This document shows positions 1 through 64,000 of a DNA stretch of 64,000 bases, piece by piece. Positions within the stretch are counted from its first letter, which is position 1. Every line of letters begins with the position of its first letter. This DNA is from Flavobacterium sp. CS20 (GTDB lineage Bacteria; Bacteroidota; Bacteroidia; Flavobacteriales; Flavobacteriaceae). The notes below the pieces were generated by a model. The model searched no databases. It saw only the letters and a program-made list of their open reading frames with translations, and was not told the origin of the DNA. Location: NCBI RefSeq assembly GCF_018080005.1, contig NZ_CP073015.1:2942501-3006500 (forward strand), written 5' to 3'. A program made the translations under genes and the position numbers.

Positions 1-36
1 TATTATAAAAACAGCGCTTAAAAACTTATAAATAAG

Positions 37-3000
37 TTGAAATTACATCAAGGATTTAATTCAATTTTTACGTCAAAAAAAGCTATAGTTCTCATCGCAT
101 TGCTTATGAGTGTTTTAGGCTATTCTCAAGATGAAACCCCAACAGATACGACTAAAACAGGCTATAGCTTAGGCAATATTAAAATGCCAAACCCACAAAG
201 CATAGAATCGAAATATACCTATGACCCCATTTTAGACCGATACATTTATACAGAAAAAATTGATGATATCAATACCATCTATCCATTAGTCCTAACCCGA
301 GAAGAATACCAAGACTTGGTGTTAAGAGAAAAAATGATGTCATATTTTAAAGAAAAAAGTGACGTAGTAAAAGGACGTGATGAAGAAAATCAAGACGATT
401 TGTTACCCATTTTATACGTCAATAACGATTTTTTTGAAACCATTTTTGGTGGTAACCAAGTAGAAGTTAATCCTCAAGGTTCAGTGGGAATTGATATGGG
501 AATTCTTTACTCTAAACAAGATAATCCTACATTATCTCCTAGAAATCAAAGTAACCTTTCATTTGACTTTAATCAAGCTATTAGATTAAGTTTACAAGCA
601 AAAGTTGGAACAAAGCTAACCGTAGATGCACAATTTGACACCGAATCAACTTTTGATTTTCAAAATCAAATCAAATTACAATACACACCAGATGAAGATG
701 ATATTTTACAAGACATTCAAGTCGGTAATGTCAATATGCCACTAAATTCATCCTTAATTCAAGGCTCGCAAAGTTTATTTGGTGTAAAAACAAAATTTAA
801 ATTTGGAAAAACAACCATTACAAGTGTGTTTTCAGAAATGAATTCAGAACGCCAAAACGTAAGTGTTGAAGGCGGTGGAACAGTAAGAGAATACGACAAA
901 TTTATTTTAGATTACGACGAAAATCGACACTTTTTCTTAGCTCAATTTTTTAGAGATGAATATGATAGAGCTTTACAGAATTATCCTTTTATCAACTCAA
1001 GAGTGCAAATTCAGCGTGTGCAAATTTGGGTAACCAATCGGACAAACAATCCACAAACCATAGCCAATGCTCGAAATATTGTAGCCATTCAAGACTTAGG
1101 TGAATCTGAACCAGACAAACTAGGCTTCTTTTTAGATGATAATGGAAATCCTATTCCGCCACCTTTAGCTAACTTTTTAAACAATCCAGGTAATTTTCCC
1201 GATAACCCAAACAATGACTTTAACCCTTTTGGAATCGGCTCGGGTTCCAATTCAGTTTTAACGGAGCAAATTAGAGAAATCGCAACAGTAGGTCAAGGCT
1301 TTGGATCAGCTTCAAGTTTTGTTCAAGAAGGCAGAGACTATGGTGTTTTAGAAAATGCTCGAGAATTACAACCCAACGAATATACTTTAAATAGAGAATT
1401 GGGCTATATTACTTTAAACCAACGTTTATCAAACGACGAAATTTTGGGTGTTGCGTTTCAATTTACTACTAATGGAAAAGTCTATCAAGTTGGTGAGTTT
1501 GCTAACGATGGTATTGATGCTTCTCAAAATATTCAAAATCCTAACCAACAAGACCAGCAAATTGCTCAAAACCAAGCTTTGGTGGTTAAAATGCTAAAAA
1601 GTCCCGTGACTAATGTCAACGAACCTATTTGGGATTTGATGATGAAAAACTTTTACAACTTGAATGGTTCAAACCTTGAGCAAGACGGGTTTAAGATGAA
1701 TATTTTATACACAGATCCACAACCTTTAAACTTTATTAACCCAGCACCTGGTGGAAGTTTGGCTTTGCCCGATGGTGTAGCAGACAAAAACCTATTAAGT
1801 GTATTTGAACTTGACCAACTTAATGCTAATCAAGACCCTATTAGCACTCGTGATGGCTTTTTCGATTTTGTGCCAGGAATTACTATTGATACCCAAAATG
1901 GTGTCATAAAATTTACAAAAGTTGAGCCTTTTGGTGAGTTTCTATTCAACAAACTGGATAACACACCCAATTCTGGACCAGAAGATTACAACGACCCTAC
2001 AACTTATAATGACAATCAAGACTTTTATGTATTTCGTTCATTATATACAACTACAAAAACTCAGGCTTTACAAAACGAAGCTCAAAAAAATAAATTTCAA
2101 ATTAAAGGACGTTACAAGTCTTCGGGTCAAAACGGCATTCCTTTAGGGGCATTTAATGTCCCTCGGGGTTCGGTTACAGTAACAGCAGGCGGACGAACTC
2201 TACAAGAAGGCGTAGATTATGTTGTAGATTACGAGTTGGGTAGAGTTCAAATCTTAGATGACGCACTTTTGGCATCCAATACACCAATTCAAGTTTCAAC
2301 AGAAAACAATGCTCTTTTTGGGCGACAAACCAAACGGTTTACTGGCATTGATGTGCAACATCAGTTTAGTGATAAGTTACTTTTAGGGGCAACTTTTTTA
2401 AACTTAAACGAAAGACCATTAACTCAGAAAGCTGATTTTAATCAAGAGCCGATCAATAACACGATTTACGGGTTTAACTTTAATTATAATACTGAAGTGC
2501 CTTTTTTCACAAGACTTGTCAACAAGCTACCAAACATAGATACAGATGTGCCATCAAACTTATCGTTGAGAGGCGAATTTGCTTATTTAAGCCCAGGTTC
2601 ACCAAAAGCTGATAATTTTAATGGAGAAACTACATCTTATGTCGATGACTTTGAAGGCTCGCAAACTTCAATTTCACTACTTAATCCTGACCCTTGGAAG
2701 TTGGCAAGTGTTCCAATAGGTTTTCGTGGACCAAACGATATTAATGGGTCATTTGAAACCAATAACGATATAAGAATTAATGATTTTAGAGCAAAATTAA
2801 ATTGGTATTCTATAGATCCTATTTTTTACAGCACACAAAGACCAGTTGCCATTTCCGATCAAGATTTGTCTGATTATAAAACGCGAAGAATTTTAGTCAA
2901 TGAATTGTTTCCTAATACAGATATCGTAACAGGTCAGATTCAAACCATTTTTACCCTTGATTTATCTTTTGACCCAACTCGACGTGGAATGTATAATTAT

Positions 3001-6000
3001 AATTCTCTTCTTGCAAATAATAATACCTTGCCAAATCCAGAACAAAATTTTGGTGGTATAATGCGAGGGCTTCAAACTACAGATTTTGAACGTGCCAATG
3101 TCCAGTTTATCGAATTTTGGGTAATGGATCCTTTTATTTATCCAGAAAATGCTGGCAATAATGGTGGCCAAATGGTTTTGAACTTAGGAAGTATCACAGA
3201 AGATATACTTAAAGATGGTAGAAAACAATACGAAAATGGCTTGCCAGAAGATGGTGGCGAAGCCAATACCATAACAACAGAATTTTCTAAATTACCAACC
3301 GAACAATCTTTAGTTTATGCTTTTGATACAGATGGTCAAGAAAGAACCAATCAAGATGCAGGTTTAGATGGGTTAAACAATGCTCAAGAAGCCCAAAAAT
3401 TTACAAACTTCGCAAGTTTAAACGATCCATCAAATGATGATTATATTTATTATTTAAATCGTGATGGAAATATTGTAGAACGTTACGAAAATTATAATGG
3501 AACTCAAGGTAATAACATAACCGAAGTTTCTCAAAACAATAGAGGAAATTCTGCATTTCCTGATGTTGAAGATGTCAATAGAGATAATACGATGAACACT
3601 ATTGATAGCTATTTTGAATACAAAGTCCCTGTATTTCCTAATATGAGTGTGAATAACAATACCAGTACACAACCAGGTATTAATCAAGATTATATAACCG
3701 ATGTGAGAGAAACAACAGCAACACTTCCCAACGGCGAACAATTGCCAGTAAGGTGGGTTCAATTCAGAGTTCCTCTCAATACAAGTCAAGAATTTGCTGT
3801 AGGTGGAATAGCTGATTTAAGATCGGTTAGGTTCATGCGGATGTATCTTACCGATTTTGATAGAAAAATACATCTAAGACTTGGATCATTAGACCTTGTT
3901 AGAGGTGATTATTTAACCTACAAACAACCCATTTTGCCAAATGGATCAGATCCTGAAACCAACGGTTCAACCTCCTTTAGTGCACAATCAGTAAGCGAAG
4001 AAAATACCACCGAATATGTTTCGCCACCAGGTGTTGTAAGAGAAGAATTGGTGAACAATAACCAAAGTGTAAGAGAAGATGAACAGTCTTTAGCTTTACT
4101 GATAAACAACTTAGAATCTCAAGACTCAAGAGGCGTTTTTAAAAATTTTAGAGTTGATATGCGTCAGTATGAAAACTTAGAAATGTTTTTACACGCACAA
4201 GCTTTACCGCCACCTGCTATTCAGCTACAAGATAATCAAATGGTAGCGTTTATTAGAATGGGATTAGATTTTACAAACAACTATTATCAAATAGAAATCC
4301 CTTTAAAAGTTAGTGAAGGTGGTGATTTTACGCCACGTGGTGTTTGGCCTTTAGAAAATGACCTTAATTTGCCATTGAATTTGCTTCAAGAAATTAAAGC
4401 TTTAGTAATTGGTAATGATGCTTATAGCAATTTAGAGCTTAACTTTTTTAATGAAAACTTAGAACCAGTTACCGGCACTGAACAAACCGAAGACTTAAGA
4501 ATTGGTATAAAAGGAAACCCAAGTTTTGGTGACATAAGAGTGTTGATGTTAGGGGTCAAAAACCAAACTGCTCAAAACATATCAGGTCAAGTTTGGTTTA
4601 ATGAATTGAGATTATCTGGCTTACAAAATCAAGGCGGTTGGGCAGGTCTTTTAAACTTAGATACCAACTTAGCTGATTTTGCTACGATTACTGCTACAGG
4701 AAGGCAAAGCACAATTGGTTTTGGTAATATAGAAGATGGTCCTAATCAAAGAAGTCGAGAAGATATTCAAGAATATGATGTTACAACTGGTATAAATGTT
4801 GGGCGACTTTTGCCACAAGATTGGGGTATAAAAATCCCATTTTCTTATAGCCGTGGTAGAACCTTAATCACACCACAGTTTGATCCTGTATTGAGAGATA
4901 TAGAGTTAGAAACCTTGTTAGACAATGCACAAGACCAACAAACAGAAGATGAATTGAGAGAAAGAGCCGAAGATTATACAAGGCGTCAAAGCGTGAGTGT
5001 TATTGGGCTGAGAAAAGAAAGAACCAATACCACAAAGACCCCGATGCCTTATGATGTTGAAAACTTTGCCTTTTCTGGTACTTATAATCAAATCGATCAT
5101 AGAGACTTTGAAATTAAAGAGTCTGTAGATCAAAGCGTTGACGTTAATGCTACATACAATTATGCTTTTCCGCAAGTGAAAGTTGAACCCCTAAAAGACA
5201 ACGAGTTCTTGAAAAAAAGTCCGTATTTTGATTTGATAAAAGACTTTAATTTTAATGCATTACCAACTAGCGTTTCTGCTAGCACAACAATAAACAGACA
5301 GTATAGTGAGCTACAATTTAGAGAGTTTAATTTACCCGAAGGCAGTTTAGGCTTACCAAAACTTTATCAACGCAATTACTTTTTTGATTGGCAATTTGCA
5401 TTAGATTATCAATTAACAGAATCTTTGAATTTTAATTTTAGCTCGAGTCAAAATAGAGTCATTCGAAATTTTATTGATGAAAACAATCAACAAGATGAAA
5501 GTGTAGGAATTTGGACTGATTTTTTTGATACAGGTATTCCTAATAGACATTCACAAGCCTTGCAGATTAATTATAATTTGCCTTTTAACAAAATACCAGC
5601 ACTAAAATTTGTCAATGCACAATATTCATATACAGGAAATTTTTTATGGCAAAAAGGCTCTGAAATTTTAAGAGACTTAGAAGGAATACCAGATTTGGGT
5701 AACTCTATCCAAAACTCTTCTCAACATCAAATTAATGGAAATTTAAGTATGGCGACATTTTATGATTATATCGGTTTAAAGAAAAAGGGACAAACTGATA
5801 CAAACCAAAGATTAAACAATCAAAGAAGTCGTCGTCAAAGAGGTCAGCAACCCAATCAAAATCAACAACCCCAACCACAAAATACAGATGGTGATGATGA
5901 CAATGGTTTTGGCATAGAGCTTTTAAACACAGGAGTAACAATACTAAGAGCATTAGATAATGTTCAGTTTAATTATTCAGAAAGTCGAGGAATATTTTTG

Positions 6001-7284
6001 CCAGGATATACTAACAATGTTGGTTTTGCTGGTACGCTAAAACCTACTGCTGGATTTGTCTTTGGAGGACAAAGAGATATCAGAGAAATAGCGACGAGAA
6101 AAGGTTGGATAACGCTTTTTCAAGATTTTAACGATCAATATACTCGAAATCTCACAGAGCAATTAGACTTACAAGCTGGTTTAAAACTCCTGCCAGGTCT
6201 GACCATAGATTTATTAGCCAATAGAATGTATATGGATACCTATACTGAAAACTTCAAAGTAGATCCAGAAACACTTCAATATCAATCTTTAACGCCTAAT
6301 TTGTTTGGCAACTTCAATATTACTACAAATTTAATTAGAACCGCTTTTGAAACATCAACCGCAGAAAACTCACCTACATTTCAAGAATTTAGAGAAAATA
6401 GATTGGTTATTGCTAGAAGATTAGCTTCTCAGGCAGGCATAAATCCTGATAATCCTGATAACTTAGATGAAGATGGCTTCCCTAAAGGTTTTGGCAAAAC
6501 CAACCAATCAGTGCTTTTGCCAGCATTTTTAGCGACTTATACTGGACAAGATGCATCATCTGTCAAGCTTGGTGCATTTAGAGATACGCCAATTCCCAAC
6601 TGGAACATAAAATATACTGGACTTATGCGTATCAAATGGTTTCAAGATAATTTTAACAGGTTTTCTATTGAGCATGGTTATATATCAAATTACACTATCA
6701 ATCAATTTCAAAATAACCTTGAATATGACCGCATTGACCCTTTTGGAGAGTTTAATAAAGACCAAAACGGCAATTTTATCAATGAACTTTTAATTGGAAA
6801 TATAAATCTTTCAGAACAATTTTCACCATTAGTAAAAGTAGATTTTGAGATGAAAAATTCTATAAGTATATTAGCAGAAATTAAAAGAGATAGAGTTTTG
6901 TCATTAAGTTTTAATAATAATTTACTCACAGAAATGCAAGGTGATGAATACAGATTGGGTTTAGGCTACAGGATAAGAGATTTACGCATTGTTACAAAAT
7001 TTGAAGGAAATAGGCGAGTGCTCTCCAGTGATTTAAATCTAAAAGCCGATGTTTCTTTTAGACGAAACGAAACTATTATAAGAAGCCTTGACGTGTTAAA
7101 CAATCGCACAACTTCAGGACAAGATATTTGGACTATCAACTTTACAGCAGATTATGGGTTGACAAGAAATTTAAATGCCGCATTCTTTTACGACCATACT
7201 TTTTCTCAAAATGCCATATCGACTATTTTTCCTCAAACCACTATCAGAACTGGAATACGCTTGACATATAACTTTGGAAACTAA
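37..7284 (+). CDS. sprA: SprA (SOV), giant outer-membrane translocon of the type IX secretion system
   Basis: A 2415-residue protein matching SprA in size, N-terminal secretion signal (hydrophobic residues about 15-29, likely cut before QDE) and position upstream of gcvH. SprA forms the very large outer-membrane barrel through which T9SS cargo passes, and it is needed for gliding. The sequence is rich in Asn, Gln and aromatic residues, with long beta-rich stretches, and has a Gln/Pro/Asn-rich linker near residues 1925-1955. The start is TTG at 37: an in-frame TAA lies at 19-21 and no ATG lies between. The gene is intact to its stop. The order sprA, gcvH, vanZ-like, tonB, remB matches what I recall for Flavobacterium johnsoniae. 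Family assignment is confident; the exact start is less so. Confidence 0.95.
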   Translation: MKLHQGFNSIFTSKKAIVLIALLMSVLGYSQDETPTDTTKTGYSLGNIKMPNPQSIESKYTYDPILDRYIYTEKIDDINTIYPLVLTREEYQDLVLREKMMSYFKEKSDVVKGRDEENQDDLLPILYVNNDFFETIFGGNQVEVNPQGSVGIDMGILYSKQDNPTLSPRNQSNLSFDFNQAIRLSLQAKVGTKLTVDAQFDTESTFDFQNQIKLQYTPDEDDILQDIQVGNVNMPLNSSLIQGSQSLFGVKTKFKFGKTTITSVFSEMNSERQNVSVEGGGTVREYDKFILDYDENRHFFLAQFFRDEYDRALQNYPFINSRVQIQRVQIWVTNRTNNPQTIANARNIVAIQDLGESEPDKLGFFLDDNGNPIPPPLANFLNNPGNFPDNPNNDFNPFGIGSGSNSVLTEQIREIATVGQGFGSASSFVQEGRDYGVLENARELQPNEYTLNRELGYITLNQRLSNDEILGVAFQFTTNGKVYQVGEFANDGIDASQNIQNPNQQDQQIAQNQALVVKMLKSPVTNVNEPIWDLMMKNFYNLNGSNLEQDGFKMNILYTDPQPLNFINPAPGGSLALPDGVADKNLLSVFELDQLNANQDPISTRDGFFDFVPGITIDTQNGVIKFTKVEPFGEFLFNKLDNTPNSGPEDYNDPTTYNDNQDFYVFRSLYTTTKTQALQNEAQKNKFQIKGRYKSSGQNGIPLGAFNVPRGSVTVTAGGRTLQEGVDYVVDYELGRVQILDDALLASNTPIQVSTENNALFGRQTKRFTGIDVQHQFSDKLLLGATFLNLNERPLTQKADFNQEPINNTIYGFNFNYNTEVPFFTRLVNKLPNIDTDVPSNLSLRGEFAYLSPGSPKADNFNGETTSYVDDFEGSQTSISLLNPDPWKLASVPIGFRGPNDINGSFETNNDIRINDFRAKLNWYSIDPIFYSTQRPVAISDQDLSDYKTRRILVNELFPNTDIVTGQIQTIFTLDLSFDPTRRGMYNYNSLLANNNTLPNPEQNFGGIMRGLQTTDFERANVQFIEFWVMDPFIYPENAGNNGGQMVLNLGSITEDILKDGRKQYENGLPEDGGEANTITTEFSKLPTEQSLVYAFDTDGQERTNQDAGLDGLNNAQEAQKFTNFASLNDPSNDDYIYYLNRDGNIVERYENYNGTQGNNITEVSQNNRGNSAFPDVEDVNRDNTMNTIDSYFEYKVPVFPNMSVNNNTSTQPGINQDYITDVRETTATLPNGEQLPVRWVQFRVPLNTSQEFAVGGIADLRSVRFMRMYLTDFDRKIHLRLGSLDLVRGDYLTYKQPILPNGSDPETNGSTSFSAQSVSEENTTEYVSPPGVVREELVNNNQSVREDEQSLALLINNLESQDSRGVFKNFRVDMRQYENLEMFLHAQALPPPAIQLQDNQMVAFIRMGLDFTNNYYQIEIPLKVSEGGDFTPRGVWPLENDLNLPLNLLQEIKALVIGNDAYSNLELNFFNENLEPVTGTEQTEDLRIGIKGNPSFGDIRVLMLGVKNQTAQNISGQVWFNELRLSGLQNQGGWAGLLNLDTNLADFATITATGRQSTIGFGNIEDGPNQRSREDIQEYDVTTGINVGRLLPQDWGIKIPFSYSRGRTLITPQFDPVLRDIELETLLDNAQDQQTEDELRERAEDYTRRQSVSVIGLRKERTNTTKTPMPYDVENFAFSGTYNQIDHRDFEIKESVDQSVDVNATYNYAFPQVKVEPLKDNEFLKKSPYFDLIKDFNFNALPTSVSASTTINRQYSELQFREFNLPEGSLGLPKLYQRNYFFDWQFALDYQLTESLNFNFSSSQNRVIRNFIDENNQQDESVGIWTDFFDTGIPNRHSQALQINYNLPFNKIPALKFVNAQYSYTGNFLWQKGSEILRDLEGIPDLGNSIQNSSQHQINGNLSMATFYDYIGLKKKGQTDTNQRLNNQRSRRQRGQQPNQNQQPQPQNTDGDDDNGFGIELLNTGVTILRALDNVQFNYSESRGIFLPGYTNNVGFAGTLKPTAGFVFGGQRDIREIATRKGWITLFQDFNDQYTRNLTEQLDLQAGLKLLPGLTIDLLANRMYMDTYTENFKVDPETLQYQSLTPNLFGNFNITTNLIRTAFETSTAENSPTFQEFRENRLVIARRLASQAGINPDNPDNLDEDGFPKGFGKTNQSVLLPAFLATYTGQDASSVKLGAFRDTPIPNWNIKYTGLMRIKWFQDNFNRFSIEHGYISNYTINQFQNNLEYDRIDPFGEFNKDQNGNFINELLIGNINLSEQFSPLVKVDFEMKNSISILAEIKRDRVLSLSFNNNLLTEMQGDEYRLGLGYRIRDLRIVTKFEGNRRVLSSDLNLKADVSFRRNETIIRSLDVLNNRTTSGQDIWTINFTADYGLTRNLNAAFFYDHTFSQNAISTIFPQTTIRTGIRLTYNFGN

Positions 7285-7304
7285 ACAACCTTAAAATATA
7301 TAAA

Positions 7305-7685
7305 ATGAAAGTACCAGAAAATTTAAAATACACAAAAGACCACGAATGGGTTAAACTAGACAAAGACATCGCCACAGTTGGTATTACTGATTTTGCTCAG
7401 AATGAACTTGGAGATATTGTTTATGTTGAAGTTGAAACTATTGATGAAGAACTTAAAAGCGAAGAAGTATTCGGAACTGTAGAAGCGGTTAAAACAGTTT
7501 CAGATTTGTTCATGCCTCTATCAGGAAAAGTAATAGAATTTAACGAACAACTAGAAGACGAACCAGAATTGGTAAACGACAAACCCTATGATGAAGGATG
7601 GATTATAAAAATAAAACTAAACGACTCTAACCAAATATCTGACCTACTCACAGCCGATGAATACCAAAAACACATTGAAGGTTAA
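7305..7685 (+). CDS. gcvH: Glycine cleavage system H protein
   Basis: A 126-residue lipoyl carrier protein of the glycine cleavage system. It shuttles the aminomethyl group between the P, T and L proteins in the cytoplasm. The lipoylation motif GTVEAVKTVSD is complete, with Lys63 as the lipoyl acceptor, and the N-terminal KYTKDHEWV and DIVYVEVE blocks are typical. Length is normal. It starts 20 bases after sprA, and its 3' end overlaps the next ORF by 29 bases, so it is probably co-transcribed with the sprA block. The link to T9SS is positional only; no functional connection is implied. Confidence 0.96.
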   Translation: MKVPENLKYTKDHEWVKLDKDIATVGITDFAQNELGDIVYVEVETIDEELKSEEVFGTVEAVKTVSDLFMPLSGKVIEFNEQLEDEPELVNDKPYDEGWIIKIKLNDSNQISDLLTADEYQKHIEG

Positions 7686-8055
7686 GCTATCTCTTTTTTT
7701 TGCTGTAGCTTTTAGTCTCCTTATATTGTTTTTATCACTCATCAATCAGAGTAAGTTAGAAGTTATTAACCTTAAAATTAATGATAAAATTTACCATACA
7801 TTATCATATTTATTGATGATATTCTTATGGTTAATATATTTTAAGTATAAAAATAAATCTATTCAAAATAAACTAAAATTTCTAATAGCATCACTAATAT
7901 TAACGTTTGGTATCATTATTGAGGTTATGCAATTGGTATTAACAAATTATCGAAGTTTTGATTTGTTAGACATCTTAGCAAACGCTTTAGGTATAATGTG
8001 CGGTTTGATTTTATTTTTACCTATTGAAAAATATTTTATCAATAAAAACATTTGA
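7657..8055 (+). CDS. VanZ-like family membrane protein
   Basis: A 132-residue integral membrane protein with about four hydrophobic segments (roughly residues 9-28, 39-60, 70-92 and 103-122). It carries the VanZ-like pattern: NDKIYHTLSYLLM in the first half and a conserved Glu in FGIIIEVMQ followed by RSFDLLDILANALG. The biochemical role of this family is unknown; the name comes from a teicoplanin-resistance accessory protein and does not imply resistance here. The ATG at 7657 lies inside gcvH, and a TTG at 7675 would also be inside it, so translational coupling is likely. Confidence 0.8.
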   Translation: MNTKNTLKVKLSLFFAVAFSLLILFLSLINQSKLEVINLKINDKIYHTLSYLLMIFLWLIYFKYKNKSIQNKLKFLIASLILTFGIIIEVMQLVLTNYRSFDLLDILANALGIMCGLILFLPIEKYFINKNI

Positions 8056-8101
8056 TATTTAGAAAAATAAATATAATTTAGTAATCTCAAATTAAAAATT
8101 T

Positions 8102-8812
8102 ATGGAAACTAAAAAAAATCCAGACAAAGACCTTAGGAATAAAAGCTTACTGTTTTTTCAGATTGGTTTAGCACTTATGCTATTAATATCTTGGAGAGCA
8201 ATTGAATGGAAGACTTACGACAAGGAAGATATCGATCTTGGAGTTGTAAATTTAGACATGCTTGAAGAAGAAGATGTGCCGATTACAGAAATGCAAAATA
8301 AACCGCCACCGCCACCGCCACCACCGCCACCAGCTCCTGAAGTTATTGAAGTTATAGAAGATGACTCTGAAATTGAAGAAGAAGTTATTGAATCTACAGA
8401 AACTACAGAAATGGAAGTGGTAGAAGTAGAAGATGTTCAAGAAGTTGAAGAAGAAATAGGTGATGTTCCTTTTGCTATTATTCAGCAAGTGCCAATTTTT
8501 CCAGGTTGCGAAAATGCCAAGGACAAAAAGAAATGCATGAATGAAAAAATCAGCAAGTATGTCGATAAAAATTTTGATAGAAGCTTAGGCTCAGAACTTG
8601 GTTTAACAGGTAGAAATAGAGTAAGTGTTCAATTTAAAATCGATAAAAATGGAGACGTGGTTGACGTTAAAGCTCGTGGACCTCATCCAAGATTAGAGCA
8701 AGAAGCTATTAGAGTTATCAAAGGACTTCCCAAAATGATACCTGGCGAACAAAGAGGCCAAAAAGTTGGTGTACTTTATGGCTTACCAATCAACTTTTTT
8801 GTTCAAGAATAA
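8102..8812 (+). CDS. TonB-family energy transducer
   Basis: A 236-residue protein with classic TonB layout: a cytoplasmic N-terminus, one membrane helix (about residues 17-32), a periplasmic linker containing ten consecutive prolines near residue 65, an acidic Glu/Val-rich stretch (about 75-120), and a C-terminal TonB domain (about 125-236). It would transmit proton motive force from ExbBD to outer-membrane receptors. The C-terminal domain has the Bacteroidetes form VPIFPGCENAKDKKKCMNEK, with two cysteines, then VSVQFKIDKNGDV. A strong terminator follows at 8837-8868. Its partner receptor is not evident from the neighbourhood, though remB next door carries a related domain. Confidence 0.9.
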   Translation: METKKNPDKDLRNKSLLFFQIGLALMLLISWRAIEWKTYDKEDIDLGVVNLDMLEEEDVPITEMQNKPPPPPPPPPPAPEVIEVIEDDSEIEEEVIESTETTEMEVVEVEDVQEVEEEIGDVPFAIIQQVPIFPGCENAKDKKKCMNEKISKYVDKNFDRSLGSELGLTGRNRVSVQFKIDKNGDVVDVKARGPHPRLEQEAIRVIKGLPKMIPGEQRGQKVGVLYGLPINFFVQE

Positions 8813-8836
8813 CTTTAAATATAATGATAAATTATT

Positions 8837-8868
8837 AACCTAAGCCCTGAATAGGCTTAGGTTTTTTT
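8837..8868 (+). terminator. Rho-independent terminator after tonB
   Basis: A perfect 10-bp stem, AACCTAAGCC (8837-8846) with GGCTTAGGTT (8854-8863), has a 7-base loop and runs into T8862-8868. It ends the sprA-to-tonB transcript and separates it from remB. Confidence 0.85.
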
Positions 8869-8894
8869 ATAAACGACTTTGACTTATAATTCAT

Positions 8895-8902
8895 TAAATT
8901 TG
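8895..8902 (+). promoter_or_regulatory. Bacteroidetes-type -7 element upstream of remB
   Basis: TAAATTTG fits the TANNTTTG consensus 17 bases before the remB ATG. A TTTG at 8878-8881 lies only 13 bases upstream, closer than the usual 17-23, so the -33 element is uncertain. Confidence 0.4.
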
Positions 8903-8919
8903 ACCAATCTAAAAATAAA

Positions 8920-11025
8920 ATGAAACTACTACTCAATCTTTTAATCATTATAGCTATAACCTTTACTGCAAAAGCACAAGATACATCATACCCAATATTT
9001 GAAGAATGTAGCGAGGTTGATCAAATTCAGCTCCAAAAAGAATGTTTTGAAACTAATTTTAATAACCATTTAAAACAGCTTTTAAAAAACACATCTAATG
9101 ATAGTTTACCAAAATCTCAAAAAGTTTCTTTGATATTTGATGTTGATAAAAATGGTAAATTCAATCTTATCTTTATAGATGCTGATAGTCAAACAGTAAA
9201 ACAGAATTTTGAAAAAGCCTTTGACAGTTTGCCAAAAGTAAAGCCAGCTAAAACTTATGGTAATCCTAGCTTTATGCAATTTAGTGTTGATTTGATTTAT
9301 CCCTTTCATAAAAATGGTTTAGATAAATCTGCAATTTCTTCAACTCACCCACAAATAAAACCTCAAGAAACACAACTTTCTGAGTCTTTAATAAAGGCAA
9401 AACAAGAATTTGAAGCGGTAGATAATGAAACAAAAAAATATGATGCTGAGTTGTTTTCTAGTTATGCTTATATCCCATTATCTCACGAAATCTACAATCG
9501 TTTTGACAGAGAAATGAATTTAATAGGAACAAATTCTCATACTTCACAAAAACCGTTTACCTACAAAGATGTAAAGCCATATTACGATTTTAAAGAAAAA
9601 AACAGCGATTTAGCTTTTAATAAAAACTCTTGGTTTGGACGAAAACTTTTTGATGAACATCTCGCCACAGTCAGTGGTAATAATTATTGGCTTGCCTTAG
9701 ATTTTGGGGTTGATTTGCAATTAGGAAGAGATACAGACAACAGTCTAAACACTTACAACAACACGAGAATAGGATTTGTTCAAGGTGGTGTTGGAAATAA
9801 ACTAACATATTACGGTGCTATCTTTGAAAGTCAAGGTCGTTTTGCTGATTACTATAATCGTTTAGCACGCTCAAGAGCACCAATAGATGGTAATCCAGCT
9901 ATTATACCAGGTCGTGGAGTGGCTAAAAAATTTAATTCTGATGCCTTTGATTACCCTGTAACAGTAGGCTATATCAATTACCGTTTCAATGATAATTTTA
10001 ATATTCAGTTAGGCAATTATAAAAATTTTATAGGTGACGGCTATCGGTCTTTATTTTTAAGCGATAACGCAAGTCCTTATCCATACGTTAAAGTCGATGC
10101 CAAATTTTGGAAAATCAAATATACCAATATTTGGATGCAAACTAGAAACACTAACTTATTAACTGAGAGCGAAGCCTATCAAACTAAATTTATGGCCATT
10201 CATCATTTGAGTTATAACGTCAATAAAAGGCTTAACATTGGCTTGTTTGAAGTCGCTATTTGGGATAATGAAAAAGAACGCGGCTTTGATATCAGCTATC
10301 TCAACCCCTTATTGTTCTATCAAATGGTTGAGTTTTCTACTGGCACTGAAGGTGGTAAAGTTATGGTTGGAGCTAACTATAAATACAAATGGACAGACAA
10401 TATTTATTCTTATGGACAATTGCTTATAGATGAACTTTCGTTTAATGATGTTTTTGATGGCAACAATAGTTTTAAAAACAAATTTGGATTGCGACTTGGG
10501 GTTAAATATTTTGATGCTTTTAAAATTAAAGACTTTGACCTTCAATTAGAATACAATCAAGTTAGACCTTTTACATATTCGCATAATAAAATTAGCACAA
10601 ATTATACCCATAACGGTCAATCTTTAGCTCATCTTTGGGGTGCAAATTTTAGGGAAATAATCGCTATTGTACGCTACCGCAAAAACCGTTGGTTTGGTCA
10701 TACCAAATTGATATTTGGCGAGCGTGGTTTTGAACCCGAAGCTGATCTTGATCCTTTTTACGGTTCAGATTTGTTTGGAACAGAAGATAACTTGTTTAGT
10801 GAAACGGGTAATACCATTGACCAAGGTAATCGGGTCAATTCATATTATGCCGAATTAGAAGCAGGCTATCTCATCAATCCAGCAACAAACTTTAAGGTTT
10901 ACCTAAACATTATTGGTCGTGATTTTAATGCAACTATACAAAACGACAGAACTTTTGATAACAATACAGCTTGGGTCAATTTTGGTTTAAGAACCGATTT
11001 GTTTAATTGGTATTTTGACTATTAA
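8920..11025 (+). CDS. remB: RemB-like gliding motility outer-membrane protein
   Basis: A 701-residue protein with a signal peptide (residues 1-19, cut after AKA). Its size and position (fourth gene after sprA) match RemB of F. johnsoniae, a mobile cell-surface protein involved in gliding. Residues about 24-130 resemble the C-terminal domain of the TonB just upstream: YPIFEECSE against VPIFPGCEN, then IFDVDKNGKF against QFKIDKNGDV, then a SLPKVKPAK-like stretch. The rest (about 180-701) is rich in aromatic and charged beta strands and ends in FDY, as expected for an outer-membrane barrel. Its stop overlaps the first possible folB ATG. Assignment rests on synteny and general character, not on an alignment. 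Confidence 0.75.
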   Translation: MKLLLNLLIIIAITFTAKAQDTSYPIFEECSEVDQIQLQKECFETNFNNHLKQLLKNTSNDSLPKSQKVSLIFDVDKNGKFNLIFIDADSQTVKQNFEKAFDSLPKVKPAKTYGNPSFMQFSVDLIYPFHKNGLDKSAISSTHPQIKPQETQLSESLIKAKQEFEAVDNETKKYDAELFSSYAYIPLSHEIYNRFDREMNLIGTNSHTSQKPFTYKDVKPYYDFKEKNSDLAFNKNSWFGRKLFDEHLATVSGNNYWLALDFGVDLQLGRDTDNSLNTYNNTRIGFVQGGVGNKLTYYGAIFESQGRFADYYNRLARSRAPIDGNPAIIPGRGVAKKFNSDAFDYPVTVGYINYRFNDNFNIQLGNYKNFIGDGYRSLFLSDNASPYPYVKVDAKFWKIKYTNIWMQTRNTNLLTESEAYQTKFMAIHHLSYNVNKRLNIGLFEVAIWDNEKERGFDISYLNPLLFYQMVEFSTGTEGGKVMVGANYKYKWTDNIYSYGQLLIDELSFNDVFDGNNSFKNKFGLRLGVKYFDAFKIKDFDLQLEYNQVRPFTYSHNKISTNYTHNGQSLAHLWGANFREIIAIVRYRKNRWFGHTKLIFGERGFEPEADLDPFYGSDLFGTEDNLFSETGNTIDQGNRVNSYYAELEAGYLINPATNFKVYLNIIGRDFNATIQNDRTFDNNTAWVNFGLRTDLFNWYFDY

Positions 11026-11039
11026 TGTTTTTAAATTTT

Positions 11040-11402
11040 ATGTTAGACAAAATTATTTTATCAAATATCAGAGTATATGCCTACCACGGTTGTCTTGATG
11101 AAGAATCTAAAATTGGAAGTAATTACAGAGTTGATGTAGAAGTTGATGTAGATTTGGAGCTGTCTTCAAATTCAGACAAGCTAAAGGATACTGTAGATTA
11201 TGTGATTCTTAATCAAATAGTAAAACAAGAGATGTCTATTCCTTCAAAACTATTAGAACATGTTGCTCAAAGAATTAATAGTAGAGTTTTCAAAGAATTT
11301 TCGAAAGTTAAACGTATAAAAACACAAGTCGCAAAACTTAATCCACCGATTATAGGTGATGTAGAATCTGTCAGTGTAAAAATGATAAAACGTAGAGAAT
11401 AG
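11040..11402 (+). CDS. folB: Dihydroneopterin aldolase
   Basis: A 120-residue protein of the FolB family, which splits 7,8-dihydroneopterin to 6-hydroxymethyl-dihydropterin and glycolaldehyde in folate synthesis. The motif IRVYAYHGCLDEE (pterin-binding Glu region) and the C-terminal VAKLNPPIIGDVESV block, with its conserved Lys, are present. I start at 11040 (MLDKIILSNIR) because family members begin this way. An ATG at 11025, overlapping the remB stop as TAATG, would add five residues and could reflect translational coupling. Confidence 0.9.
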   Translation: MLDKIILSNIRVYAYHGCLDEESKIGSNYRVDVEVDVDLELSSNSDKLKDTVDYVILNQIVKQEMSIPSKLLEHVAQRINSRVFKEFSKVKRIKTQVAKLNPPIIGDVESVSVKMIKRRE

Positions 11403-11425
11403 TCTTTATTTTATTATAAAATAAC

Positions 11426-11433
11426 TAAATTTG
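11426..11433 (+). promoter_or_regulatory. -7 element for tRNA-Cys
   Basis: TAAATTTG lies 12 bases before the mature tRNA 5' end, the expected spacing for a Bacteroidetes promoter. No TTG is visible at the right distance upstream, so the -33 box is weak or absent. Confidence 0.45.
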
Positions 11434-11445
11434 CAAATCCTAAAA

Positions 11446-11516
11446 GGTGTCGTGGCCGAGTGGCTAGGCAGAGGTCTGCAAAACCTTGTACAGCGGTTCG
11501 AATCCGCTCGACACCT
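11446..11516 (+). tRNA. tRNA-Cys (GCA)
   Basis: The cloverleaf can be folded by hand. The acceptor stem GGTGTCG/CGACACC is perfect. The D arm is GCC/GGC, and the anticodon stem GAGGT/ACCTT holds the loop CTGCAAA with anticodon GCA. The T stem AGCGG/CCGCT holds the loop TTCGAAT. The discriminator base is T, and CCA is not encoded. Length is 71 bases. Confidence 0.96.
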
Positions 11517-11533
11517 CTAACAAAAACACACTT

Positions 11534-11564
11534 AACCCTGATGTCCAATACATTTGGGTTTTTT
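11534..11564 (+). terminator. Possible terminator after tRNA-Cys
   Basis: AACCC (11534-11538) can pair with GGGTT (11556-11560), followed by a T run through 11564. The loop is long (17 bases), but a small CCAA/TTGG hairpin overlaps it. Moderate evidence only. Confidence 0.4.
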
Positions 11565-11717
11565 GTTTTTCTCTCTTGACCTACATTATTGCTCAAATAT
11601 CGAAAATTTAACCCAAATTATTCATTGAAACATAATCTTTCATAATTGAGCATTTTTCGTCATTATTCAATAGAAAATTTCCTTTGAATAATTCGGGCTA
11701 AACAGTTTTTTAAACTT

Positions 11718-13100
11718 TTAAGTCAATGTCTTAATTTCAGAAATCATTTTTTGGGCTAATTGATCAGCTTCATCTTGCGTTTGGGCTTCGGTATAAACTC
11801 TAATAATAGGCTCGGTATTTGACTTTCTTAAATGTACCCAAGAATTTTTAAAATCTATTTTCACACCATCTATTGTTGTAAGTTCTTCATTTTGGTATAA
11901 TTTTTCAACCTTTTTAAGGATTTGATCAACATCAATTTGTGGGGTTAATTGAATTTTTTCTTTAGCCATAAAATAGCTTGGATAAGTTTTTCTCAGTTCA
12001 GAAACCTTCATTTGTTTTTGACTCAGGTGTGATAAAAACAAAGCTAAACCCACTAAACTATCTCTGCCATAATGCAAGTTAGGATAAATAATTCCGCCAT
12101 TGCCTTCGCCGCCAATTACCGCATTGGTGTCTTTCATTGTTTTGACCACATTAACCTCTCCAACTGCACTTGCTGTATAATGACCGCCGTGTTTCTCAGT
12201 CACATCTCTCAAGGCTCGAGATGAAGATAGATTGCTCACCGTATTGCCTTTTCTTCGAGACAAAATATAATCTGCAACGCTCACCAAAGTGTATTCTTCG
12301 CCAAACATCTCGCCGTTTTCATCCATAAATGCCAAGCGGTCAACATCTGGATCAACAGCAATTCCAAAATCTGCATTTTCTTTAATTACGGTTTTAGATA
12401 ACTCGGTTAAATGTTTTTTAAGCGGTTCAGGATTATGTGGAAATTGACCTGTTGGTTCACAATATAATTGAATAACTTCTACGTTAAGTTGCTCTAAAAG
12501 TGGCACAATAGAAATTCCACCTGTAGAATTGACAGCATCCAAAACCACTTTAAATTTTTGAAGCTTGATATCTTTGACTAAAACATCATCTAAATTTAAA
12601 ATTTCTTCAATATGTAAGTCGATATAAGAATTGTGATTTGTTCTTTGACCGAGATGTTCAACTTTTGAAAAATTATAATTTTCGGCTTCAACCAAGTCAA
12701 GTATGGCTTTACCTTCTTTGCCATCTAAAAATTCACCTTTTTCGTTAAGCAATTTTAAAGCATTCCATTCCACAGGATTATGACTTGCGGTGATGATAAT
12801 GCCACCGTCGGCATGTTCGAGTTTTACCGCCATTTCAACGGTTGGCGTAGTTGATAGTTCTAAACTAACCACATCAATACCCAAACCTTGTAAGCTGTTG
12901 ATAACGAGTTCTTGTATCATTTTGCCCGATGGTCTGGCATCGCGACCTATAACCACTTTGTAGTTGTCTTTTTTGCGATAAGATTTTAGCCAAGTGCCAT
13001 AAGCAGTGACAAATTTAACCGCATCAATCGGTGTTAAATTATCACCAACTTTACCGCCAATAGTACCTCTGATTCCTGAAATAGATTTGATTAGTGTCAT
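11718..13100 (-). CDS. glmM: Phosphoglucosamine mutase (phosphohexomutase)
   Basis: A 460-residue alpha-D-phosphohexomutase that converts glucosamine-6-phosphate to glucosamine-1-phosphate for UDP-GlcNAc, and so feeds peptidoglycan and lipid A. Visible motifs are the phosphoserine loop ITASHNP with Ser106, the metal site DPDVDR (Asp250, Asp252, Asp254), the sugar loop GEGNGG near residue 320, and the phosphate-binding RKSNTEPIIRVY near the C-terminus. Length fits the Bacteroidetes form. The family also includes phosphomannomutases; GlmM is the usual assignment when one such gene sits alone. It is transcribed away from the ACP-phosphodiesterase-like gene at 13194. Confidence 0.85.
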   Translation of the reverse strand: MTLIKSISGIRGTIGGKVGDNLTPIDAVKFVTAYGTWLKSYRKKDNYKVVIGRDARPSGKMIQELVINSLQGLGIDVVSLELSTTPTVEMAVKLEHADGGIIITASHNPVEWNALKLLNEKGEFLDGKEGKAILDLVEAENYNFSKVEHLGQRTNHNSYIDLHIEEILNLDDVLVKDIKLQKFKVVLDAVNSTGGISIVPLLEQLNVEVIQLYCEPTGQFPHNPEPLKKHLTELSKTVIKENADFGIAVDPDVDRLAFMDENGEMFGEEYTLVSVADYILSRRKGNTVSNLSSSRALRDVTEKHGGHYTASAVGEVNVVKTMKDTNAVIGGEGNGGIIYPNLHYGRDSLVGLALFLSHLSQKQMKVSELRKTYPSYFMAKEKIQLTPQIDVDQILKKVEKLYQNEELTTIDGVKIDFKNSWVHLRKSNTEPIIRVYTEAQTQDEADQLAQKMISEIKTLT

Positions 13101-13193
13101 AAATTAAATTAAAAAAAGAATTGATTTTCTAAAACTTACTCAAAAATACATAAATTATAAGGATGATACATTAATTTGTTCTACTTTTAAACT

Positions 13194-13784
13194 ATGAATT
13201 ATTTGGCTCACATATATCTTTCTGGAAAAAATGAAGACATCAGAATCGGTAATTTTATCGCTGATTTTATTTATGGAAGTCGATATCAAAATTATTCTAC
13301 CAATATTCAAAAAGGCATACTTCTTCATCGTGCTATTGATACTTACACCGATGCACATCCTATTTTTAGACAAAGCAAAAAACGATTATTTTCTGAATTC
13401 AAACATTACAGCGACGTGATTGTCGATATGTTTTATGATCATTTCTTAGCTAAAAATTTTGACAATTATTCTTCAGAAGATTTAACTCATTTTGCCACAT
13501 CTTTTTATAATTCTTTAGACAAAAGGCGTAAAGAATTACCTAAAAAAGTGAATCAAATTCTTCCTGTGATGAAACAATATAATTGGTTGGTAAGCTATAA
13601 AAACACTGATGATCTTAGAGATATTCTCAATCAAATGAATCATAAAACCAAGTTCAAAACACAGCTGGATGATTCTGTAGATTTATTGATTGAACATTAT
13701 GATAGTTTTGAAAATGAGTTTACACAATTTTTTAGAGAAATTCAAAACGAGCAACCTAAAATGCTTAAATCTTTAGAAAAATAA
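13194..13784 (+). CDS. Acyl carrier protein phosphodiesterase-like protein (AcpH/DUF479 family)
   Basis: A 196-residue protein starting MNYLAHIYLSGKNEDIRIGN, followed by FIADFIYGSRY and ILLHRAIDTYTDAHPIF, the characteristic blocks of the AcpH family. The E. coli member removes 4'-phosphopantetheine from acyl carrier protein. The His and Asp residues in LHRAIDTYTDAHP are the likely metal-binding positions. It is divergent from glmM with 93 bases between. Function in Bacteroidetes is inferred from family only. Confidence 0.78.
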   Translation: MNYLAHIYLSGKNEDIRIGNFIADFIYGSRYQNYSTNIQKGILLHRAIDTYTDAHPIFRQSKKRLFSEFKHYSDVIVDMFYDHFLAKNFDNYSSEDLTHFATSFYNSLDKRRKELPKKVNQILPVMKQYNWLVSYKNTDDLRDILNQMNHKTKFKTQLDDSVDLLIEHYDSFENEFTQFFREIQNEQPKMLKSLEK

Positions 13785-13921
13785 GTGACAAAAAGAGATA
13801 AATATTCTATAAATGATTAAAAATATGTGAATTATTAAATCGAACTCACCTTTTAAACAATTACCCGAACATCCATAATCAGAGTTTATTTGATATCATA
13901 AAAATTTCACTTATTAGCATA

Positions 13922-13954
13922 TTGATAAAAGAACTAAGAAAAACCTTACCTTTG
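13922..13954 (+). promoter_or_regulatory. Promoter of der
   Basis: TTG at 13922-13924 and TACCTTTG at 13947-13954 are separated by 22 bases, within the 17-23 spacing of Bacteroidetes sigma-A promoters. It predicts a short leader before the ATG at 13973. Confidence 0.65.
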
Positions 13955-13972
13955 CAAAAATTTTAAAATTCC

Positions 13973-15277
13973 ATGTCGAATATTGTTGCTGTTGTTGGTC
14001 GCCCAAATGTAGGGAAATCCACGTTTTTTAATCGTATGATTCAAAGGCGTGAAGCCATTATTGATGCTGAAAGTGGCGTAACACGCGACCGTCATTATGG
14101 AAAATCTGAATGGAATGGCAAGGCCTTTTCATTGATTGATACTGGCGGTTATGTAGAAAACAGCGATGATGTGTTCCAAAATGAAATCGATAAACAAGTG
14201 CATCTCGCCATTGAAGAAGCCGATGCTATTATATTTTTAGTTGATGTTCAAGAAGGTCTCACTCCTATGGACGAAGATGTGGCTAAAATTTTAAGAAAAG
14301 CTGAAAAACCCGTTTTTCTTGCTATCAATAAAGTTGATAGTAGCAAAAATATTCAAGATGCTATGGAGTTTTACGCCTTAGGTCTTGGCGAATATTACAA
14401 TATTTCTGCCATCAACGGCAGTGGCACGGGCGAATTGTTAGACGACTTGGTCAAAGCACTTCCTGAAGAAGAAATCAAAGAGGAAGAAAGTTTACCCAAG
14501 TTTGCCGTTGTTGGACGCCCAAATGCTGGAAAATCTTCGTTTATCAATGCCTTGATTGGAGAAGAACGCTACATTGTTACTGATGTTGCTGGAACTACGC
14601 GTGACTCTATTGACACTCACTACAATCGTTTTGGTTTTGATTTTAATTTGGTCGATACCGCTGGTATTAGACGAAAAGCTAAGGTGAAAGAAAGCCTTGA
14701 GTTTTACTCGGTAATGCGTAGCGTAAGAGCTATTGAAAGTTCTGATGTATGCTTAGTGCTTGTCGATGCTCAACGCGGTTTTGACGGACAAGTGCAAAAC
14801 ATTTTTTGGTTGGCTCAGCGGAATAAGAAAGGCATCGTAATTTTAGTCAATAAATGGGATTTAGTCGATAAAGAAACCAACACTTTAAAGCAATTTCAAA
14901 ACCACATTCTTCAAAAAATTGAACCTTTTACCGATGTGCCAATTGTTTTTATTTCAGTCATCAACAAACAACGTATTTTTAAAGCTATTGAAACAGCAGT
15001 TGAAGTTTATCATAACAGAAGTAAACGCATAAAAACCCGTAAACTTAACGATGTTTTATTGCCTTTGATTCAAAAATTTCCACCGCCTGCAGTGAAAGGT
15101 AAATATGTAAAAATAAAATTTATCACCCAATTACCCACACATCATCCGCAGTTTGCATTTTTCTGCAATTTACCGCAATACGTCAAAGAGCCTTACAAGC
15201 GTTTTCTTGAAAATAAAATCAGAGAAAACTTTGATTTTAAAGGCGTTCCTATAGATATTTATATGCGTAAGAAATAA
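13973..15277 (+). CDS. der: GTPase Der (EngA), ribosome assembly
   Basis: A 434-residue protein with two tandem GTPase domains and a C-terminal KH-like domain. It is needed for 50S ribosomal subunit maturation. The first G1 motif GRPNVGKST is at residues 9-17 with DTGG and NKVD following. The second, GRPNAGKSS, is near residue 180 with DTAG and NKWD. The C-terminal part (about 345-434) holds the typical [14 protein letters not shown] stretch. Length is normal and the gene stands alone behind its own promoter. Confidence 0.97.
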
Positions 15278-15577
15278 CACTGAATGTTATTTTAAATGTC
15301 TCTAAAATGTACAGAGTTCTTGAAATACTTGCCTGCCACGTCGGTATTATAATACCTTAATTAACCAAATTAATCATTTTAATTGGCATAACTTTAGAAT
15401 GTGATTTTGGAAACCAAAATGTTAAGTTTCGATACAAAATTCGTATCAGAATTTCATTCAAATTGACTCAATTTGGTTGAATTGATATCAGGTTATGTTT
15501 TTAGATTGAAATAGAATATTTTATAAACTACTATAAATCAAATATTTATATTTTAGTGTTTAATTGAAAACAAAATG
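15278..15577. other. Convergent intergenic region between der and yaaA
   Basis: About 300 bases with no plausible gene on either strand. It contains a 14-base perfect palindrome, GGTATTATAATACC, at 15343-15356, and several AT-rich imperfect repeats built around CAAATT/AATTTG (15358-15490). No strong hairpin followed by a T run is visible, so termination of the two convergent genes is unexplained. Confidence 0.6.
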
Positions 15578-16339
15578 CTATCTCACAAAAACTGGTTGGT
15601 TTTTGTTTTTTGTTTCAGATTTGCTGAAAGCATAGTTATCGTCATTAAATTTTAAAATATCTTCGTAACTAGGATTGTCAATTTTTGCGAGATGTTTGGT
15701 CATTAAGCCTCTGGCTTTTTTGGCATAAAAACTGATCACTTTGAGTTTACCGTTTTTATAATCTTTAAAAACAGGTTCAACCCATTGTCCTTTCAATTTT
15801 GATTTTTGAATAGATTTAGAGTATTCTTTACTCGCTAAATTAACAACCAATTCATTTTCTTCTAATTCATTATTAAGTGTTTCTGTTAAGGTTTCTTTCC
15901 AAAATTCGTATAAATTTTTGGCGTTTTCAACTTCTAATGACGTTCCCATTTCAAGTCGGTAAGCTTGTATTAGATCTAAGGGTTTGAGCATGCCGTAAAA
16001 TCCAGACAATATTCTTAACCTATCTTGCAAACGATTGATATCACTTTTCGATAATTGGTAAGCATCTATACCGTCATACACATCGCCATCAAAGGTGTAA
16101 ATTGCGGGTCTAGAATTTTGAGGCTGATGATTTATAGAAAAATCTTGAAATCTTGTGTGGTTTAATTCAGCTAATTTGTCACTGATTGACATTAAATCTT
16201 TTAAATCATTTTTGGAAGATTGTTTTAAAACCTTATGTATTTTTTCAGTTTTATCTAAAAACTGTGGTGTTGTATAGTTTTTTGTCGGTAAATCTTGTTC
16301 TAAATTTAAAGATTTAGCAGGAGAAAGTAATATTTTCAT
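15578..16339 (-). CDS. yaaA: Peroxide stress protein YaaA (UPF0246)
   Basis: A 253-residue protein beginning MKILLSPAKSLN, the hallmark of YaaA, with ARPAIYTFDGDVYDG-like text (here SRPAIYTFDGDVYDG), ILSGFYGMLKPLD and YRLEMG in order. In E. coli YaaA limits free iron and so lessens hydroxyl-radical damage during peroxide stress; it also binds DNA. Length matches the family. The gene stands alone, convergent with der. Confidence 0.93.
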   Translation of the reverse strand: MKILLSPAKSLNLEQDLPTKNYTTPQFLDKTEKIHKVLKQSSKNDLKDLMSISDKLAELNHTRFQDFSINHQPQNSRPAIYTFDGDVYDGIDAYQLSKSDINRLQDRLRILSGFYGMLKPLDLIQAYRLEMGTSLEVENAKNLYEFWKETLTETLNNELEENELVVNLASKEYSKSIQKSKLKGQWVEPVFKDYKNGKLKVISFYAKKARGLMTKHLAKIDNPSYEDILKFNDDNYAFSKSETKNKNQPVFVR

Positions 16340-16433
16340 AATCGTTTTTGATGTAAATTTAATAGAAAAACAGCATCAAAACGATTTTGTTTTATAGAAA
16401 ATTAAGATATTAGAATAGGGAAATCTAATGATC

Positions 16434-17468
16434 TTAATGTTTAGCGTGTTTTGCATAATTTCGCCACTTGTCAATACAAGCTTGCATATCATCAGGCAAG
16501 TTTGTTGAAAATGATAAATATTCACTTGTTTTTGGATGTTCAAATCCTAAGGTTTTAGCGTGAAGTGCTTGTCGTGGCAAAACTTTAAAACAGTTTTCTA
16601 CAAATTGTTTGTATTTTGTGAAGCTAGTACCTTTTAAAATTCTGTCGCCACCATAGCGGGAATCGTTAAACAAAGTATGGCTAATGTATTTCATATGAAC
16701 ACGAATTTGATGGGTTCGCCCTGTTTCAAGTTGACAAGACACCAAAGTCACATAGCCGAAACGCTCAATAACTTTGTAATGTGTGATAGCCGGTTTGCCA
16801 TATTCAGCTTTATCACTTTCATAAACTGTATTTTGTAATCTGTTTTTGGGATGTCGCCCAATGTTGCCTTCTATTGTACCTTCATCATCTTTAACATCGC
16901 CCCAAACTAAAGCCACATATTCGCGTTGACTGGTTTTGTGAAAAAACTGTTTGCTGAGATGCGTCATAGCTTCTTCGGTTTTGGCCACCACCAAAAGTCC
17001 GCTGGTTTCCTTATCAATGCGATGCACTAAACCTGGTCGGTTTGAGCTGTTGTTGGGTAGGTTATCAAAATGATATACCAGTGCATTAATCAACGTGCCT
17101 GAATAGTTGCCATGACCTGGATGAACTACCATTCCTGCTTCTTTATTGACCACCAACAAATCATCATCTTCATAAACAATGTCAATAGGAATATTTTCGG
17201 GTTCTAATAAATTTTCATAAGGTGGATAAGACATTAAAACCTTGACTTCATCGCCAGCTTTAACTTTATGATTGGGTTTAACGGTTTCTGAATTGACAAA
17301 AATATTACCCGATTTTGCGACTTTTTGAATTTTATTTCTTGAGGCATTTTCAATAAAATTCATCAAAAACTTATCCACTCGTAACGGCTCCTGACCTTTT
17401 GCAGCAATAAAATGATAGTGCTCAAAAAGATCGTCGTTGTTTTCGTTTTGATTGTCATTCATCATCAT
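16434..17468 (-). CDS. rluD: 23S rRNA pseudouridine synthase, RluA/RluD family
   Basis: A 344-residue enzyme with an N-terminal S4 RNA-binding domain (about 28-88: RVDKFLMNFIENASRNKIQK) and a catalytic domain (about 95-330). The motif HRIDKETSGLLVVAKT carries the catalytic Asp152, and GRTHQIRVHM completes the fold. RluD modifies helix 69 of 23S rRNA; the specific target is inferred from family. It lies 11 bases downstream of the PASTA protein and shares its transcript. The start MMMNDN is loosely defined, as the first 20 residues are low complexity. Confidence 0.88.
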   Translation of the reverse strand: MMMNDNQNENNDDLFEHYHFIAAKGQEPLRVDKFLMNFIENASRNKIQKVAKSGNIFVNSETVKPNHKVKAGDEVKVLMSYPPYENLLEPENIPIDIVYEDDDLLVVNKEAGMVVHPGHGNYSGTLINALVYHFDNLPNNSSNRPGLVHRIDKETSGLLVVAKTEEAMTHLSKQFFHKTSQREYVALVWGDVKDDEGTIEGNIGRHPKNRLQNTVYESDKAEYGKPAITHYKVIERFGYVTLVSCQLETGRTHQIRVHMKYISHTLFNDSRYGGDRILKGTSFTKYKQFVENCFKVLPRQALHAKTLGFEHPKTSEYLSFSTNLPDDMQACIDKWRNYAKHAKH

Positions 17469-17479
17469 TTGAATTTTAT

Positions 17480-18052
17480 CTAATTTGATTCTGAATAATC
17501 TAAACTCCCATCGCCTACAACAATATCTACAACACTAGTTTTTTTAAGTTTATCGCCTGGTTTTAATGTTTTGTCTTGATGTTTCAGCTCTAAAACTACA
17601 TCTTTTGCAATGTCTGGTTTTGTAGTAATTTCACCAATTTTAAATCCTAAAGATTTTAAGGTTGGCAAAACTTGTCTTTTGGTATTTCCGATGATGTTTT
17701 CTGGAATGCTCACTAAAGCGTAATCTTTCGGATTTATGGTCAAATATATTTTACGGTTTTCTTTGACCGATTGACCTGGTTTGGGATCTTGTTCTACAAC
17801 AGAAAACGAGGGATAATCTGGATTGTAAGCGGTTGAATCCATAATGACATACCTCAAATTGAGTTGGTCTAATTTTTTTTCAACAATATCCATTTCTAAT
17901 TTACTCAAATCTGGAACTTCTATATATTCATCATGGTTGGTGTAATAATTCAGCCAATAGAACAAGCCAATGATTAAAACGATAGTTAGGATTACAGCTA
18001 AAACTAGATTTTTTAAAAACGTTTTACTGAATAAAAAATTAAAAAAACTCAT
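17480..18052 (-). CDS. PASTA-domain membrane protein
   Basis: A 190-residue protein with one transmembrane helix (about residues 13-33), then two PASTA-like repeats (about 41-108, with VVEQDPKPGQSVKENRKIYLTI, and 113-180, with LKPGDKLKKTSVVDIVVGDG). PASTA domains bind peptidoglycan or beta-lactam-like ligands in other bacteria, usually attached to kinases or PBPs, but here there is no enzymatic domain. It is the first gene of a two-gene operon with rluD, an arrangement I recall in other Flavobacteria. Function unknown. Confidence 0.82.
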   Translation of the reverse strand: MSFFNFLFSKTFLKNLVLAVILTIVLIIGLFYWLNYYTNHDEYIEVPDLSKLEMDIVEKKLDQLNLRYVIMDSTAYNPDYPSFSVVEQDPKPGQSVKENRKIYLTINPKDYALVSIPENIIGNTKRQVLPTLKSLGFKIGEITTKPDIAKDVVLELKHQDKTLKPGDKLKKTSVVDIVVGDGSLDYSESN

Positions 18053-18070
18053 ATTTTAAATTATATAAGG

Positions 18071-18078
18071 CAAATATA
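18071..18078 (-). promoter_or_regulatory. -7 element of the PASTA-rluD operon
   Basis: On the reverse strand the sequence reads TATATTTG, 18 bases upstream of the start codon. No TTG is found at 17-23 bases further upstream. Confidence 0.4.
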
Positions 18079-18181
18079 GTGAAATGAAGTTATGAATGAT
18101 TTTTGATTCTATCGAAAATAAAAATCTCAAGATCTGATTGAGGAATTTACAAGGATCAGGTTTAAATCTAATCATATATTT

Positions 18182-18197
18182 ATTATGCGTGCATAAT
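18182..18197. promoter_or_regulatory. Inverted repeat between PASTA and KAS III genes
   Basis: ATTATGC-GT-GCATAAT has two perfect 7-bp arms. It lies about 70 bases before the KAS III start and could be an operator; there is no direct evidence for a cognate regulator. Confidence 0.3.
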
Positions 18198-18265
18198 TAT
18201 TGTTAGAATTTAACTGATTTTAAAAACCTAAATATACTTACATTGCATTTTCAATTCAATAAAAT

Positions 18266-19273
18266 ATGTATCAATCACAAATATCTGGAGTAGGCAAATA
18301 CGTTCCTGAAAACGTTGTCACCAATCACGATCTTACAAAAATTATGGATACCACTGACGAATGGATCCAAGAACGCACAGGCATAAAGGAACGAAGACAT
18401 ATCAAAAAAGGCGACGGCAACACCACGGCGGTTATGGGATACAAAGTCGCAAAAATCGCACTTGAACGTGCAAATATTGATAAAGACGATATCGACTTTA
18501 TTGTCTTTGCTACACTAAGTCCAGACTATTATTTTCCTGGTTGCGGAGTTCAAGTCCAAGATATGCTTGACATATCAACTTGTCCTGCTTTAGATGTCAG
18601 AAACCAATGTAGCGGATTTGTTTATGCTTTATCTGTTGCCGACCAATTTATCAAAACAGGGATGTATAAAAATATTCTTGTCATTGGAAGTGAAAATCAC
18701 AGCGGTGGATTAGATATGACCACACGAGGTCGAAACGTTTCTGTGCTTTTTGGAGATGGTGCTGGTCTTGCTGTTTTAACCCGATGTGAAAACAAAAACA
18801 AAGGTGTTTTATCTACACATCTACATTCTGAAGGTAAGTTTGTTGAAGAGTTATCGCTAATTGGACCGAGCACAAAATATTGGGTGCCTGAAATAATTAA
18901 AGAAAATCCACAAGAAAATATTCCGTATTATCCACAAATGAATGGTCAATTGGTGTTTAAAAATGCTGTTGTAAGATTTTCAGAAGTCATCAACGAAGGT
19001 TTAGCTCATAATAACTTATCGGCTAAAGATATTGATATGTTAATTCCGCATCAAGCTAACTTGAGAATCGCTCAATTTATTCAGAAAAAATTTAAGTTGA
19101 GTAACGACCAAGTGCACAACAATATTCAAAAATACGGCAATACTACTGCAAGATCTATACCTATTGCTCTTACAGAAGCTTGGGAAAACAATAAGATAAA
19201 AACAGATGACATTGTAGTTTTAGCGACTTTTGGAAGTGGTTTTACTTGGGCAAGCGCCATCATAAAGTGGTAA
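18266..19273 (+). CDS. 3-oxoacyl-ACP synthase III (FabH-like)
   Basis: A 335-residue thiolase-fold condensing enzyme. The catalytic triad of KAS III is complete: Cys115 in DVRNQCSGF, His262 in PHQAN and Asn292 in YGNTTA. It would condense an acyl-CoA with malonyl-ACP to start a chain. It is not next to plsX or other fab genes, so it may be an additional KAS III with its own starter substrate rather than the housekeeping FabH; I therefore give no symbol. A hairpin follows the stop. Confidence 0.85.
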   Translation: MYQSQISGVGKYVPENVVTNHDLTKIMDTTDEWIQERTGIKERRHIKKGDGNTTAVMGYKVAKIALERANIDKDDIDFIVFATLSPDYYFPGCGVQVQDMLDISTCPALDVRNQCSGFVYALSVADQFIKTGMYKNILVIGSENHSGGLDMTTRGRNVSVLFGDGAGLAVLTRCENKNKGVLSTHLHSEGKFVEELSLIGPSTKYWVPEIIKENPQENIPYYPQMNGQLVFKNAVVRFSEVINEGLAHNNLSAKDIDMLIPHQANLRIAQFIQKKFKLSNDQVHNNIQKYGNTTARSIPIALTEAWENNKIKTDDIVVLATFGSGFTWASAIIKW

Positions 19274-19279
19274 ACAAAA

Positions 19280-19306
19280 AACCCTTGATGATATTATCAA
19301 AGGTTT
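19280..19306 (+). terminator. Hairpin after KAS III gene
   Basis: AACCCTTGAT (19280-19289) pairs with ATCAAAGGTT (19296-19305) with one C/A mismatch and a 6-base loop. The following T tract is short (TTT), so this is a probable but weak terminator. Confidence 0.45.
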
Positions 19307-19504
19307 AATGTTAAAAAAATTGTATCTATTAAAGGCTAATTCAAATAAATGCAATGTCTTATTATATGAAACGATTTTTATTGAAATAAGTTACTTTTAT
19401 TAACAATATTTAACCTGATATAATATCAATTTAACTTTTTTTTATTTCTTAATAATTTCTTAGGTATTAACAAAGGTTATACATCAAACAAACAAAAACA
19501 TAAT

Positions 19505-19512
19505 TAAATTTG
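19505..19512 (+). promoter_or_regulatory. -7 element of fasciclin lipoprotein gene
   Basis: TAAATTTG ends 16 bases before the ATG. No TTG is present at the expected -33 distance. Confidence 0.45.
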
Positions 19513-19528
19513 CACAAATTTTTCACTT

Positions 19529-20461
19529 ATGAAATGTAAAATCAAAACACTAATTGCTATTTTTATAGTGATATCAGCAATGACTTCTTGTAGCGATGAT
19601 GAAGCTGGTCAAATTATAGACAATACACCTTCAATTTTTGAAATTATTGCAGAAAGCCCAAACCATAACACCTTAGAGCAATTACTAATTGATACACAAC
19701 TTGACCAAACTATAGATAGTGGTGTCTTTACCATTTTTGCTCCAACAGATCAAGCCTTTCAAGCTTTAGATATAGCAAATCTTAGCAATGAAGAGATTTC
19801 TCAAATTTTACTCAATCATGTTTTGAGTGGCAAAGCAGAATCAACAGACCTTGAAACAGGATACGAATTTACCAATGCCACAGAATCTATAACAGGTGAT
19901 TCTGATTTTTTGAATATTTATGTCAATGTTGATGCTGGAATAAGCTTAAACGGTTCATCAAATGTTACAGAACCAGACATCAATGCCTCAAATGGTGTGG
20001 TGCATGTTGTAGATCAAGTTATACCACGGCCAAGTATTGTAACTTTTTTGAATGCTGACAACAATTTTTCAACATTAGTATCGGCTTTAACTCAAGAAAA
20101 TCAACCAGATTTTATCAGTACCTTGAGCGACTCAGACAACCCAGCTCCATTCACACTATTTGCTCCTAACAATCAGGCTTTTGAAGACTTATTTGTAGAG
20201 CTTGAACTCGAGTCACTCATGGATATGGATGCCAATACATTGACTTCAACACTAAACACACATATTGTGGCTTCAAATGTTATCAGAGCCGAAGATTTTT
20301 CAGCCAATACTACTGTAGAAACATTAGGAAGTAGTTTTAATATTGATGCATCTACCGATACTATTACTGATCAAAGTGGTAGAAATATCAACATTTTCAT
20401 CACAAATATACAAGCCACTAACGGGGTAATGCATGTTGTAGATAAAGTTATTTTACCTTAA
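19529..20461 (+). CDS. Lipoprotein with two fasciclin (FAS1) domains
   Basis: A 310-residue predicted lipoprotein. The signal peptide ends in the lipobox MTSC (Cys21), followed by acidic SDDEAG. Two FAS1 repeats follow, about 33-170 and 172-310. Each has the FTIFAPTDQAFQAL or FTLFAPNNQAFEDL motif, and each ends in a GVVHVVDQVI or GVMHVVDKVI motif. FAS1 domains mediate adhesion or extracellular matrix binding. It is probably displayed at the cell surface or periplasm. It stands alone behind its own promoter and is convergent with the gene at 20484. Confidence 0.9.
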   Translation: MKCKIKTLIAIFIVISAMTSCSDDEAGQIIDNTPSIFEIIAESPNHNTLEQLLIDTQLDQTIDSGVFTIFAPTDQAFQALDIANLSNEEISQILLNHVLSGKAESTDLETGYEFTNATESITGDSDFLNIYVNVDAGISLNGSSNVTEPDINASNGVVHVVDQVIPRPSIVTFLNADNNFSTLVSALTQENQPDFISTLSDSDNPAPFTLFAPNNQAFEDLFVELELESLMDMDANTLTSTLNTHIVASNVIRAEDFSANTTVETLGSSFNIDASTDTITDQSGRNINIFITNIQATNGVMHVVDKVILP

Positions 20462-20483
20462 TTTTTTATCGGAATAGATAATT

Positions 20484-23288
20484 CTAATACCATTTTCTGG
20501 TAAATAATTTGAATAAAGTTTTTAAATCAATACTGACAATAAATCTGATTTTTTCGTCATAATTTTCCTGAAACTCCCAGCCTTGACTTGAATAAACGGG
20601 AAAATATAGTTCAAAATAATCTTCTACAAAATTTAATCGTATCCCTGAATCGTATAAGAATTTGGTTGACTCATATTTGTTACCTACAAGACCGGCATCA
20701 CCGTAAACAAAAATCCAATTCCAAATCGTAGTGCTTGTATTGAGTGTAGTTATCCATTTGTTAGCAAAACTAGGTTGCAATTTAGATTTAAAACCACCTT
20801 CTGCCATAATAAATTGTTGGCTAAATAATCCACTTTCTTCACTACGACCGTAATAATTTAGATCAAACATATAGTCTGAAGGCCGATCTAAAGCAAAGCT
20901 AAAAAAGTCAGAATCACGGGTGTCATTAAATAAGAATGTTCCTAAAAACAATCTCATATTAATCTGTCTATTGTTTTCATAAAGTCTTCTAAAAGTAGCA
21001 GTTGCAAATACTTTACTGAACTTTTGAGCGATTTCATAATCGATTGAAGCCACAAAAAATCGATCTAAATTTTTATTTTGATAAGTATATCTTGCGTTAA
21101 AAACATTGTAATCTGGATCATCAACTGTATTGCTGATATCCTTATCCCGACGAACATTTACAGAACGAATGGTAAAATACTGTCGTTTATTGCTTCTACG
21201 GTCTTTATTATTGCGATACATTAGGGTTAAAAATCCTGAATAACGCTCATAAAACAAATCATAGTTATAAGAAAAACGCGATCCATTTGCACCCATAGTG
21301 ATTCCATATAAATCTTGATCATATTGCCAAGATGTATAATTAACAGACAATGAGCCAACTATCGAATTGCTTTTCAATCCATATTTAGGTTTAATTTTGT
21401 ATTCTAAAGGCTTAGGCAAAATGCTACCATTAAAAAATTTAGGTCCAATAGAAACGCCATCATAAATATTGTATGAAAATTCTGGTATAGCAAAAACTTG
21501 ATTATATTTTGGGTTTTCTATATCATCAAAAAGTTTAAATTGAATGGGTTTACCTAATAATTTTGTGATGGGTTTATAGTTGTTTTTTTGGTTAACTTCT
21601 GGAATAACACCATCATAATTCAAAGCTAAACGGTCGGCATTTTTTCTAGCTACCGTAATTTCGGCTATGCTATCAAAGGGTTTAACCCATAATTTATCTA
21701 AAACATTTTTATCTTTTAACCAAAATAAAGATACGGGAACTTTTGTATTGTTGATGTTTGATATTTGTATTTTCAAGGAATCATCGTCTCGTCTTAAAGA
21801 TTTGAATTTAAAATCAATAGGGCTTTTTAAATTGATATAATCTTCAAAAAACCAATCTATATTTTTTGAAGTGTTTTGGCTGAGGTGATTTCTAAAATCC
21901 TCGACTTGAGAAAACTTAAGTTTTTGTTGTTTATAAAAAGATTGTATTCCATTTTTAATCTCTTCATTAGAGGTGTAATGTTTTAAAAAATTTATCCCCA
22001 ATCCTGCTTGATAAGGATTGGCTATTTTTTGATTAAATCTAATCAAAGAATCTTGTGGTGTATTTAAAGATTGCTGGATATTGTTGCGTGTTACATTTTT
22101 ATATAAAAAATCATATTGATAATTAAAGTCTAAATCGGCTACGTGAAACCACTTGATAACATAAAAATCACTTAGCTTACCAAGCAATTTCATTTCAGGA
22201 TAATAGGTGTTGACATAATCTATCATCAACCCGATTTGGATGGCATCTATAATCCATTTATCTTCTCTAGTGTTGATAAGAATAGTGTTTTTTAAATACT
22301 TTGCAGTTACGGCTTTCATCAATTTTATATCATATTGAAATCCGTCAGGAAATGGACGAATAAAATCTGGTAATTGGTTTAACCCATATACTGGGGCGAT
22401 TTGATAATCTTCTTCGGATACCAATATATTTTCAAATGGATATTTGCCTAGGTTTTGATTTAAAAACTCTAAAACTCTATATGAAATAATAGATTTGACT
22501 TCGGGCTGAAGGTCATCTGAATCGATATTGGTGATCAGCGTCGAAAAATCTGTTTGATTGATGTCAAAATCTGAAGTTTGTTGTAAATAAATATCCGTGT
22601 CAACAATCTTTTGTTTTGGAAATTCGTAAATGTTTTGATTGTTAGATTTGTAAACAATTTCATCTTTTAAAGAGGAAACTAAGTTATAAGATGAAGGCAT
22701 TTTGAATTTTAACTTTAAATCTAAAACTTGTTGTGGCATATCAAAAAGCCGTCGATGAGAATATATAAACCATCGATCTTTATAAAATGCAGGTTTTAAT
22801 AGCCAATATTTTAGCTTTAGTTGATCGCCATCAACCCCAAAATTGGTGAATTTGGCATCAGGTACTTTCACAAAATACGAAATGTTTATTTTGTAAGACT
22901 CTTCATTTTGTAAGGTCTTATCAAGTTTTATTTGAATAACATCAGGATATTTGCTTGGTCGTTTCCAAATTAATTCTTTTTCATTATGGTTGAGGCTTTT
23001 TATCAATGTTCCACCGCGTTCTTCTTCTCCTGCAAAGTGAAATTTTCTCACAAACTCTTCTGAAAAACACTGCCCTAAAGCACTTTGTTTATCAGAAAAA
23101 GCATTAACCCAATCGTATAAATAGATATATTCTAAAGGCTTTCCTGTTTCATTTTTAAAATTTATCTGCTGTTGTATCGATAAGGTTTTGGCATCATCCA
23201 ACAAAGTAGCTTCAACTTGCATCTCGTGTTGTGAAAATGCAATAGAAGTAATACCAAAAAAGAGATATAAAAATTTGAATGTTTTCAA
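20484..23288 (-). CDS. M1-peptidase-like (gluzincin) protein fused to a C-terminal beta-barrel
   Basis: A 934-residue protein with a signal peptide (cut near ITSIAFSQ, residue 20). Residues about 25-470 resemble M1 aminopeptidase N-terminal and thermolysin-like regions (EYIYLYDWVNAFSD, FNQKIANPYQAGLGINFL). Where HEXXH and the distal Glu should sit (about 325-355, text DKWIIDAIQIGLMIDY), no HEXXH is present, so it looks catalytically dead. From about 600 to 934 there are alternating aromatic strands (GVSIGPKFFNGSIL and onwards) ending in FTRKWY, as in outer-membrane surface-antigen barrels. It overlaps the upstream nuclease gene by four bases in the same operon. Function unknown; the domain assignments are by eye. 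Confidence 0.6.
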   Translation of the reverse strand: MKTFKFLYLFFGITSIAFSQHEMQVEATLLDDAKTLSIQQQINFKNETGKPLEYIYLYDWVNAFSDKQSALGQCFSEEFVRKFHFAGEEERGGTLIKSLNHNEKELIWKRPSKYPDVIQIKLDKTLQNEESYKINISYFVKVPDAKFTNFGVDGDQLKLKYWLLKPAFYKDRWFIYSHRRLFDMPQQVLDLKLKFKMPSSYNLVSSLKDEIVYKSNNQNIYEFPKQKIVDTDIYLQQTSDFDINQTDFSTLITNIDSDDLQPEVKSIISYRVLEFLNQNLGKYPFENILVSEEDYQIAPVYGLNQLPDFIRPFPDGFQYDIKLMKAVTAKYLKNTILINTREDKWIIDAIQIGLMIDYVNTYYPEMKLLGKLSDFYVIKWFHVADLDFNYQYDFLYKNVTRNNIQQSLNTPQDSLIRFNQKIANPYQAGLGINFLKHYTSNEEIKNGIQSFYKQQKLKFSQVEDFRNHLSQNTSKNIDWFFEDYINLKSPIDFKFKSLRRDDDSLKIQISNINNTKVPVSLFWLKDKNVLDKLWVKPFDSIAEITVARKNADRLALNYDGVIPEVNQKNNYKPITKLLGKPIQFKLFDDIENPKYNQVFAIPEFSYNIYDGVSIGPKFFNGSILPKPLEYKIKPKYGLKSNSIVGSLSVNYTSWQYDQDLYGITMGANGSRFSYNYDLFYERYSGFLTLMYRNNKDRRSNKRQYFTIRSVNVRRDKDISNTVDDPDYNVFNARYTYQNKNLDRFFVASIDYEIAQKFSKVFATATFRRLYENNRQINMRLFLGTFLFNDTRDSDFFSFALDRPSDYMFDLNYYGRSEESGLFSQQFIMAEGGFKSKLQPSFANKWITTLNTSTTIWNWIFVYGDAGLVGNKYESTKFLYDSGIRLNFVEDYFELYFPVYSSQGWEFQENYDEKIRFIVSIDLKTLFKLFTRKWY

Positions 23289-24535
23289 TGTAAGACTACA
23301 AATTTTAAAGCATTTCCTCGGTTGGCTTTCAAAATATAAATGCCATTTGACAAATCATCCATAGAAATGCGCATTGTTGATTTCAAAACGTCTAATGTTT
23401 TCATTTGTTGTCCAAGAGTGTTGTAGATATTGAGCTGTTTTATTTCAGATATATGAGTGGCTGAAATTTCTAAAAATAAAGTATTGTCAACAATATTGCC
23501 TTCGGGTAATTTGAATATACTTGAATCAGAAAAATGGATTGTGTTCAGAAAATTTTGTTCAAATTCTAAATCCATCACAACAGGCAAGTGATCACTCATA
23601 TTCCAAAGTAAATTTCTGATGTTTTGAGAAAAAATCCCTGAACAAGTTGTATCGTTTACATTTTTATTAAAACAATTACTATTATTACCAAAAACTTGAT
23701 AAGTGCCATCAATATAATGGGCTTGGTTGTTGACATCTAAAAAATTTCCAGAAACAAATATAAAATCAAAACGATCATCTAATCCACCGCCAGCACCAAA
23801 ACCGTTAAAGTTAGAGTTGCTTACTCTTGTGCTTTGTGAATGCACATCAGAATATGTAGAATTGATATGCCAATCGCCTAATTGATTGACGGGATCGTGC
23901 ATAGGTATAATTGTATTTCCAATAAATAATTGCTGAAATCCACTTTCATTGGCAGTGTAAAAATTAAAATCTCCAGCCAAAATCACATTGGCATTTGCAC
24001 TTAAATGGGCATTGATATAATTAGTAAAATCTAAAGCCATATCAAAACGAATTTGCTCGTTAGAATCACCTTGACTGGCTTTAAAATGTGCTACAAAAAA
24101 ATCAATAATTATCGGGTTGGTTTGATTTTGATCCGTCAAAGCTTTCAACTGATATCGATTGATATCTCGTAGCGAAGTTTGAATGATATCCGTTAACTCT
24201 AAACCAAATTTTTGTGTATTATAAAACAGCAATTGATTAATCGTACCACCACTACCCGAAGTATTAAAAACAAAAGGTGCAATGACATAAATATTTTGCG
24301 TATCGTTTAATGCTTGGTTGAGAATTAGATCAGCTCCATTTTGGTTTTGTAGTTCTGCAACCATAAACACATCTGGTTGCACTTGGTCTATTATATCTTT
24401 TAAAATCAATTCCCGATTATCAGGTGGTGCTTCAGGAAAATCTAAAAGATTGTAAAACATAATCTTAGCTGTGTTTTGAGACCAAGCGGTCAAAACCCAA
24501 AACAGCATCAAACCAACATATATCACACTTCGCAT
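23285..24535 (-). CDS. Secreted endonuclease/exonuclease/phosphatase with T9SS sorting domain
   Basis: A 416-residue protein with a signal peptide (cut after TAWSQ), an EEP hydrolase domain (about 20-330) and a C-terminal type A T9SS sorting domain (about 345-416: LNIYNTLGQQMKTLDV, then SNGIYILKANRG). EEP motifs visible are FMVAELQNQ (catalytic Glu), ILAGDFNFY and MSDHLPVVMD (Asp-His pair). It is probably a surface-exposed or released DNase or phosphodiesterase exported through the SprA translocon. It lies 10 bases downstream of the LOG gene. Confidence 0.85.
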   Translation of the reverse strand: MRSVIYVGLMLFWVLTAWSQNTAKIMFYNLLDFPEAPPDNRELILKDIIDQVQPDVFMVAELQNQNGADLILNQALNDTQNIYVIAPFVFNTSGSGGTINQLLFYNTQKFGLELTDIIQTSLRDINRYQLKALTDQNQTNPIIIDFFVAHFKASQGDSNEQIRFDMALDFTNYINAHLSANANVILAGDFNFYTANESGFQQLFIGNTIIPMHDPVNQLGDWHINSTYSDVHSQSTRVSNSNFNGFGAGGGLDDRFDFIFVSGNFLDVNNQAHYIDGTYQVFGNNSNCFNKNVNDTTCSGIFSQNIRNLLWNMSDHLPVVMDLEFEQNFLNTIHFSDSSIFKLPEGNIVDNTLFLEISATHISEIKQLNIYNTLGQQMKTLDVLKSTMRISMDDLSNGIYILKANRGNALKFVVLH

Positions 24536-24545
24536 TTCTCTAAAA

Positions 24546-25247
24546 TCAGAAATTCGGACTAAGCTCGTATTTGTTGTAAAACTGATCTAAAATATCAATC
24601 ACTTCATCTTCATCATCTACAAGGTGAATCAAATCTAAGTCAATTGCATTTACCGTTGCAAATTCAGTCACCATTACTGATTTAATCCAATCAATAAGCC
24701 CAGACCAAAAGTCTTTGCCTACTAAAATAATAGGAAATTTATCAATTTTATGGGTTTGAATCAAGGTGATTGCTTCAAACAATTCGTCCATTGTGCCAAA
24801 ACCACCTGGCATAACAACAAAGCCTTGCGAATATTTAACAAACATCACTTTTCTGACAAAGAAATAATCAAACTCCAAATTTTTATCCTTATCAATATAC
24901 GGATTGTCGTGTTGCTCAAAAGGCAGTTCAATATTTAAACCTACAGAAGTTCCGCCACCAAGATGAGCACCTTTGTTGGCGGCTTCCATAATGCCTGGTC
25001 CGCCACCAGAAATGATACCATAACCTTGTTCAACGATTTTATTGGCAACTTTTACCGCTAATTCGTAATATGGGTTGTCAGGTTTCATCCGTGATGAACC
25101 AAAAATAGATACACATGGACCAATTTCAGACATCCGTTCATAACCATAAACAAATTCGCTCATAATTTTAAACAATGCCCAACTATCGTTGGTTTTGATT
25201 TCGTTCCAGTTTTTAAAGTGTTTATTTACCATAACTTCATTATTCAA
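24546..25247 (-). CDS. LOG family protein (TIGR00730; nucleoside 5'-monophosphate phosphoribohydrolase-like)
   Basis: A 233-residue Rossmann-like protein with the LOG signature: VSIFGSSRM, then GGPGIMEAANKGAHLGGG, then MPGGFGTMDELFEAITLIQT (PGGxGTxxE). Family members hydrolyse nucleoside monophosphates to base and ribose-5-phosphate; plant and actinobacterial members release cytokinins. Older annotations call it lysine decarboxylase, which is incorrect for this fold. It sits 9 bases after uvrA, in the uvrA-LOG-nuclease-M1-like operon. Confidence 0.88.
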   Translation of the reverse strand: MNNEVMVNKHFKNWNEIKTNDSWALFKIMSEFVYGYERMSEIGPCVSIFGSSRMKPDNPYYELAVKVANKIVEQGYGIISGGGPGIMEAANKGAHLGGGTSVGLNIELPFEQHDNPYIDKDKNLEFDYFFVRKVMFVKYSQGFVVMPGGFGTMDELFEAITLIQTHKIDKFPIILVGKDFWSGLIDWIKSVMVTEFATVNAIDLDLIHLVDDEDEVIDILDQFYNKYELSPNF

Positions 25248-25256
25248 AAATGACTG

Positions 25257-28088
25257 CTAATTTAATTCTTTTTTGAGATACTTCGCCGTATAAGATTTTT
25301 TGTCTTTAATAATTTGCTCAGGCGTGCCTTTAGCAACGAGTTGTCCGCCAGCTTGTCCACCTTCATAACCGATGTCAAAAATATAGTCAGCCATTTTGAT
25401 GACATCCATATTATGCTCTATAATCAATACCGTATTGCCTTTGTCCACCAGTTTATTTAAAACAGTCATCAGCACACGAATATCTTCAAAATGTAAGCCT
25501 GTTGTAGGTTCATCGAGAATATAAAACGTGCTTCCTGTAGCGATTTTAGACAATTCTGTTGCCAATTTGATACGTTGTGCTTCACCGCCTGATAGCGTGG
25601 TGCTTTGCTGACCTAAAGTGATATAACCTAAACCGACATCTTGTATAGTTTTGAGTTTACGGTAAATCTTAGGAATGGGTTCAAAAAACGCTGTGGCTTC
25701 GTCAATCGTCATTTGCAATACATCACTTATAGATTGACCTTTGTAGCGAATTTCTAAAGTTTCTCTGTTAAAACGCTTACCGTAACAAGTTTCGCATTCC
25801 ACATAAACATCGGGTAAAAAGTTCATTTCAATAACTTTTAAACCTGCTCCACCACAAGTTTCACAACGACCACCTTTGACGTTAAAACTAAATCGACCAG
25901 GTTTATAACCTCTGATTTGAGCTTCTGGTGTTTTAGCAAATAAGTTTCTAATCTCGCTAAACACTCCCGTATAGGTTGCTGGATTTGAACGCGGTGTTCT
26001 GCCAATAGGTTTTTGATTGATATCGATAACTTTATCTAAATGTTTTAACCCACGTATGGTTTTATAAGGCAAAGGTTCTTTAACGCCATTAAAGTAATGA
26101 GCATTCAATACGGGATAAAGCGTTTCGTTAATCAATGATGATTTACCACTTCCTGAAACGCCAGTGACGACAATCATTTGTCCTAAAGGGATTTTGATAC
26201 TGACATTTTTAAGATTATGACCCGTTGCACCAACCAAATGTAAATGTTTGCCGTTGCCTTTTCGACGTTTTTTAGGAACTTCAATTTCTTTAGTTCCATT
26301 GAGATATTGAGCTGTCTGTGTATTGTGTTTTAAAACTTGTTCTGGTGAACCTTGACTGATAATTTTGCCGCCGTTCTTTCCTGCAAAAGGAATGATATCT
26401 ATAATGTGGTCTGCACTGAGCATCATATCTTTATCATGTTCTACCACAATAATAGAATTGCCAATATCTCTTAAATATTTTAAAGAATTAATGAGTTTTT
26501 CATTATCACGCTGATGCAAACCAATCTTGGGTTCGTCCAAAATATATAAAACCCCAACCAACTGTGAACCAATTTGCGTTGCGATGCGAATGCGTTGTGC
26601 TTCTCCACCAGACAAAGTTTTTGACCCGCGATTAAGATTCAGATAAGTCAATCCTACGTCGATTAAAAACTGTAATCGGGTTTTGATTTCTTTGATGATT
26701 TCTTCCCCAATCTGAAGCTCAGACTTAGAAAGTTGTTTGGGTAATTTTTCAATAACTTTAAACAATTCTAAAATATCTTTGTTGACATAGTCAGAAATGT
26801 TTTGATTGTTGATTTTGAAATGTAATGCCATTTTCTTTAACCGACTGCCTTGGCAAGATGGACATAAAATGTGATCCATATATTTTTTTGCCCAACGGGT
26901 AAGAGATGTTGACGTTTGTTTAGCGTTGTAGGTGTTTTCAATAAAAGTAGCAACACCTTCAAAATCATAGCGATGCACAATATCCATTTTCATCGTCTCG
27001 TTGTAATGCTTAAAGTTTGCTTTGCCACCATATAAGATTGCTTCAAGTGCTTCTTTTGGAATTTTGTTGATGGGATCAGATAACTTAAAATCAAAATGTA
27101 AAGCAATTTCTTTTAACTGCTTAAACACCCAATTGTTTTTAGCCTTACCGTGTGGCTCAATGCCACCTTTGTTGATAGACAAACTATCATCAGGGATAAT
27201 TTTATCAGGATTAACCACATATTTTTTCCCTAAACCATTGCAATCAGGACAAGCTCCTTTTGGCGAATTAAAAGAAAAAGTGTTGGGTTCAGGTTTGGGA
27301 TAAGCAATTCCAGTTGTTGGGCACATCAATTCGCGACTAAAAAACACGGGTTGTTTCTCATCTTTCGCCAAAACCATCAAGGTATTTTGTCCCAACTTCA
27401 TCGCTGTTTTGATGCTGTCTGATAATCGCTTTTTGACTGATAGTTTGTCTTCAACTTTTAATCGATCAACTACAATTTCAATATCGTGGGTTTTGTAACG
27501 GTCAACTTTCAGACCATTGACAATGTCTTTGATTTCGCCGTCAATTCTAACTTTAAGATAACCTTGCTTTGCGATTTGTTCAAACAACTCTCGATAATGT
27601 CCTTTTCGAGACCGAATTTTGGGAGCTAAAATATTAATGGCTTGGCCTTTGAAATCAGATAAAATTTTATTCAAAATCTGGTCATCGGTATAGCTGACCA
27701 TTTTTTCGCCAGTTTTGTAACTATAGGCTGTGCCAACCCGAGCAAACAACAAACGCAAAAAATCATAAACTTCAGTAATGGTGCCAACCGTGCTTCGTGG
27801 ACTACGACTCGTGGTTTTTTGTTCAATAGCAATAACTGGAGATAAACCGTCAATTTTATCGACATCTGGTCGTTCAAGATTACCCAAAAACTGACGGGCA
27901 TAAGCCGAAAAAGTTTCAATATAACGGCGTTGACCTTCCGCATAAATCGTGTCAAAAGCCAAAGACGATTTGCCCGAACCCGATAAACCTGTGATGACAA
28001 CAAGTTGGTTTCGAGGAATTTTTACATCAATATTTTTAAGGTTGTGAGTACGAGCACCCAAGACTTCAATGACTTCTTCAGCTTTCAA
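25257..28088 (-). CDS. uvrA: Excinuclease ABC subunit A
   Basis: A 943-residue UvrA, the DNA damage-recognition ATPase of nucleotide excision repair. It has two ABC ATPase modules with Walker [10 protein letters not shown] (about 32-40) and GVSGSGKSS (about 645), ABC signatures [12 protein letters not shown] and [12 protein letters not shown], and two zinc-binding Cys clusters (CPTTG with [16 protein letters not shown] with CETCYG). The start is TTG at 28088; no ATG is available at the correct N-terminus. It heads a four-gene reverse operon behind a clear promoter. Confidence 0.97.
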
Positions 28089-28117
28089 TAGGTTTTTGTT
28101 TTAAACAATACAATTTG

Positions 28118-28146
28118 CAAATCTACTCAAAGCGATTTTAACTCAA
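28118..28146 (-). promoter_or_regulatory. Promoter of uvrA operon
   Basis: Reverse strand: TTG at 28144-28146 and TAGATTTG at 28118-28125, spaced by 18 bases, within the Bacteroidetes range. It lies about 30 bases upstream of the TTG start. Confidence 0.6.
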
Positions 28147-28233
28147 AGCTGAGCAAAGTATAATTAATTAAAAAAAAATATTTTTAATTAGTGTTTTGAA
28201 TAAATTGATTTCAAAGGCAACTTCAAAACTACA

Positions 28234-28665
28234 TTAATGTCCAGTACTCCCAAACCCACCATCACCGCGAGAGGTTTCATCGAGTTGTTCAACCAGTTTA
28301 AACTCAGCTTGCTCAAACTTGGCAATGACCATTTGGGCGATACGCATGCCATTGGTGATTTCAAAATTGTCTTGAGAAAGATTGACAAGAATGACACCAA
28401 TTTCACCACGATAATCTGCATCAATCGTACCTGGTGAATTTAAAACAGAGATGCCATGTTTTGCCGCTAATCCACTTCGTGGACGGATTTGTGCTTCGTA
28501 ACCTTCTGGCAAAGCAATGTGCAAACCTGTTTTGATGATTGTGCGTTCTAAAGGTTTTAATATAACAGGAGTTTCGCAAACCGCTTTCAAATCTAAACCC
28601 GCTGAATCTTTAGTTTCGTATTGTGGTAAATCGTGCTCGGACGTATTGATAATAGGAATAATCAT
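28234..28665 (-). CDS. dut: dUTP diphosphatase
   Basis: A 143-residue trimeric dUTPase that hydrolyses dUTP to dUMP and pyrophosphate, keeping uracil out of DNA and supplying dTMP synthesis. All five motifs are visible: [41 protein letters not shown] and the C-terminal [11 protein letters not shown]. Length is normal. It starts 3 bases after the stop of the broken flippase gene and is probably co-transcribed with it. Confidence 0.96.
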
Positions 28666-28668
28666 AAA

Positions 28669-30175
28669 TTATGTTTTTTTGATGTAATACAGTAATTCTC
28701 GTTTTTCAAAAGAGAAAGCTAAAATTAAATAGCTTAAAATAAATAAAATACCAATCCAAATTTGTGCTCTAAAAAAGTAAAAAGAAAGCATAGAAAAAGA
28801 TATACCTAATAAGCTATAAATTGCCAAGCGTTTCAGTGGATAATTGATTTTATAATATTTTTGGCTAAAAGCATAAGACAACAACATCATACTGCCGTAG
28901 GCACAAAGTGTAGCAATGGCTGAAGCTTTAAAGCCATAAAGCGGTATAAAAATAATGTTGATGGCTAAAGTCACAACAGCACCAAAGCTCGAAATGATTG
29001 CACCAAATTTCGTGCGGTCTGTGATTTTATACCATACCGAAAGATTGTGATAAACACCCAAACACAAATTGGCTATGAGCAAAATTGGCACAACACCTAA
29101 AGCTTCATAAAACACGTCATTTTGGATAATGAGTTTTAAATAATCGATAAAAACCACGACGAATAGTAAAATAAAAATCCCACAAATCACAAAATATTTT
29201 GTGACTAAAGCGTAGGCTTTTTTGGGGTTTTGAGTTTGAGAATGGCTAAAGAAAAAAGGCTCAATTCCCAGTCGATATGCCGTAGCAAAAAGCGTCATAA
29301 ACATCGCTAATTTGTAACACGCAGCATAAACACCAACTTGTGATTTGGCAATGTTTTCTGGTAGCAAATAATTGAGTAATATTTTGTCTAAAGTTTCATT
29401 GATAGAAAACGCCAAGCCAGCCACCAAAACAGGCAAAGCATATTTCATCATACTTTTCCAAAGTTTGGCATCAAACTGATATTTCAGTTTAACAAAAAAT
29501 GGAGATAACAGTAAAAACGTCAATCCGCTAGAAATAATAAACGAAATAAAAATATATTCAATTCTAAAATCAGCGACATAAATGGAGTTTAAAAATTGAA
29601 CATCATTTTTCCAAGAAGGCAATTTTAAAAGAAAAAACACATTAAGACACAAATTAACAGCAACGTTGATGATTTTGATCACCGCGTAGCGAATAGATTT
29701 TTTATTGATACGCAAATAGGCAAACGGAATGACACAAATGGCATCAAAAAACAACACCCAAGTGATGAGTTTATAATGAAAAGGGTTGAGGTCTAAAACG
29801 TTGGAAATTTCACTATTAAAAATGATAGAAAAAATTAAAAACAACAGACTCGAAAAAATAATAGAAAGCGTAGCCGTGCTGATGACTTTGTCTTTGTGGT
29901 CTTGTTTGGTAAAAAACCTAAATACGGTAGTTTCCATCCCATAAGACAAAATCACATTAAAAAAAATAAGATATGAAAATAAGATTGTGATGAATGCCGT
30001 AATCTGAATCAGAAAAAAGTTTGGTATAAAGTGGCACTATTGTGATAATGCCGTAATCTGAATCAGAAAAAAGTTTGGTATAAAGTGGCACCAACAAGAA
30101 ACTCAGCATTCTAGGCAAAACCGTTGCTAAGCCATAGACAAAGGTGTGTTTAAAAAGTGTTTTAAATGGATTCAA
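28669..30175 (-). pseudogene. Oligosaccharide/polysaccharide flippase (Wzx-like), frameshifted with internal tandem duplication
   Basis: The two halves join into one membrane protein of the polysaccharide flippase (MATE-like) superfamily that would move lipid-linked sugars across the inner membrane. The N-terminal part (from 30175) reads MNPFKTLFKHTFVYGLAT, then repeats VPLYTKLFSDSDYGIITI, 18 residues, because of a 54-bp tandem duplication. After the second copy an extra base (G at 29992 on the + strand) shifts the frame to a stop near 29957. The remaining 428 residues, with many hydrophobic segments, are open from 29955. Removing the extra base and one repeat gives about 483 residues, a normal length. 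The lesion could be real or an assembly artefact. Confidence 0.75.
29984..30091. repeat. 54-bp tandem duplication inside the flippase gene
   Basis: The unit ATTGTGAT-AATGCCGT...GTGGCAC occurs twice with a period of 54 bases; the 45-base core copies at 29993-30037 and 30047-30091 are identical. The first copy carries one inserted G at 29992. The duplication itself is in frame (18 codons); the extra base is what breaks the gene. Confidence 0.95.
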
Positions 30176-30275
30176 TCCCTGTGAAATTTTGGTAAAGGTA
30201 AAACATTAATATTTCAATGTAAAAAAGTTAGAATTTGAAAATTTGATAATCAAGGCGATTATAGATAAAAATAAC

Positions 30276-30495
30276 TTGACTAACGTGAGTTCGATATAAA
30301 TTTCAATAAAAAATATTCATATAAAATACAGATATTTAACCATTTGTCATGTTGACATAGCGAAGCATGAGCGACGAGACATCTCAGTAGGACGAGATTT
30401 CTCCTTATTCTTCGTTCGAAATGACAAAATTTGTTAACAAAAAGATGTAATTATCTGATTTACAGCTTTTAATAAATCGAACTTACGTTGACTAA
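30276..30495. repeat. Nested inverted-repeat element (MITE-like) in the 430-base gap upstream of lpxB
   Basis: The gene-free stretch 30176-30605 holds an outer imperfect inverted repeat, TTGACTAACGTGAGTTCGAT (30276-30295) against ATCGAACTTACGTTGACTAA (30476-30495). Inside it is an 86-base palindromic unit with perfect 8-base ends, TTTGTCAT (30343-30350) and ATGACAAA (30421-30428), and a partly paired interior (GAGACATCTC, GAGATTTCTC). A fragment resembling the outer end (AAATCGAACTCAC) also occurs near 13839. No ORF is present, which fits a non-autonomous dispersed repeat. Confidence 0.6.
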
Positions 30496-30579
30496 TTTTG
30501 ATTTATGCGTTAATTAATCTTTAAAATTATTATATTGTCCAATAACAACTGTCAAAACTTATAATTGTAAATTCTATCT

Positions 30580-30587
30580 TACCTTTG
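30580..30587 (+). promoter_or_regulatory. -7 element of lpxB-lpxH
   Basis: TACCTTTG lies 18 bases before the lpxB ATG. The nearest TTG (30565-30567) is only 12 bases upstream, so the -33 box is non-canonical. Confidence 0.5.
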
Positions 30588-30605
30588 TATAAATTAAGTC
30601 TTTAA

Positions 30606-31718
30606 ATGAAATACTACATCATAGCTGGAGAAGCTTCTGGAGATTTGCACGCCTCTAATCTGATGAAAGCTTTACAACAAATCGATGCTCAAGCCAATTT
30701 TAGGTTTTGGGGTGGCGACTTGATGGCTAATGTTGGTGGCACTTTGGTAAAACACTATAAAGACTTAGCCTTTATGGGATTCGCCGAAGTCATAATGAAT
30801 CTGAGAACGATTTTTAAAAATATTAAATATTGCAAGCAAGACATTCAAGAATTTCAACCCGATGTGATTGTATTTATTGATTATCCAGGATTTAATTTTA
30901 GGATTGCTAAATGGGCAAAACAACAAGGTTTTAAAACGCATTATTATATCTCGCCTCAAATTTGGGCTTGGAAAGAAAACCGTATCAAAGCCATTAAACG
31001 CGATATTGATGAGATGTATGTGATATTGCCGTTTGAAAAAGAATTTTATGAGCAAAAACACGATTTTCCTGTGCATTTTGTCGGTCATCCACTTTTAGAT
31101 GCTATTAAAGACTTTAAACCAAAAAGCGTATCAGAATTTATTAAAAATCACCACCTTTTAGATAAACCCATCATAGCACTTTTGCCTGGCAGTCGAAAGC
31201 AAGAAATCTCCAAAATGCTGAGTGTGATGTTGAGTGTAGTTGATGATTACCCAGAATATCAATTTGTCATTGCTGGTGCACCAGGGCAAGACGCTGAATT
31301 TTACGAACAGTTTAATGCCAAAAAACGCGTTTCTTATGTGCAGAACGAAACTTATAATTTGCTCAGCGTATCCACAGTCGCTTTGGTAACTTCTGGAACA
31401 GCGACTTTAGAAACGGCATTGTTTAAAGTGCCTGAAGTGGTTTGCTATAAAGGCAGTAGTATTTCTTATCAAATTGCAAAACGAATTATTAATCTAAATT
31501 ATATTTCTTTGGTCAACCTTATTATGGACAAACCAGTAGTTAAAGAATTAATACAAGGTGAATTGAATGCTAAGAACTTAAAAAATGAATTACATCAAAT
31601 TTTATATACCAACAAAAGAAAACAGATGTTTTTAGATTATTATGATTTAGAACTAAAACTCGGTGGAGCAGGAGCAAGCCAAAAAACGGCAGAGCTGATA
31701 TTTAAAAAAATACAGTAA
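30606..31718 (+). CDS. lpxB: Lipid-A-disaccharide synthase
   Basis: A 370-residue GT19 glycosyltransferase that joins UDP-2,3-diacylglucosamine to lipid X to form the lipid A disaccharide at the inner membrane. Typical blocks: [17 protein letters not shown] at the N-terminus, [52 protein letters not shown] and a C-terminal [12 protein letters not shown]. Length is normal. It is followed 11 bases later by lpxH, a sensible pairing because LpxH makes lipid X. surE, often next to lpxB in relatives, is not adjacent here. Confidence 0.96.
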
Positions 31719-31729
31719 ATTCGCAATTT

Positions 31730-32521
31730 ATGACTGAAAGCATTCAATTGTCTAATGGAAAATCGGCTTATTTTGCTAGCGATAGCCATCTTGGTGCACC
31801 TAATCAAGTGAAAAGCAGAGTTCGTGAACGCAAATTGGTGAATTGGCTTGATGAAATTAAAAACGATGCTGAGGTTATTTTTCTCTTGGGTGATTTGTTT
31901 GACTTTTGGTTTGAATACAAAACGGTGGTTCCAAAAGGTTTTGTGAGAATTCTCGGAAAACTCGCCGAAATTACAGATTCAGGTATTCCCATTCATTTTT
32001 TTGTTGGCAATCACGATTTGTGGATGAAAGATTATTTTCAAAAAGAGTTGAATATTCCTGTTTATCACAAACCACAAGTGTTTGAAATCAATGGTAAACA
32101 ATTTTTTATCGGTCATGGCGATGGTTTAGGGCTAAAAGATAAAGGCTACAAACGCATGAAAAAAGTGTTTACCAATCCGTTTTGCCAATGGCTCTTTAGA
32201 TGGTTGCATCCTGATTTGGGCGTGAGATTAGCACAACATTTATCCCTGAAAAACAAACTGATTTCTGGCGAAGAAGACGCTAAATTTCTCGGTGAAGAGA
32301 ACGAGTGGTTAGTGCAGTATGCCAAACAAAAACTGAAAGCTGAACATTATGATTATTTTATTTTTGGTCATCGGCATTTGCCTTTAAATATTCAGCTTAA
32401 ACAAAATAGTCAATACATCAATCTTGGCGATTGGATAAAGTATTACACCTATGGTCAATTTGATGGTGAGCAATTTCAATTGAACGCTTTTGGTAAGTCA
32501 TTCCATTATTCAGATAAATAA
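31730..32521 (+). CDS. lpxH: UDP-2,3-diacylglucosamine diphosphatase (LpxH-like metallophosphoesterase)
   Basis: A 263-residue calcineurin-type phosphoesterase with ordered metal motifs: ASDSHLG (Asp-x-His), LLGDLFDFW (Gly-Asp), GNHDLW, GHGDGLG and FGHRHLP. It would hydrolyse UDP-2,3-diacylglucosamine to lipid X and UMP, the step just before LpxB. Adjacency to lpxB supports LpxH over a generic phosphoesterase. Its stop directly abuts the stop of convergent rpe. Confidence 0.9.
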   Translation: MTESIQLSNGKSAYFASDSHLGAPNQVKSRVRERKLVNWLDEIKNDAEVIFLLGDLFDFWFEYKTVVPKGFVRILGKLAEITDSGIPIHFFVGNHDLWMKDYFQKELNIPVYHKPQVFEINGKQFFIGHGDGLGLKDKGYKRMKKVFTNPFCQWLFRWLHPDLGVRLAQHLSLKNKLISGEEDAKFLGEENEWLVQYAKQKLKAEHYDYFIFGHRHLPLNIQLKQNSQYINLGDWIKYYTYGQFDGEQFQLNAFGKSFHYSDK

Positions 32522-33181
32522 TTAAAACTCAAGAGTCTTTAAGATTTTTATTGTTTTCTTGGCATCTTTAGACTTAAACACAAAACTGCCAGCCACGAGA
32601 ACATCAGCACCCGTTTGCACGAGTTGTTTGGCGTTTTTATCGGTAACACCGCCGTCAATTTCTATCAGTGTTTTAGCATTTTTAGACAAAATTAATTCTT
32701 TGAGCTCGGCTACTTTTTCGAAGGTGTTTTCAATAAAACTTTGTCCGCCAAACCCTGGATTGACACTCATCACACAAACCAAATCAATATCCTGTATGAC
32801 ATCTTTTAGTAAATTGACAGGCGTATGCGGATTAAGAGCTACGCCAGCTTGCATGCCATTAGCCTTGATGGCTTGCAATGTTCGGTGCAAATGCGTGCAA
32901 GCTTCGTAGTGAACGGTCAGTAAATTAGAGCCCAAATCCGCAAAATTTTTGATGTAGCGGTCAGGGTCAACTATCATCAAATGCACATCTATAAATTTGT
33001 TAGCGTGTTGGCTTATTGATTTTAAAACAGGCATGCCAAATGAAATATTAGGGACAAAGACGCCGTCCATAATATCAATATGAAACCAATCGGCTTCACT
33101 TTGGTTGACCATTTCAATATCACGCTGAAGGTTTGCAAAATCGGCGACAAGAATAGATGGGGCTATTTTATGGGTTTTCAT
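32522..33181 (-). CDS. rpe: Ribulose-phosphate 3-epimerase
   Basis: A 219-residue TIM-barrel enzyme that interconverts ribulose-5-phosphate and xylulose-5-phosphate. Motifs: KIAPSILVADFANL, WFHIDIMDGVFVPNISFG (metal His and Asp), DVHLMI, VNPGFGGQSF and EIDGGV. I chose the ATG at 33181 (MKTHKIAPS). An upstream in-frame ATG at 33241 would add 20 residues, but that extension is translated from a dispersed intergenic repeat and has no counterpart in the family. Confidence 0.96.
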   Translation of the reverse strand: MKTHKIAPSILVADFANLQRDIEMVNQSEADWFHIDIMDGVFVPNISFGMPVLKSISQHANKFIDVHLMIVDPDRYIKNFADLGSNLLTVHYEACTHLHRTLQAIKANGMQAGVALNPHTPVNLLKDVIQDIDLVCVMSVNPGFGGQSFIENTFEKVAELKELILSKNAKTLIEIDGGVTDKNAKQLVQTGADVLVAGSFVFKSKDAKKTIKILKTLEF

Positions 33182-33199
33182 TATAAAAATATTTATGTA

Positions 33200-33218
33200 C
33201 CTTAGCGTCTTAGCGAGA
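33200..33218. repeat. Dispersed CCTTAGCG intergenic repeat, copy 1
   Basis: CCTTAGCGTCTTAGCGAGA is followed by a T run and GTCGCAAAGGTCGCAG, in the 72 bases between rpe and carB. It matches 17 of 19 bases with the copy at 41305-41323. Similar CTTAGCG/CGCAAAG strings are scattered in Bacteroidetes intergenic DNA as I recall. Confidence 0.6.
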
Positions 33219-33253
33219 TTTTTTTTACCGCAAAGTCGCAAAGGTCGCAGGGT

Positions 33254-36106
33254 TTATTTACTTAAATACATTTTTCTTCTCGTGTACAACTCGTAAAATT
33301 CATCATCTTTTAAACTATCAATAAATAAAATACTTTCACCAGTGCTTTTCATTTCAGGACCAAGTTGTTTGTTGACTTCTGGAAACTTATTGAATGAAAA
33401 TACAGGTTTTTTGATAGCATATCCATCCAAATGAGGCTTAAATTCAAAATCACTGAGTTTATTATGTCCTAACATCACTTTTGTGGCGTAATTGACGTAA
33501 GGCTCACCATAAGCTTTTGCAATAAAAGGCACTGTTCTTGATGCTCGTGGATTGGCTTCAATGATATAAACTTTATCGTCTTTGATGGCAAATTGAATAT
33601 TGATTAAACCCACAGTTTCAAGAGCTAAAGCAATTTTTTTGGTGTGGTCTATTATTTGTTGCATGACTAAATCACCGAGATTAAATGGTGGTAAAACGGC
33701 GTTTGAATCTCCTGAGTGAATACCGCAAGGTTCAATATGTTCCATGATGCCAATAATATAAACATCTTTGCCATCACAAATGGCATCGGCTTCGGCTTCT
33801 ATAGCACCATCGAGATAGTGGTCGAGTAGGAGTTTGTTATTAGGTATTTTTCTCAATAAATCAACAACGTGAGCTTCCAAATCCTCTTGGTTGATGACAA
33901 TTTTCATCCCTTGACCACCAAGCACATAAGATGGTCTAACCAAAATAGGAAAGTCGAGTTGTTCAGCTAATTCTCTGGCTTCGTCGGCACTTTCGGCTAC
34001 GCCAAATTCAGGATAAGGAATATTATTCTGCTGAAGTAATTTAGAAAAACTTCCGCGATCTTCGGCCAAATCTAAAGCTTCGTAGCTTGTGCCAAGAATT
34101 TTTATGCCATATCGGTTGAGTTTTTCAGCCAATTTTAAAGCGGTTTGTCCACCGAGTTGAACAATAACGCCTTCGGGATTTTCGTGCTGAATGATGTCAT
34201 AGATGTGTTCCCAAAAAACCGGTTCAAAATAAAGTTTGTCAGCCGTATCAAAATCGGTTGAAACCGTTTCAGGATTACAGTTAATCATAATGGTTTCGTA
34301 GCCACATTCCGCAGCGACAAGAACGCCGTGAACACAACAATAGTCAAATTCAATACCTTGACCAATGCGATTAGGACCTGAGCCGAGTACTACAATTTTC
34401 TTTTTATCGGTAACAATACTTTCATTTTCTGTAAATGTGTTTCCGTTTTTATCCGTAACTTCTGCTTCAAAAGTAGAATAGTAGTAAGGCGTTTGGGCTT
34501 CAAATTCAGCGACACAGGTATCTACAAGTTTATAAACCCGATTGATGCCGAGTTCTTTTCGTTTTTTATGGACTTGACTTTCTAAGCGACCTAACATATG
34601 GGCGATTTGCCTATCTGCAAATCCTTTTTGTTTGGCTTCAAGCAAGTATTCTTTGGTTATATTGTCGATGTTAAATTTTGAAATTTCAACTTCAAGATTG
34701 TAGAGTTCTTCATATTGTTTTAAGAACCACATATCTATTTTGGTAATCTCGTGAATGCGTTTCAATGGAATACCAGCTTGAACGGCATCATAAATCACAA
34801 ATACACGATCCCAGCTGGGGTGAGTTAGTTTTTCTATGATGGTATCGTATTTTTTGTAGCCTTTACCATCGGCACCAAGTCCGTTGCGTTTGATTTCGAG
34901 TGATTGTGTAGCTTTATGTAAAGCCTCTTGAAAAGAACGCCCGATGCCCATGACTTCACCAACGGCTTTCATTTGTAAGCCGAGTTCGCGGTCAGAGCCT
35001 TCAAATTTGTCAAAATTCCATCTTGGGATTTTTACAATCACATAATCTAATGTGGGTTCAAAATAAGCAGAAGTGGTTTTAGTAATTTGGTTTTCAAGTT
35101 CATCGAGATGATAGCCAATAGCCAATTTTGAAGCAATTTTAGCAATTGGATAGCCTGTAGCTTTTGAAGCCAATGCTGAAGACCGAGACACTCTTGGGTT
35201 GATTTCTATGGCAACAATATCTTCTTTTTCATCTGGGCTTACTGCAAATTGCACATTACAGCCTCCAGAAAAATTACCAATGCTACGCATCATTTTGATA
35301 GCCAAATCTCGCATACGTTGGTATGTAGTATCACTCAATGTCATCGCTGGTGCAACGGTAATGGAGTCTCCAGTATGAATACCCATCGGATCCATATTTT
35401 CTATGCTACAAATAATAGCAACATTGTCGTTTCTATCTCTGAGCAATTCTAATTCGTATTCTTTCCAACCGATTAAAGCTTTGTCAATAATGACTTCGTG
35501 AATGGGTGAAGCTTCTAATCCGCGAGTGAGTGATTTTTCAAAATCTTTTTCGTCGTGAACAATTGATGCACCAAGACCACCCAGAGTGTAAGATGCCCGA
35601 ATGACCAAAGGAAAACCAAATTCTTGAGCGACTTCTTTGCCTTTCAGAAAAGAAGTTACCGTTTTTGATGGTGCTACGCCAACATTGATATCTTGCATCA
35701 GTTTTCTAAACTGTTCACGATCTTCAGTGATATTGATGGCATTGATGTCAACTCCAATCATTTTCACATCAAAGTCATCCCAAATTCCTTTTTCATCTGC
35801 TTCAATACAAAGATTTAAAGCGGTTTGTCCACCCATTGTTGGCAACACGGCATCAATTTGGGGGTGTTTTTTAAGGATTTCAATGATTGACTTGGTAGTT
35901 AATGGCTTGAGATAAATATGATCTAGTATACTTGGATCTGTCATAATTGTTGCTGGATTAGAGTTGATAAGTATAGTTTCTATACCTTCTTCTCTAAGCG
36001 AACGCAGGGCTTGAGAGCCTGAATAGTCAAATTCACAAGCTTGACCAATGATAATTGGACCAGAGCCTACAATTAGAATGCTTTTTAAATCTTGGTTTTT
36101 TGGCAT
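33254..36106 (-). CDS. carB: Carbamoyl-phosphate synthase large subunit
   Basis: A 950-residue protein with the two tandem ATP-grasp halves of CarB: carboxyphosphate half from KSILIVGSGPIIIGQACEFDYSG (about 8-400) and carbamoyl-phosphate half from VLGSGPNRIGQGIEFDYC (about 565-930), with a helical oligomerisation region between. It makes carbamoyl phosphate for pyrimidine and arginine synthesis. It ends at about the point where the E. coli enzyme (1073 residues) begins its allosteric MGS-like domain, so that domain is missing; I believe this is common in the phylum. carA is not adjacent. A terminator separates it from rpmH. Confidence 0.95.
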   Translation of the reverse strand: MPKNQDLKSILIVGSGPIIIGQACEFDYSGSQALRSLREEGIETILINSNPATIMTDPSILDHIYLKPLTTKSIIEILKKHPQIDAVLPTMGGQTALNLCIEADEKGIWDDFDVKMIGVDINAINITEDREQFRKLMQDINVGVAPSKTVTSFLKGKEVAQEFGFPLVIRASYTLGGLGASIVHDEKDFEKSLTRGLEASPIHEVIIDKALIGWKEYELELLRDRNDNVAIICSIENMDPMGIHTGDSITVAPAMTLSDTTYQRMRDLAIKMMRSIGNFSGGCNVQFAVSPDEKEDIVAIEINPRVSRSSALASKATGYPIAKIASKLAIGYHLDELENQITKTTSAYFEPTLDYVIVKIPRWNFDKFEGSDRELGLQMKAVGEVMGIGRSFQEALHKATQSLEIKRNGLGADGKGYKKYDTIIEKLTHPSWDRVFVIYDAVQAGIPLKRIHEITKIDMWFLKQYEELYNLEVEISKFNIDNITKEYLLEAKQKGFADRQIAHMLGRLESQVHKKRKELGINRVYKLVDTCVAEFEAQTPYYYSTFEAEVTDKNGNTFTENESIVTDKKKIVVLGSGPNRIGQGIEFDYCCVHGVLVAAECGYETIMINCNPETVSTDFDTADKLYFEPVFWEHIYDIIQHENPEGVIVQLGGQTALKLAEKLNRYGIKILGTSYEALDLAEDRGSFSKLLQQNNIPYPEFGVAESADEARELAEQLDFPILVRPSYVLGGQGMKIVINQEDLEAHVVDLLRKIPNNKLLLDHYLDGAIEAEADAICDGKDVYIIGIMEHIEPCGIHSGDSNAVLPPFNLGDLVMQQIIDHTKKIALALETVGLINIQFAIKDDKVYIIEANPRASRTVPFIAKAYGEPYVNYATKVMLGHNKLSDFEFKPHLDGYAIKKPVFSFNKFPEVNKQLGPEMKSTGESILFIDSLKDDEFYELYTRRKMYLSK

Positions 36107-36137
36107 TGAATGGTATTTTTAATGGACTAAATTTAGA

Positions 36138-36170
36138 TAAAAAAAAAGTGTTACCGTTAAGTAACACTTT
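36138..36170 (-). terminator. Terminator of rpmH
   Basis: Perfect 10-bp arms AAAGTGTTAC (36145-36154) and GTAACACTTT (36161-36170) enclose a 6-base loop. Read on the reverse strand the hairpin is followed by a T run (A tract at 36138-36147 on +), which places it after rpmH and before carB. Confidence 0.85.
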
Positions 36171-36197
36171 CAAAATATTAAAATAGATATTGTCATT

Positions 36198-36359
36198 TTA
36201 TTTTCTTCTCATACTGGTTTCTGATGAAACGCTTAATTTTTTGCGACCTTTAGCTCTTCTTCGTTTTAAAACCTTTCTGCCGTTAGCAGACGCCATACGC
36301 TCTCTAAAACCGTGTTTGTTTTTTCTTCTACGCTTTGAGGGTTGAAATGTTCTTTTCAT
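36198..36359 (-). CDS. rpmH: 50S ribosomal protein L34
   Basis: A 53-residue, very basic protein: [20 protein letters not shown], then [20 protein letters not shown], then the C-terminus [13 protein letters not shown]. This is the universal L34 sequence, with a slightly longer tail as in Bacteroidetes. It has its own promoter (36404-36433) and terminator. Neither dnaA nor rnpA is adjacent, so it is not marking the origin. Confidence 0.97.
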
Positions 36360-36403
36360 CAGACTCTATGTTATAAGTTTGTATGCTTAATTTTTATCGG
36401 GTG

Positions 36404-36433
36404 CAAATATACAAAGTCTTTTTAATTTTACAA
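36404..36433 (-). promoter_or_regulatory. Promoter of rpmH
   Basis: Reverse strand: TTG (36431-36433) and TATATTTG (36404-36411) with a 19-base spacer, a near-consensus Bacteroidetes promoter about 45 bases from the start codon. Confidence 0.65.
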
Positions 36434-36467
36434 CATTAATTTTTAAATCTTTTCCATAGGTTTTTCG

Positions 36468-36475
36468 TAACTTTG
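36468..36475 (+). promoter_or_regulatory. -7 element of the TPR-like membrane gene
   Basis: TAACTTTG lies 19 bases before the ATG at 36495, divergent from the rpmH promoter. The -33 region is T-rich but has no TTG. Confidence 0.45.
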
Positions 36476-36494
36476 CAAATTCAAAATAACGGCT

Positions 36495-37010
36495 ATGTTC
36501 AACAAAATTATTAAGCTTATTCTAGCAGTATTGGTTTTTGCCTATGCTATATATCAATTCATAGAAGGAAATATCGGTAACGGCATATTGCTTGTATTGC
36601 TCAGTGGTATTTTTGTGTTTTTATATTTCAAAAACGAACTTATATTGTTAGCGTTTTTAAGATTGAGAAAACAAGATTTTGAAGGCACTAAAAAATGGTT
36701 GGATAAAATAAAAAATCCTGAAACAGCTTTAACCCAAAAACAACAAGGTTACTACAATTATTTGCACGGTTTAATTTTGTCGCAAACCAATATGACCAAA
36801 GCCGAAAAATATTTTAGAACCGCTATTCGTCTCGGTTTATCTATGAAACACGATTTGGCTATGGCAAAACTCAACTTGGCTGGCATTGCGATGTCTAAAC
36901 GCCGTAAACGTGAAGCTCAAATGCTCATTAAAGAAGCTAAATCTTTGGATAAACACAATATGCTTGGTGATCAAATCAAAATGATGAAACAGCAGATGAA
37001 GAAGTTTTAG
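36495..37010 (+). CDS. Small membrane protein with TPR-like C-terminus
   Basis: A 171-residue protein with two hydrophobic helices (about 5-22 and 29-47) followed by a helical region. Residues about 60-150 look like two or three tetratricopeptide-like helical pairs (YYNYLHGLILSQTNMTKAEKYFRTAIRLG is typical in spacing, then AKLNLAGIAMSKRRKREAQMLIKEAKSL). Related proteins in Flavobacteria carry a DUF2892-type label. It probably scaffolds a complex at the inner membrane; no enzyme motif is present. Confidence 0.7.
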   Translation: MFNKIIKLILAVLVFAYAIYQFIEGNIGNGILLVLLSGIFVFLYFKNELILLAFLRLRKQDFEGTKKWLDKIKNPETALTQKQQGYYNYLHGLILSQTNMTKAEKYFRTAIRLGLSMKHDLAMAKLNLAGIAMSKRRKREAQMLIKEAKSLDKHNMLGDQIKMMKQQMKKF

Positions 37011-37266
37011 CGAAGAGTTTATGAGTTTAAAGTTTTTTCAAATTGCCAAAGTATTTCGCGGTTTTCAATATAAGGCTAATAGTTGATGTGTTTTTAATCT
37101 ATTGAGAGGTTTATTTCTAATTTTTTTTTTAACCTTTTAGACATTTAGATAATTAAGAATTTTTAGCTAATCTTTCCTTTATTTATAATGCTTAATAAAA
37201 ATCAAACTATAAATTGATTTCTGTCAACTTTAATAAGATGTTAATATCTTAAAGTTTTAAGTTGTT

Positions 37267-37274
37267 TAACTTTG
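37267..37274 (+). promoter_or_regulatory. -7 element of the DUF4834 gene
   Basis: TAACTTTG lies 18 bases before the ATG at 37293. A TTG codon at 37272 that would extend the ORF lies inside this element, so the ATG is the real start. Confidence 0.5.
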
Positions 37275-37292
37275 CAAGTCCAATACCATTTT

Positions 37293-37547
37293 ATGCAAGA
37301 TTTTTTTATCACGCTTTTATATATCATCATCGGATTTTGGATTCTTCGCTTAATTCTTAAATGGGCGTTTCCATATTTACTCAAGTATTTTATAAAATAT
37401 ATGGGTAAAAAAGCCCAAAAGCGTTATGAAAATCCTAATCAAAACCCTTTTGATAAGCAACAACAATCTTCTGAGCGTTCAAAAACATCTTCTAAACAAG
37501 ATAAAGAAAAAGTAGGGGAGTATATCGACTTTGAAGAAATTGATTAA
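37293..37547 (+). CDS. DUF4834 family small membrane protein
   Basis: An 84-residue protein, MQDFFITLLYIIIGFWILRL at the N-terminus (one membrane helix, about 3-22), a short amphipathic stretch rich in Tyr and Lys (KYFIKYMGKKAQKRYE), then a hydrophilic Gln/Ser/Lys tail ending VGEYIDFEEID. This matches the DUF4834 pattern. Function unknown. Twenty-four bases separate it from the YfhO gene, so the two are probably co-transcribed. Confidence 0.72.
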   Translation: MQDFFITLLYIIIGFWILRLILKWAFPYLLKYFIKYMGKKAQKRYENPNQNPFDKQQQSSERSKTSSKQDKEKVGEYIDFEEID

Positions 37548-37571
37548 TTTGCCCGTTCAAAATTTTTTTAA

Positions 37572-40016
37572 ATGAAAATTAACTGGAAAATCATCGGCAT
37601 ACATTCTGGAATTATCTTGGGGTTTATTGTCGTTGCCGTAGCTTATTTCTATCCTGTTTTGCAAAATAAAATCATCTACCAAAGCGATATCGTACAATAT
37701 ATTGGTATGGCCGATGATAGGAAAGCTCATGTCGAAAAATACGACGAAGAACCGTATTGGATAGACAATGCTTTTGGAGGAATGCCGTCTTATCAAGTTG
37801 GGGCTAACTACCCTCATCACTATATCAAATCTTTTGACCGATTTTTAAGGTTTTTACCACGACCAGCCGATTATTTGTTTTTGTATTTTATCGGGCTTTA
37901 TATCTTGTTTTTGGTGTTGAGAGTCAAACCACTAATTGCTTTTTTTGGGGCATTGGTTTTTGGGTTTTCAACTTATCTCATCATTATTTTGGGCGTTGGT
38001 CATAATGCCAAAGCTCATGCCATTGCATATATGCCAGTTGTCATTGCAGGCGTGTTGTTGTGTTTACGGCATAAATATTTAAAAGGTTTTATTTTACTTT
38101 CTTTAGGTATGGCACTCGAAATTGCTGCTAACCACTTTCAAATGACTTATTATTTAACTCTGCTTTGTGTGGTGATTGGAATAGTATATTTGATTGAGGC
38201 TATTAAAAACAAAGCCTTACCGAAATTTGCTAAAGCTGTTGGCGTTGCATTTGTTGTCGCAATTTTGGGATTAAGTCTAAATGCGACAAATTTATTAGCC
38301 ACGCAAGAATACACTCAATTTAGTACAAGAGGAGAAAGCACAGTAAGCATTTCACCTGATGGTCAACCTAAATCTGAACAATCTGCTTTAGAATATGACT
38401 ATATCACCGAATACAGTTACGGCATTGCTGAAAGTTTAAATTTATTTATACCTAGGTTTAAAGGTGATTTTGAGAGAAAACAATTTTCAACTGATTCTCA
38501 TGCCTACAAAGAATTATTAAAAATTGGAGCGACTCACTCTGAATCTTTGAGTTTTCTTAATCAACAGGTAATCACTTACTGGGGAAAACAACCCATTGTA
38601 GCGACCCCGGCGTATATTGGTGCTGGCGTTTTAGTCTTGTTTATATTAGCTTTATTTCTTATAAGAAGCAAGTTCAAAACCTGGATTGTAGTGGGTTCAA
38701 TTTTAGCTTTGCTCTTGTCTTGGGGCGATAACTTTTCGGTTTTAACAAAATTATTTATCAATTATGTGCCTTTGTATGACAAATTTAGAGCGGTATCTTC
38801 TATCCAAGTTTTAATTGAATTGTGTGTGCCGTTGATGGCTTTTGTGGGTTTGGCTTATTTTTTCAGTGATAAAACCTCAAAAGTTGAAAAGAAAAAAGCT
38901 TTAAAAATGAGTGCCATAATCTGTGGTGGCTTGTTAGTTTTTTTAATGTTATTTAAAGAATCTTTGTTTGACTTTTCTGGTTTTATGGATAATAATTTCA
39001 GAAAACAATTAGGAGAAAACTTTGTAAGAGCCTTAAAACTTGACCGACAAGCGGTGTTTATGGCTGATGCTTGGCGTTCACTTTTTATTGTAGCTTTAGT
39101 TTTAGGAGTGTTATGGTTATGGTTTTTGCAAAAGCTCAAAATGCAATGGGCAACTTTAATTATTGGTTTGGTTTGTGTTTTAGATTTAGTTTTGGTAGAT
39201 CAACGTTATGTTAATGAAGATGACTTTGTTTCTCAAGCAGAAATGAAAAAACCTTTTCAAGCCAATTCGGCTGACCGAGAAATTTTAAAAGATAAAACCC
39301 ATTTTCGAGTGTTAGACCTAAGTGTTAATCCGTTTAATAATGCTCGAGCATCTTATTTTCACAAATCGCTTGGTGGTTATCACGCTGCTAAACCACAACG
39401 CATTCAGGATATTTTTGATTTTCATATTGCACAAGGCAATCGAGAAGTTTTGAATATGTTTAATGTGAAATACAATATCATCCAAAATCAAGGTGAAATT
39501 ATGGCTCAGCCTAATCCTGAAGCCAATGGCAATGCTTGGTTTGTAGATTCTCTAAATATTGTAAAAGATGACAACCAAGCCATCTTAGCTTTAAGCAATA
39601 TCAACACAAAACGCGTTGCAATTATTAAAGAAATTTATACAAATCAACTTGGTCAACAACAATTTGAAAAAGATTCACTTTCAAAAATTGAACTTATAGA
39701 CTACAAAATGAATCATTTGGTTTATGAAAGTCAATCAAGTTACGACGCTTTTGCAGTCTTTTCTGAAATGTATTATCCTAAAGGTTGGCAAGCTTATCTT
39801 GACGGCAAACCAGTAAATCACGTTCAGGTTGATTATACTTTAAGAGGTTTAGTGATTCCAAAAGGCAAACATCAAATCGAGTTTAAATTTGAGCCACAGG
39901 TCATAAAAACAGGAAGTCGCATCAGCTTAGCTGGACACGTTTTGTTTTTAGTTTTACTATTATTTGGTGCGTTTAAGTATGTTAAACAAACTTCAACCGA
40001 AGTCAAAAATGACTAA
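37572..40016 (+). CDS. YfhO-family membrane protein
   Basis: An 814-residue polytopic protein with about a dozen hydrophobic segments (from residue 10 to about 555), a large extracytoplasmic domain (about 560-780) and a final helix near 790-806. It fits the YfhO (PF09586) family, related in fold to GT-C glycosyltransferases; B. subtilis YfhO acts in lipoteichoic acid glycosylation. Motifs include GGMPSYQVGANYPH and SEMYYPKGWQAYLDG. It overlaps the next glycosyltransferase by eight bases, which supports a role in envelope glycan synthesis. Confidence 0.85.
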   Translation: MKINWKIIGIHSGIILGFIVVAVAYFYPVLQNKIIYQSDIVQYIGMADDRKAHVEKYDEEPYWIDNAFGGMPSYQVGANYPHHYIKSFDRFLRFLPRPADYLFLYFIGLYILFLVLRVKPLIAFFGALVFGFSTYLIIILGVGHNAKAHAIAYMPVVIAGVLLCLRHKYLKGFILLSLGMALEIAANHFQMTYYLTLLCVVIGIVYLIEAIKNKALPKFAKAVGVAFVVAILGLSLNATNLLATQEYTQFSTRGESTVSISPDGQPKSEQSALEYDYITEYSYGIAESLNLFIPRFKGDFERKQFSTDSHAYKELLKIGATHSESLSFLNQQVITYWGKQPIVATPAYIGAGVLVLFILALFLIRSKFKTWIVVGSILALLLSWGDNFSVLTKLFINYVPLYDKFRAVSSIQVLIELCVPLMAFVGLAYFFSDKTSKVEKKKALKMSAIICGGLLVFLMLFKESLFDFSGFMDNNFRKQLGENFVRALKLDRQAVFMADAWRSLFIVALVLGVLWLWFLQKLKMQWATLIIGLVCVLDLVLVDQRYVNEDDFVSQAEMKKPFQANSADREILKDKTHFRVLDLSVNPFNNARASYFHKSLGGYHAAKPQRIQDIFDFHIAQGNREVLNMFNVKYNIIQNQGEIMAQPNPEANGNAWFVDSLNIVKDDNQAILALSNINTKRVAIIKEIYTNQLGQQQFEKDSLSKIELIDYKMNHLVYESQSSYDAFAVFSEMYYPKGWQAYLDGKPVNHVQVDYTLRGLVIPKGKHQIEFKFEPQVIKTGSRISLAGHVLFLVLLLFGAFKYVKQTSTEVKND

Positions 40017-41298
40017 AGCACCCAAAAAAGTATTGATTGTTTTGTACTACTGGCCACCAGCTGGCGGTCCAGGTGTTCAGCGTTGGTTGAAATTTGTGAA
40101 ATATCTAAAAGATTTCAATATTCAGCCTACAGTTTTTGTGCCTAAACATCCGCATTATCCTATCGTTGATAAGAGTTTAGAAATGGAAATTCCAAATCAC
40201 GTTGAAGTTATCAAATCTTCAATTATTGAACCTTATACTTTGGCACAATTATTTTCTAAAAAAGACACCCAATCTTTAAGTAAAGGCATCATCAAAGCCT
40301 CTAAAAATCAAAATTTTATACAAAAAGCATTGCTCTATATTCGTGGAAATTACTTTATTCCAGATGCCAGAATGCTGTGGATAAAACCTTCTGTAAAAAG
40401 AATTTCTAAACTTTTAGATCAAGCCAATTTTGACGCTATCATTACTACTGGTCCGCCACATAGCTTGCATCGTATAGGTTTTTGTTTAAAAATGAAATAC
40501 CCCAATCTGCCTTGGATAGCCGATTTTAGAGATCCTTGGGTTAATATTGGTTATCACAAAGATTTAAAACTAACACCATCTTCAGTTGAAAAGCATCAGC
40601 AGATGGAAAATGAGGTTTTAGCTTCAGCCGACCACATCACAGTGACGAGTCCGACCACCCAAAAAGAGTTTCAAAAAAAAACTGAAAAACCTGTGAGTTT
40701 GATTACCAATGGTTTTGACGATACTGATATTGTTACTGAACTTGATGAGCATTTCAGTTTAGCACATATTGGCACCTTGATGAGTGAGCGCAATCCTGAG
40801 AATTTATGGCAAGTTTTAGTTGAGTTGATAGAAGAAGATGAGCATTTTAAAAACAATTTAGAACTCAAATTTATCGGACAAATCAGTCAAAACATTATCG
40901 ACAGTCTAAAAAGTTTTGACTTGCAAAAACATTCTACGTTTTTAGGCTATTTGCCCCATAAAGATGCTCAACAACAAATGTTTAGTGCACAAGTTTTATT
41001 ATTGATAGAAAAAGATATGACCCAAACTCAAGGTATCATTCCAGGTAAGTTTTTTGAATATTTACAAGCGAGACGACCCATTTTAGGGATTGGTCCACAA
41101 AATTGGGATGTTGCGGAATTAATCAACAAGCATAATGCTGGTTCAGCTTTTAATTATCATGAAAAAGATGAGCTTAAAGTTCAAATCAAAACCTATTTTA
41201 AAGCTTTTATGAAAGGAAAACTCGAGGTCAAATCAAAAGATATCGAAGTTTATCACCGAAAAGCTTTAACTGAGAAATTGGTTGAGATTATCAATTAG
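40009..41298 (+). CDS. GT4-like glycosyltransferase
   Basis: A 429-residue GT-B type glycosyltransferase. N-terminal VLYYWPPAGGPGVQRWLKFV and IADFRDPW, and the C-terminal GKFFEYLQARRPILGIG (donor-binding region with Glu), are typical of family 4. I start at 40009 (MTKAPKKVLIVLYYW): the ATGACTAA overlap with the YfhO stop implies coupling. An ATG at 39964 would add 15 unlikely residues. Substrate unknown; probably surface polysaccharide or glycoprotein sugar. Confidence 0.85.
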   Translation: MTKAPKKVLIVLYYWPPAGGPGVQRWLKFVKYLKDFNIQPTVFVPKHPHYPIVDKSLEMEIPNHVEVIKSSIIEPYTLAQLFSKKDTQSLSKGIIKASKNQNFIQKALLYIRGNYFIPDARMLWIKPSVKRISKLLDQANFDAIITTGPPHSLHRIGFCLKMKYPNLPWIADFRDPWVNIGYHKDLKLTPSSVEKHQQMENEVLASADHITVTSPTTQKEFQKKTEKPVSLITNGFDDTDIVTELDEHFSLAHIGTLMSERNPENLWQVLVELIEEDEHFKNNLELKFIGQISQNIIDSLKSFDLQKHSTFLGYLPHKDAQQQMFSAQVLLLIEKDMTQTQGIIPGKFFEYLQARRPILGIGPQNWDVAELINKHNAGSAFNYHEKDELKVQIKTYFKAFMKGKLEVKSKDIEVYHRKALTEKLVEIIN

Positions 41299-41304
41299 CT
41301 TTTC

Positions 41305-41323
41305 CCTTAGCGTCTCTGCGAGA
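41305..41323. repeat. Dispersed CCTTAGCG intergenic repeat, copy 2
   Basis: CCTTAGCGTCTCTGCGAGA in the 31-base gap between the convergent glycosyltransferase and esterase genes; 17 of 19 bases match the copy at 33200-33218. Confidence 0.6.
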
Positions 41324-41329
41324 GAATTT

Positions 41330-41965
41330 TTACCCATCAAAAGATTTCAAAATCTCTTGATTTATCTCATGTGTTCCATCAAAGGTTTTGACTTTACATC
41401 GATTTCCAAATAGGTTTTCGGCTTTTTGAACTTCTTGTTTTGCTCTATCTTTTGTGATATAGGGATCAGATTTACCATAAATTAAATAAGGTTTAAACCT
41501 TAAATCTTTAAAATTTTCAGCTTTTAATTCTACAGGAATTCCACCCGAATGCATCAACAATTTTTCACAGTTTATCTTTGATTGAGCAACCCAACGCATA
41601 GCTACAGAAACACCTTGTGAGTAACCCAAAACGATAAGTTTTTTATCAGAAAAAGGCTGGATTTCCTTTTGGTAAATAGCATCAAAATAAGCTTTGATGT
41701 TTTGCATTTCAAGCTGAGTTTCTTCACGGGTGAGCCAAGATGCTCCAATGCGTTTAAAACTTTGGTCTTGATAATATTTAGATGGAGCTTGGGGTGCGAT
41801 GATGTAGTTTTTTTCAGGATTTAATATCGAAAAATATTTTATAAAATATCGACTCAAATAACCTAAACCGAGACAAACCAACCAAATGTTTTCAGTTTTA
41901 TCCGTCAATAGATTTAAAGTTGAGTATGTTTTTGTAGTCGAGTATGAAATTCTATGTTCAGGCAT
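41330..41965 (-). CDS. Alpha/beta hydrolase (phospholipase/carboxylesterase-like)
   Basis: A 211-residue cytoplasmic alpha/beta hydrolase. The nucleophile elbow is VLGYSQGVS (Ser116), the acid is in YGKSDPYI (Asp167) and the base in DGTHEI (His199), so the triad is complete. The text WLVCLGLGYLSRYF and IAPQAPSKYYQ fits the small carboxylesterase group. It has no signal peptide. Substrate unknown. It is divergent from the thioesterase remnant, with only about 50 bases between the likely starts. Confidence 0.8.
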   Translation of the reverse strand: MPEHRISYSTTKTYSTLNLLTDKTENIWLVCLGLGYLSRYFIKYFSILNPEKNYIIAPQAPSKYYQDQSFKRIGASWLTREETQLEMQNIKAYFDAIYQKEIQPFSDKKLIVLGYSQGVSVAMRWVAQSKINCEKLLMHSGGIPVELKAENFKDLRFKPYLIYGKSDPYITKDRAKQEVQKAENLFGNRCKVKTFDGTHEINQEILKSFDG

Positions 41966-42018
41966 TTTTTTTGTTTATTTTTACAACAGTTTCAAATTTA
42001 CATAAAATCCATAAATCT

Positions 42019-42385
42019 ATGACAAATCAAGAGATGCTTGACCGCTATAATGCTTTGAGCAAAAATACATTGATGGAAACACTTTCAATAGAATATACAG
42101 AAATTGGCAAAGATTATCTTGTTGCCAAAATGCCTGTAAACTCAAGTGTTCATCAACCCGACGGCGTTTTGCATGGTGGTGCTATGGTAGCTTTGGCCGA
42201 AAGTGTTGGAAGTGTTGCATCTATTATGTTTTTAGATCCATCTAAATTCATTATCAGAGGTATCGAAATTTCGGCCAATTACGTGAGAAGTGTGAAATCA
42301 ATCACGTGACATCAAAATCACTGAAGACAACCGATGTGAAATCTCTGTAAAACTTACTACTATAGCTTTACCAAAGTCAAAATAA
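42019..42385 (+). pseudogene. Hotdog-fold thioesterase (probable DHNA-CoA thioesterase, MenI-like) with internal deletion
   Basis: The N-terminal 94 residues (from MTNQEMLDRYNAL) match PaaI/MenI-type hotdog thioesterases, with the active-site region VLHGGAMVALAESVGS and the GIEISANYVRSVKS strand. The frame then stops at 42307-42309. Another frame resumes at once with DIKITEDNRCEISVKLTTIA, the normal C-terminus, and its stop abuts menF. About 19 codons of the central strand are missing and the length is off by one frame, so a deletion of roughly 56-62 bases is inferred. Position before menF and menD suggests the menaquinone thioesterase step. An ATG at 41944 is less likely as start. Confidence 0.7.
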
Positions 42386-43486
42386 ATGATTCAAACCGAT
42401 TTCTTTCAACAACTTAAAACTCATTATTCACACCAATTGCCTTTTGTATGTTATGCTCAAAATCATCAGCTTAAAGCTTATTTGCAAAGCAATAATAACC
42501 TAAATACCATAGATAATTTTAACGTACCAGGATTTGTATTTTGTCCATTTTCTGATGCAAACGCTAAAGTCATTTTTCCTGAAAATCAATCCAAAATTTT
42601 AAATTCTCAGTTGAATGATAAGGATTTTGAATCCTCAAAAACCAATTACGCAACGTCTGAAACGGAAAAGCAAACTCATATCAATTTGGTTTCAAAAGCC
42701 ATTGAAACCATTAAAAACACAGACATTCAAAAAATAGTTTGTTCTCGTAAAGTTACTATCAAAAAAACAATTGATCCTTTAAGAACGCTTAAAAAATTAG
42801 CTTCAAAATATCCCAAAGCCTTTAGCTATTGCTGGTATCATCCTAAAGTGGGTTTATGGCTTGGGGCAACGCCTGAACGTTTTTTGTATCTCGAAAGAAA
42901 TATTCTTCAAACCGTAGCTCTTGCAGGAACGATTAATGCTGATGAACAAGCTGAACCACAATGGACAAAAAAAGAAAAGGAAGAACAACAAATGGTGGTT
43001 GATTTTATTGTTTCTGCTTTAAAAAATCACTCGGATAAGCTTGATGTTCAGAACGCTCAAAGCGTTAGGGCGGGAAATTTGTGGCATTTAAAATCTAATA
43101 TTAAAGCCCAAATTGAACCTAAAGATTTGTTTAAAATCATTCAGGATTTACATCCCACATCAGCCGTTTGCGGTTTGCCAAAAGATAAAGCCAAAACGTT
43201 TATTGAAGCACACGAGACTTATCAACGCGGTTATTATTCTGGATTTTTGGGACCAATGCATTTTAAACAAGCTATAAGTCGATCCAAAACTCAAAAAAAT
43301 CAAGAGCAACAAGCTATACAGAGCATCAAACGCATTTCTGATTTGTATGTTAACCTGAGATGTATGCAAGTATTTGAAGATTATATAGAATTATACGTCG
43401 GCGGTGGTATTACCAAAGACAGTCAACCCGAAGCTGAATATTTAGAAACTTTGGCTAAATCTCAAACCTTGTTAAATGTGCTTTAA
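42386..43486 (+). CDS. menF: Isochorismate synthase
   Basis: A 366-residue chorismate-binding enzyme. The C-terminal two thirds hold the family blocks IQKIVCSRKVTIKK, GLWLGATPERFL, ALAGTI, HPTSAVCGLPKDKA and the final YVGGGITKDSQPEAEYLE. It converts chorismate to isochorismate, the first step of menaquinone synthesis. Lying directly before menD favours MenF over a siderophore EntC. It starts immediately after the residual stop of the thioesterase gene. Confidence 0.92.
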   Translation: MIQTDFFQQLKTHYSHQLPFVCYAQNHQLKAYLQSNNNLNTIDNFNVPGFVFCPFSDANAKVIFPENQSKILNSQLNDKDFESSKTNYATSETEKQTHINLVSKAIETIKNTDIQKIVCSRKVTIKKTIDPLRTLKKLASKYPKAFSYCWYHPKVGLWLGATPERFLYLERNILQTVALAGTINADEQAEPQWTKKEKEEQQMVVDFIVSALKNHSDKLDVQNAQSVRAGNLWHLKSNIKAQIEPKDLFKIIQDLHPTSAVCGLPKDKAKTFIEAHETYQRGYYSGFLGPMHFKQAISRSKTQKNQEQQAIQSIKRISDLYVNLRCMQVFEDYIELYVGGGITKDSQPEAEYLETLAKSQTLLNVL

Positions 43487-43524
43487 TAAAATTACCTTCT
43501 AAAAAGTTAATGAATTTAGAATTG

Positions 43525-43532
43525 TAAATTTG
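43525..43532 (+). promoter_or_regulatory. -7 element upstream of menD
   Basis: TAAATTTG lies 16 bases before the TTG start of menD, in the 62-base gap after menF; menD may have its own transcript. No TTG at the expected -33 position. Confidence 0.45.
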
Positions 43533-43548
43533 CACAAAACTTTAAGGA

Positions 43549-45276
43549 TTGAAACACAATATATCATCTATTCCATTAGCTCAAACTATTGTAGAATTAT
43601 GCCGTAAAGCCCATATAAAACACGTTGTAATTTCACCAGGTTCACGCAATGCACCTTTGACCATTAGTTTTGCTACTCATCCATTTTTTAAAACTTATAG
43701 CATTGTCGATGAGCGTTGTGCGACTTTTTTTGCAATGGGCATGGCTCAACAACTTCAAGAACCAACAGCTTTGGTTTGCACTTCAGGTTCGGCGATGTTG
43801 AATTATTTTCCTGCTGTTGCTGAAGCATTTTATAGTCAAATTCCATTAGTGGTAATTTCAGCAGACAGACCTGAACACTTGATAGATATTGGTGATGGAC
43901 AAACCATTAGGCGACCTTATGTTTACACCAATCACGTAGCTTACGAAGCCAATTTAAAAAGCGATAACCGCAATGAAGACAATACGTTGATACAAGATTA
44001 TAATTCTAATCAAATTTTTAAAGCTTTGCAAACTTGCTATCAACAGCATTTGCCTGTGCATATCAATGCACCATTTGATGAACCTCTTTATGATAAAGTT
44101 GAAACTTTAAGTGTTGATTTAAACGTTTTTGAATTTGATAAGACAAATTTTTTAAATCAAATACAGCAAAATGATATTGAAAGTTTTGTTACAAATTGGA
44201 ATCGAGCACAGCGAAAATTAATTATAATAGGCGTCAATCATCCTGATGATATCAAAATTGAAGATATAGAGTTTTTGACCAAAGATGATTCAGTGATTGT
44301 GATGACAGAAACCATTTCTAATCTTAATCATAAAACCTTTTTTTACAGCATTGATAGTATAATTTCACCTTTGGAATTGGACGAGCAAAAAGAGATTTTA
44401 TTTGAAAAATTGCAACCTGATGTATTGTTGACCTTAGGCGGAATGATAGTGTCTAAAAAACTTAAAGCTTTTTTGAGGCGTTTTAAACCAAAATTTCACT
44501 ATCATCTTCATCCATATCGTGCATTTGATACGTTTTTTTCAGATGTTATTCATTTGCCCTATCAAGTTAGTGATTTTTTGAAAACGATTCAGCCTAAAAT
44601 AAATACACAATCTTCAGACTATTTTTCGTTTTGGAATTCGATTAAGCAATCTCGAGAAATTCAATCTGAAAATTATATCAATAACATTCCTTTTTCTGAT
44701 TTTTGGTGTTACAATCACATCTTCAAAAGTTTACCCAAAGATATTTTGCTCCATCTTGGCAATAGCTCGTGTGTGCGATATTCCAATTTTTTTGATTTAG
44801 ATACGCAAACACAGGTGTTTTGCAACCGTGGTACGAGTGGCATTGATGGTTCATTATCAACTGCAATTGGGTCAAGTGTGGTTCAAAATAAACCAGCGTA
44901 TTTAATTTGTGGAGATTTGAGTTTTTTATATGATTCTAATGGGTTGTGGAATAATTATTTACCTTCAGATTTTAAAATTATCGTTATCAACAATCAAGGT
45001 GGCGGCATTTTTAGAATTTTACCAGGCGATAAACACGATGATTATTTTCATACCTATTTTGAAACGCAACATCAACATACGGCAGAACATTTAGCAAAAA
45101 TGTATGAGTTTAAATATTTAAAAGTTGAAAACAAAGAAAGTTTAGAACAAGCTTTGCCAGAATTTATTGAGAACAAACACAAATCAATTTTAGAAATATT
45201 CACACCTACAGAATTGAATGATAAGGTGTTGTTGGAGTATTTTAAGGTTTTAAAAACCAGTAATTCAACTGAATAA
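43549..45276 (+). CDS. menD: 2-succinyl-5-enolpyruvyl-6-hydroxy-3-cyclohexene-1-carboxylate synthase
   Basis: A 575-residue thiamine-diphosphate enzyme that joins isochorismate and 2-oxoglutarate in menaquinone synthesis. Motifs: HVVISPGSRNAPLTISF, DERCATFFAMGMAQ (catalytic Glu region), VCTSGSAMLNYFPAV, GTSGIDGSLSTAIG and the TPP/Mg site CGDLSFLYDSNG with NNQGGGIF. The start is TTG at 43549, matching the family N-terminus (KHNISSIPLAQTIVELC). menB and menC are not in the window, so the pathway is split. Confidence 0.95.
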   Translation: MKHNISSIPLAQTIVELCRKAHIKHVVISPGSRNAPLTISFATHPFFKTYSIVDERCATFFAMGMAQQLQEPTALVCTSGSAMLNYFPAVAEAFYSQIPLVVISADRPEHLIDIGDGQTIRRPYVYTNHVAYEANLKSDNRNEDNTLIQDYNSNQIFKALQTCYQQHLPVHINAPFDEPLYDKVETLSVDLNVFEFDKTNFLNQIQQNDIESFVTNWNRAQRKLIIIGVNHPDDIKIEDIEFLTKDDSVIVMTETISNLNHKTFFYSIDSIISPLELDEQKEILFEKLQPDVLLTLGGMIVSKKLKAFLRRFKPKFHYHLHPYRAFDTFFSDVIHLPYQVSDFLKTIQPKINTQSSDYFSFWNSIKQSREIQSENYINNIPFSDFWCYNHIFKSLPKDILLHLGNSSCVRYSNFFDLDTQTQVFCNRGTSGIDGSLSTAIGSSVVQNKPAYLICGDLSFLYDSNGLWNNYLPSDFKIIVINNQGGGIFRILPGDKHDDYFHTYFETQHQHTAEHLAKMYEFKYLKVENKESLEQALPEFIENKHKSILEIFTPTELNDKVLLEYFKVLKTSNSTE

Positions 45277-45340
45277 ATCCCCGTAAATTGATTTATTAAA
45301 ATTCAGAGATTTGATTATTTTTGGTTTTGAAATCAATCAC

Positions 45341-47227
45341 ATGAAATTCTTTAGCAATTTATTTTTTATCTTAATTATTATACAGATATCAACACTTTCT
45401 GCTCAAAATAATTATGGTATAAATTTTCCGAGTCACAATCGAGATCAAGTTTGCAGTTCATTTGTTCAAATATTCAAGCAAAAACCGCGTGAAGTTAAGT
45501 TTTCGGTTATTAGAGAAGGTCAAAAATTGTATTTTCAAATCAATGATAAACGCTGGTTCAATACCTTATTTAGCAATAGAGAAGATGGCATTGCAATTGA
45601 TGTGGTCAGCAAAAAAAGATATGATTGTGATATCGATTACATAAAAGATCTGCAAATTAAAGGAGAACTTTTACCACCTGTTTACAGCAAAGATTTACGC
45701 CGTGGTTTAGAATCTTACGACGACAAGTTTTACCGAACTTTTGTCGGAAATGTTCCTCGGAATCTTATGGATGAGTCTTTAGAATACAATATTTTATTTT
45801 TAAACAATAATAATTTATGTCGCTATCAAATTATTTATAATTTAGAATCTTATCCATGGGAATTGCTTGATATGGGTATGTATCTTGATAGTTTAACCTA
45901 TACCAGAAAAGCGATAAATTCTCGAGGTAAAGAAGGTTATGTGTTAAAAAATAAAACGCTAAAATTTATTATTCCATTTGAAAAAAACAAAGCAGAATAC
46001 ACTCAAAAAGACATCAAGCCCATTTATGATTCTTTAAGATTGACAGATTTTAATATTAAAACCATCAATATCAAAGCTTATTCGTCTGTTGAAGGCAGTT
46101 TAGAACACAATATTGAACTCCAACAACAACGAGCCAATAGCATTGTAGAAGCTTTACAAAGTTTTCAAAAACCAACAATACAAACCAATGTTTCGACTTC
46201 TGAAAATTGGGTGGAGTTTTTAAATGATATCAAAGGCACAAAACATTCTGATTTGGCAAAGCTATCTAAAAATCAAATCAAAACCAAATTGGTGGGCTCA
46301 CTTTCAAATGATTTAGAACCTATTTTAAAACATCACCGTAAAGCCGTTGTTGAGTTAGAACTTGAAAAGAAAGACAAGTATAAAAACATGACACATAAAG
46401 AACTGTTGTCAAAATTTAACTCGGCAATTTCAAATTCAAATCTTGAAGAAGCCAAAACCATTCAAAATTCCATTTTTGAAAAGCTTAAAGATAAAACGAT
46501 TTCTCCAGATTTTTTAACTCAAATGCAAGTACCAAAGCAAGCTAAGTATGTTAAGATTTTAAACAAAAATGCAACATTTAAGAGTATGTTAGATGTCAGA
46601 CAATCTTTAATTGTTTACAATGAATTGAAAGCTTTAGAAAAATTAGTACCAAATACTCCTGAAGTGAAATACAATATTGTAGCCACAAAAATCAAACTAT
46701 GGCAGTTCAAAGCGATTGATGTCAACCCAACAAAATTTAAGAGTCAAATCAAAGCACTTAAAAATTATGGAATTTCAGAACCTTTAATCTCTAGGATGTT
46801 GGTCAATTTTCATATCATCAAGGCAGAAAATGATATGCAAAAAAGAGATTATGCAAGCAAAAACGCATCTGTTAATTTTATCAATAACAACTACAAAAAA
46901 TTTGACTTATCAGATTATGATTACCTCAGCTTAGCTCAGTTTTTTAGTTTTTATGCCAATACGGATCTTGCTGTTGAACTTCTTGAAACCAAGTCGAGAA
47001 GCATAGATATAGATGAAGATTTGTTGTTCTATTACCTTAACCTTACGATAATAGATAAAAATTTAACAGAGAACGCTAATTATAGAACAGTTTTGTTAAA
47101 TGCTTTTAATATGAATTCTGAACGTTTTTGTAAATTGTTTAATTCTATTGAAAATGGCGGTGTAACGTTTCAACTTTTAAGTGATGAATATTTGAGAACT
47201 ACTTATTGTGAAAGTTGTGAGCAATAA
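45341..47227 (+). CDS. Secreted protein with OmpA-like domain, function unknown
   Basis: A 628-residue protein with a signal peptide (MKFFSNLFFILIIIQIS, cut after SAQ). The N-terminal part (about 25-200) is unrecognised. Residues about 210-280 (FIIPFEKNKAEYTQKDIKPI, then IKAYSSVEG and LQQQRANSIVEAL) look like an OmpA-like peptidoglycan-binding domain. The rest (about 330-620) is mainly helical and could be repeats of a solenoid type. It ends with two Cys (CESCEQ). I start at the ATG at 45341; an upstream ATG at 45311 would precede the signal peptide with ten odd residues. Likely periplasmic or outer-membrane anchored. Confidence 0.6.
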   Translation: MKFFSNLFFILIIIQISTLSAQNNYGINFPSHNRDQVCSSFVQIFKQKPREVKFSVIREGQKLYFQINDKRWFNTLFSNREDGIAIDVVSKKRYDCDIDYIKDLQIKGELLPPVYSKDLRRGLESYDDKFYRTFVGNVPRNLMDESLEYNILFLNNNNLCRYQIIYNLESYPWELLDMGMYLDSLTYTRKAINSRGKEGYVLKNKTLKFIIPFEKNKAEYTQKDIKPIYDSLRLTDFNIKTINIKAYSSVEGSLEHNIELQQQRANSIVEALQSFQKPTIQTNVSTSENWVEFLNDIKGTKHSDLAKLSKNQIKTKLVGSLSNDLEPILKHHRKAVVELELEKKDKYKNMTHKELLSKFNSAISNSNLEEAKTIQNSIFEKLKDKTISPDFLTQMQVPKQAKYVKILNKNATFKSMLDVRQSLIVYNELKALEKLVPNTPEVKYNIVATKIKLWQFKAIDVNPTKFKSQIKALKNYGISEPLISRMLVNFHIIKAENDMQKRDYASKNASVNFINNNYKKFDLSDYDYLSLAQFFSFYANTDLAVELLETKSRSIDIDEDLLFYYLNLTIIDKNLTENANYRTVLLNAFNMNSERFCKLFNSIENGGVTFQLLSDEYLRTTYCESCEQ

Positions 47228-47344
47228 AAGATGTCAGTAGTTTAGTTAGATGTTTTAAATATTGTATAATATAAAAAAATCTATTTTCTTGAATTGAAGT
47301 TAGTAAAAATAAATGCAATATCTTTTATAAGAATAAAATTTGAT

Positions 47345-47375
47345 TTGACTTTCATTTAAAAATATTATATTTTTG
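47345..47375 (+). promoter_or_regulatory. Promoter of the fatty acid hydroxylase gene
   Basis: TTG at 47345-47347 and TATTTTTG at 47368-47375 are spaced by 20 bases. Transcription would begin about 47380, downstream of the first ATG (47377), which supports the ATG at 47404 as the start. Confidence 0.6.
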
Positions 47376-47403
47376 AATGAATTTATTATTTAAATCAATT
47401 AAA

Positions 47404-48033
47404 ATGCCAAAAGTAACCACAGAATATCAGCATGGTGAGGCGAGGATTTTTAAAAATCCTTTTTTAGAAAGTTTGACCAAAACAAACCCTATTTCAAATA
47501 TTATTGTTTACGGTTTGAGTATTGCGTTGTTTACTTATTATGCAATAGCTAAAGTTGGTTTAGATCCCATAGTTTTTATTGGGCTTTTTGCCTTTGGAAT
47601 GTTATTTTGGACTTTTGCAGAATATTTGTTGCACAGGTATTTATTTCATTGGATAAATGATAATAAGTTCGTCCAGCGTTTTCATTTTATCATGCATGGT
47701 TCTCATCACAAATTTCCAAGAGACGAAGCAAGATTGCTCATGCCACCTGTGCCAGGTTTGATTATGGCAAGTTTGTTGTTCGGTTTGTTTTATCTCATAT
47801 TTTGGATATTTCAGATTCCAGATTTATGTTTTGGTTTTTTTCCTGGTTTTTTTTCTGGCTATTTGATGTATTCTTTTGTTCATCGTGCTATACATGTAAA
47901 TAAACCACCTAAACGGTTTAAACACATTTGGTTACATCACAACATCCACCATTTTAAATATCCCGATAAAGCTTTTGGCGTATCCAATACGTTTTGGGAT
48001 AAAGTTTTTGGAACGATGCCACCAAAAAAATAG
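47404..48033 (+). CDS. Fatty acid hydroxylase / sterol desaturase superfamily protein
   Basis: A 209-residue membrane di-iron enzyme with about four hydrophobic segments. Histidine clusters in order: HRYLFHW, HFIMHGSHHKFP, HRAIHV and HIWLHHNIHHFKYP, followed by FGVSNTFWDKVFG. This layout resembles fatty acid 2-hydroxylases of the Scs7/FA2H type. In Bacteroidetes a likely substrate is a sphingolipid or aminolipid acyl chain; that is inference. I start at MPKVTTEYQHGEARIF because the predicted promoter overlaps the earlier ATG at 47377. Confidence 0.8.
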   Translation: MPKVTTEYQHGEARIFKNPFLESLTKTNPISNIIVYGLSIALFTYYAIAKVGLDPIVFIGLFAFGMLFWTFAEYLLHRYLFHWINDNKFVQRFHFIMHGSHHKFPRDEARLLMPPVPGLIMASLLFGLFYLIFWIFQIPDLCFGFFPGFFSGYLMYSFVHRAIHVNKPPKRFKHIWLHHNIHHFKYPDKAFGVSNTFWDKVFGTMPPKK

Positions 48034-48077
48034 CACGCTTTATTTCATCTTTTTTTAGCATGTCTTATATTCGTTGA

Positions 48078-50183
48078 ATGCTTAGTCATCAACTCAACAC
48101 ACCAATTACCTACCTTAAAGGCGTAGGTCCTCAAAAAGCTAAAATTTTAGAGGAAGAACTCAGCATAAAAACTTATGCAGATTTAATTGAATATTTCCCG
48201 TTTAGATATATAGACAGAACTCAGTTTTACAAGATAAAAGATCTCAAAAATAGTCTTGCCGAAATTCAAATTGTTGGGGTTATTACAGAAATACGGATGG
48301 TTTCTCAACGCCGTGGCAAAAGGTTAGTAGCATCTTTTGAAGACCAAACAGGGCAAATGGAATTGGTGTGGTTTAAAAAACAAAAATGGATAAGAGAAAA
48401 TTTGAAGATAAATGCTCCCTACGTCATATTTGGAAAATTAAATTTCTTTAACGGTCAGTTTAGTATGATTCATCCAGAAATGGAGTTATATAAAGAATTT
48501 AAAAAAGATTTTAATGTAAAACTTCAACCGGTTTATTCTAGCACTGAAAAATTGACTAAGAACAACCTCGGCAATCGCTTTTTTAACAGAATGCTGAAGC
48601 AACTTTTTACTGAATTACAATCTCCGTTTCAAGAAATTTTACCACAAAATATTGTAGAAGAATTGAAATTAATTTCACCTTCGAAAGCCTATTTTAATAT
48701 CCATTTTCCACAATCTAATGAGCTTCTTTCAAAAGCTCAATTTAGACTGAAATGGGAAGAATTTTTCTTTATTCAATTGCAACTGGTAAGAAAGAATCTA
48801 TTTCATAAACATAAGATCAAAAGTTTTAAATTTAAGCAAATTGGAGATTATTTCAATACATTTTATAACAACATTCTCCCGTTTGAATTGACAAATGCTC
48901 AAAAAAAAGTCCTCAAACAAATTAGAAATGATTTAGGACGAACAGCTCACATGAACAGACTTTTACAAGGTGATGTGGGTTCAGGAAAAACCATCGTAGG
49001 ATTTATGAGCATGTTGATTGCCTTAGATAATGGATTTCAGACGTGTATGATGGCTCCGACTGAAATTTTAGCCAAACAACACTACCAAACTATTGCCGAA
49101 TATTGTGATCAACTTGGTATTAGTATTAGCCTTTTAACTGGTTCAACTACTGCCAAACAACGCAAAGATATTCATCAAAATCTTGAAAATGGCAACCTAC
49201 ATATTTTGGTCGGCACACATGCTTTGATTGAAGATAAAGTTAAATTTCATAACCTCGGTTTTGCTATTATAGACGAGCAACACCGCTTTGGCGTTGCTCA
49301 ACGGGCTAAATTATGGAAGAAAAACGATTTGCCACCCAATGTTTTGGTTATGACGGCTACGCCAATACCTAGAACTTTAGCGATGAGTTTGTATGGCGAT
49401 TTGGACATTTCAGTCATCGATGAGTTGCCACCTGGAAGAAAAACCGTTAAAACGGTTCACCGCTATGATGCCAATCGACTTAAAGTTTTTCAGTTTCTCA
49501 AAAATGAAATCTCCAAAGGTCGTCAAGTTTATATTGTTTATCCATTGATTGAAGAATCTGAAAATTTTGATTACAAAGATTTGATGGATGGTTATGAAAG
49601 TATATCAAGAGAGTTTCCTAAACCAAATTACCAAATTTCAATTGTTTACGGCAAAATGAAACCCGAAGACAAAGCGGCTGAAATGCAAAGATTTGTCAAT
49701 GGCGAAACTCAAATTATGGTGGCGACAACGGTTATAGAAGTTGGCGTTAATATACCAAATGCATCGGTAATGGTAATTGAAAGTGCAGAGCGTTTTGGTT
49801 TGTCACAACTACATCAATTGCGCGGTAGAGTTGGGCGAGGTGCTGAGCAAAGCTATTGTATTTTGATGACAGGTCACAAACTTAGCGACGATGCAAAAAC
49901 CCGACTACAAACAATGACCCAAACCAACGATGGATTTCAAATTGCGGAAGTTGATTTAAAACTACGTGATTCTGGTGATTTGATGGGAACGCAACAAAGC
50001 GGTTTACTCAATTTAAAAATAGCAGATGTTGTAAAAGACAGTAGCATTCTTGAAAGTGCAAGACATCACGCCATAAGGTTATTAAAAAAAGATCCTAACT
50101 TAGAAAAACCCGAACATACGCTTCTTAAAAAAGAATTCATAAAGCTTACACAAGATAAATTTAAGTGGAACTATATCAGTTGA
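48078..50183 (+). CDS. recG: ATP-dependent DNA helicase RecG
   Basis: A 701-residue SF2 helicase that reverses stalled forks and processes branched DNA. It has the N-terminal wedge/OB domain (about 1-200, with YLKGVGPQKAKILEEELSI and YFPFRYIDR), Walker A LLQGDVGSGKTIVG near residue 300, the DEQH box IIDEQHRFGVAQR, MTATPIPRT and QLRGRVGRG. Length is normal. Its 3' end overlaps the convergent gene at 50176 by eight bases. Confidence 0.97.
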   Translation: MLSHQLNTPITYLKGVGPQKAKILEEELSIKTYADLIEYFPFRYIDRTQFYKIKDLKNSLAEIQIVGVITEIRMVSQRRGKRLVASFEDQTGQMELVWFKKQKWIRENLKINAPYVIFGKLNFFNGQFSMIHPEMELYKEFKKDFNVKLQPVYSSTEKLTKNNLGNRFFNRMLKQLFTELQSPFQEILPQNIVEELKLISPSKAYFNIHFPQSNELLSKAQFRLKWEEFFFIQLQLVRKNLFHKHKIKSFKFKQIGDYFNTFYNNILPFELTNAQKKVLKQIRNDLGRTAHMNRLLQGDVGSGKTIVGFMSMLIALDNGFQTCMMAPTEILAKQHYQTIAEYCDQLGISISLLTGSTTAKQRKDIHQNLENGNLHILVGTHALIEDKVKFHNLGFAIIDEQHRFGVAQRAKLWKKNDLPPNVLVMTATPIPRTLAMSLYGDLDISVIDELPPGRKTVKTVHRYDANRLKVFQFLKNEISKGRQVYIVYPLIEESENFDYKDLMDGYESISREFPKPNYQISIVYGKMKPEDKAAEMQRFVNGETQIMVATTVIEVGVNIPNASVMVIESAERFGLSQLHQLRGRVGRGAEQSYCILMTGHKLSDDAKTRLQTMTQTNDGFQIAEVDLKLRDSGDLMGTQQSGLLNLKIADVVKDSSILESARHHAIRLLKKDPNLEKPEHTLLKKEFIKLTQDKFKWNYIS

Positions 50184-51111
50184 AATCAATGGTTTTTGTG
50201 GGTTTATCTTTCTCTTTTTCCAGCTCATCATCTTTCATATCTAAGTATTTATCCTCGTGAAATTGATCAAATCGATAAGACAAACCAATTCCTGCAAGCC
50301 AACGTTGAGGTGTGTCTTTAAAATTGATCAGCCCAAAAACATCCAATTGGAGGTCTTTATTAAATAAATATGCACCACCAGCTCTAATTAATTCATCACT
50401 GTAAAAATCACTGTTAGTAGTTTCAAATTCTCCAAAAATTGAATATCTTCTATTTAATGCGTGAGTTACTGTAAATATTCCACTATAACTCGGAAAATCA
50501 GTTTCAACTTTATCAGCTATAATGTTTATTACCAAAACTGTTCTATCGAGATTGCTTTGTGCAGATACTCCAAGTTTAGATGATATGTTAGGCTCATCTG
50601 GAAACATAAAAGGATTGTCACCGAACAGCAAATTGGCTCCAGCATAAACAGAAACGGCAGGTATCAAATCTTTCCATTGAAAACTATGATTAGCATGATA
50701 GCTATACAGATTTGGTCCTTCTTTTTGTCTTTTTTTGTGTGGATCGTAAACCAAGTATTTTGCACCGAGAGTATTGGTTTGAAAATCAGAAAATGAAAAA
50801 CTTTGGGTTATATTGCTTATCATATTAGTTTCATCAGCAAAAGCAAAACGACCTTCTAAAATGAGCTCGAGTTCTTCTAAAATTAAACCGTAACGAAGTG
50901 CATAATCGATAAAAAATAAATCTGTGTCCGTTTTAAGCAAATCGTGTTCGTCATTGCCCAGACCTATTCCACCTTCAACTTGTATCACATTTGTTCCTAC
51001 GCTATAGGCTCCAAAAGAAGCTCCAGGACGATTTGAGTTGATAGTTTCAGTGTATTGCCCAAAAAACAAATTAACACAAAGGAAACACAAAATTGAAAAT
51101 GTGGTTTTCAT
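50176..51111 (-). CDS. Outer-membrane transporter-like beta-barrel (MetA-pathway phenol degradation family)
   Basis: A 311-residue protein with a signal peptide (cut near FFGQ, residue 19) and a run of amphipathic beta strands. N-terminal INSNRPGASFGAYSVG and VEGGIGLG, and C-terminal WLAGIGLSYRFDQF, fit the Phenol_MetA_deg barrel family, whose members are generally uncharacterised. It has a charged Lys/Asp/Glu tail of about 30 residues after the last strand. It stands alone behind its own -7 element. Confidence 0.68.
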   Translation of the reverse strand: MKTTFSILCFLCVNLFFGQYTETINSNRPGASFGAYSVGTNVIQVEGGIGLGNDEHDLLKTDTDLFFIDYALRYGLILEELELILEGRFAFADETNMISNITQSFSFSDFQTNTLGAKYLVYDPHKKRQKEGPNLYSYHANHSFQWKDLIPAVSVYAGANLLFGDNPFMFPDEPNISSKLGVSAQSNLDRTVLVINIIADKVETDFPSYSGIFTVTHALNRRYSIFGEFETTNSDFYSDELIRAGGAYLFNKDLQLDVFGLINFKDTPQRWLAGIGLSYRFDQFHEDKYLDMKDDELEKEKDKPTKTIDFN

Positions 51112-51428
51112 AGCTTATTAAATTGGAAAACAAATGTATTAAAAATAAATCTTTAGAAGAATGTTTTTTTAATTTTAGCCTACTTTTAAAAGACTTCAAA
51201 TGTAATTGCGAAAATCATTAGGCATTTAAAAATTCTTACTGACCTTAATTCTATAAGGCTTGGGTATAGCAAAACATAGCAGAGCGGAAATCCTGAGAGC
51301 AATTATTCAACAGTTGTTTTTCGTGAGATTTGTCGTTTTGGGATTGCCGAATCACCAATTGTATAGATTTGTGTTGAAATCATAATGGATATTTATGAAA
51401 AATTTAATTCGATATAAAAACAGAAACT
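51112..51428. other. Intergenic region between the thiol dioxygenase operon and the MetA-like barrel gene
   Basis: A 317-base stretch without a credible gene. It holds the promoter element of the reverse barrel gene at its left end (51131-51138) and near its right end the string TTCGATATAAA, also present at 30290-30300 in the palindromic repeat element. No strong hairpin with a T run is seen for the operon that ends at 51429. Confidence 0.55.
51131..51138 (-). promoter_or_regulatory. -7 element of the MetA-like barrel gene
   Basis: Reverse strand TACATTTG, 19 bases upstream of the start codon at 51111; no TTG at the expected -33 distance. Confidence 0.4.
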
Positions 51429-52007
51429 TTAAGTTTTGTAGATAAAACCTGTACTGTCAATTTTTGAAAATGCTTCTTTGGGTTGATTCCAACTATAGGA
51501 AAAGGCTAAATCGCTCAAAGTGGCTATGATTCCTTTGTTTGGGTCAAATAAAACACTGCCGTTAAGGTTTTGAGATGGTGGATAATAAATGTGCATTGTG
51601 CATACGGTTTGCGTTTTTGATGTATTAAAAACTTGATGTATAGCGTCTTTGTTTTCGTAAATAATATCGTTTTCTCGATAGGTTTTAACAGATTTTCGTT
51701 CTAATAGTTTTTGATTATCATCAAATTTGTATTCGTGCTCTTCAATTTTACCATCTAAAACTTTAATGACGCCTTTAATGTTTTTGTGCTGATGAATACT
51801 TGAAGATACTGATGCTGGCCAAATCATTAAATAAGCGACTACAAAATCATTTAAAATCGGTATTCTGTGATAGCCTCTAGTGGTTTGATTGGCGTCAATC
51901 TTGTATCTTGAAACGTCAATATCTTCACTTTCAAGTATTTTAACTAAACTTGATTTGTTGACATCTTTCTCATTTAGATGAACTAATTTTTTAATTAAAT
52001 TGTGCAT
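51429..52007 (-). CDS. Cysteine dioxygenase-type thiol dioxygenase (cupin)
   Basis: A 192-residue cupin. The iron-binding residues of cysteine dioxygenase are in place: His72 and His74 in SSIHQHKNIKG and His124 in DAIHQVF. His139 and Tyr141 (MHIYYPP) match the Ser-His-Tyr region of mammalian CDO, with Thr137 for Ser. The crosslinking Cys of animal enzymes is replaced by Gly79, as is known for bacterial CDOs. It would oxidise cysteine, or a related thiol such as 3-mercaptopropionate, to a sulfinate. Its start overlaps the FAD protein gene by 17 bases. It is last in a four-gene reverse operon. Confidence 0.82.
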   Translation of the reverse strand: MHNLIKKLVHLNEKDVNKSSLVKILESEDIDVSRYKIDANQTTRGYHRIPILNDFVVAYLMIWPASVSSSIHQHKNIKGVIKVLDGKIEEHEYKFDDNQKLLERKSVKTYRENDIIYENKDAIHQVFNTSKTQTVCTMHIYYPPSQNLNGSVLFDPNKGIIATLSDLAFSYSWNQPKEAFSKIDSTGFIYKT

Positions 52008-53394
52008 AGCTTTTTTGTTTTTTTATTAATATATGAGATAATTCTAAAGCTTGATTTCTCAATTCGTTCACAGCTGTGCTTTCCCAAAGGTCTCCTTTTA
52101 AGTTTGGACCTATAGTAAAAATATGTTCGTTAATTTGACTGTTTTGATTTATGGTTTGATAGGTTGGTGTATGCGTTTTTATGCCCAGTTTAAAACGGTC
52201 TTGGCTTATGATTCCTTTTTGAAAACAGTGCTTTAAAAAATTGTTTTTGGTTTTAGATAAATCCAAACTTGGTCCTGTGCAATTGATTATTCTTGAAACG
52301 TTGATTGCCTTAAAATCGGCTTTAGCTTTATCGTAAAATTTGACATTGACTTGAGATTGATTTAAATCTATATCTGTAATCTGACCCGATATGACATTTA
52401 AAATACCATCGATTTTTAGTTGTTGAATTTTATCGTGTATTTGCAGTGGCAGTCTGTGTCTTGCAACACCCCAAAGATGTCTAAGCCGTCTTAAAAAAAT
52501 GAACTTTTCTTTATCGGAAAAACTCTGCCAAATGGATTGTGATTTTGACCTCAGAGAATCGACGATGACTTCAGCAGAAATACCAAGATTTCTCAGTTTT
52601 TTACGATGTTTATTGAACAAACTAAGAATATCTAACAAACTCATATCGTCTTTCAATTGATTGACAAAATCAGGGTAATCATAAACATTTTTTCGATGTG
52701 GAATCAGATTGAAACCGTTTGGCGAGATGGCATAAATTTGATTGTCAAACCCATTTTCTAAAAGACCAACCACGGTATCTACCATTGTTAGCCCATTACC
52801 AATAATCAAAACAGGTAGGTTTTTATCAATATTTGTAACCGATTGTTTTTGCCACGGATTTTGAAAGTATTTTGATGATTTTATAACTTCTTTAGATATA
52901 TATTTAGGATGTTTTGGAGCTAAATTGCCAGTTGCTATTACGCATTGGTCAACTTCAAGAATTTGTTTATTGTCAAGTTTTAATTTTATTATCTCATTTT
53001 CATTTTCTAAATCTTCAACTGTATGGTTGATATGAGTTATTTTTACATGAGGATTTGTAGAGTAAGATTCATAAATGCTACATAAATAATCTCCATAAAT
53101 TTGTCTAGGCAAGAAAGACTCTGCTATCAAATTTTCGTTTGTATTTGGAAAAATATTTTGCTTGATTACCCAATTCAAAAAATGATTTGGTTCTTTAGGA
53201 AAAGCACTCATCTTTTTAGTTTTCACATTAAGAAGATGATGTTTTGAATAAGAATTGTAGGCTGTGCCTTTTGCTAAATTTTGTTGTTTATCCATAAGAT
53301 AAATGCGAGTTTCTCTATGCGAATTTTTAGCCAAATGAATGGCTGTCATCATTCCTGAGAAACCTGCTCCTATGACGCCAATTTTTTTCATCAT
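51991..53394 (-). CDS. FAD/NAD(P)-binding protein (NAD_binding_9-like)
   Basis: A 467-residue flavoprotein. The N-terminal dinucleotide fold is IGVIGAGFSGMMTAIHLA (about 3-20), then GTAYNSYSKHHLLNVKTKKM with an AFPKEPNHF loop, typical of the FAD-NAD(P)-binding family PF13454. A second site is PVLIIGNGLTMVDTVVGLL, and VIATGNLAPKHP is an ATG-like FAD motif. The C-terminus has GPNLKGDLWESTAVNELRNQ. The reaction is unknown; relatives include amine or ornithine hydroxylase-like enzymes. Co-transcription with the thiol dioxygenase points to a role in thiol or sulfinate oxidation; this is inference. Confidence 0.78.
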   Translation of the reverse strand: MMKKIGVIGAGFSGMMTAIHLAKNSHRETRIYLMDKQQNLAKGTAYNSYSKHHLLNVKTKKMSAFPKEPNHFLNWVIKQNIFPNTNENLIAESFLPRQIYGDYLCSIYESYSTNPHVKITHINHTVEDLENENEIIKLKLDNKQILEVDQCVIATGNLAPKHPKYISKEVIKSSKYFQNPWQKQSVTNIDKNLPVLIIGNGLTMVDTVVGLLENGFDNQIYAISPNGFNLIPHRKNVYDYPDFVNQLKDDMSLLDILSLFNKHRKKLRNLGISAEVIVDSLRSKSQSIWQSFSDKEKFIFLRRLRHLWGVARHRLPLQIHDKIQQLKIDGILNVISGQITDIDLNQSQVNVKFYDKAKADFKAINVSRIINCTGPSLDLSKTKNNFLKHCFQKGIISQDRFKLGIKTHTPTYQTINQNSQINEHIFTIGPNLKGDLWESTAVNELRNQALELSHILIKKQKSYAQFN

Positions 53395-53401
53395 CTATTT
53401 T

Positions 53402-54265
53402 TTATAAAAATAAAGCTTTTATTAAGGTATATGATGAGGTTAAAATAATCATACAACCTACAATAATCATCATTGATTTATGGGGTATTTTTTTAGTGAT
53501 GATAGCTCCGATTGGTGCAGCTAATGTACCGCCAATGATTAAACCGAGAATAATTTGCCAACTCTGTATTCCTGTAAAATAAATTAAAATTCCTGCACTA
53601 AAAAAAGTGACAAAAAACTCTGCGGTATTTACAGTGCCAATCACGATGTTTGGCGTATTGCCTTGTCTAATCAGGTTTGAAGTAACAATTGGACCCCAAC
53701 CACCACCACCTATAGCATCAAGAAACCCACCAAATAAAGCATAAACAGGTGCAAACTTGAGGTTTTCCTTAATTTTAGGTTTCTTTTTAAAAACTTTTGA
53801 CAAGATAAAAACACCTAAAATGATAAGATATGCCGCAATAAATGGTTTTATCACTTTACCTTCAATAATAGAGCCTAATAAAAATGCACCAGCACTTGCT
53901 GAAATAACTCCTGGAACAAAAAGATTTAAAAATAATTTTAAGTCAAAATTACCTACTCTAATGTGAGATAAGCCTGAAACTCCTGTGGTAAAGACTTCAG
54001 CCGTATGAACCGTCGCTGAAGCCAGTCTCGGTGACAGACCAAAACCTAACAATACTGAATTTGAAGTGACGCCATAAGCCATACCTAAAGCACCATCGAC
54101 CATTTGGGCAAGAAAACCAGCCAAAAGAAACCAAAAGAAAGTAGAATCAAACAGCAAATCTGATTCTGAAGCTTTTGGTAAATAGACACTTAGAATTAAA
54201 ACAATAAGCAAAATTTTAAGTGTGATGATGGCTATAGAAACGTGAATGGTTTTGATCTTTTTCAT
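53402..54265 (-). CDS. Sulfite exporter TauE/SafE family (TSUP) permease
   Basis: A 287-residue membrane protein with about eight hydrophobic helices. The family hallmarks are the N-terminal LAGFLAQMVDGALGMAYG and the internal repeat FGGFLDAIGGGGWGPIV. Members export sulfite, sulfoacetate or related organosulfur anions, or take up sulfur compounds. Seven bases separate it from the FAD gene downstream and twelve from the DUF2490 gene upstream, so it is tightly part of the operon. With a thiol dioxygenase in the operon, sulfite or sulfinate efflux is the natural reading. Confidence 0.88.
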   Translation of the reverse strand: MKKIKTIHVSIAIITLKILLIVLILSVYLPKASESDLLFDSTFFWFLLAGFLAQMVDGALGMAYGVTSNSVLLGFGLSPRLASATVHTAEVFTTGVSGLSHIRVGNFDLKLFLNLFVPGVISASAGAFLLGSIIEGKVIKPFIAAYLIILGVFILSKVFKKKPKIKENLKFAPVYALFGGFLDAIGGGGWGPIVTSNLIRQGNTPNIVIGTVNTAEFFVTFFSAGILIYFTGIQSWQIILGLIIGGTLAAPIGAIITKKIPHKSMMIIVGCMIILTSSYTLIKALFL

Positions 54266-54277
54266 AAATGATATGAA

Positions 54278-55003
54278 TTAAGTATTAAATAAATTGAGTT
54301 TGTGCCTAAAAGTCAATCTGACAATGTTTCGGTTGAAGTAATCTACACCCGAACTGCGTTGTTGAAACCAATTGAAGTAGCCTAATTCAACACCAAAGTT
54401 GTTTGTTAAATTATATAGAATACTTCCGCCAATTCGGTTTTGATCAAACGTGTTGAGTACAACATCATCTCCAAAGTTGAGATGAATTTCATCAAATAAC
54501 TTTAAAATCATTTTTTCTGTCACATTATATCTCACTTCTATTTTGTATCGAACTCTTAGATTTCTGTATTCAAAAGAATCTTCGGGTTGTTCCATAAATC
54601 TGAATTCATTCCAATACCGATGATGAAGTGAAAACTTGGGAGAAAGAGTTTGCTTATAACTTAAACCCAACTGTGGTCTAAGTTCTGTTCTGTTGTTGGT
54701 GTCTTCAATATTTGGGTCGTGAGGTAAAGTTTGAAGAAAATAAGTAAAACCCACTTCGGCTTTCCAACCTTTGCCCAGTTTTCTCTCAAGCCGTGTTCTT
54801 GATAAAAATTGATGCTGACGCCAAGGAAACCAAAACACTCTTTCTTCAAATTCTTGGTTGATTCCATAGCTTTCGTTGATGTCTGATTTGAGATAATATC
54901 TTGTCCAATATAAACTTTGGGTTTCAACGTGTTTTTGAGCTGAGACTTGTGTTGAAAAACAAATTATTATCAAAACGAATAAAATTTTATACCACCTAAG
55001 CAT
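54278..55003 (-). CDS. DUF2490 outer-membrane beta-barrel protein
   Basis: A 241-residue protein with a signal peptide (cut after VSA, residue 22) and strongly alternating beta strands throughout (FEERVFWFPWRQHQFLSRTR, LGLSYKQTLSPKFSLHHRYW, and the end LTFRHKLNLF). It matches the DUF2490 family of uncharacterised small outer-membrane barrels. It is the first structural gene of the sulfur operon and could form the outer-membrane pore for the compound moved by the TSUP permease; that is inference. Confidence 0.78.
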   Translation of the reverse strand: MLRWYKILFVLIIICFSTQVSAQKHVETQSLYWTRYYLKSDINESYGINQEFEERVFWFPWRQHQFLSRTRLERKLGKGWKAEVGFTYFLQTLPHDPNIEDTNNRTELRPQLGLSYKQTLSPKFSLHHRYWNEFRFMEQPEDSFEYRNLRVRYKIEVRYNVTEKMILKLFDEIHLNFGDDVVLNTFDQNRIGGSILYNLTNNFGVELGYFNWFQQRSSGVDYFNRNIVRLTFRHKLNLFNT

Positions 55004-55040
55004 TAACTTTTTTTATGCAATAATATTAAAACATACAATA

Positions 55041-55057
55041 CCTACCAAATTAATAGG
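55041..55057. promoter_or_regulatory. Candidate operator between Rrf2 regulator and DUF2490 gene
   Basis: CCTACCAAATTAATAGG has CCTA/TAGG ends in the 71-base gap between the regulator gene and the operon. It is a plausible Rrf2-type site by position only; the arms are short. Confidence 0.3.
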
Positions 55058-55074
55058 ATTTAAAAATAAAAAAA

Positions 55075-55500
55075 TTATTTGTTTTTTTCTCTTTCGACAA
55101 TACTGGTAAGTGTTGCAGATTTTAATTGTTGAACCGTTGTATTTCTAATTTCCATCACCACTTGTCTAATGCCACAGGTTTCTTCGTCAATACATTCTTC
55201 ACATTTTTCGTAATAGTTGTAAGTCACGCAAGGCAAAAGAGCAATAGCACCGTCAAAAAGTCTTACAATTTTTGCTAAATTGATTTTGTCAGGACTTTCA
55301 TTTAAAAGATAACCACCATATTTTCCTTTTTTGCTTCTAAGAATTCGTGCATTTCTCAACTCCGTCAGAATAGTTTCTAAAAATTTGAGAGGAATATTTT
55401 GATTTTCAGAAATATCTGATGCTGCAACAGGTTGATTGTCAATATTTTTAGCTATATAGACTAAGGCATTGATGGCGTATTTTGTTTTTTTTGAAAGCAT
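55075..55500 (-). CDS. Rrf2 family transcriptional regulator with cysteine cluster
   Basis: A 141-residue regulator with an N-terminal winged helix (MLSKKTKYAINALVYIA, then AASDISENQNIPLKFLETIL and LRSKKGKYGGYLL, typical Rrf2). Four cysteines follow in the sensor loop: Cys91, Cys100, Cys103 and Cys109 (LPCVTYNYYEKCEEC, then TCGI), like the Fe-S ligands of IscR and NsrR. It lies just upstream of the DUF2490-TSUP-FAD-dioxygenase genes and probably controls them in response to cysteine, sulfide, NO or Fe-S status. The signal cannot be told from sequence. Confidence 0.88.
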   Translation of the reverse strand: MLSKKTKYAINALVYIAKNIDNQPVAASDISENQNIPLKFLETILTELRNARILRSKKGKYGGYLLNESPDKINLAKIVRLFDGAIALLPCVTYNYYEKCEECIDEETCGIRQVVMEIRNTTVQQLKSATLTSIVEREKNK

Positions 55501-55540
55501 TTAAAATATTTCCTGTTGTAATGAATTAAATTTGAATAAC

Positions 55541-55548
55541 CAAACATA
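55541..55548 (-). promoter_or_regulatory. -7 element upstream of the Rrf2 regulator
   Basis: Reverse strand TATGTTTG, 40 bases before the Rrf2 start. No TTG in the usual -33 window. Confidence 0.4.
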
Positions 55549-55681
55549 CTAAATCAAGCTCAAATATTCCCATTTTAAAATATTCAAATTTAACTATTAT
55601 TGATTCTAAACTACATTTTTAAAGTTTACAGTTTTAAAAAAATGCTCTACATTTATGCTTTACTTTAATTACAGTTAATTA

Positions 55682-56272
55682 ATGACAAATCTAAAGTTAG
55701 TATTGGTTTCTTTACTTATGACATTTTCAATTAATGTTTCAAATGCACAACAGTTTGTTGAAAGTTATGACGGCACACCAAATTTAGAGCGACATCAAGT
55801 GACTTTTAATTATTTTGGTCCTGGATTTCGTTATGAATTGGGTTTATTCAAAAACTTAAGTATTTCTTCAAGTTTTACTCCAGGGCTTGCATTTTATGAA
55901 GAAGGCTATGCCTTTGGTTATGTATGGCATACCAGGACACGGTTTTATATTAATTTTGAAAAGCGCTACAATAAAGAAAAAAACATAAGCTATAATTCAG
56001 CAGATTATCTCGCTGTTGCACGAAGTGTTTTTTGGGAACCTTTAACTTTTAGCCACAATCTTGATGATGAAGGACAGTTTAGTTTAGTCTTTTGGGGTGG
56101 TGTTTATGGTATTCAACGAACAAATGAAAAAGGGTTAAATTATAATTTAGAATTTGGTATTGGTTATTATGAAGGTATTGGTGTAGAAGGCGGATATGGA
56201 CCGTTGTTTAATTTTACTTTTGGTTGGGTAGCGACGAACAGAAAAAAGAAAAAGGTACATAAGTTAAATTGA
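55682..56272 (+). CDS. Hypothetical outer-membrane beta-barrel protein
   Basis: A 196-residue protein with a signal peptide (cut after SNA, residue 22). The rest has aromatic-rich alternating strands with paired Gly (YFGPGFRYELGLFKNLSIS, YGIQRTNEKGLNYNLEFGIG, PLFNFTFGWVATNRKKKK), as in small outer-membrane barrels. The basic tail after the last strand is unusual. I do not recognise a specific family. It is divergent from the Rrf2 gene and could be under its control. Confidence 0.55.
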   Translation: MTNLKLVLVSLLMTFSINVSNAQQFVESYDGTPNLERHQVTFNYFGPGFRYELGLFKNLSISSSFTPGLAFYEEGYAFGYVWHTRTRFYINFEKRYNKEKNISYNSADYLAVARSVFWEPLTFSHNLDDEGQFSLVFWGGVYGIQRTNEKGLNYNLEFGIGYYEGIGVEGGYGPLFNFTFGWVATNRKKKKVHKLN

Positions 56273-56288
56273 AAAACCAAAAACATTT

Positions 56289-56375
56289 TTACTTCAAATA
56301 TCGCTTTTCACGCAACCACTCATCATTATACATTTTGTCGACATAACGGCTCTTGAGATAAAAAAGATAATGACT
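56289..56375 (-). pseudogene. Remnant of a second cystathionine beta-synthase-like C-terminus
   Basis: On the reverse strand this reads SRYVDKMYNDEWLREKRYLK and stop, against SRYVGKMYNDEWMKEKGYLE at the end of the intact gene at 57178. The DNA is about 75 percent identical by eye over some 60 bases, including a 21-base identical block ending at about 56335. Upstream, similarity fades (HYLFYLKSRYV against VVLFHDHGSRYV) and stops appear. The remnant lies in the same orientation as the intact gene, about 890 bases away, with the toxin-antitoxin pair in between. Confidence 0.8.
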
Positions 56376-56453
56376 GAGATTTATCCATTAAGGTTTAAAA
56401 AGAAATTGTCTATAAAGAAGAGAATACAATTTCCGTTGTGTGATTAAATCAAC

Positions 56454-56477
56454 TATATTTGTATAACACTCTGTTAT
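56454..56477 (+). promoter_or_regulatory. Promoter and operator of the toxin-antitoxin operon
   Basis: TATATTTG (56454-56461) is a -7 element, with TTG at 56436-56438 (15-base spacer, slightly short). It is followed at once by an inverted repeat ATAACA-CTC-TGTTAT (56463-56477), as expected for autoregulation by a ribbon-helix-helix antitoxin. An AGGTGA ribosome-binding site at 56490-56495 is unusually good for this phylum. Confidence 0.5.
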
Positions 56478-56499
56478 TAATAATTAAATAGGTGATATT

Positions 56500-56727
56500 A
56501 TGGCAACAAAAATTCAAACAGCTGTTAGGCTAAACAAAGATTTAATTGAAGTTTTAAAAGAAAAAGCAAAGGCAGATAATAGAAGTCTGAACAATTATAT
56601 TGAAAAATTGTTATACCAAGATGTTGGTCATATACCTAATCAGGCAACCAAATCAGCTATTGAAGAAGCTCAAAATAGTAATCTGGAGAGAGTTGAAGAC
56701 CTTGATGATTGGTTGGAAAAATTGTAA
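56500..56727 (+). CDS. RHH-type antitoxin of a type II toxin-antitoxin system
   Basis: A 75-residue protein with an N-terminal ribbon-helix-helix pattern (KIQTAVRLNKDLIEVLKEKA, then NRSLNNYIEKLL) and an acidic C-terminus (ERVEDLDDWLEKL) of the kind that wraps around RelE/YafQ toxins. It should repress its own promoter through the inverted repeat at 56463-56477. It is followed three bases later by the toxin gene. A visible Shine-Dalgarno sequence (AGGTGA) sets it apart from neighbouring genes and hints at acquisition by transfer. Confidence 0.8.
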   Translation: MATKIQTAVRLNKDLIEVLKEKAKADNRSLNNYIEKLLYQDVGHIPNQATKSAIEEAQNSNLERVEDLDDWLEKL

Positions 56728-56730
56728 AAG

Positions 56731-57013
56731 ATGTATCATTTAGAGCCAACTACTCGGTTTACAAAAGATTTAAAAAAAAATAAAAAAGTTAGAAAAGAAC
56801 TGCACTGCTCATGTGAATGTGTTGAAAAAACTTCAAAAAGGAGGTCTTTCTGAAATCCCAAAAACAATGCGACCTCATCGACTGAAAGGCGTTTATAAAA
56901 ACAATTGGGAATGTCATATTAAACCAGATTTATTGATCATTTGGTTTCAAATTGATAAGCATCAAGTGATACGATTAATCCGAATCGGTTCACATTCAGA
57001 ATTGTTTCAATAA
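56731..57013 (+). pseudogene. YafQ/RelE-family mRNA interferase toxin, frameshifted in an A9 tract
   Basis: The ATG at 56731 begins MYHLEPTTRFTKDLKK, the usual YafQ-type N-terminus, but the frame continues KNKKVRKELHCSCE and stops early. Deleting one A from the nine-A run (56772-56780) restores KKIKKLEKNCTAHVNVLKKL, then the conserved HRLKGVYKNNWECHIKPDLL and RIGSHSELF end, about 93 residues in total. Catalytic-type residues (His near HRLKGVY, His and Asp of ECHIKPD, His of GSHSELF) are present in the restored frame. The break may be a true loss, slippage-based switching, or a homopolymer sequencing error. Confidence 0.75.
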
Positions 57014-57144
57014 AATAATTTATTTATAAACTAAGTTCACTTTTGGCGTTTTAGTTTCCACCACAGATTCACAGATACCTTAGATTTAGTTGTTGAAGCC
57101 AATCTTTATCAAAGCAAAAATCATTACAAATAACCTCATAACCC

Positions 57145-57166
57145 TTATAAGTTTTTAAACTTATAA
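57145..57166. repeat. Perfect inverted repeat downstream of CBS and toxin genes
   Basis: TTATAAGTTT-TT-AAACTTATAA, with two 10-base arms, between the convergent toxin and CBS genes. It lacks a T run on either side, so its role as a terminator is doubtful. Just upstream (57061-57076) is CCACAGATTCACAGAT, a string I recall from other Bacteroidetes intergenic regions. Confidence 0.45.
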
Positions 57167-57177
57167 CCGCAAAAAAA

Positions 57178-58158
57178 CTACTCCAAATACCCTTTTTCCT
57201 TCATCCACTCATCATTATACATTTTACCGACATATCGACTGCCATGGTCGTGAAAGAGGACAACGACTACATCATCTTTTTTGAAATGTTCTTTTAGTTG
57301 AAGCAAGCCTTTAACCGTCGCTCCAGCAGAATTTCCGAGAAACATTCCTTCTTCTTTTGCCAGTTTTCGCGTGTAAATTGCCGCATCTTTATCGGTGACT
57401 TTAGTAAAACCATCAATGATTTCAAAACGCACATTTTTAGGGAGAATATCTTCGCCAATGCCTTCGGTAACGTAGGGATAAATTTCATTTTCGTCAAAAA
57501 TTCCCGTCTCGTGATATTTTTTAAACACCGAGCCATACGTATCAATTCCCCAAACTTTAATATTTGGATTTTTTAATTTAAGATAACTACCAACACCTGA
57601 AATAGTTCCGCCTGTACCAACACCAACAACAAAATGCGTGATTTTGCCATCGGTTTGTTCCCAAATTTCTGGTCCAGTGGTTTTGAAATGAGCTTTACAA
57701 TTAGACGGATTATCATATTGATTGACATACCAAGAGTTTGGTGTTTCTCTTGCTAATCTTGCTGAAGTAGAATAATAAGACTCTGGGTCGTCTGGTGCAA
57801 CGTCTGTTGGACAAACGTGGACTTCACATCCAACGGCTTTGAGAATATTCATTTTTTCTTGGCTTTGCTTGTCACTCAGCACGCAAATCACTTTATAGCC
57901 TTTCACTATGGCGACTAAAGCTAAACCCATTCCTGTATTGCCTGAAGTACCTTCAATGATTGTGCCGCCAGGTTTGAGACGACCATCGGCTTCGGCGTCT
58001 TCTATCATTTGTAAAGCCATGCGGTCTTTAACAGAGTTACCTGGGTTAAAGGTTTCGTATTTGCCTAAAACTAAAGCATCAATATCTGATACAATAGTAT
58101 TGAGCTTGACTAAAGGCGTATTTCCAATCGTTTCTAAGATATTTTTGGCGTATTGCAT
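57178..58158 (-). CDS. Cystathionine beta-synthase / cysteine synthase-like PLP enzyme
   Basis: A 326-residue fold-type II PLP enzyme. The PLP lysine is Lys44 in NPGNSVKDRMA. The phosphate-binding loops are EGTSGNTGMG and GVGTGGTISG, and the serine site is in the C-terminal GNSAGATVKG. The C-terminus FHDHGSRYVGKMYNDEWM is more typical of CBS cores than of CysK. It lacks the regulatory CBS domain pair. It would make cystathionine from serine and homocysteine or cysteine from activated serine; the exact reaction is uncertain. A second decayed C-terminus lies at 56289. Confidence 0.88.
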   Translation of the reverse strand: MQYAKNILETIGNTPLVKLNTIVSDIDALVLGKYETFNPGNSVKDRMALQMIEDAEADGRLKPGGTIIEGTSGNTGMGLALVAIVKGYKVICVLSDKQSQEKMNILKAVGCEVHVCPTDVAPDDPESYYSTSARLARETPNSWYVNQYDNPSNCKAHFKTTGPEIWEQTDGKITHFVVGVGTGGTISGVGSYLKLKNPNIKVWGIDTYGSVFKKYHETGIFDENEIYPYVTEGIGEDILPKNVRFEIIDGFTKVTDKDAAIYTRKLAKEEGMFLGNSAGATVKGLLQLKEHFKKDDVVVVLFHDHGSRYVGKMYNDEWMKEKGYLE

Positions 58159-58175
58159 AATCTCATTTTGATTTG

Positions 58176-58183
58176 CAAAAGTA
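58176..58183 (-). promoter_or_regulatory. -7 element of the CBS-like gene
   Basis: Reverse strand TACTTTTG, 17 bases before the ATG at 58158. No TTG at the expected -33 position. Confidence 0.4.
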
Positions 58184-58231
58184 TAAGAAATTAATGTTTT
58201 GAAGCTTTAAAATGAATAAAACAAGAAAATT

Positions 58232-59494
58232 TTAATCAAACTTTATAGCCTTGACAGGCGAAATTTTTGTGATGATATAAGAAGGCAGTAAAAGCATGAG
58301 AAGGCAAACAAGAATTGTGCCGAGATTGATGCCTAACAAATAAGTCCAGTCAATGTAAACTGGGGCATGAGTAACATAATAAGTTTCTGGATTAAGACTG
58401 ATTATTTTTCCATTTTTTTGAAGGAGCAGTAACCCAATTCCAATTAGGTTTCCCCAAAACAAGCCTTTTAAAATTAAATAGGTAGCATTGTAAAGAAATA
58501 TTTTTCTGATGCTAAAATTTTGACAGCCTAAAGCTTTTAAAATCCCAACAAGCTGGGTTTGTTCTAAAATTAAAACCAACAAAGCCGTAATCATATTGAT
58601 ACCTGCAATGATGACCATAATGATGACGATTAACGCAATATTGACATCAAAAAGTGCAATCCATTCAAAAATGGTAGGATATTGACTAACTATAGTTGTG
58701 GCATTGAGAAAAGAACCTATGTTTTCATACACCTGTATTCCTGTTTGTTGGATGTCATCAAAATCTGAAACCATGAGTTCAAATTGACCAATTTGGTAAT
58801 CTTCCCATTTGTTGAGGCGTTGAATTTGTTTGATATCAGTCATCAAAAATTGCTTGTCAAACTCTAAAAAACCTGAATTGTAAATTCCCACAATATCAAA
58901 AGCTACCAATCTTGGTCGGTCGTTGTCTTTATCTTTTAAGAAATAAACAATAACCTTATCGCCCAACTCAAAACCAAGTCGATCAGCAAGATATTCAGAA
59001 ATCATAATTTCTTTGCTGATATTTTCAGTCAGGTTTAGTTTTCTGCCTTCAACGATAAATTCATCAAAAAAAGACCAATCGTAATCTGTAGAAACACCTT
59101 TAACCACAATACCTTCAAAATCATTTTCGGTGCGGATGACGCCGTATTTTGAAGCGGTTTTTTGGACGTGAGTTATTTCAGGAACACTTTCAAATTTGGG
59201 ATAAAAATCCTGTCTCGCATCAATAGGTTGTAAGTTTTGATTAGATTGATTACTCGTAAAACTTCTGATGGTGATATGCCCGTTGAAAGCGGTAATTTTA
59301 TCTCTGATTTTTTGTTGTAAACCTAAACCAGTACCAAAAGCTAAAATCATCATGATGATGCCAATACTTATGGCAGTTACAGCAATTTTTATTATTGGGG
59401 AAGAAACCTTACTTTTATAGCCTTTGGTTTTAATCAGCTTTTTCGATATGAAATATTCAAAATTCAATTTGTTCGCTCTGTTTTTCAGGTTCAA
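58232..59494 (-). CDS. LolC/LolE-like ABC transporter permease (FtsX domain)
   Basis: A 420-residue permease with an N-terminal helix (about 33-55: IIKIAVTAISIGIIMMILAF), a large periplasmic domain (about 60-265) and three C-terminal helices (about 275-300, 325-350 and 375-405), the MacB/FtsX layout. It resembles LolC/LolE, which release lipoproteins for transfer to the outer membrane; the matching ATPase is not adjacent. A TTG at 59467 (giving MNFEYFISKKL) fits the family N-terminus better than the ATG at 59494, which would overlap the divergent namZ gene by 47 bases. Confidence 0.85.
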   Translation of the reverse strand: MNLKNRANKLNFEYFISKKLIKTKGYKSKVSSPIIKIAVTAISIGIIMMILAFGTGLGLQQKIRDKITAFNGHITIRSFTSNQSNQNLQPIDARQDFYPKFESVPEITHVQKTASKYGVIRTENDFEGIVVKGVSTDYDWSFFDEFIVEGRKLNLTENISKEIMISEYLADRLGFELGDKVIVYFLKDKDNDRPRLVAFDIVGIYNSGFLEFDKQFLMTDIKQIQRLNKWEDYQIGQFELMVSDFDDIQQTGIQVYENIGSFLNATTIVSQYPTIFEWIALFDVNIALIVIIMVIIAGINMITALLVLILEQTQLVGILKALGCQNFSIRKIFLYNATYLILKGLFWGNLIGIGLLLLQKNGKIISLNPETYYVTHAPVYIDWTYLLGINLGTILVCLLMLLLPSYIITKISPVKAIKFD

Positions 59495-60665
59495 AAATAC
59501 AGTTTTATTTAGTTTGTTTTTGATTTTAGCCTGTCAAGCTCAAGATAAATCTTCTAACGAGCAGAAATTGTTGACTGGTGCTGACCAAACTGAAAAATAT
59601 GTGAACGATTTAAGACAAAAAAACATCGCTATTGTTGCCAATCAAACTTCTGTCATTAAAAATAATAGAGATGGTTATACACATCTCGTCGATTCGCTTT
59701 TAAGTCTTAATATCAATATAAAAAAAGTATTTGCACCCGAACACGGATTTCGTGGTCAAGCTGATGCAGGTGAAAAAGTTGATGATGCTATCGATGCTAA
59801 AACAGGGTTATCGATTATTTCACTTTATGCTAGTCATAAAAAACCAACAGAAACCGATTTGAAAGGAATTGATATGTTGGTTTTTGATATCCAAGATGTT
59901 GGCGTGCGGTTTTATACGTATATTTCTACTTTACATTATGTCATGGAAGCTTGTGCAGAGCAAGATATTCCTTTGATAGTTTTGGATCGACCAAATCCCA
60001 ACCGACATTATGTTGATGGACCTGTTTTAGAAAAAGCACATCAAAGCTTTGTTGGTATGCATCCTGTGCCAATAGTTTATGGTTTAACGATTGGTGAATA
60101 TGCTCAAATGATCAATGGAGAACAATGGCTTAAAAATCAAGTCAAGTGTGAATTAAAAATTGTGCCTTTAAAAAATTACGATACTAAAAAAAACTATAAA
60201 TTGCCTATAAAACCATCGCCTAATTTACATAGCACATTATCAATAAATTTATATCCGAGTTTATGTTTTTTTGAAGGCACAAATGTCAATGCAGGTCGAG
60301 GCACATCAACACCTTTTCAAGTGTTTGGATCGCCGTTTTTAGATCGAGAAAAATATGATTTTCAGTATGTTCCTGAGCCTAATCTAGGTTCAAAATACCC
60401 TAAACATCAAGGCAAAATTTGCTATGGAATGGATTTAACTTCACATCAATTTTTATCAGAAATTCATTTAGTTTGGCTGATTGAAGCCTATCAAAACACA
60501 TCAAATCAAGATGATTTTTTTAATTCCTTTTTCACAAAATTAGCAGGCACAACACAACTTCAAAACCAAATTGAAAAAGGAATGAGTAGCATAGAAATCA
60601 AAGCGACCTGGCAAAAAGATATAGATGATTTTAAAAAACTGAAGAAGCAATATCATTTGTATTAA
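59448..60665 (+). CDS. NamZ-like exo-beta-N-acetylmuramidase (DUF1343) lipoprotein
   Basis: A 405-residue lipoprotein with the signal FSLFLILAC (lipobox Cys near residue 27). It then has the DUF1343 domain with VFAPEHGFRGQADAGEKVDD, DMLVFDIQDVGVRFYTYIS, LDRPNPN and FEGTNVNAGRGTSTPFQVFG. This family, now GH171, removes terminal MurNAc from peptidoglycan fragments and works in cell-wall recycling. I take the ATG at 59448, since the one at 59424 lies further inside the divergent permease gene. It probably acts in the periplasm attached to a membrane. Confidence 0.9.
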   Translation: MKYSKFNLFALFFRFKNTVLFSLFLILACQAQDKSSNEQKLLTGADQTEKYVNDLRQKNIAIVANQTSVIKNNRDGYTHLVDSLLSLNINIKKVFAPEHGFRGQADAGEKVDDAIDAKTGLSIISLYASHKKPTETDLKGIDMLVFDIQDVGVRFYTYISTLHYVMEACAEQDIPLIVLDRPNPNRHYVDGPVLEKAHQSFVGMHPVPIVYGLTIGEYAQMINGEQWLKNQVKCELKIVPLKNYDTKKNYKLPIKPSPNLHSTLSINLYPSLCFFEGTNVNAGRGTSTPFQVFGSPFLDREKYDFQYVPEPNLGSKYPKHQGKICYGMDLTSHQFLSEIHLVWLIEAYQNTSNQDDFFNSFFTKLAGTTQLQNQIEKGMSSIEIKATWQKDIDDFKKLKKQYHLY

Positions 60666-60830
60666 ATTTAAACATTAAAGTCAAATTTTTATTCTGAATA
60701 GACCCCAAAGGTCTTGAAGTAAGAACAATTTTTTTTTTTTGTATCTGTTGCCTGATGGTCTGGCAAAAAAACTTAATAACGCCTTATTAAATTAACGTTA
60801 AGTCGAGTCATTTTAGTTTTGGCTTTTTAA

Positions 60831-60838
60831 TATCTTTG
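60831..60838 (+). promoter_or_regulatory. -7 element of metK
   Basis: TATCTTTG ends four bases before the riboswitch begins, so the RNA would start at or just before the aptamer. The -33 box is not clear (nearest TTG at 60819 is too close). Between namZ and this element (60666-60830) I see only a small hairpin AGACC/GGTCT (60700-60714) followed by a T run, perhaps a weak namZ terminator. Confidence 0.5.
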
Positions 60839-60841
60839 CAT

Positions 60842-60892
60842 CGAGGAAAAATTTGACTGATTGCAACCTTTTACAAATGCTAAAACAGTTCT
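60842..60892 (+). ncRNA. SAM-II-like riboswitch in the metK leader
   Basis: The segment has the conserved parts of the SAM-II aptamer in order. Stem P1 is GAGG (60843-60846) with CCTT (60867-60870). Its loop has ATTTGACTGATTGCAA (60851-60866), close to the SAM-II loop AUUUAACCGUAUUGCAA. Then comes ACAAATGCTAAAA, close to AUAAAUGUAGCUAAAA. GACTG (60855-60859) can pair with CAGTT (60886-60890) to form the pseudoknot. The position before metK makes SAM feedback sensible. Recognition is from memory of the family consensus. Confidence 0.75.
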
Positions 60893-60969
60893 TCACAACT
60901 TTTTTATCTTGTAATTTGCGTAGTCTTTTATCGTCAAAGTTTTTAAATTAATATTGAAAAAAAATACTT

Positions 60970-62219
60970 ATGTCCTATTTATTTACTTCAGAAAGTGTCT
61001 CTGAAGGTCATCCCGATAAAATTGCAGATCAAATCAGCGATGCTTTACTCGATTACTTTTTAGCTTATGATAAAGATGCTAAAGTGGCATGTGAAACTTT
61101 AGTTACTACAGGTCAAGTGGTTTTGGCTGGTGAAGTTAAAAGCAATACCTATCTTGATGTGCAACAAGTCGCTAGAGATGTTATCAACAACATAGGTTAT
61201 ACCAAAAGTGAATACCGATTTAGTGGCGATTCTCGTGGCGTCATTTCTGCAATACATGAGCAGTCTCAAGATATCAATCAAGGCGTTGATAAATCTGACA
61301 AAGAAAAACAAGGTGCTGGTGACCAAGGAATGATGTTTGGCTATGCAACAAATGAAACTGAAAATTATATGCCGTTAGCACTGGATATTTCACATAAAAT
61401 CTTAAAAGAATTAGCAACTTTACGGCGTGAACATAAAGACATCACGTACCTCAGACCCGATGCTAAAGCTCAAATCACCATTGAATATTCAGATGATAAT
61501 GTGCCACAGCGTATTGATACCATAGTGATTTCTACTCAACACGACGAATTTGATACTGATGACAATATGCTAAAAAAAATAAAGCAGGATATCAAAACCA
61601 TACTTATACCACGTGTGAAAGCTTTGTTTTCTGAAGATATTCAAGCTTTATTTGATGATAATATTACCTATCATATCAACCCCACAGGAAAATTTGTGAT
61701 TGGTGGTCCGCATGGTGATGCAGGTTTGACAGGTCGGAAAATCATTGTTGATACATATGGAGGCAAAGGTGCTCACGGCGGTGGTGCTTTTTCAGGAAAA
61801 GATCCAAGTAAAGTTGACCGCTCGGCAGCTTATGCGGCTCGACATATTGCTAAAAACATGGTTGCAGAGGCATAGCTGATGAAGTCCTGGTGCAAGTGTC
61901 TTACGCTATCGGCATTGACCAACCGACATCAATTTCGGTGAATACTCAGCACAAACATATTGATGTTTCTGATAGTGAAATCGCAAAAGTTATCAAAGCC
62001 ATTTTTGATATGCGACCAGCGACTATTGAAAAACGCCTAAAACTAAGAAATCCGATTTATTTAGAAACCGCGAGTTACGGACATATGGGAAGAACACCAC
62101 AAACTGTAACCAAACATTTTGAAACAACTTATTCTGGCAAAAAATCTGTAGAAGTTGAATTGTTTACTTGGGAGAAATTGGATTATGTAGAGACTTTAAA
62201 AGCAGAATTTGGCTTATAG
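60970..62219 (+). pseudogene. metK: S-adenosylmethionine synthetase with an apparent one-base deletion
   Basis: MetK makes SAM from methionine and ATP. The first frame (60970-61875) has [32 protein letters not shown] and [20 protein letters not shown], as usual. It stops right after [11 protein letters not shown]. Another frame resumes with VQVSYAIGIDQPTSI and runs to 62219. Inserting one base after GTTGCAG (61861-61867) gives [20 protein letters not shown], the family sequence, and 416 residues in total, a normal length. Because metK is essential, a sequencing or assembly error is more likely than a true pseudogene. All catalytic regions are otherwise intact. Confidence 0.85.
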
Positions 62220-62280
62220 TTATTTTAACTTCCTTTTGAATTACTCAACTTGAGTGAGTTTAAGAGTTCTCATTTGGCTT

Positions 62281-62411
62281 AGGGATTGAAACGGCATCTT
62301 TTTTGGAATTTACCTTAGCGTAGTGCAATTTGCAAAGTGCCGTCTTAAACGGTAATTTGCAAATTGCTACGGATGCTTGGTAAATTCCAAAAAAATATAG
62401 TGGAAAGCCCG
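62281..62411. repeat. Long structured palindromic element between metK and aspartate aminotransferase
   Basis: Outer arms TTTTTTGGAATTTACC (62299-62314) and GGTAAATTCCAAAAAA (62379-62394) are perfect 16-base complements. Inside are CGTAG-T-GCAATTTGCAAA and TTTGCAAATTGCTACG, paired with one bulge, and a CCGT/ACGG tip. The flanks GGGATTGAAACGGC (62282-62295) and GTGGAAAGCCC (62400-62410) can close with a GGG/CCC helix. The form, a variable hairpin between GAAACGGC-like and GGAAAGCCC-like flanks, resembles an intergenic element I recall as common in Flavobacteria. It is not a classical terminator, as no T run follows on either strand. Confidence 0.65.
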
Positions 62412-62436
62412 TTAAAAGCCCCAAATACTTATTAGG

Positions 62437-63623
62437 CTATTGTAAAACTTCAGAAATACGTTTAATCGCTTCTCTAATTTGTGTTTCAGAAGCGACGTAT
62501 GAAATCCGAATACAATCTGGATTGCCAAAAGCTTCGCCCGTAACCGTAGCGACGTTTGCTTCTTCTAAAAGCAACATACTAAAATCAGTAGCATTTTTAA
62601 TATGATGACCTTTGATGGTTTTTCCAAACCAAGCACTGACATTAGGAAATACGTAAAAAGCACCTTGAGGTTGATTGCATTCAAATCCTTTTAGGTCATT
62701 TAGAAGGTCTAAAATAATTTCACGTCGATTGGCAAATTGATCCACCATATATTGAATTTTGCTCACGGGTTCTTGCAAAGCCGTAATCACAGCACGTTGG
62801 GCAATACAGTTGGCTCCACTGGTCACTTGGCCTTGGAGTTTGGTGCAAGCTTTTGCGATATATTCTGGAGCACCGATGTAACCGATTCGCCAGCCTGTCA
62901 TAGCAAATGCTTTTGATACGCCGTTGACCGTTACGGTGCGGTCATACATATCGTCAAATTGTGCCATTGAAGCGTGTCCACCGATAAAATTGATATGTTC
63001 ATAAATCTCATCACTGACAACTATTATTTGAGGGTGTTTCTGTAAAACATCTGCCAAAGCACGAAGTTCATCTTTTGTATAAACCGAACCACTCGGGTTG
63101 CAAGGCGAACTGTACCAAAGCATTTTGGTTTTTGGGGTTATGGCGGTTTCGAGTTGCTCTGGAGTCATTTTAAAATCTTGCTCGATAGAGGTTTTTACTT
63201 CAACCGCTTTGCCTTCACAAAGTCCGATAATATCTCGGTAACTGACCCAATATGGACAAGGCAAAATCACTTCATCATTTGGGTCGAGTAGAGCAGAGGC
63301 GATGTTGTATAAGGCTTGTTTAGCACCTGTAGAAACAGTGATTTGACTTAAGTCGTAATTGAGATTATTGTCACGTTTAAACTTGTGTTGAATGGCTTTT
63401 TTTAAGTCTGGATAACCATCAACGAGCGTGTAGGAATTGTAGTTATCGTTTATAGCTTGAATCGCAGCATCTTTGATATAATCTGGTGTGTTAAAATCAG
63501 GTTCACCAAGGCTTAAACCGATAACATCTTTACCTTCAGCTTTGAGTTCTCTGGCTTTTCTGCCATAGCTAAAGTGGCTGAGGTTTGTAAGTTATTGATT
63601 TTTTGTGAAAGGTTAGTTTTCAT
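62437..63623 (-). pseudogene. Aspartate aminotransferase-like PLP enzyme with an apparent one-base deletion
   Basis: A class I aminotransferase. From the ATG at 63623 the frame reads MKTNLSQKINNLQTSATLAM and then shifts: AEKPENSKLK to a stop. Inserting one base after ATGGCAG (near 63561) restores MAAKARELKAEGKDVIGLSL and then GEPDFNTPDYIKDAA, joining the 277-residue frame at 62437-63270. That frame has the PLP lysine in VNGVSKAFAMTGWRIG, SSPCNPSGSVY and DEIYEHI. The restored protein is 395 residues, normal for AspC/AatA types. The break is at the same kind of site as in metK, so an error is likely. Confidence 0.8.
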
Positions 63624-63636
63624 AACTCAAAATATT

Positions 63637-64000
63637 TTAAGCCATTTGCGGGTTTTTGCCCATGAATTTTAAATATTTAAAATGGGCAATAATGGCTTTT
63701 CTTGTGGTTTTATACTCATTGTAAGGCAAACTAAACTCTTTTGTAGTTTGTTTTACAATTTTAGCAATTTTTGGGTAATGAATATGACTAATGTTAGGAA
63801 AAATATGATGTTCGACTTGAAAATTTAATCCACCTGTGAACCAATTAACAATTCTATTATTGTTAGAAAAATTGGTTGTAGTAAACAATTGATGAACCAT
63901 CCAAGATTTTTCCATTTTGCCTTCTTTATCAGGTGATGGCATCTCATTTTCTCCTACAACGTGAGCCAACTGAAAAACTACGCTCAATATTAATCCCGCG
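63637..64000 (-). CDS. Fatty acid desaturase (acyl-CoA/front-end type), 3' part only
   Basis: The last 120 residues or so of a membrane desaturase; the gene continues beyond the right edge. The visible part starts in a hydrophobic helix (GLILSVVFQLAHVVGE). It contains the third histidine box NFQVEHHIFPNISHIHYP, with the Gln in place of the first His as in front-end desaturases, and ends with HFKYLKFMGKNPQMA. It should introduce a double bond into membrane lipid acyl chains. Only 13 bases separate it from the aminotransferase, so the two are probably co-transcribed. Confidence 0.88.
   Translation of the reverse strand, partial: AGLILSVVFQLAHVVGENEMPSPDKEGKMEKSWMVHQLFTTTNFSNNNRIVNWFTGGLNFQVEHHIFPNISHIHYPKIAKIVKQTTKEFSLPYNEYKTTRKAIIAHFKYLKFMGKNPQMA

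Follow-up and report, generated by a model that had tools for sequence, protein, structure and literature searches.

The locus described here occupies positions 51429–55500 of the window, that is, the whole stretch of 64,000 nucleotides of Flavobacterium sp. CS20 DNA that was analysed, and comprises five genes, all on the reverse strand. A regulator of the Rrf2 family with four cysteines (55075–55500; PF02082, 121.7 bits) is followed, after a gap of 71 nt, by genes for a DUF2490 protein (54278–55003; PF10677, 96 bits), a TSUP (TauE/SafE) permease (53402–54265; PF01925 TauE, 123 bits), an FAD/NAD(P)-binding protein with a class B N-monooxygenase-like fold (51991–53394; NAD_binding_9, 117 bits), and an Arg-type cupin of the cysteine dioxygenase (CDO) family (51429–52007; CDO_I PF05995, 66.4 bits against a cut-off of 23). 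The DUF2490 and TSUP genes are separated by 12 nt and the TSUP and FAD genes by 7 nt, while the FAD and CDO genes overlap by 17 nt. All five proteins exceed their Pfam cut-offs, and the preliminary description of this DNA, which had given the same coordinates, strands, and spacing and had proposed an operon-like sulfur module, is borne out on these points. A predicted Rrf2 operator, CCTACCAAATTAATAGG (55041–55057, assigned to neither strand), recognised by its dyad CCTA-N9-TAGG and a matrix scan, sits between the regulator gene and the four-gene operon, with 38 nt between its near edge and the ATG of DUF2490, the first gene downstream of it. The downstream edge of the module is marked by a PF13557 gene (50176–51111, reverse strand), which lies outside it and adjoins RecG in two of the four relatives inspected. 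No sulfate-assimilation genes were found among the nine genes scanned (50176–59494), the scan for sigma-70 promoters and terminators gave scores no better than shuffles, and there is no clear GC island, the GC content being 28–38% across 48000–60000. The DUF2490 family is described in Pfam as unknown, and its member here, a putative outer-membrane barrel according to the preliminary description, gave no convincing match in the PDB; the TSUP permease gave none in a search by sequence.

The cupin has the thiol-dioxygenase fold with residues of the cysteine type, as had been proposed. Its iron ligands His72, His74, and His124 are invariant among 18 aligned CDO proteins, and so is R48, the Arg60-type carboxylate-binding residue; the Ser-His-Tyr motif is represented by Thr137, His139, and Tyr141, with Thr in place of Ser. 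Arg-type and Gln-type thiol dioxygenases have been distinguished (PMC8050391), and on its residues the window protein is assigned to the Arg-type, cysteine dioxygenase family. It is an unusual member, with few relatives and at a distance from the ordinary CDOs of its bacterial family: it is 18–22% identical to 14 of these (17 other family loci minus three without a matching reading frame), and a word-based search of proteins, which gave 64 candidates, yielded three relatives besides itself (83, 79, and 47% identity), the two near ones sitting on short contigs of 3,999 and 2,974 bases. An alignment scan of genome contigs added one weak locus (36% over 45 residues), whose reading frames match none of the nine window proteins at E ≤ 1e-3, and no match was found on plasmids.

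The FAD protein shows the three-domain fold with the FAD and NADPH sites of class B flavin N-monooxygenases and resembles these enzymes, the nearest being an aspartate N-hydroxylase. A role has been described in this class for an Asn, or else an Asp or Glu, positioned over the flavin (PMC10404684). N56, which aligns with the corresponding Asn62, is invariant in 47 aligned FAD proteins. As to the aspartate-binding Arg cluster, Arg13 aligns with Ser13, and R282, R312, R314, and R446 are invariant in the alignment. The earlier suggestion that the FAD protein provides a further oxidation step is plausible as regards its monooxygenase-like fold and invariant catalytic-type Asn. A PDB match to a TAL effector was discarded as an artefact of repeats scoring about 2 bits each. 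No assigned role for the FAD/NAD(P)-binding family was found in the literature covered, which leaves out most subscription journals.

In the genus, the FAD protein (E ≤ 1e-10) and the TSUP permease (E ≤ 1e-5) each occur in 1 of 27 genomes, that of the window itself. Wider samples, which overlap, gave mostly distant FAD homologues: 5 of 199 genomes in the family (E ≤ 1e-3; the four others at most 29% identical), 22 of 395 in the phylum (E ≤ 1e-3; the others at most 30%, except two short pieces at 33 and 36%), and 4 of 395 in the order at E ≤ 1e-30, namely the window's own, one in genome G730 (53%), and two at 28–29%. Within the genus of G730, that genome is the single carrier among 23. No other copy of the complete five-gene set was found in the genomes sampled, an outcome that the preliminary description had itself named as refuting its model. 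The chromosomes of relatives could not be read as an empty site, since at this place their contigs break off or the order of genes is different.

The neighbourhoods of distant FAD homologues on plasmids were viewed in 21 records from 20 genera (one per genus, two for Nostoc), taken from 80 listed rows that span 25 genera, out of 557 matching records; Azospirillum, Caballeronia, and Niveispirillum, whose usable matches had no gene annotation, as well as Kozakia and Acetobacter, were left out of the count. Sulfonate, sulfate, or cysteine genes lie within 6 kb in 13 of the 20 genera: Nostoc, Acidisoma, Aureimonas, Streptomyces, Pantoea, Sphingobium, Rhizobium, Pararhizobium (cysE only), Sinorhizobium and Agrobacterium (SfnB in both), Chimaeribacter, Komagataeibacter, and Klebsiella. 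No annotated sulfur gene is nearby in the other seven (Gluconobacter, with an SLAC1 transporter, Methylomagnum, Sphingomonas, Paracoccus, Lichenicola, Shinella, and Haematobacter). Control stretches of 26.6 kb from six of the counted records had sulfur genes in none of the six, with a generic TauD/TfdA-family gene, an LLM-class oxidoreductase, and an Rrf2 gene seen in them excluded from the count; this control set is small, one stretch consists mostly of "hypothetical proteins", and neither set was randomly drawn. The homologues adjoining sulfur genes are only about 21–32% identical to the window protein. In Haematobacter, an Rrf2 gene adjoins the FAD homologue, whose match covers 45% of the query. 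For the nearest homologue with a known context, that of G730, the next gene encodes an APS kinase, and no CDO or TSUP homologues are present within its 19 kb. FAD-family genes near sulfur genes are seen in Cyanobacteriota, Actinomycetota, Pseudomonadota, and Bacteroidota (the host and, to judge by the names of close homologues, G730), which offers a lead on the function of a large gene family annotated just as "FAD/NAD(P)-binding protein".

The regulator carries the four cysteines that had been noted for it, at positions 91, 100, 103, and 109 (C-x8-C-x2-C-x5-C), and the pattern recurs in 29 of 30 Rrf2 loci, the window's own counted. An unlinked Aureimonas protein of the Rrf2 family shows it as well, so that it is not specific. 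Rrf2 matches at E ≤ 1e-15 occur in 209 of 299 genomes of the host's bacterial family, and a CysH-type gene is close to the Rrf2 orthologue in 15 of 18 loci fetched from it. Judged by sequence, the window protein is the orthologue of the Rrf2 regulator that adjoins the sulfate-assimilation operon in this family. The dyad CCTA-N9-TAGG was found in 14 of the 18 fetched loci, and it recurs in the window directly before the DUF2490-TSUP-FAD-CDO genes, as the predicted operator. The bare word occurs three times in the window and is therefore not specific. Under a matrix built without the window sequence, with the operator scored as a 29-mer, the site at 55035–55063 ranks first in the 64 kb with 27.7 bits, while the maximum in ten random 64-kb sequences was 14.1 bits; matrix and test both draw on the 30 best Rrf2 matches plus a few others from one family, loci that are hence related rather than independent, and low scores (5.3–11.4) were obtained for three of the 13 loci used in the test and for genome G174. 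An inverted repeat of 13 nt that precedes Rrf2 was also considered as the operator and dropped in favour of the dyad, since in 19 regions upstream of Rrf2 genes the most frequent 8-mers proved to be AT-rich, each found in at most 6 of them.

Taken together, the Rrf2 orthologues by CysH, the shared dyad, and the matrix rank lead us to read the module as part of a sulfur-assimilation regulon rather than as a thiol export route. Because the regulator and dyad mark a sulfate-assimilation operon and FAD homologues often stand in sulfonate or sulfate loci, the module seems to serve the supply of sulfur and not the disposal of excess thiols. The reading we prefer, to which we give about even weight, is that these genes form an accessory operon that was probably acquired, was placed in the Rrf2-controlled regulon, and salvages sulfur from an organic source. 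Low cysteine or Fe-S supply would make Rrf2 release the predicted site; sulfite or an organosulfur anion would cross the envelope by way of DUF2490 and TSUP; the FAD protein would be a class B monooxygenase that uses NAD(P)H to oxidise a small sulfur-containing anion; and the CDO-type enzyme would turn a thiol resembling cysteine into a sulfinate able to release sulfite. Against this speaks the expectation that a cysteine-destroying enzyme should stay off when cysteine is short; the substrate would then not be free cysteine, or the regulator would work otherwise here. The same point favours the model of the preliminary description, in which cysteine or some other thiol present in surplus is converted to a sulfinate or sulfonate that leaves via TSUP and DUF2490 across both membranes, since such an enzyme suits excess better than shortage; the CDO residues and the TSUP family name "sulfite exporter" agree with it. 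Nevertheless, the predicted operator and orthology group the operon with sulfate assimilation, and many FAD homologues lie in acquisition loci, which makes export unlikely.

Detoxification of sulfide or persulfide, with the FAD protein making or handling persulfide, the cupin oxidising it in place of a persulfide dioxygenase, and TSUP exporting sulfite, finds support in cyanobacteria, in which a homologue of the FAD protein is fused to an ETHE1-type persulfide dioxygenase. However, no metallo-beta-lactamase dioxygenase is present among the five module genes, and the cupin retains the cysteine-type Arg. SQR and thioredoxin reductase possess a redox cysteine pair; no conserved pair was found in the 47 aligned FAD proteins, where C372 is the only invariant cysteine, and we consider this explanation improbable. 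Synthesis of an oxidised sulfur metabolite (cysteate, a taurine-like compound, or a sulfonolipid precursor), aided by a cysteate-synthase-like PLP enzyme (57178–58158), is the least probable, for although the best NCBIfam match of this enzyme is the CysteaSynCapA cysteate synthase model and the ordinary CDO of G174 adjoins a PLP decarboxylase gene, its 456 bits fall below the 600-bit cut-off, and 25 of the 27 genomes of the genus carry a copy (at least 86% identity), although 24 of these have neither FAD nor TSUP, so that it is not tied to the module.

Within the sulfur-supply reading, it is conceivable, if rather doubtful, that the NAD_binding_9 flavoprotein represents an unrecognised and widespread branch of class B monooxygenases for sulfur acquisition, which oxidises small amino-sulfur anions and whose substrate here is the CDO product; aspartate, on which the nearest solved relative acts, is isosteric with cysteine sulfinate. 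If the CDO product were oxidised at N or S, thiols resembling cysteine could yield free sulfite by a new route, and a flavoprotein oxidising sulfinates or sulfonates would fill a missing step of organosulfur use. In addition, the predicted Rrf2 site for sulfur assimilation provides a testable regulon in the host's bacterial family.

With the class B flavin N-monooxygenases (the aspartate N-hydroxylase FzmM, SidA, and PvdA), the FAD protein shares the fold (445 residues with FzmM), the FAD and NAD(P) motifs, and the catalytic-type Asn (N56 for Asn62), but Tyr46 replaces Trp51 and Ser13 the aspartate-binding Arg13. With the YdhS-like proteins encoded at sulfonate and sulfate loci, and with the fusion protein of cyanobacteria, it has in common the Pfam family over most of its length, the sulfur neighbours, and, in three records, a nearby Rrf2 gene, whereas the partners there are SsuD, SfnB, CysDNC, or persulfide dioxygenase and not CDO. 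The cupin shares its fold and three His ligands with the Arg-type CDOs (rat CDO and YubC of Bacillus subtilis), and its R48, H139, and Y141 are the equivalents of Arg60, His155, and Tyr157 in rat numbering; it is, however, 26% identical to the rat enzyme in a structural alignment and has Gly79 at the position of the mammalian Cys93 and Thr137 at that of Ser153. CymR, the repressor of cysteine metabolism in Gram-positive bacteria, shares with the window regulator the Rrf2 fold and sulfur genes as likely targets, but the latter scores 74 bits against a model cut-off of 195 and is not an orthologue by the CymR model. With the Rrf2-linked sulfate-assimilation operon of the same family (Rrf2-DUF2061-CysH-CysD-CysN-sulfite reductase-SUMT), the module shares an orthologous regulator, the four-cysteine pattern, and the dyad by the regulator gene, while behind the dyad DUF2490, TSUP, FAD, and CDO stand here in place of the assimilation enzymes.

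The compact sulfur operon proposed in the preliminary description is real, and new regulatory evidence can now be added to it. The best-supported step of the predicted mechanism is regulation of the operon by a sulfur-assimilation Rrf2 protein (55075-55500, minus strand, as are all module genes), which we regard as likely. Of 299 family genomes, 209 have a match to this Rrf2 (E ≤ 1e-15), mostly a single one, and surroundings were fetched for 18 loci from the matching genomes, most from the best matches. A CysH-type gene (PAPS-reductase domain) lies near Rrf2 in 15 of them, and the usual order, with domain content scanned in one representative per group, is DUF2061, CysH, a second PAPS-reductase-domain protein and a GTPase (which we take to be CysD- and CysN-type, respectively), sulfite reductase, and tetrapyrrole methylase. 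In G174, a genome of the same genus, the gene next to Rrf2 encodes a permease carrying the domains CitMHS, TrkA_C, and Na_sulph_symp. The four cysteines of Rrf2 keep one spacing in 29 of 30 loci, counting that of the window.

A predicted operator, the dyad CCTA-N9-TAGG, occurs 17 times across the 18 loci and the window, and each of the other spacings from 4 to 15 at most twice. Exact copies are found in 14 of the 18 loci, each of which also has a CysH-type gene, and the fifteenth locus with such a gene (L124) bears a weaker variant. The word lies in the gap beside Rrf2 in 13 of these 14 loci and about 0.9 kb off in L129. Measured from its near edge, the dyad stands 9–24 nt from the called start of DUF2061 in 9 of these loci with an exact copy and, in the window, 38 nt from the start of DUF2490. 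The exact word is absent from loci L122 and L138, with a weak look-alike (8.8 bits) in the gap after Rrf2 in L122; in L131, the contig ends 182 nt past Rrf2. Since three exact words are present in the window (8839, 24718, and 55041), the bare word is not specific.

A matrix made from 14 dyad sites, the window site being left out, is more specific. Its top score in the window is 27.7 bits at 55035-55063, and the maximum in ten random 64-kb sequences is 14.1. The runner-up (24712-24740, 17.7 bits) falls within the coding sequence of a LOG-type (Lysine_decarbox) protein and is possibly a chance match. Among 13 family loci outside the matrix set, ten score 18.8–33.4 and three score 5.3, 7.3, and 9.4, the top sites of all 13 falling 21–152 nt past the Rrf2 match; these scored loci are mutually related and thus are not independent tests of the matrix. 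Low scores were obtained for G174 (11.4, 192 nt past Rrf2, within the next gene) and the G1005 genome (7.3, 78 nt past Rrf2), and two of the 30 loci scored, from genomes G047 and G003, have no matrix site. Separately, a perfect 13-nt inverted repeat lies upstream of Rrf2 (55526-55538 and 55581-55593, with 42 nt between).

The module was probably gained by the window's lineage. The FAD/NAD(P)-binding protein (51991-53394) and the TSUP permease (53402-54265) have no match in the other genus genomes (1 of 27, the window genome only). Some cysteine dioxygenase-family protein (CDO) is encoded in 20 of the 27, the window genome counted, and a word-based protein search gave only four proteins close to the window CDO (51429-52007), itself included. 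No CDO match was found in the four genus genomes nearest by RecG (G928, G918, G935, and G932; 81–90% RecG identity). RecG adjoins the 50176-51111 gene (minus strand), which flanks the module downstream, in two of four relatives viewed (L070 and L072), placing the module beside genus genes and making such a gain probable; no mobile element was apparent on cursory inspection.

Two further sulfur-related observations concern genes outside the module. CysteaSynCapA, a model for cysteate synthase, is the best NCBIfam match of the PLP enzyme at 57178-58158 (456 bits, cut-off 600), against 416 of 510 for the cystathionine beta-synthase model; 25 of 27 genus genomes carry a copy at ≥86% identity, and 24 have two matches, the second at 52–57%. 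In G174, an ordinary CDO gene and a divergent PLP decarboxylase gene (L060, 7772-9759) are found, and the decarboxylase could convert cysteine sulfinate to hypotaurine.

Distant homologues of the FAD protein also keep sulfur company. On annotated plasmids, sulfonate, sulfate, sulfone, or cysteine genes lie within 6 kb of the homologue in 13 of 20 genera viewed, and none of six control stretches has such genes. ssuD immediately precedes the FAD gene in Aureimonas (with a 4-nt overlap), Pantoea, Komagataeibacter, and Klebsiella; in Streptomyces it is preceded by cysC, cysD, and sulfonate-transport genes, and in Rhizobium adjoined by taurine-transport genes. Three records (Acidisoma, Haematobacter, and Sinorhizobium) have a nearby Rrf2 gene with the identical four-cysteine spacing, which is a common one because it recurs in an unlinked Aureimonas Rrf2 gene. 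On a Nostoc plasmid (L062, 5962-8247), the FAD/NAD(P) domain is fused to an ETHE1-type persulfide dioxygenase domain (4chl match, 1.1e-62), adjoining an ssu operon. Such fusions occur in several cyanobacterial genera, and NAD_binding_9 and Lactamase_B stand together in 115 of 120 relatives listed for the Nostoc protein, a list skewed to close ones, many from Nostoc.

As for chemistry, the CDO substrate is fairly probably cysteine or a near analogue, and the FAD protein seems slightly better read as a monooxygenase than as a reductase. Derepression of a cysteine dioxygenase would not be expected under cysteine shortage. This is awkward for placing the operon in a sulfur-assimilation regulon and argues for a substrate that is a salvaged thiol, or for another signal (O2 or Fe-S state). 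The same misfit keeps alive the original proposal that an excess thiol is oxidised and the product exported through TSUP and the DUF2490 protein (54278-55003), although we consider it unlikely. Regulation by the sulfur-assimilation Rrf2 remains the firmest step. In the literature searched, neither this combination of families nor a role for the flavoprotein was found in print; every part of the module, taken singly, belongs to a known family.
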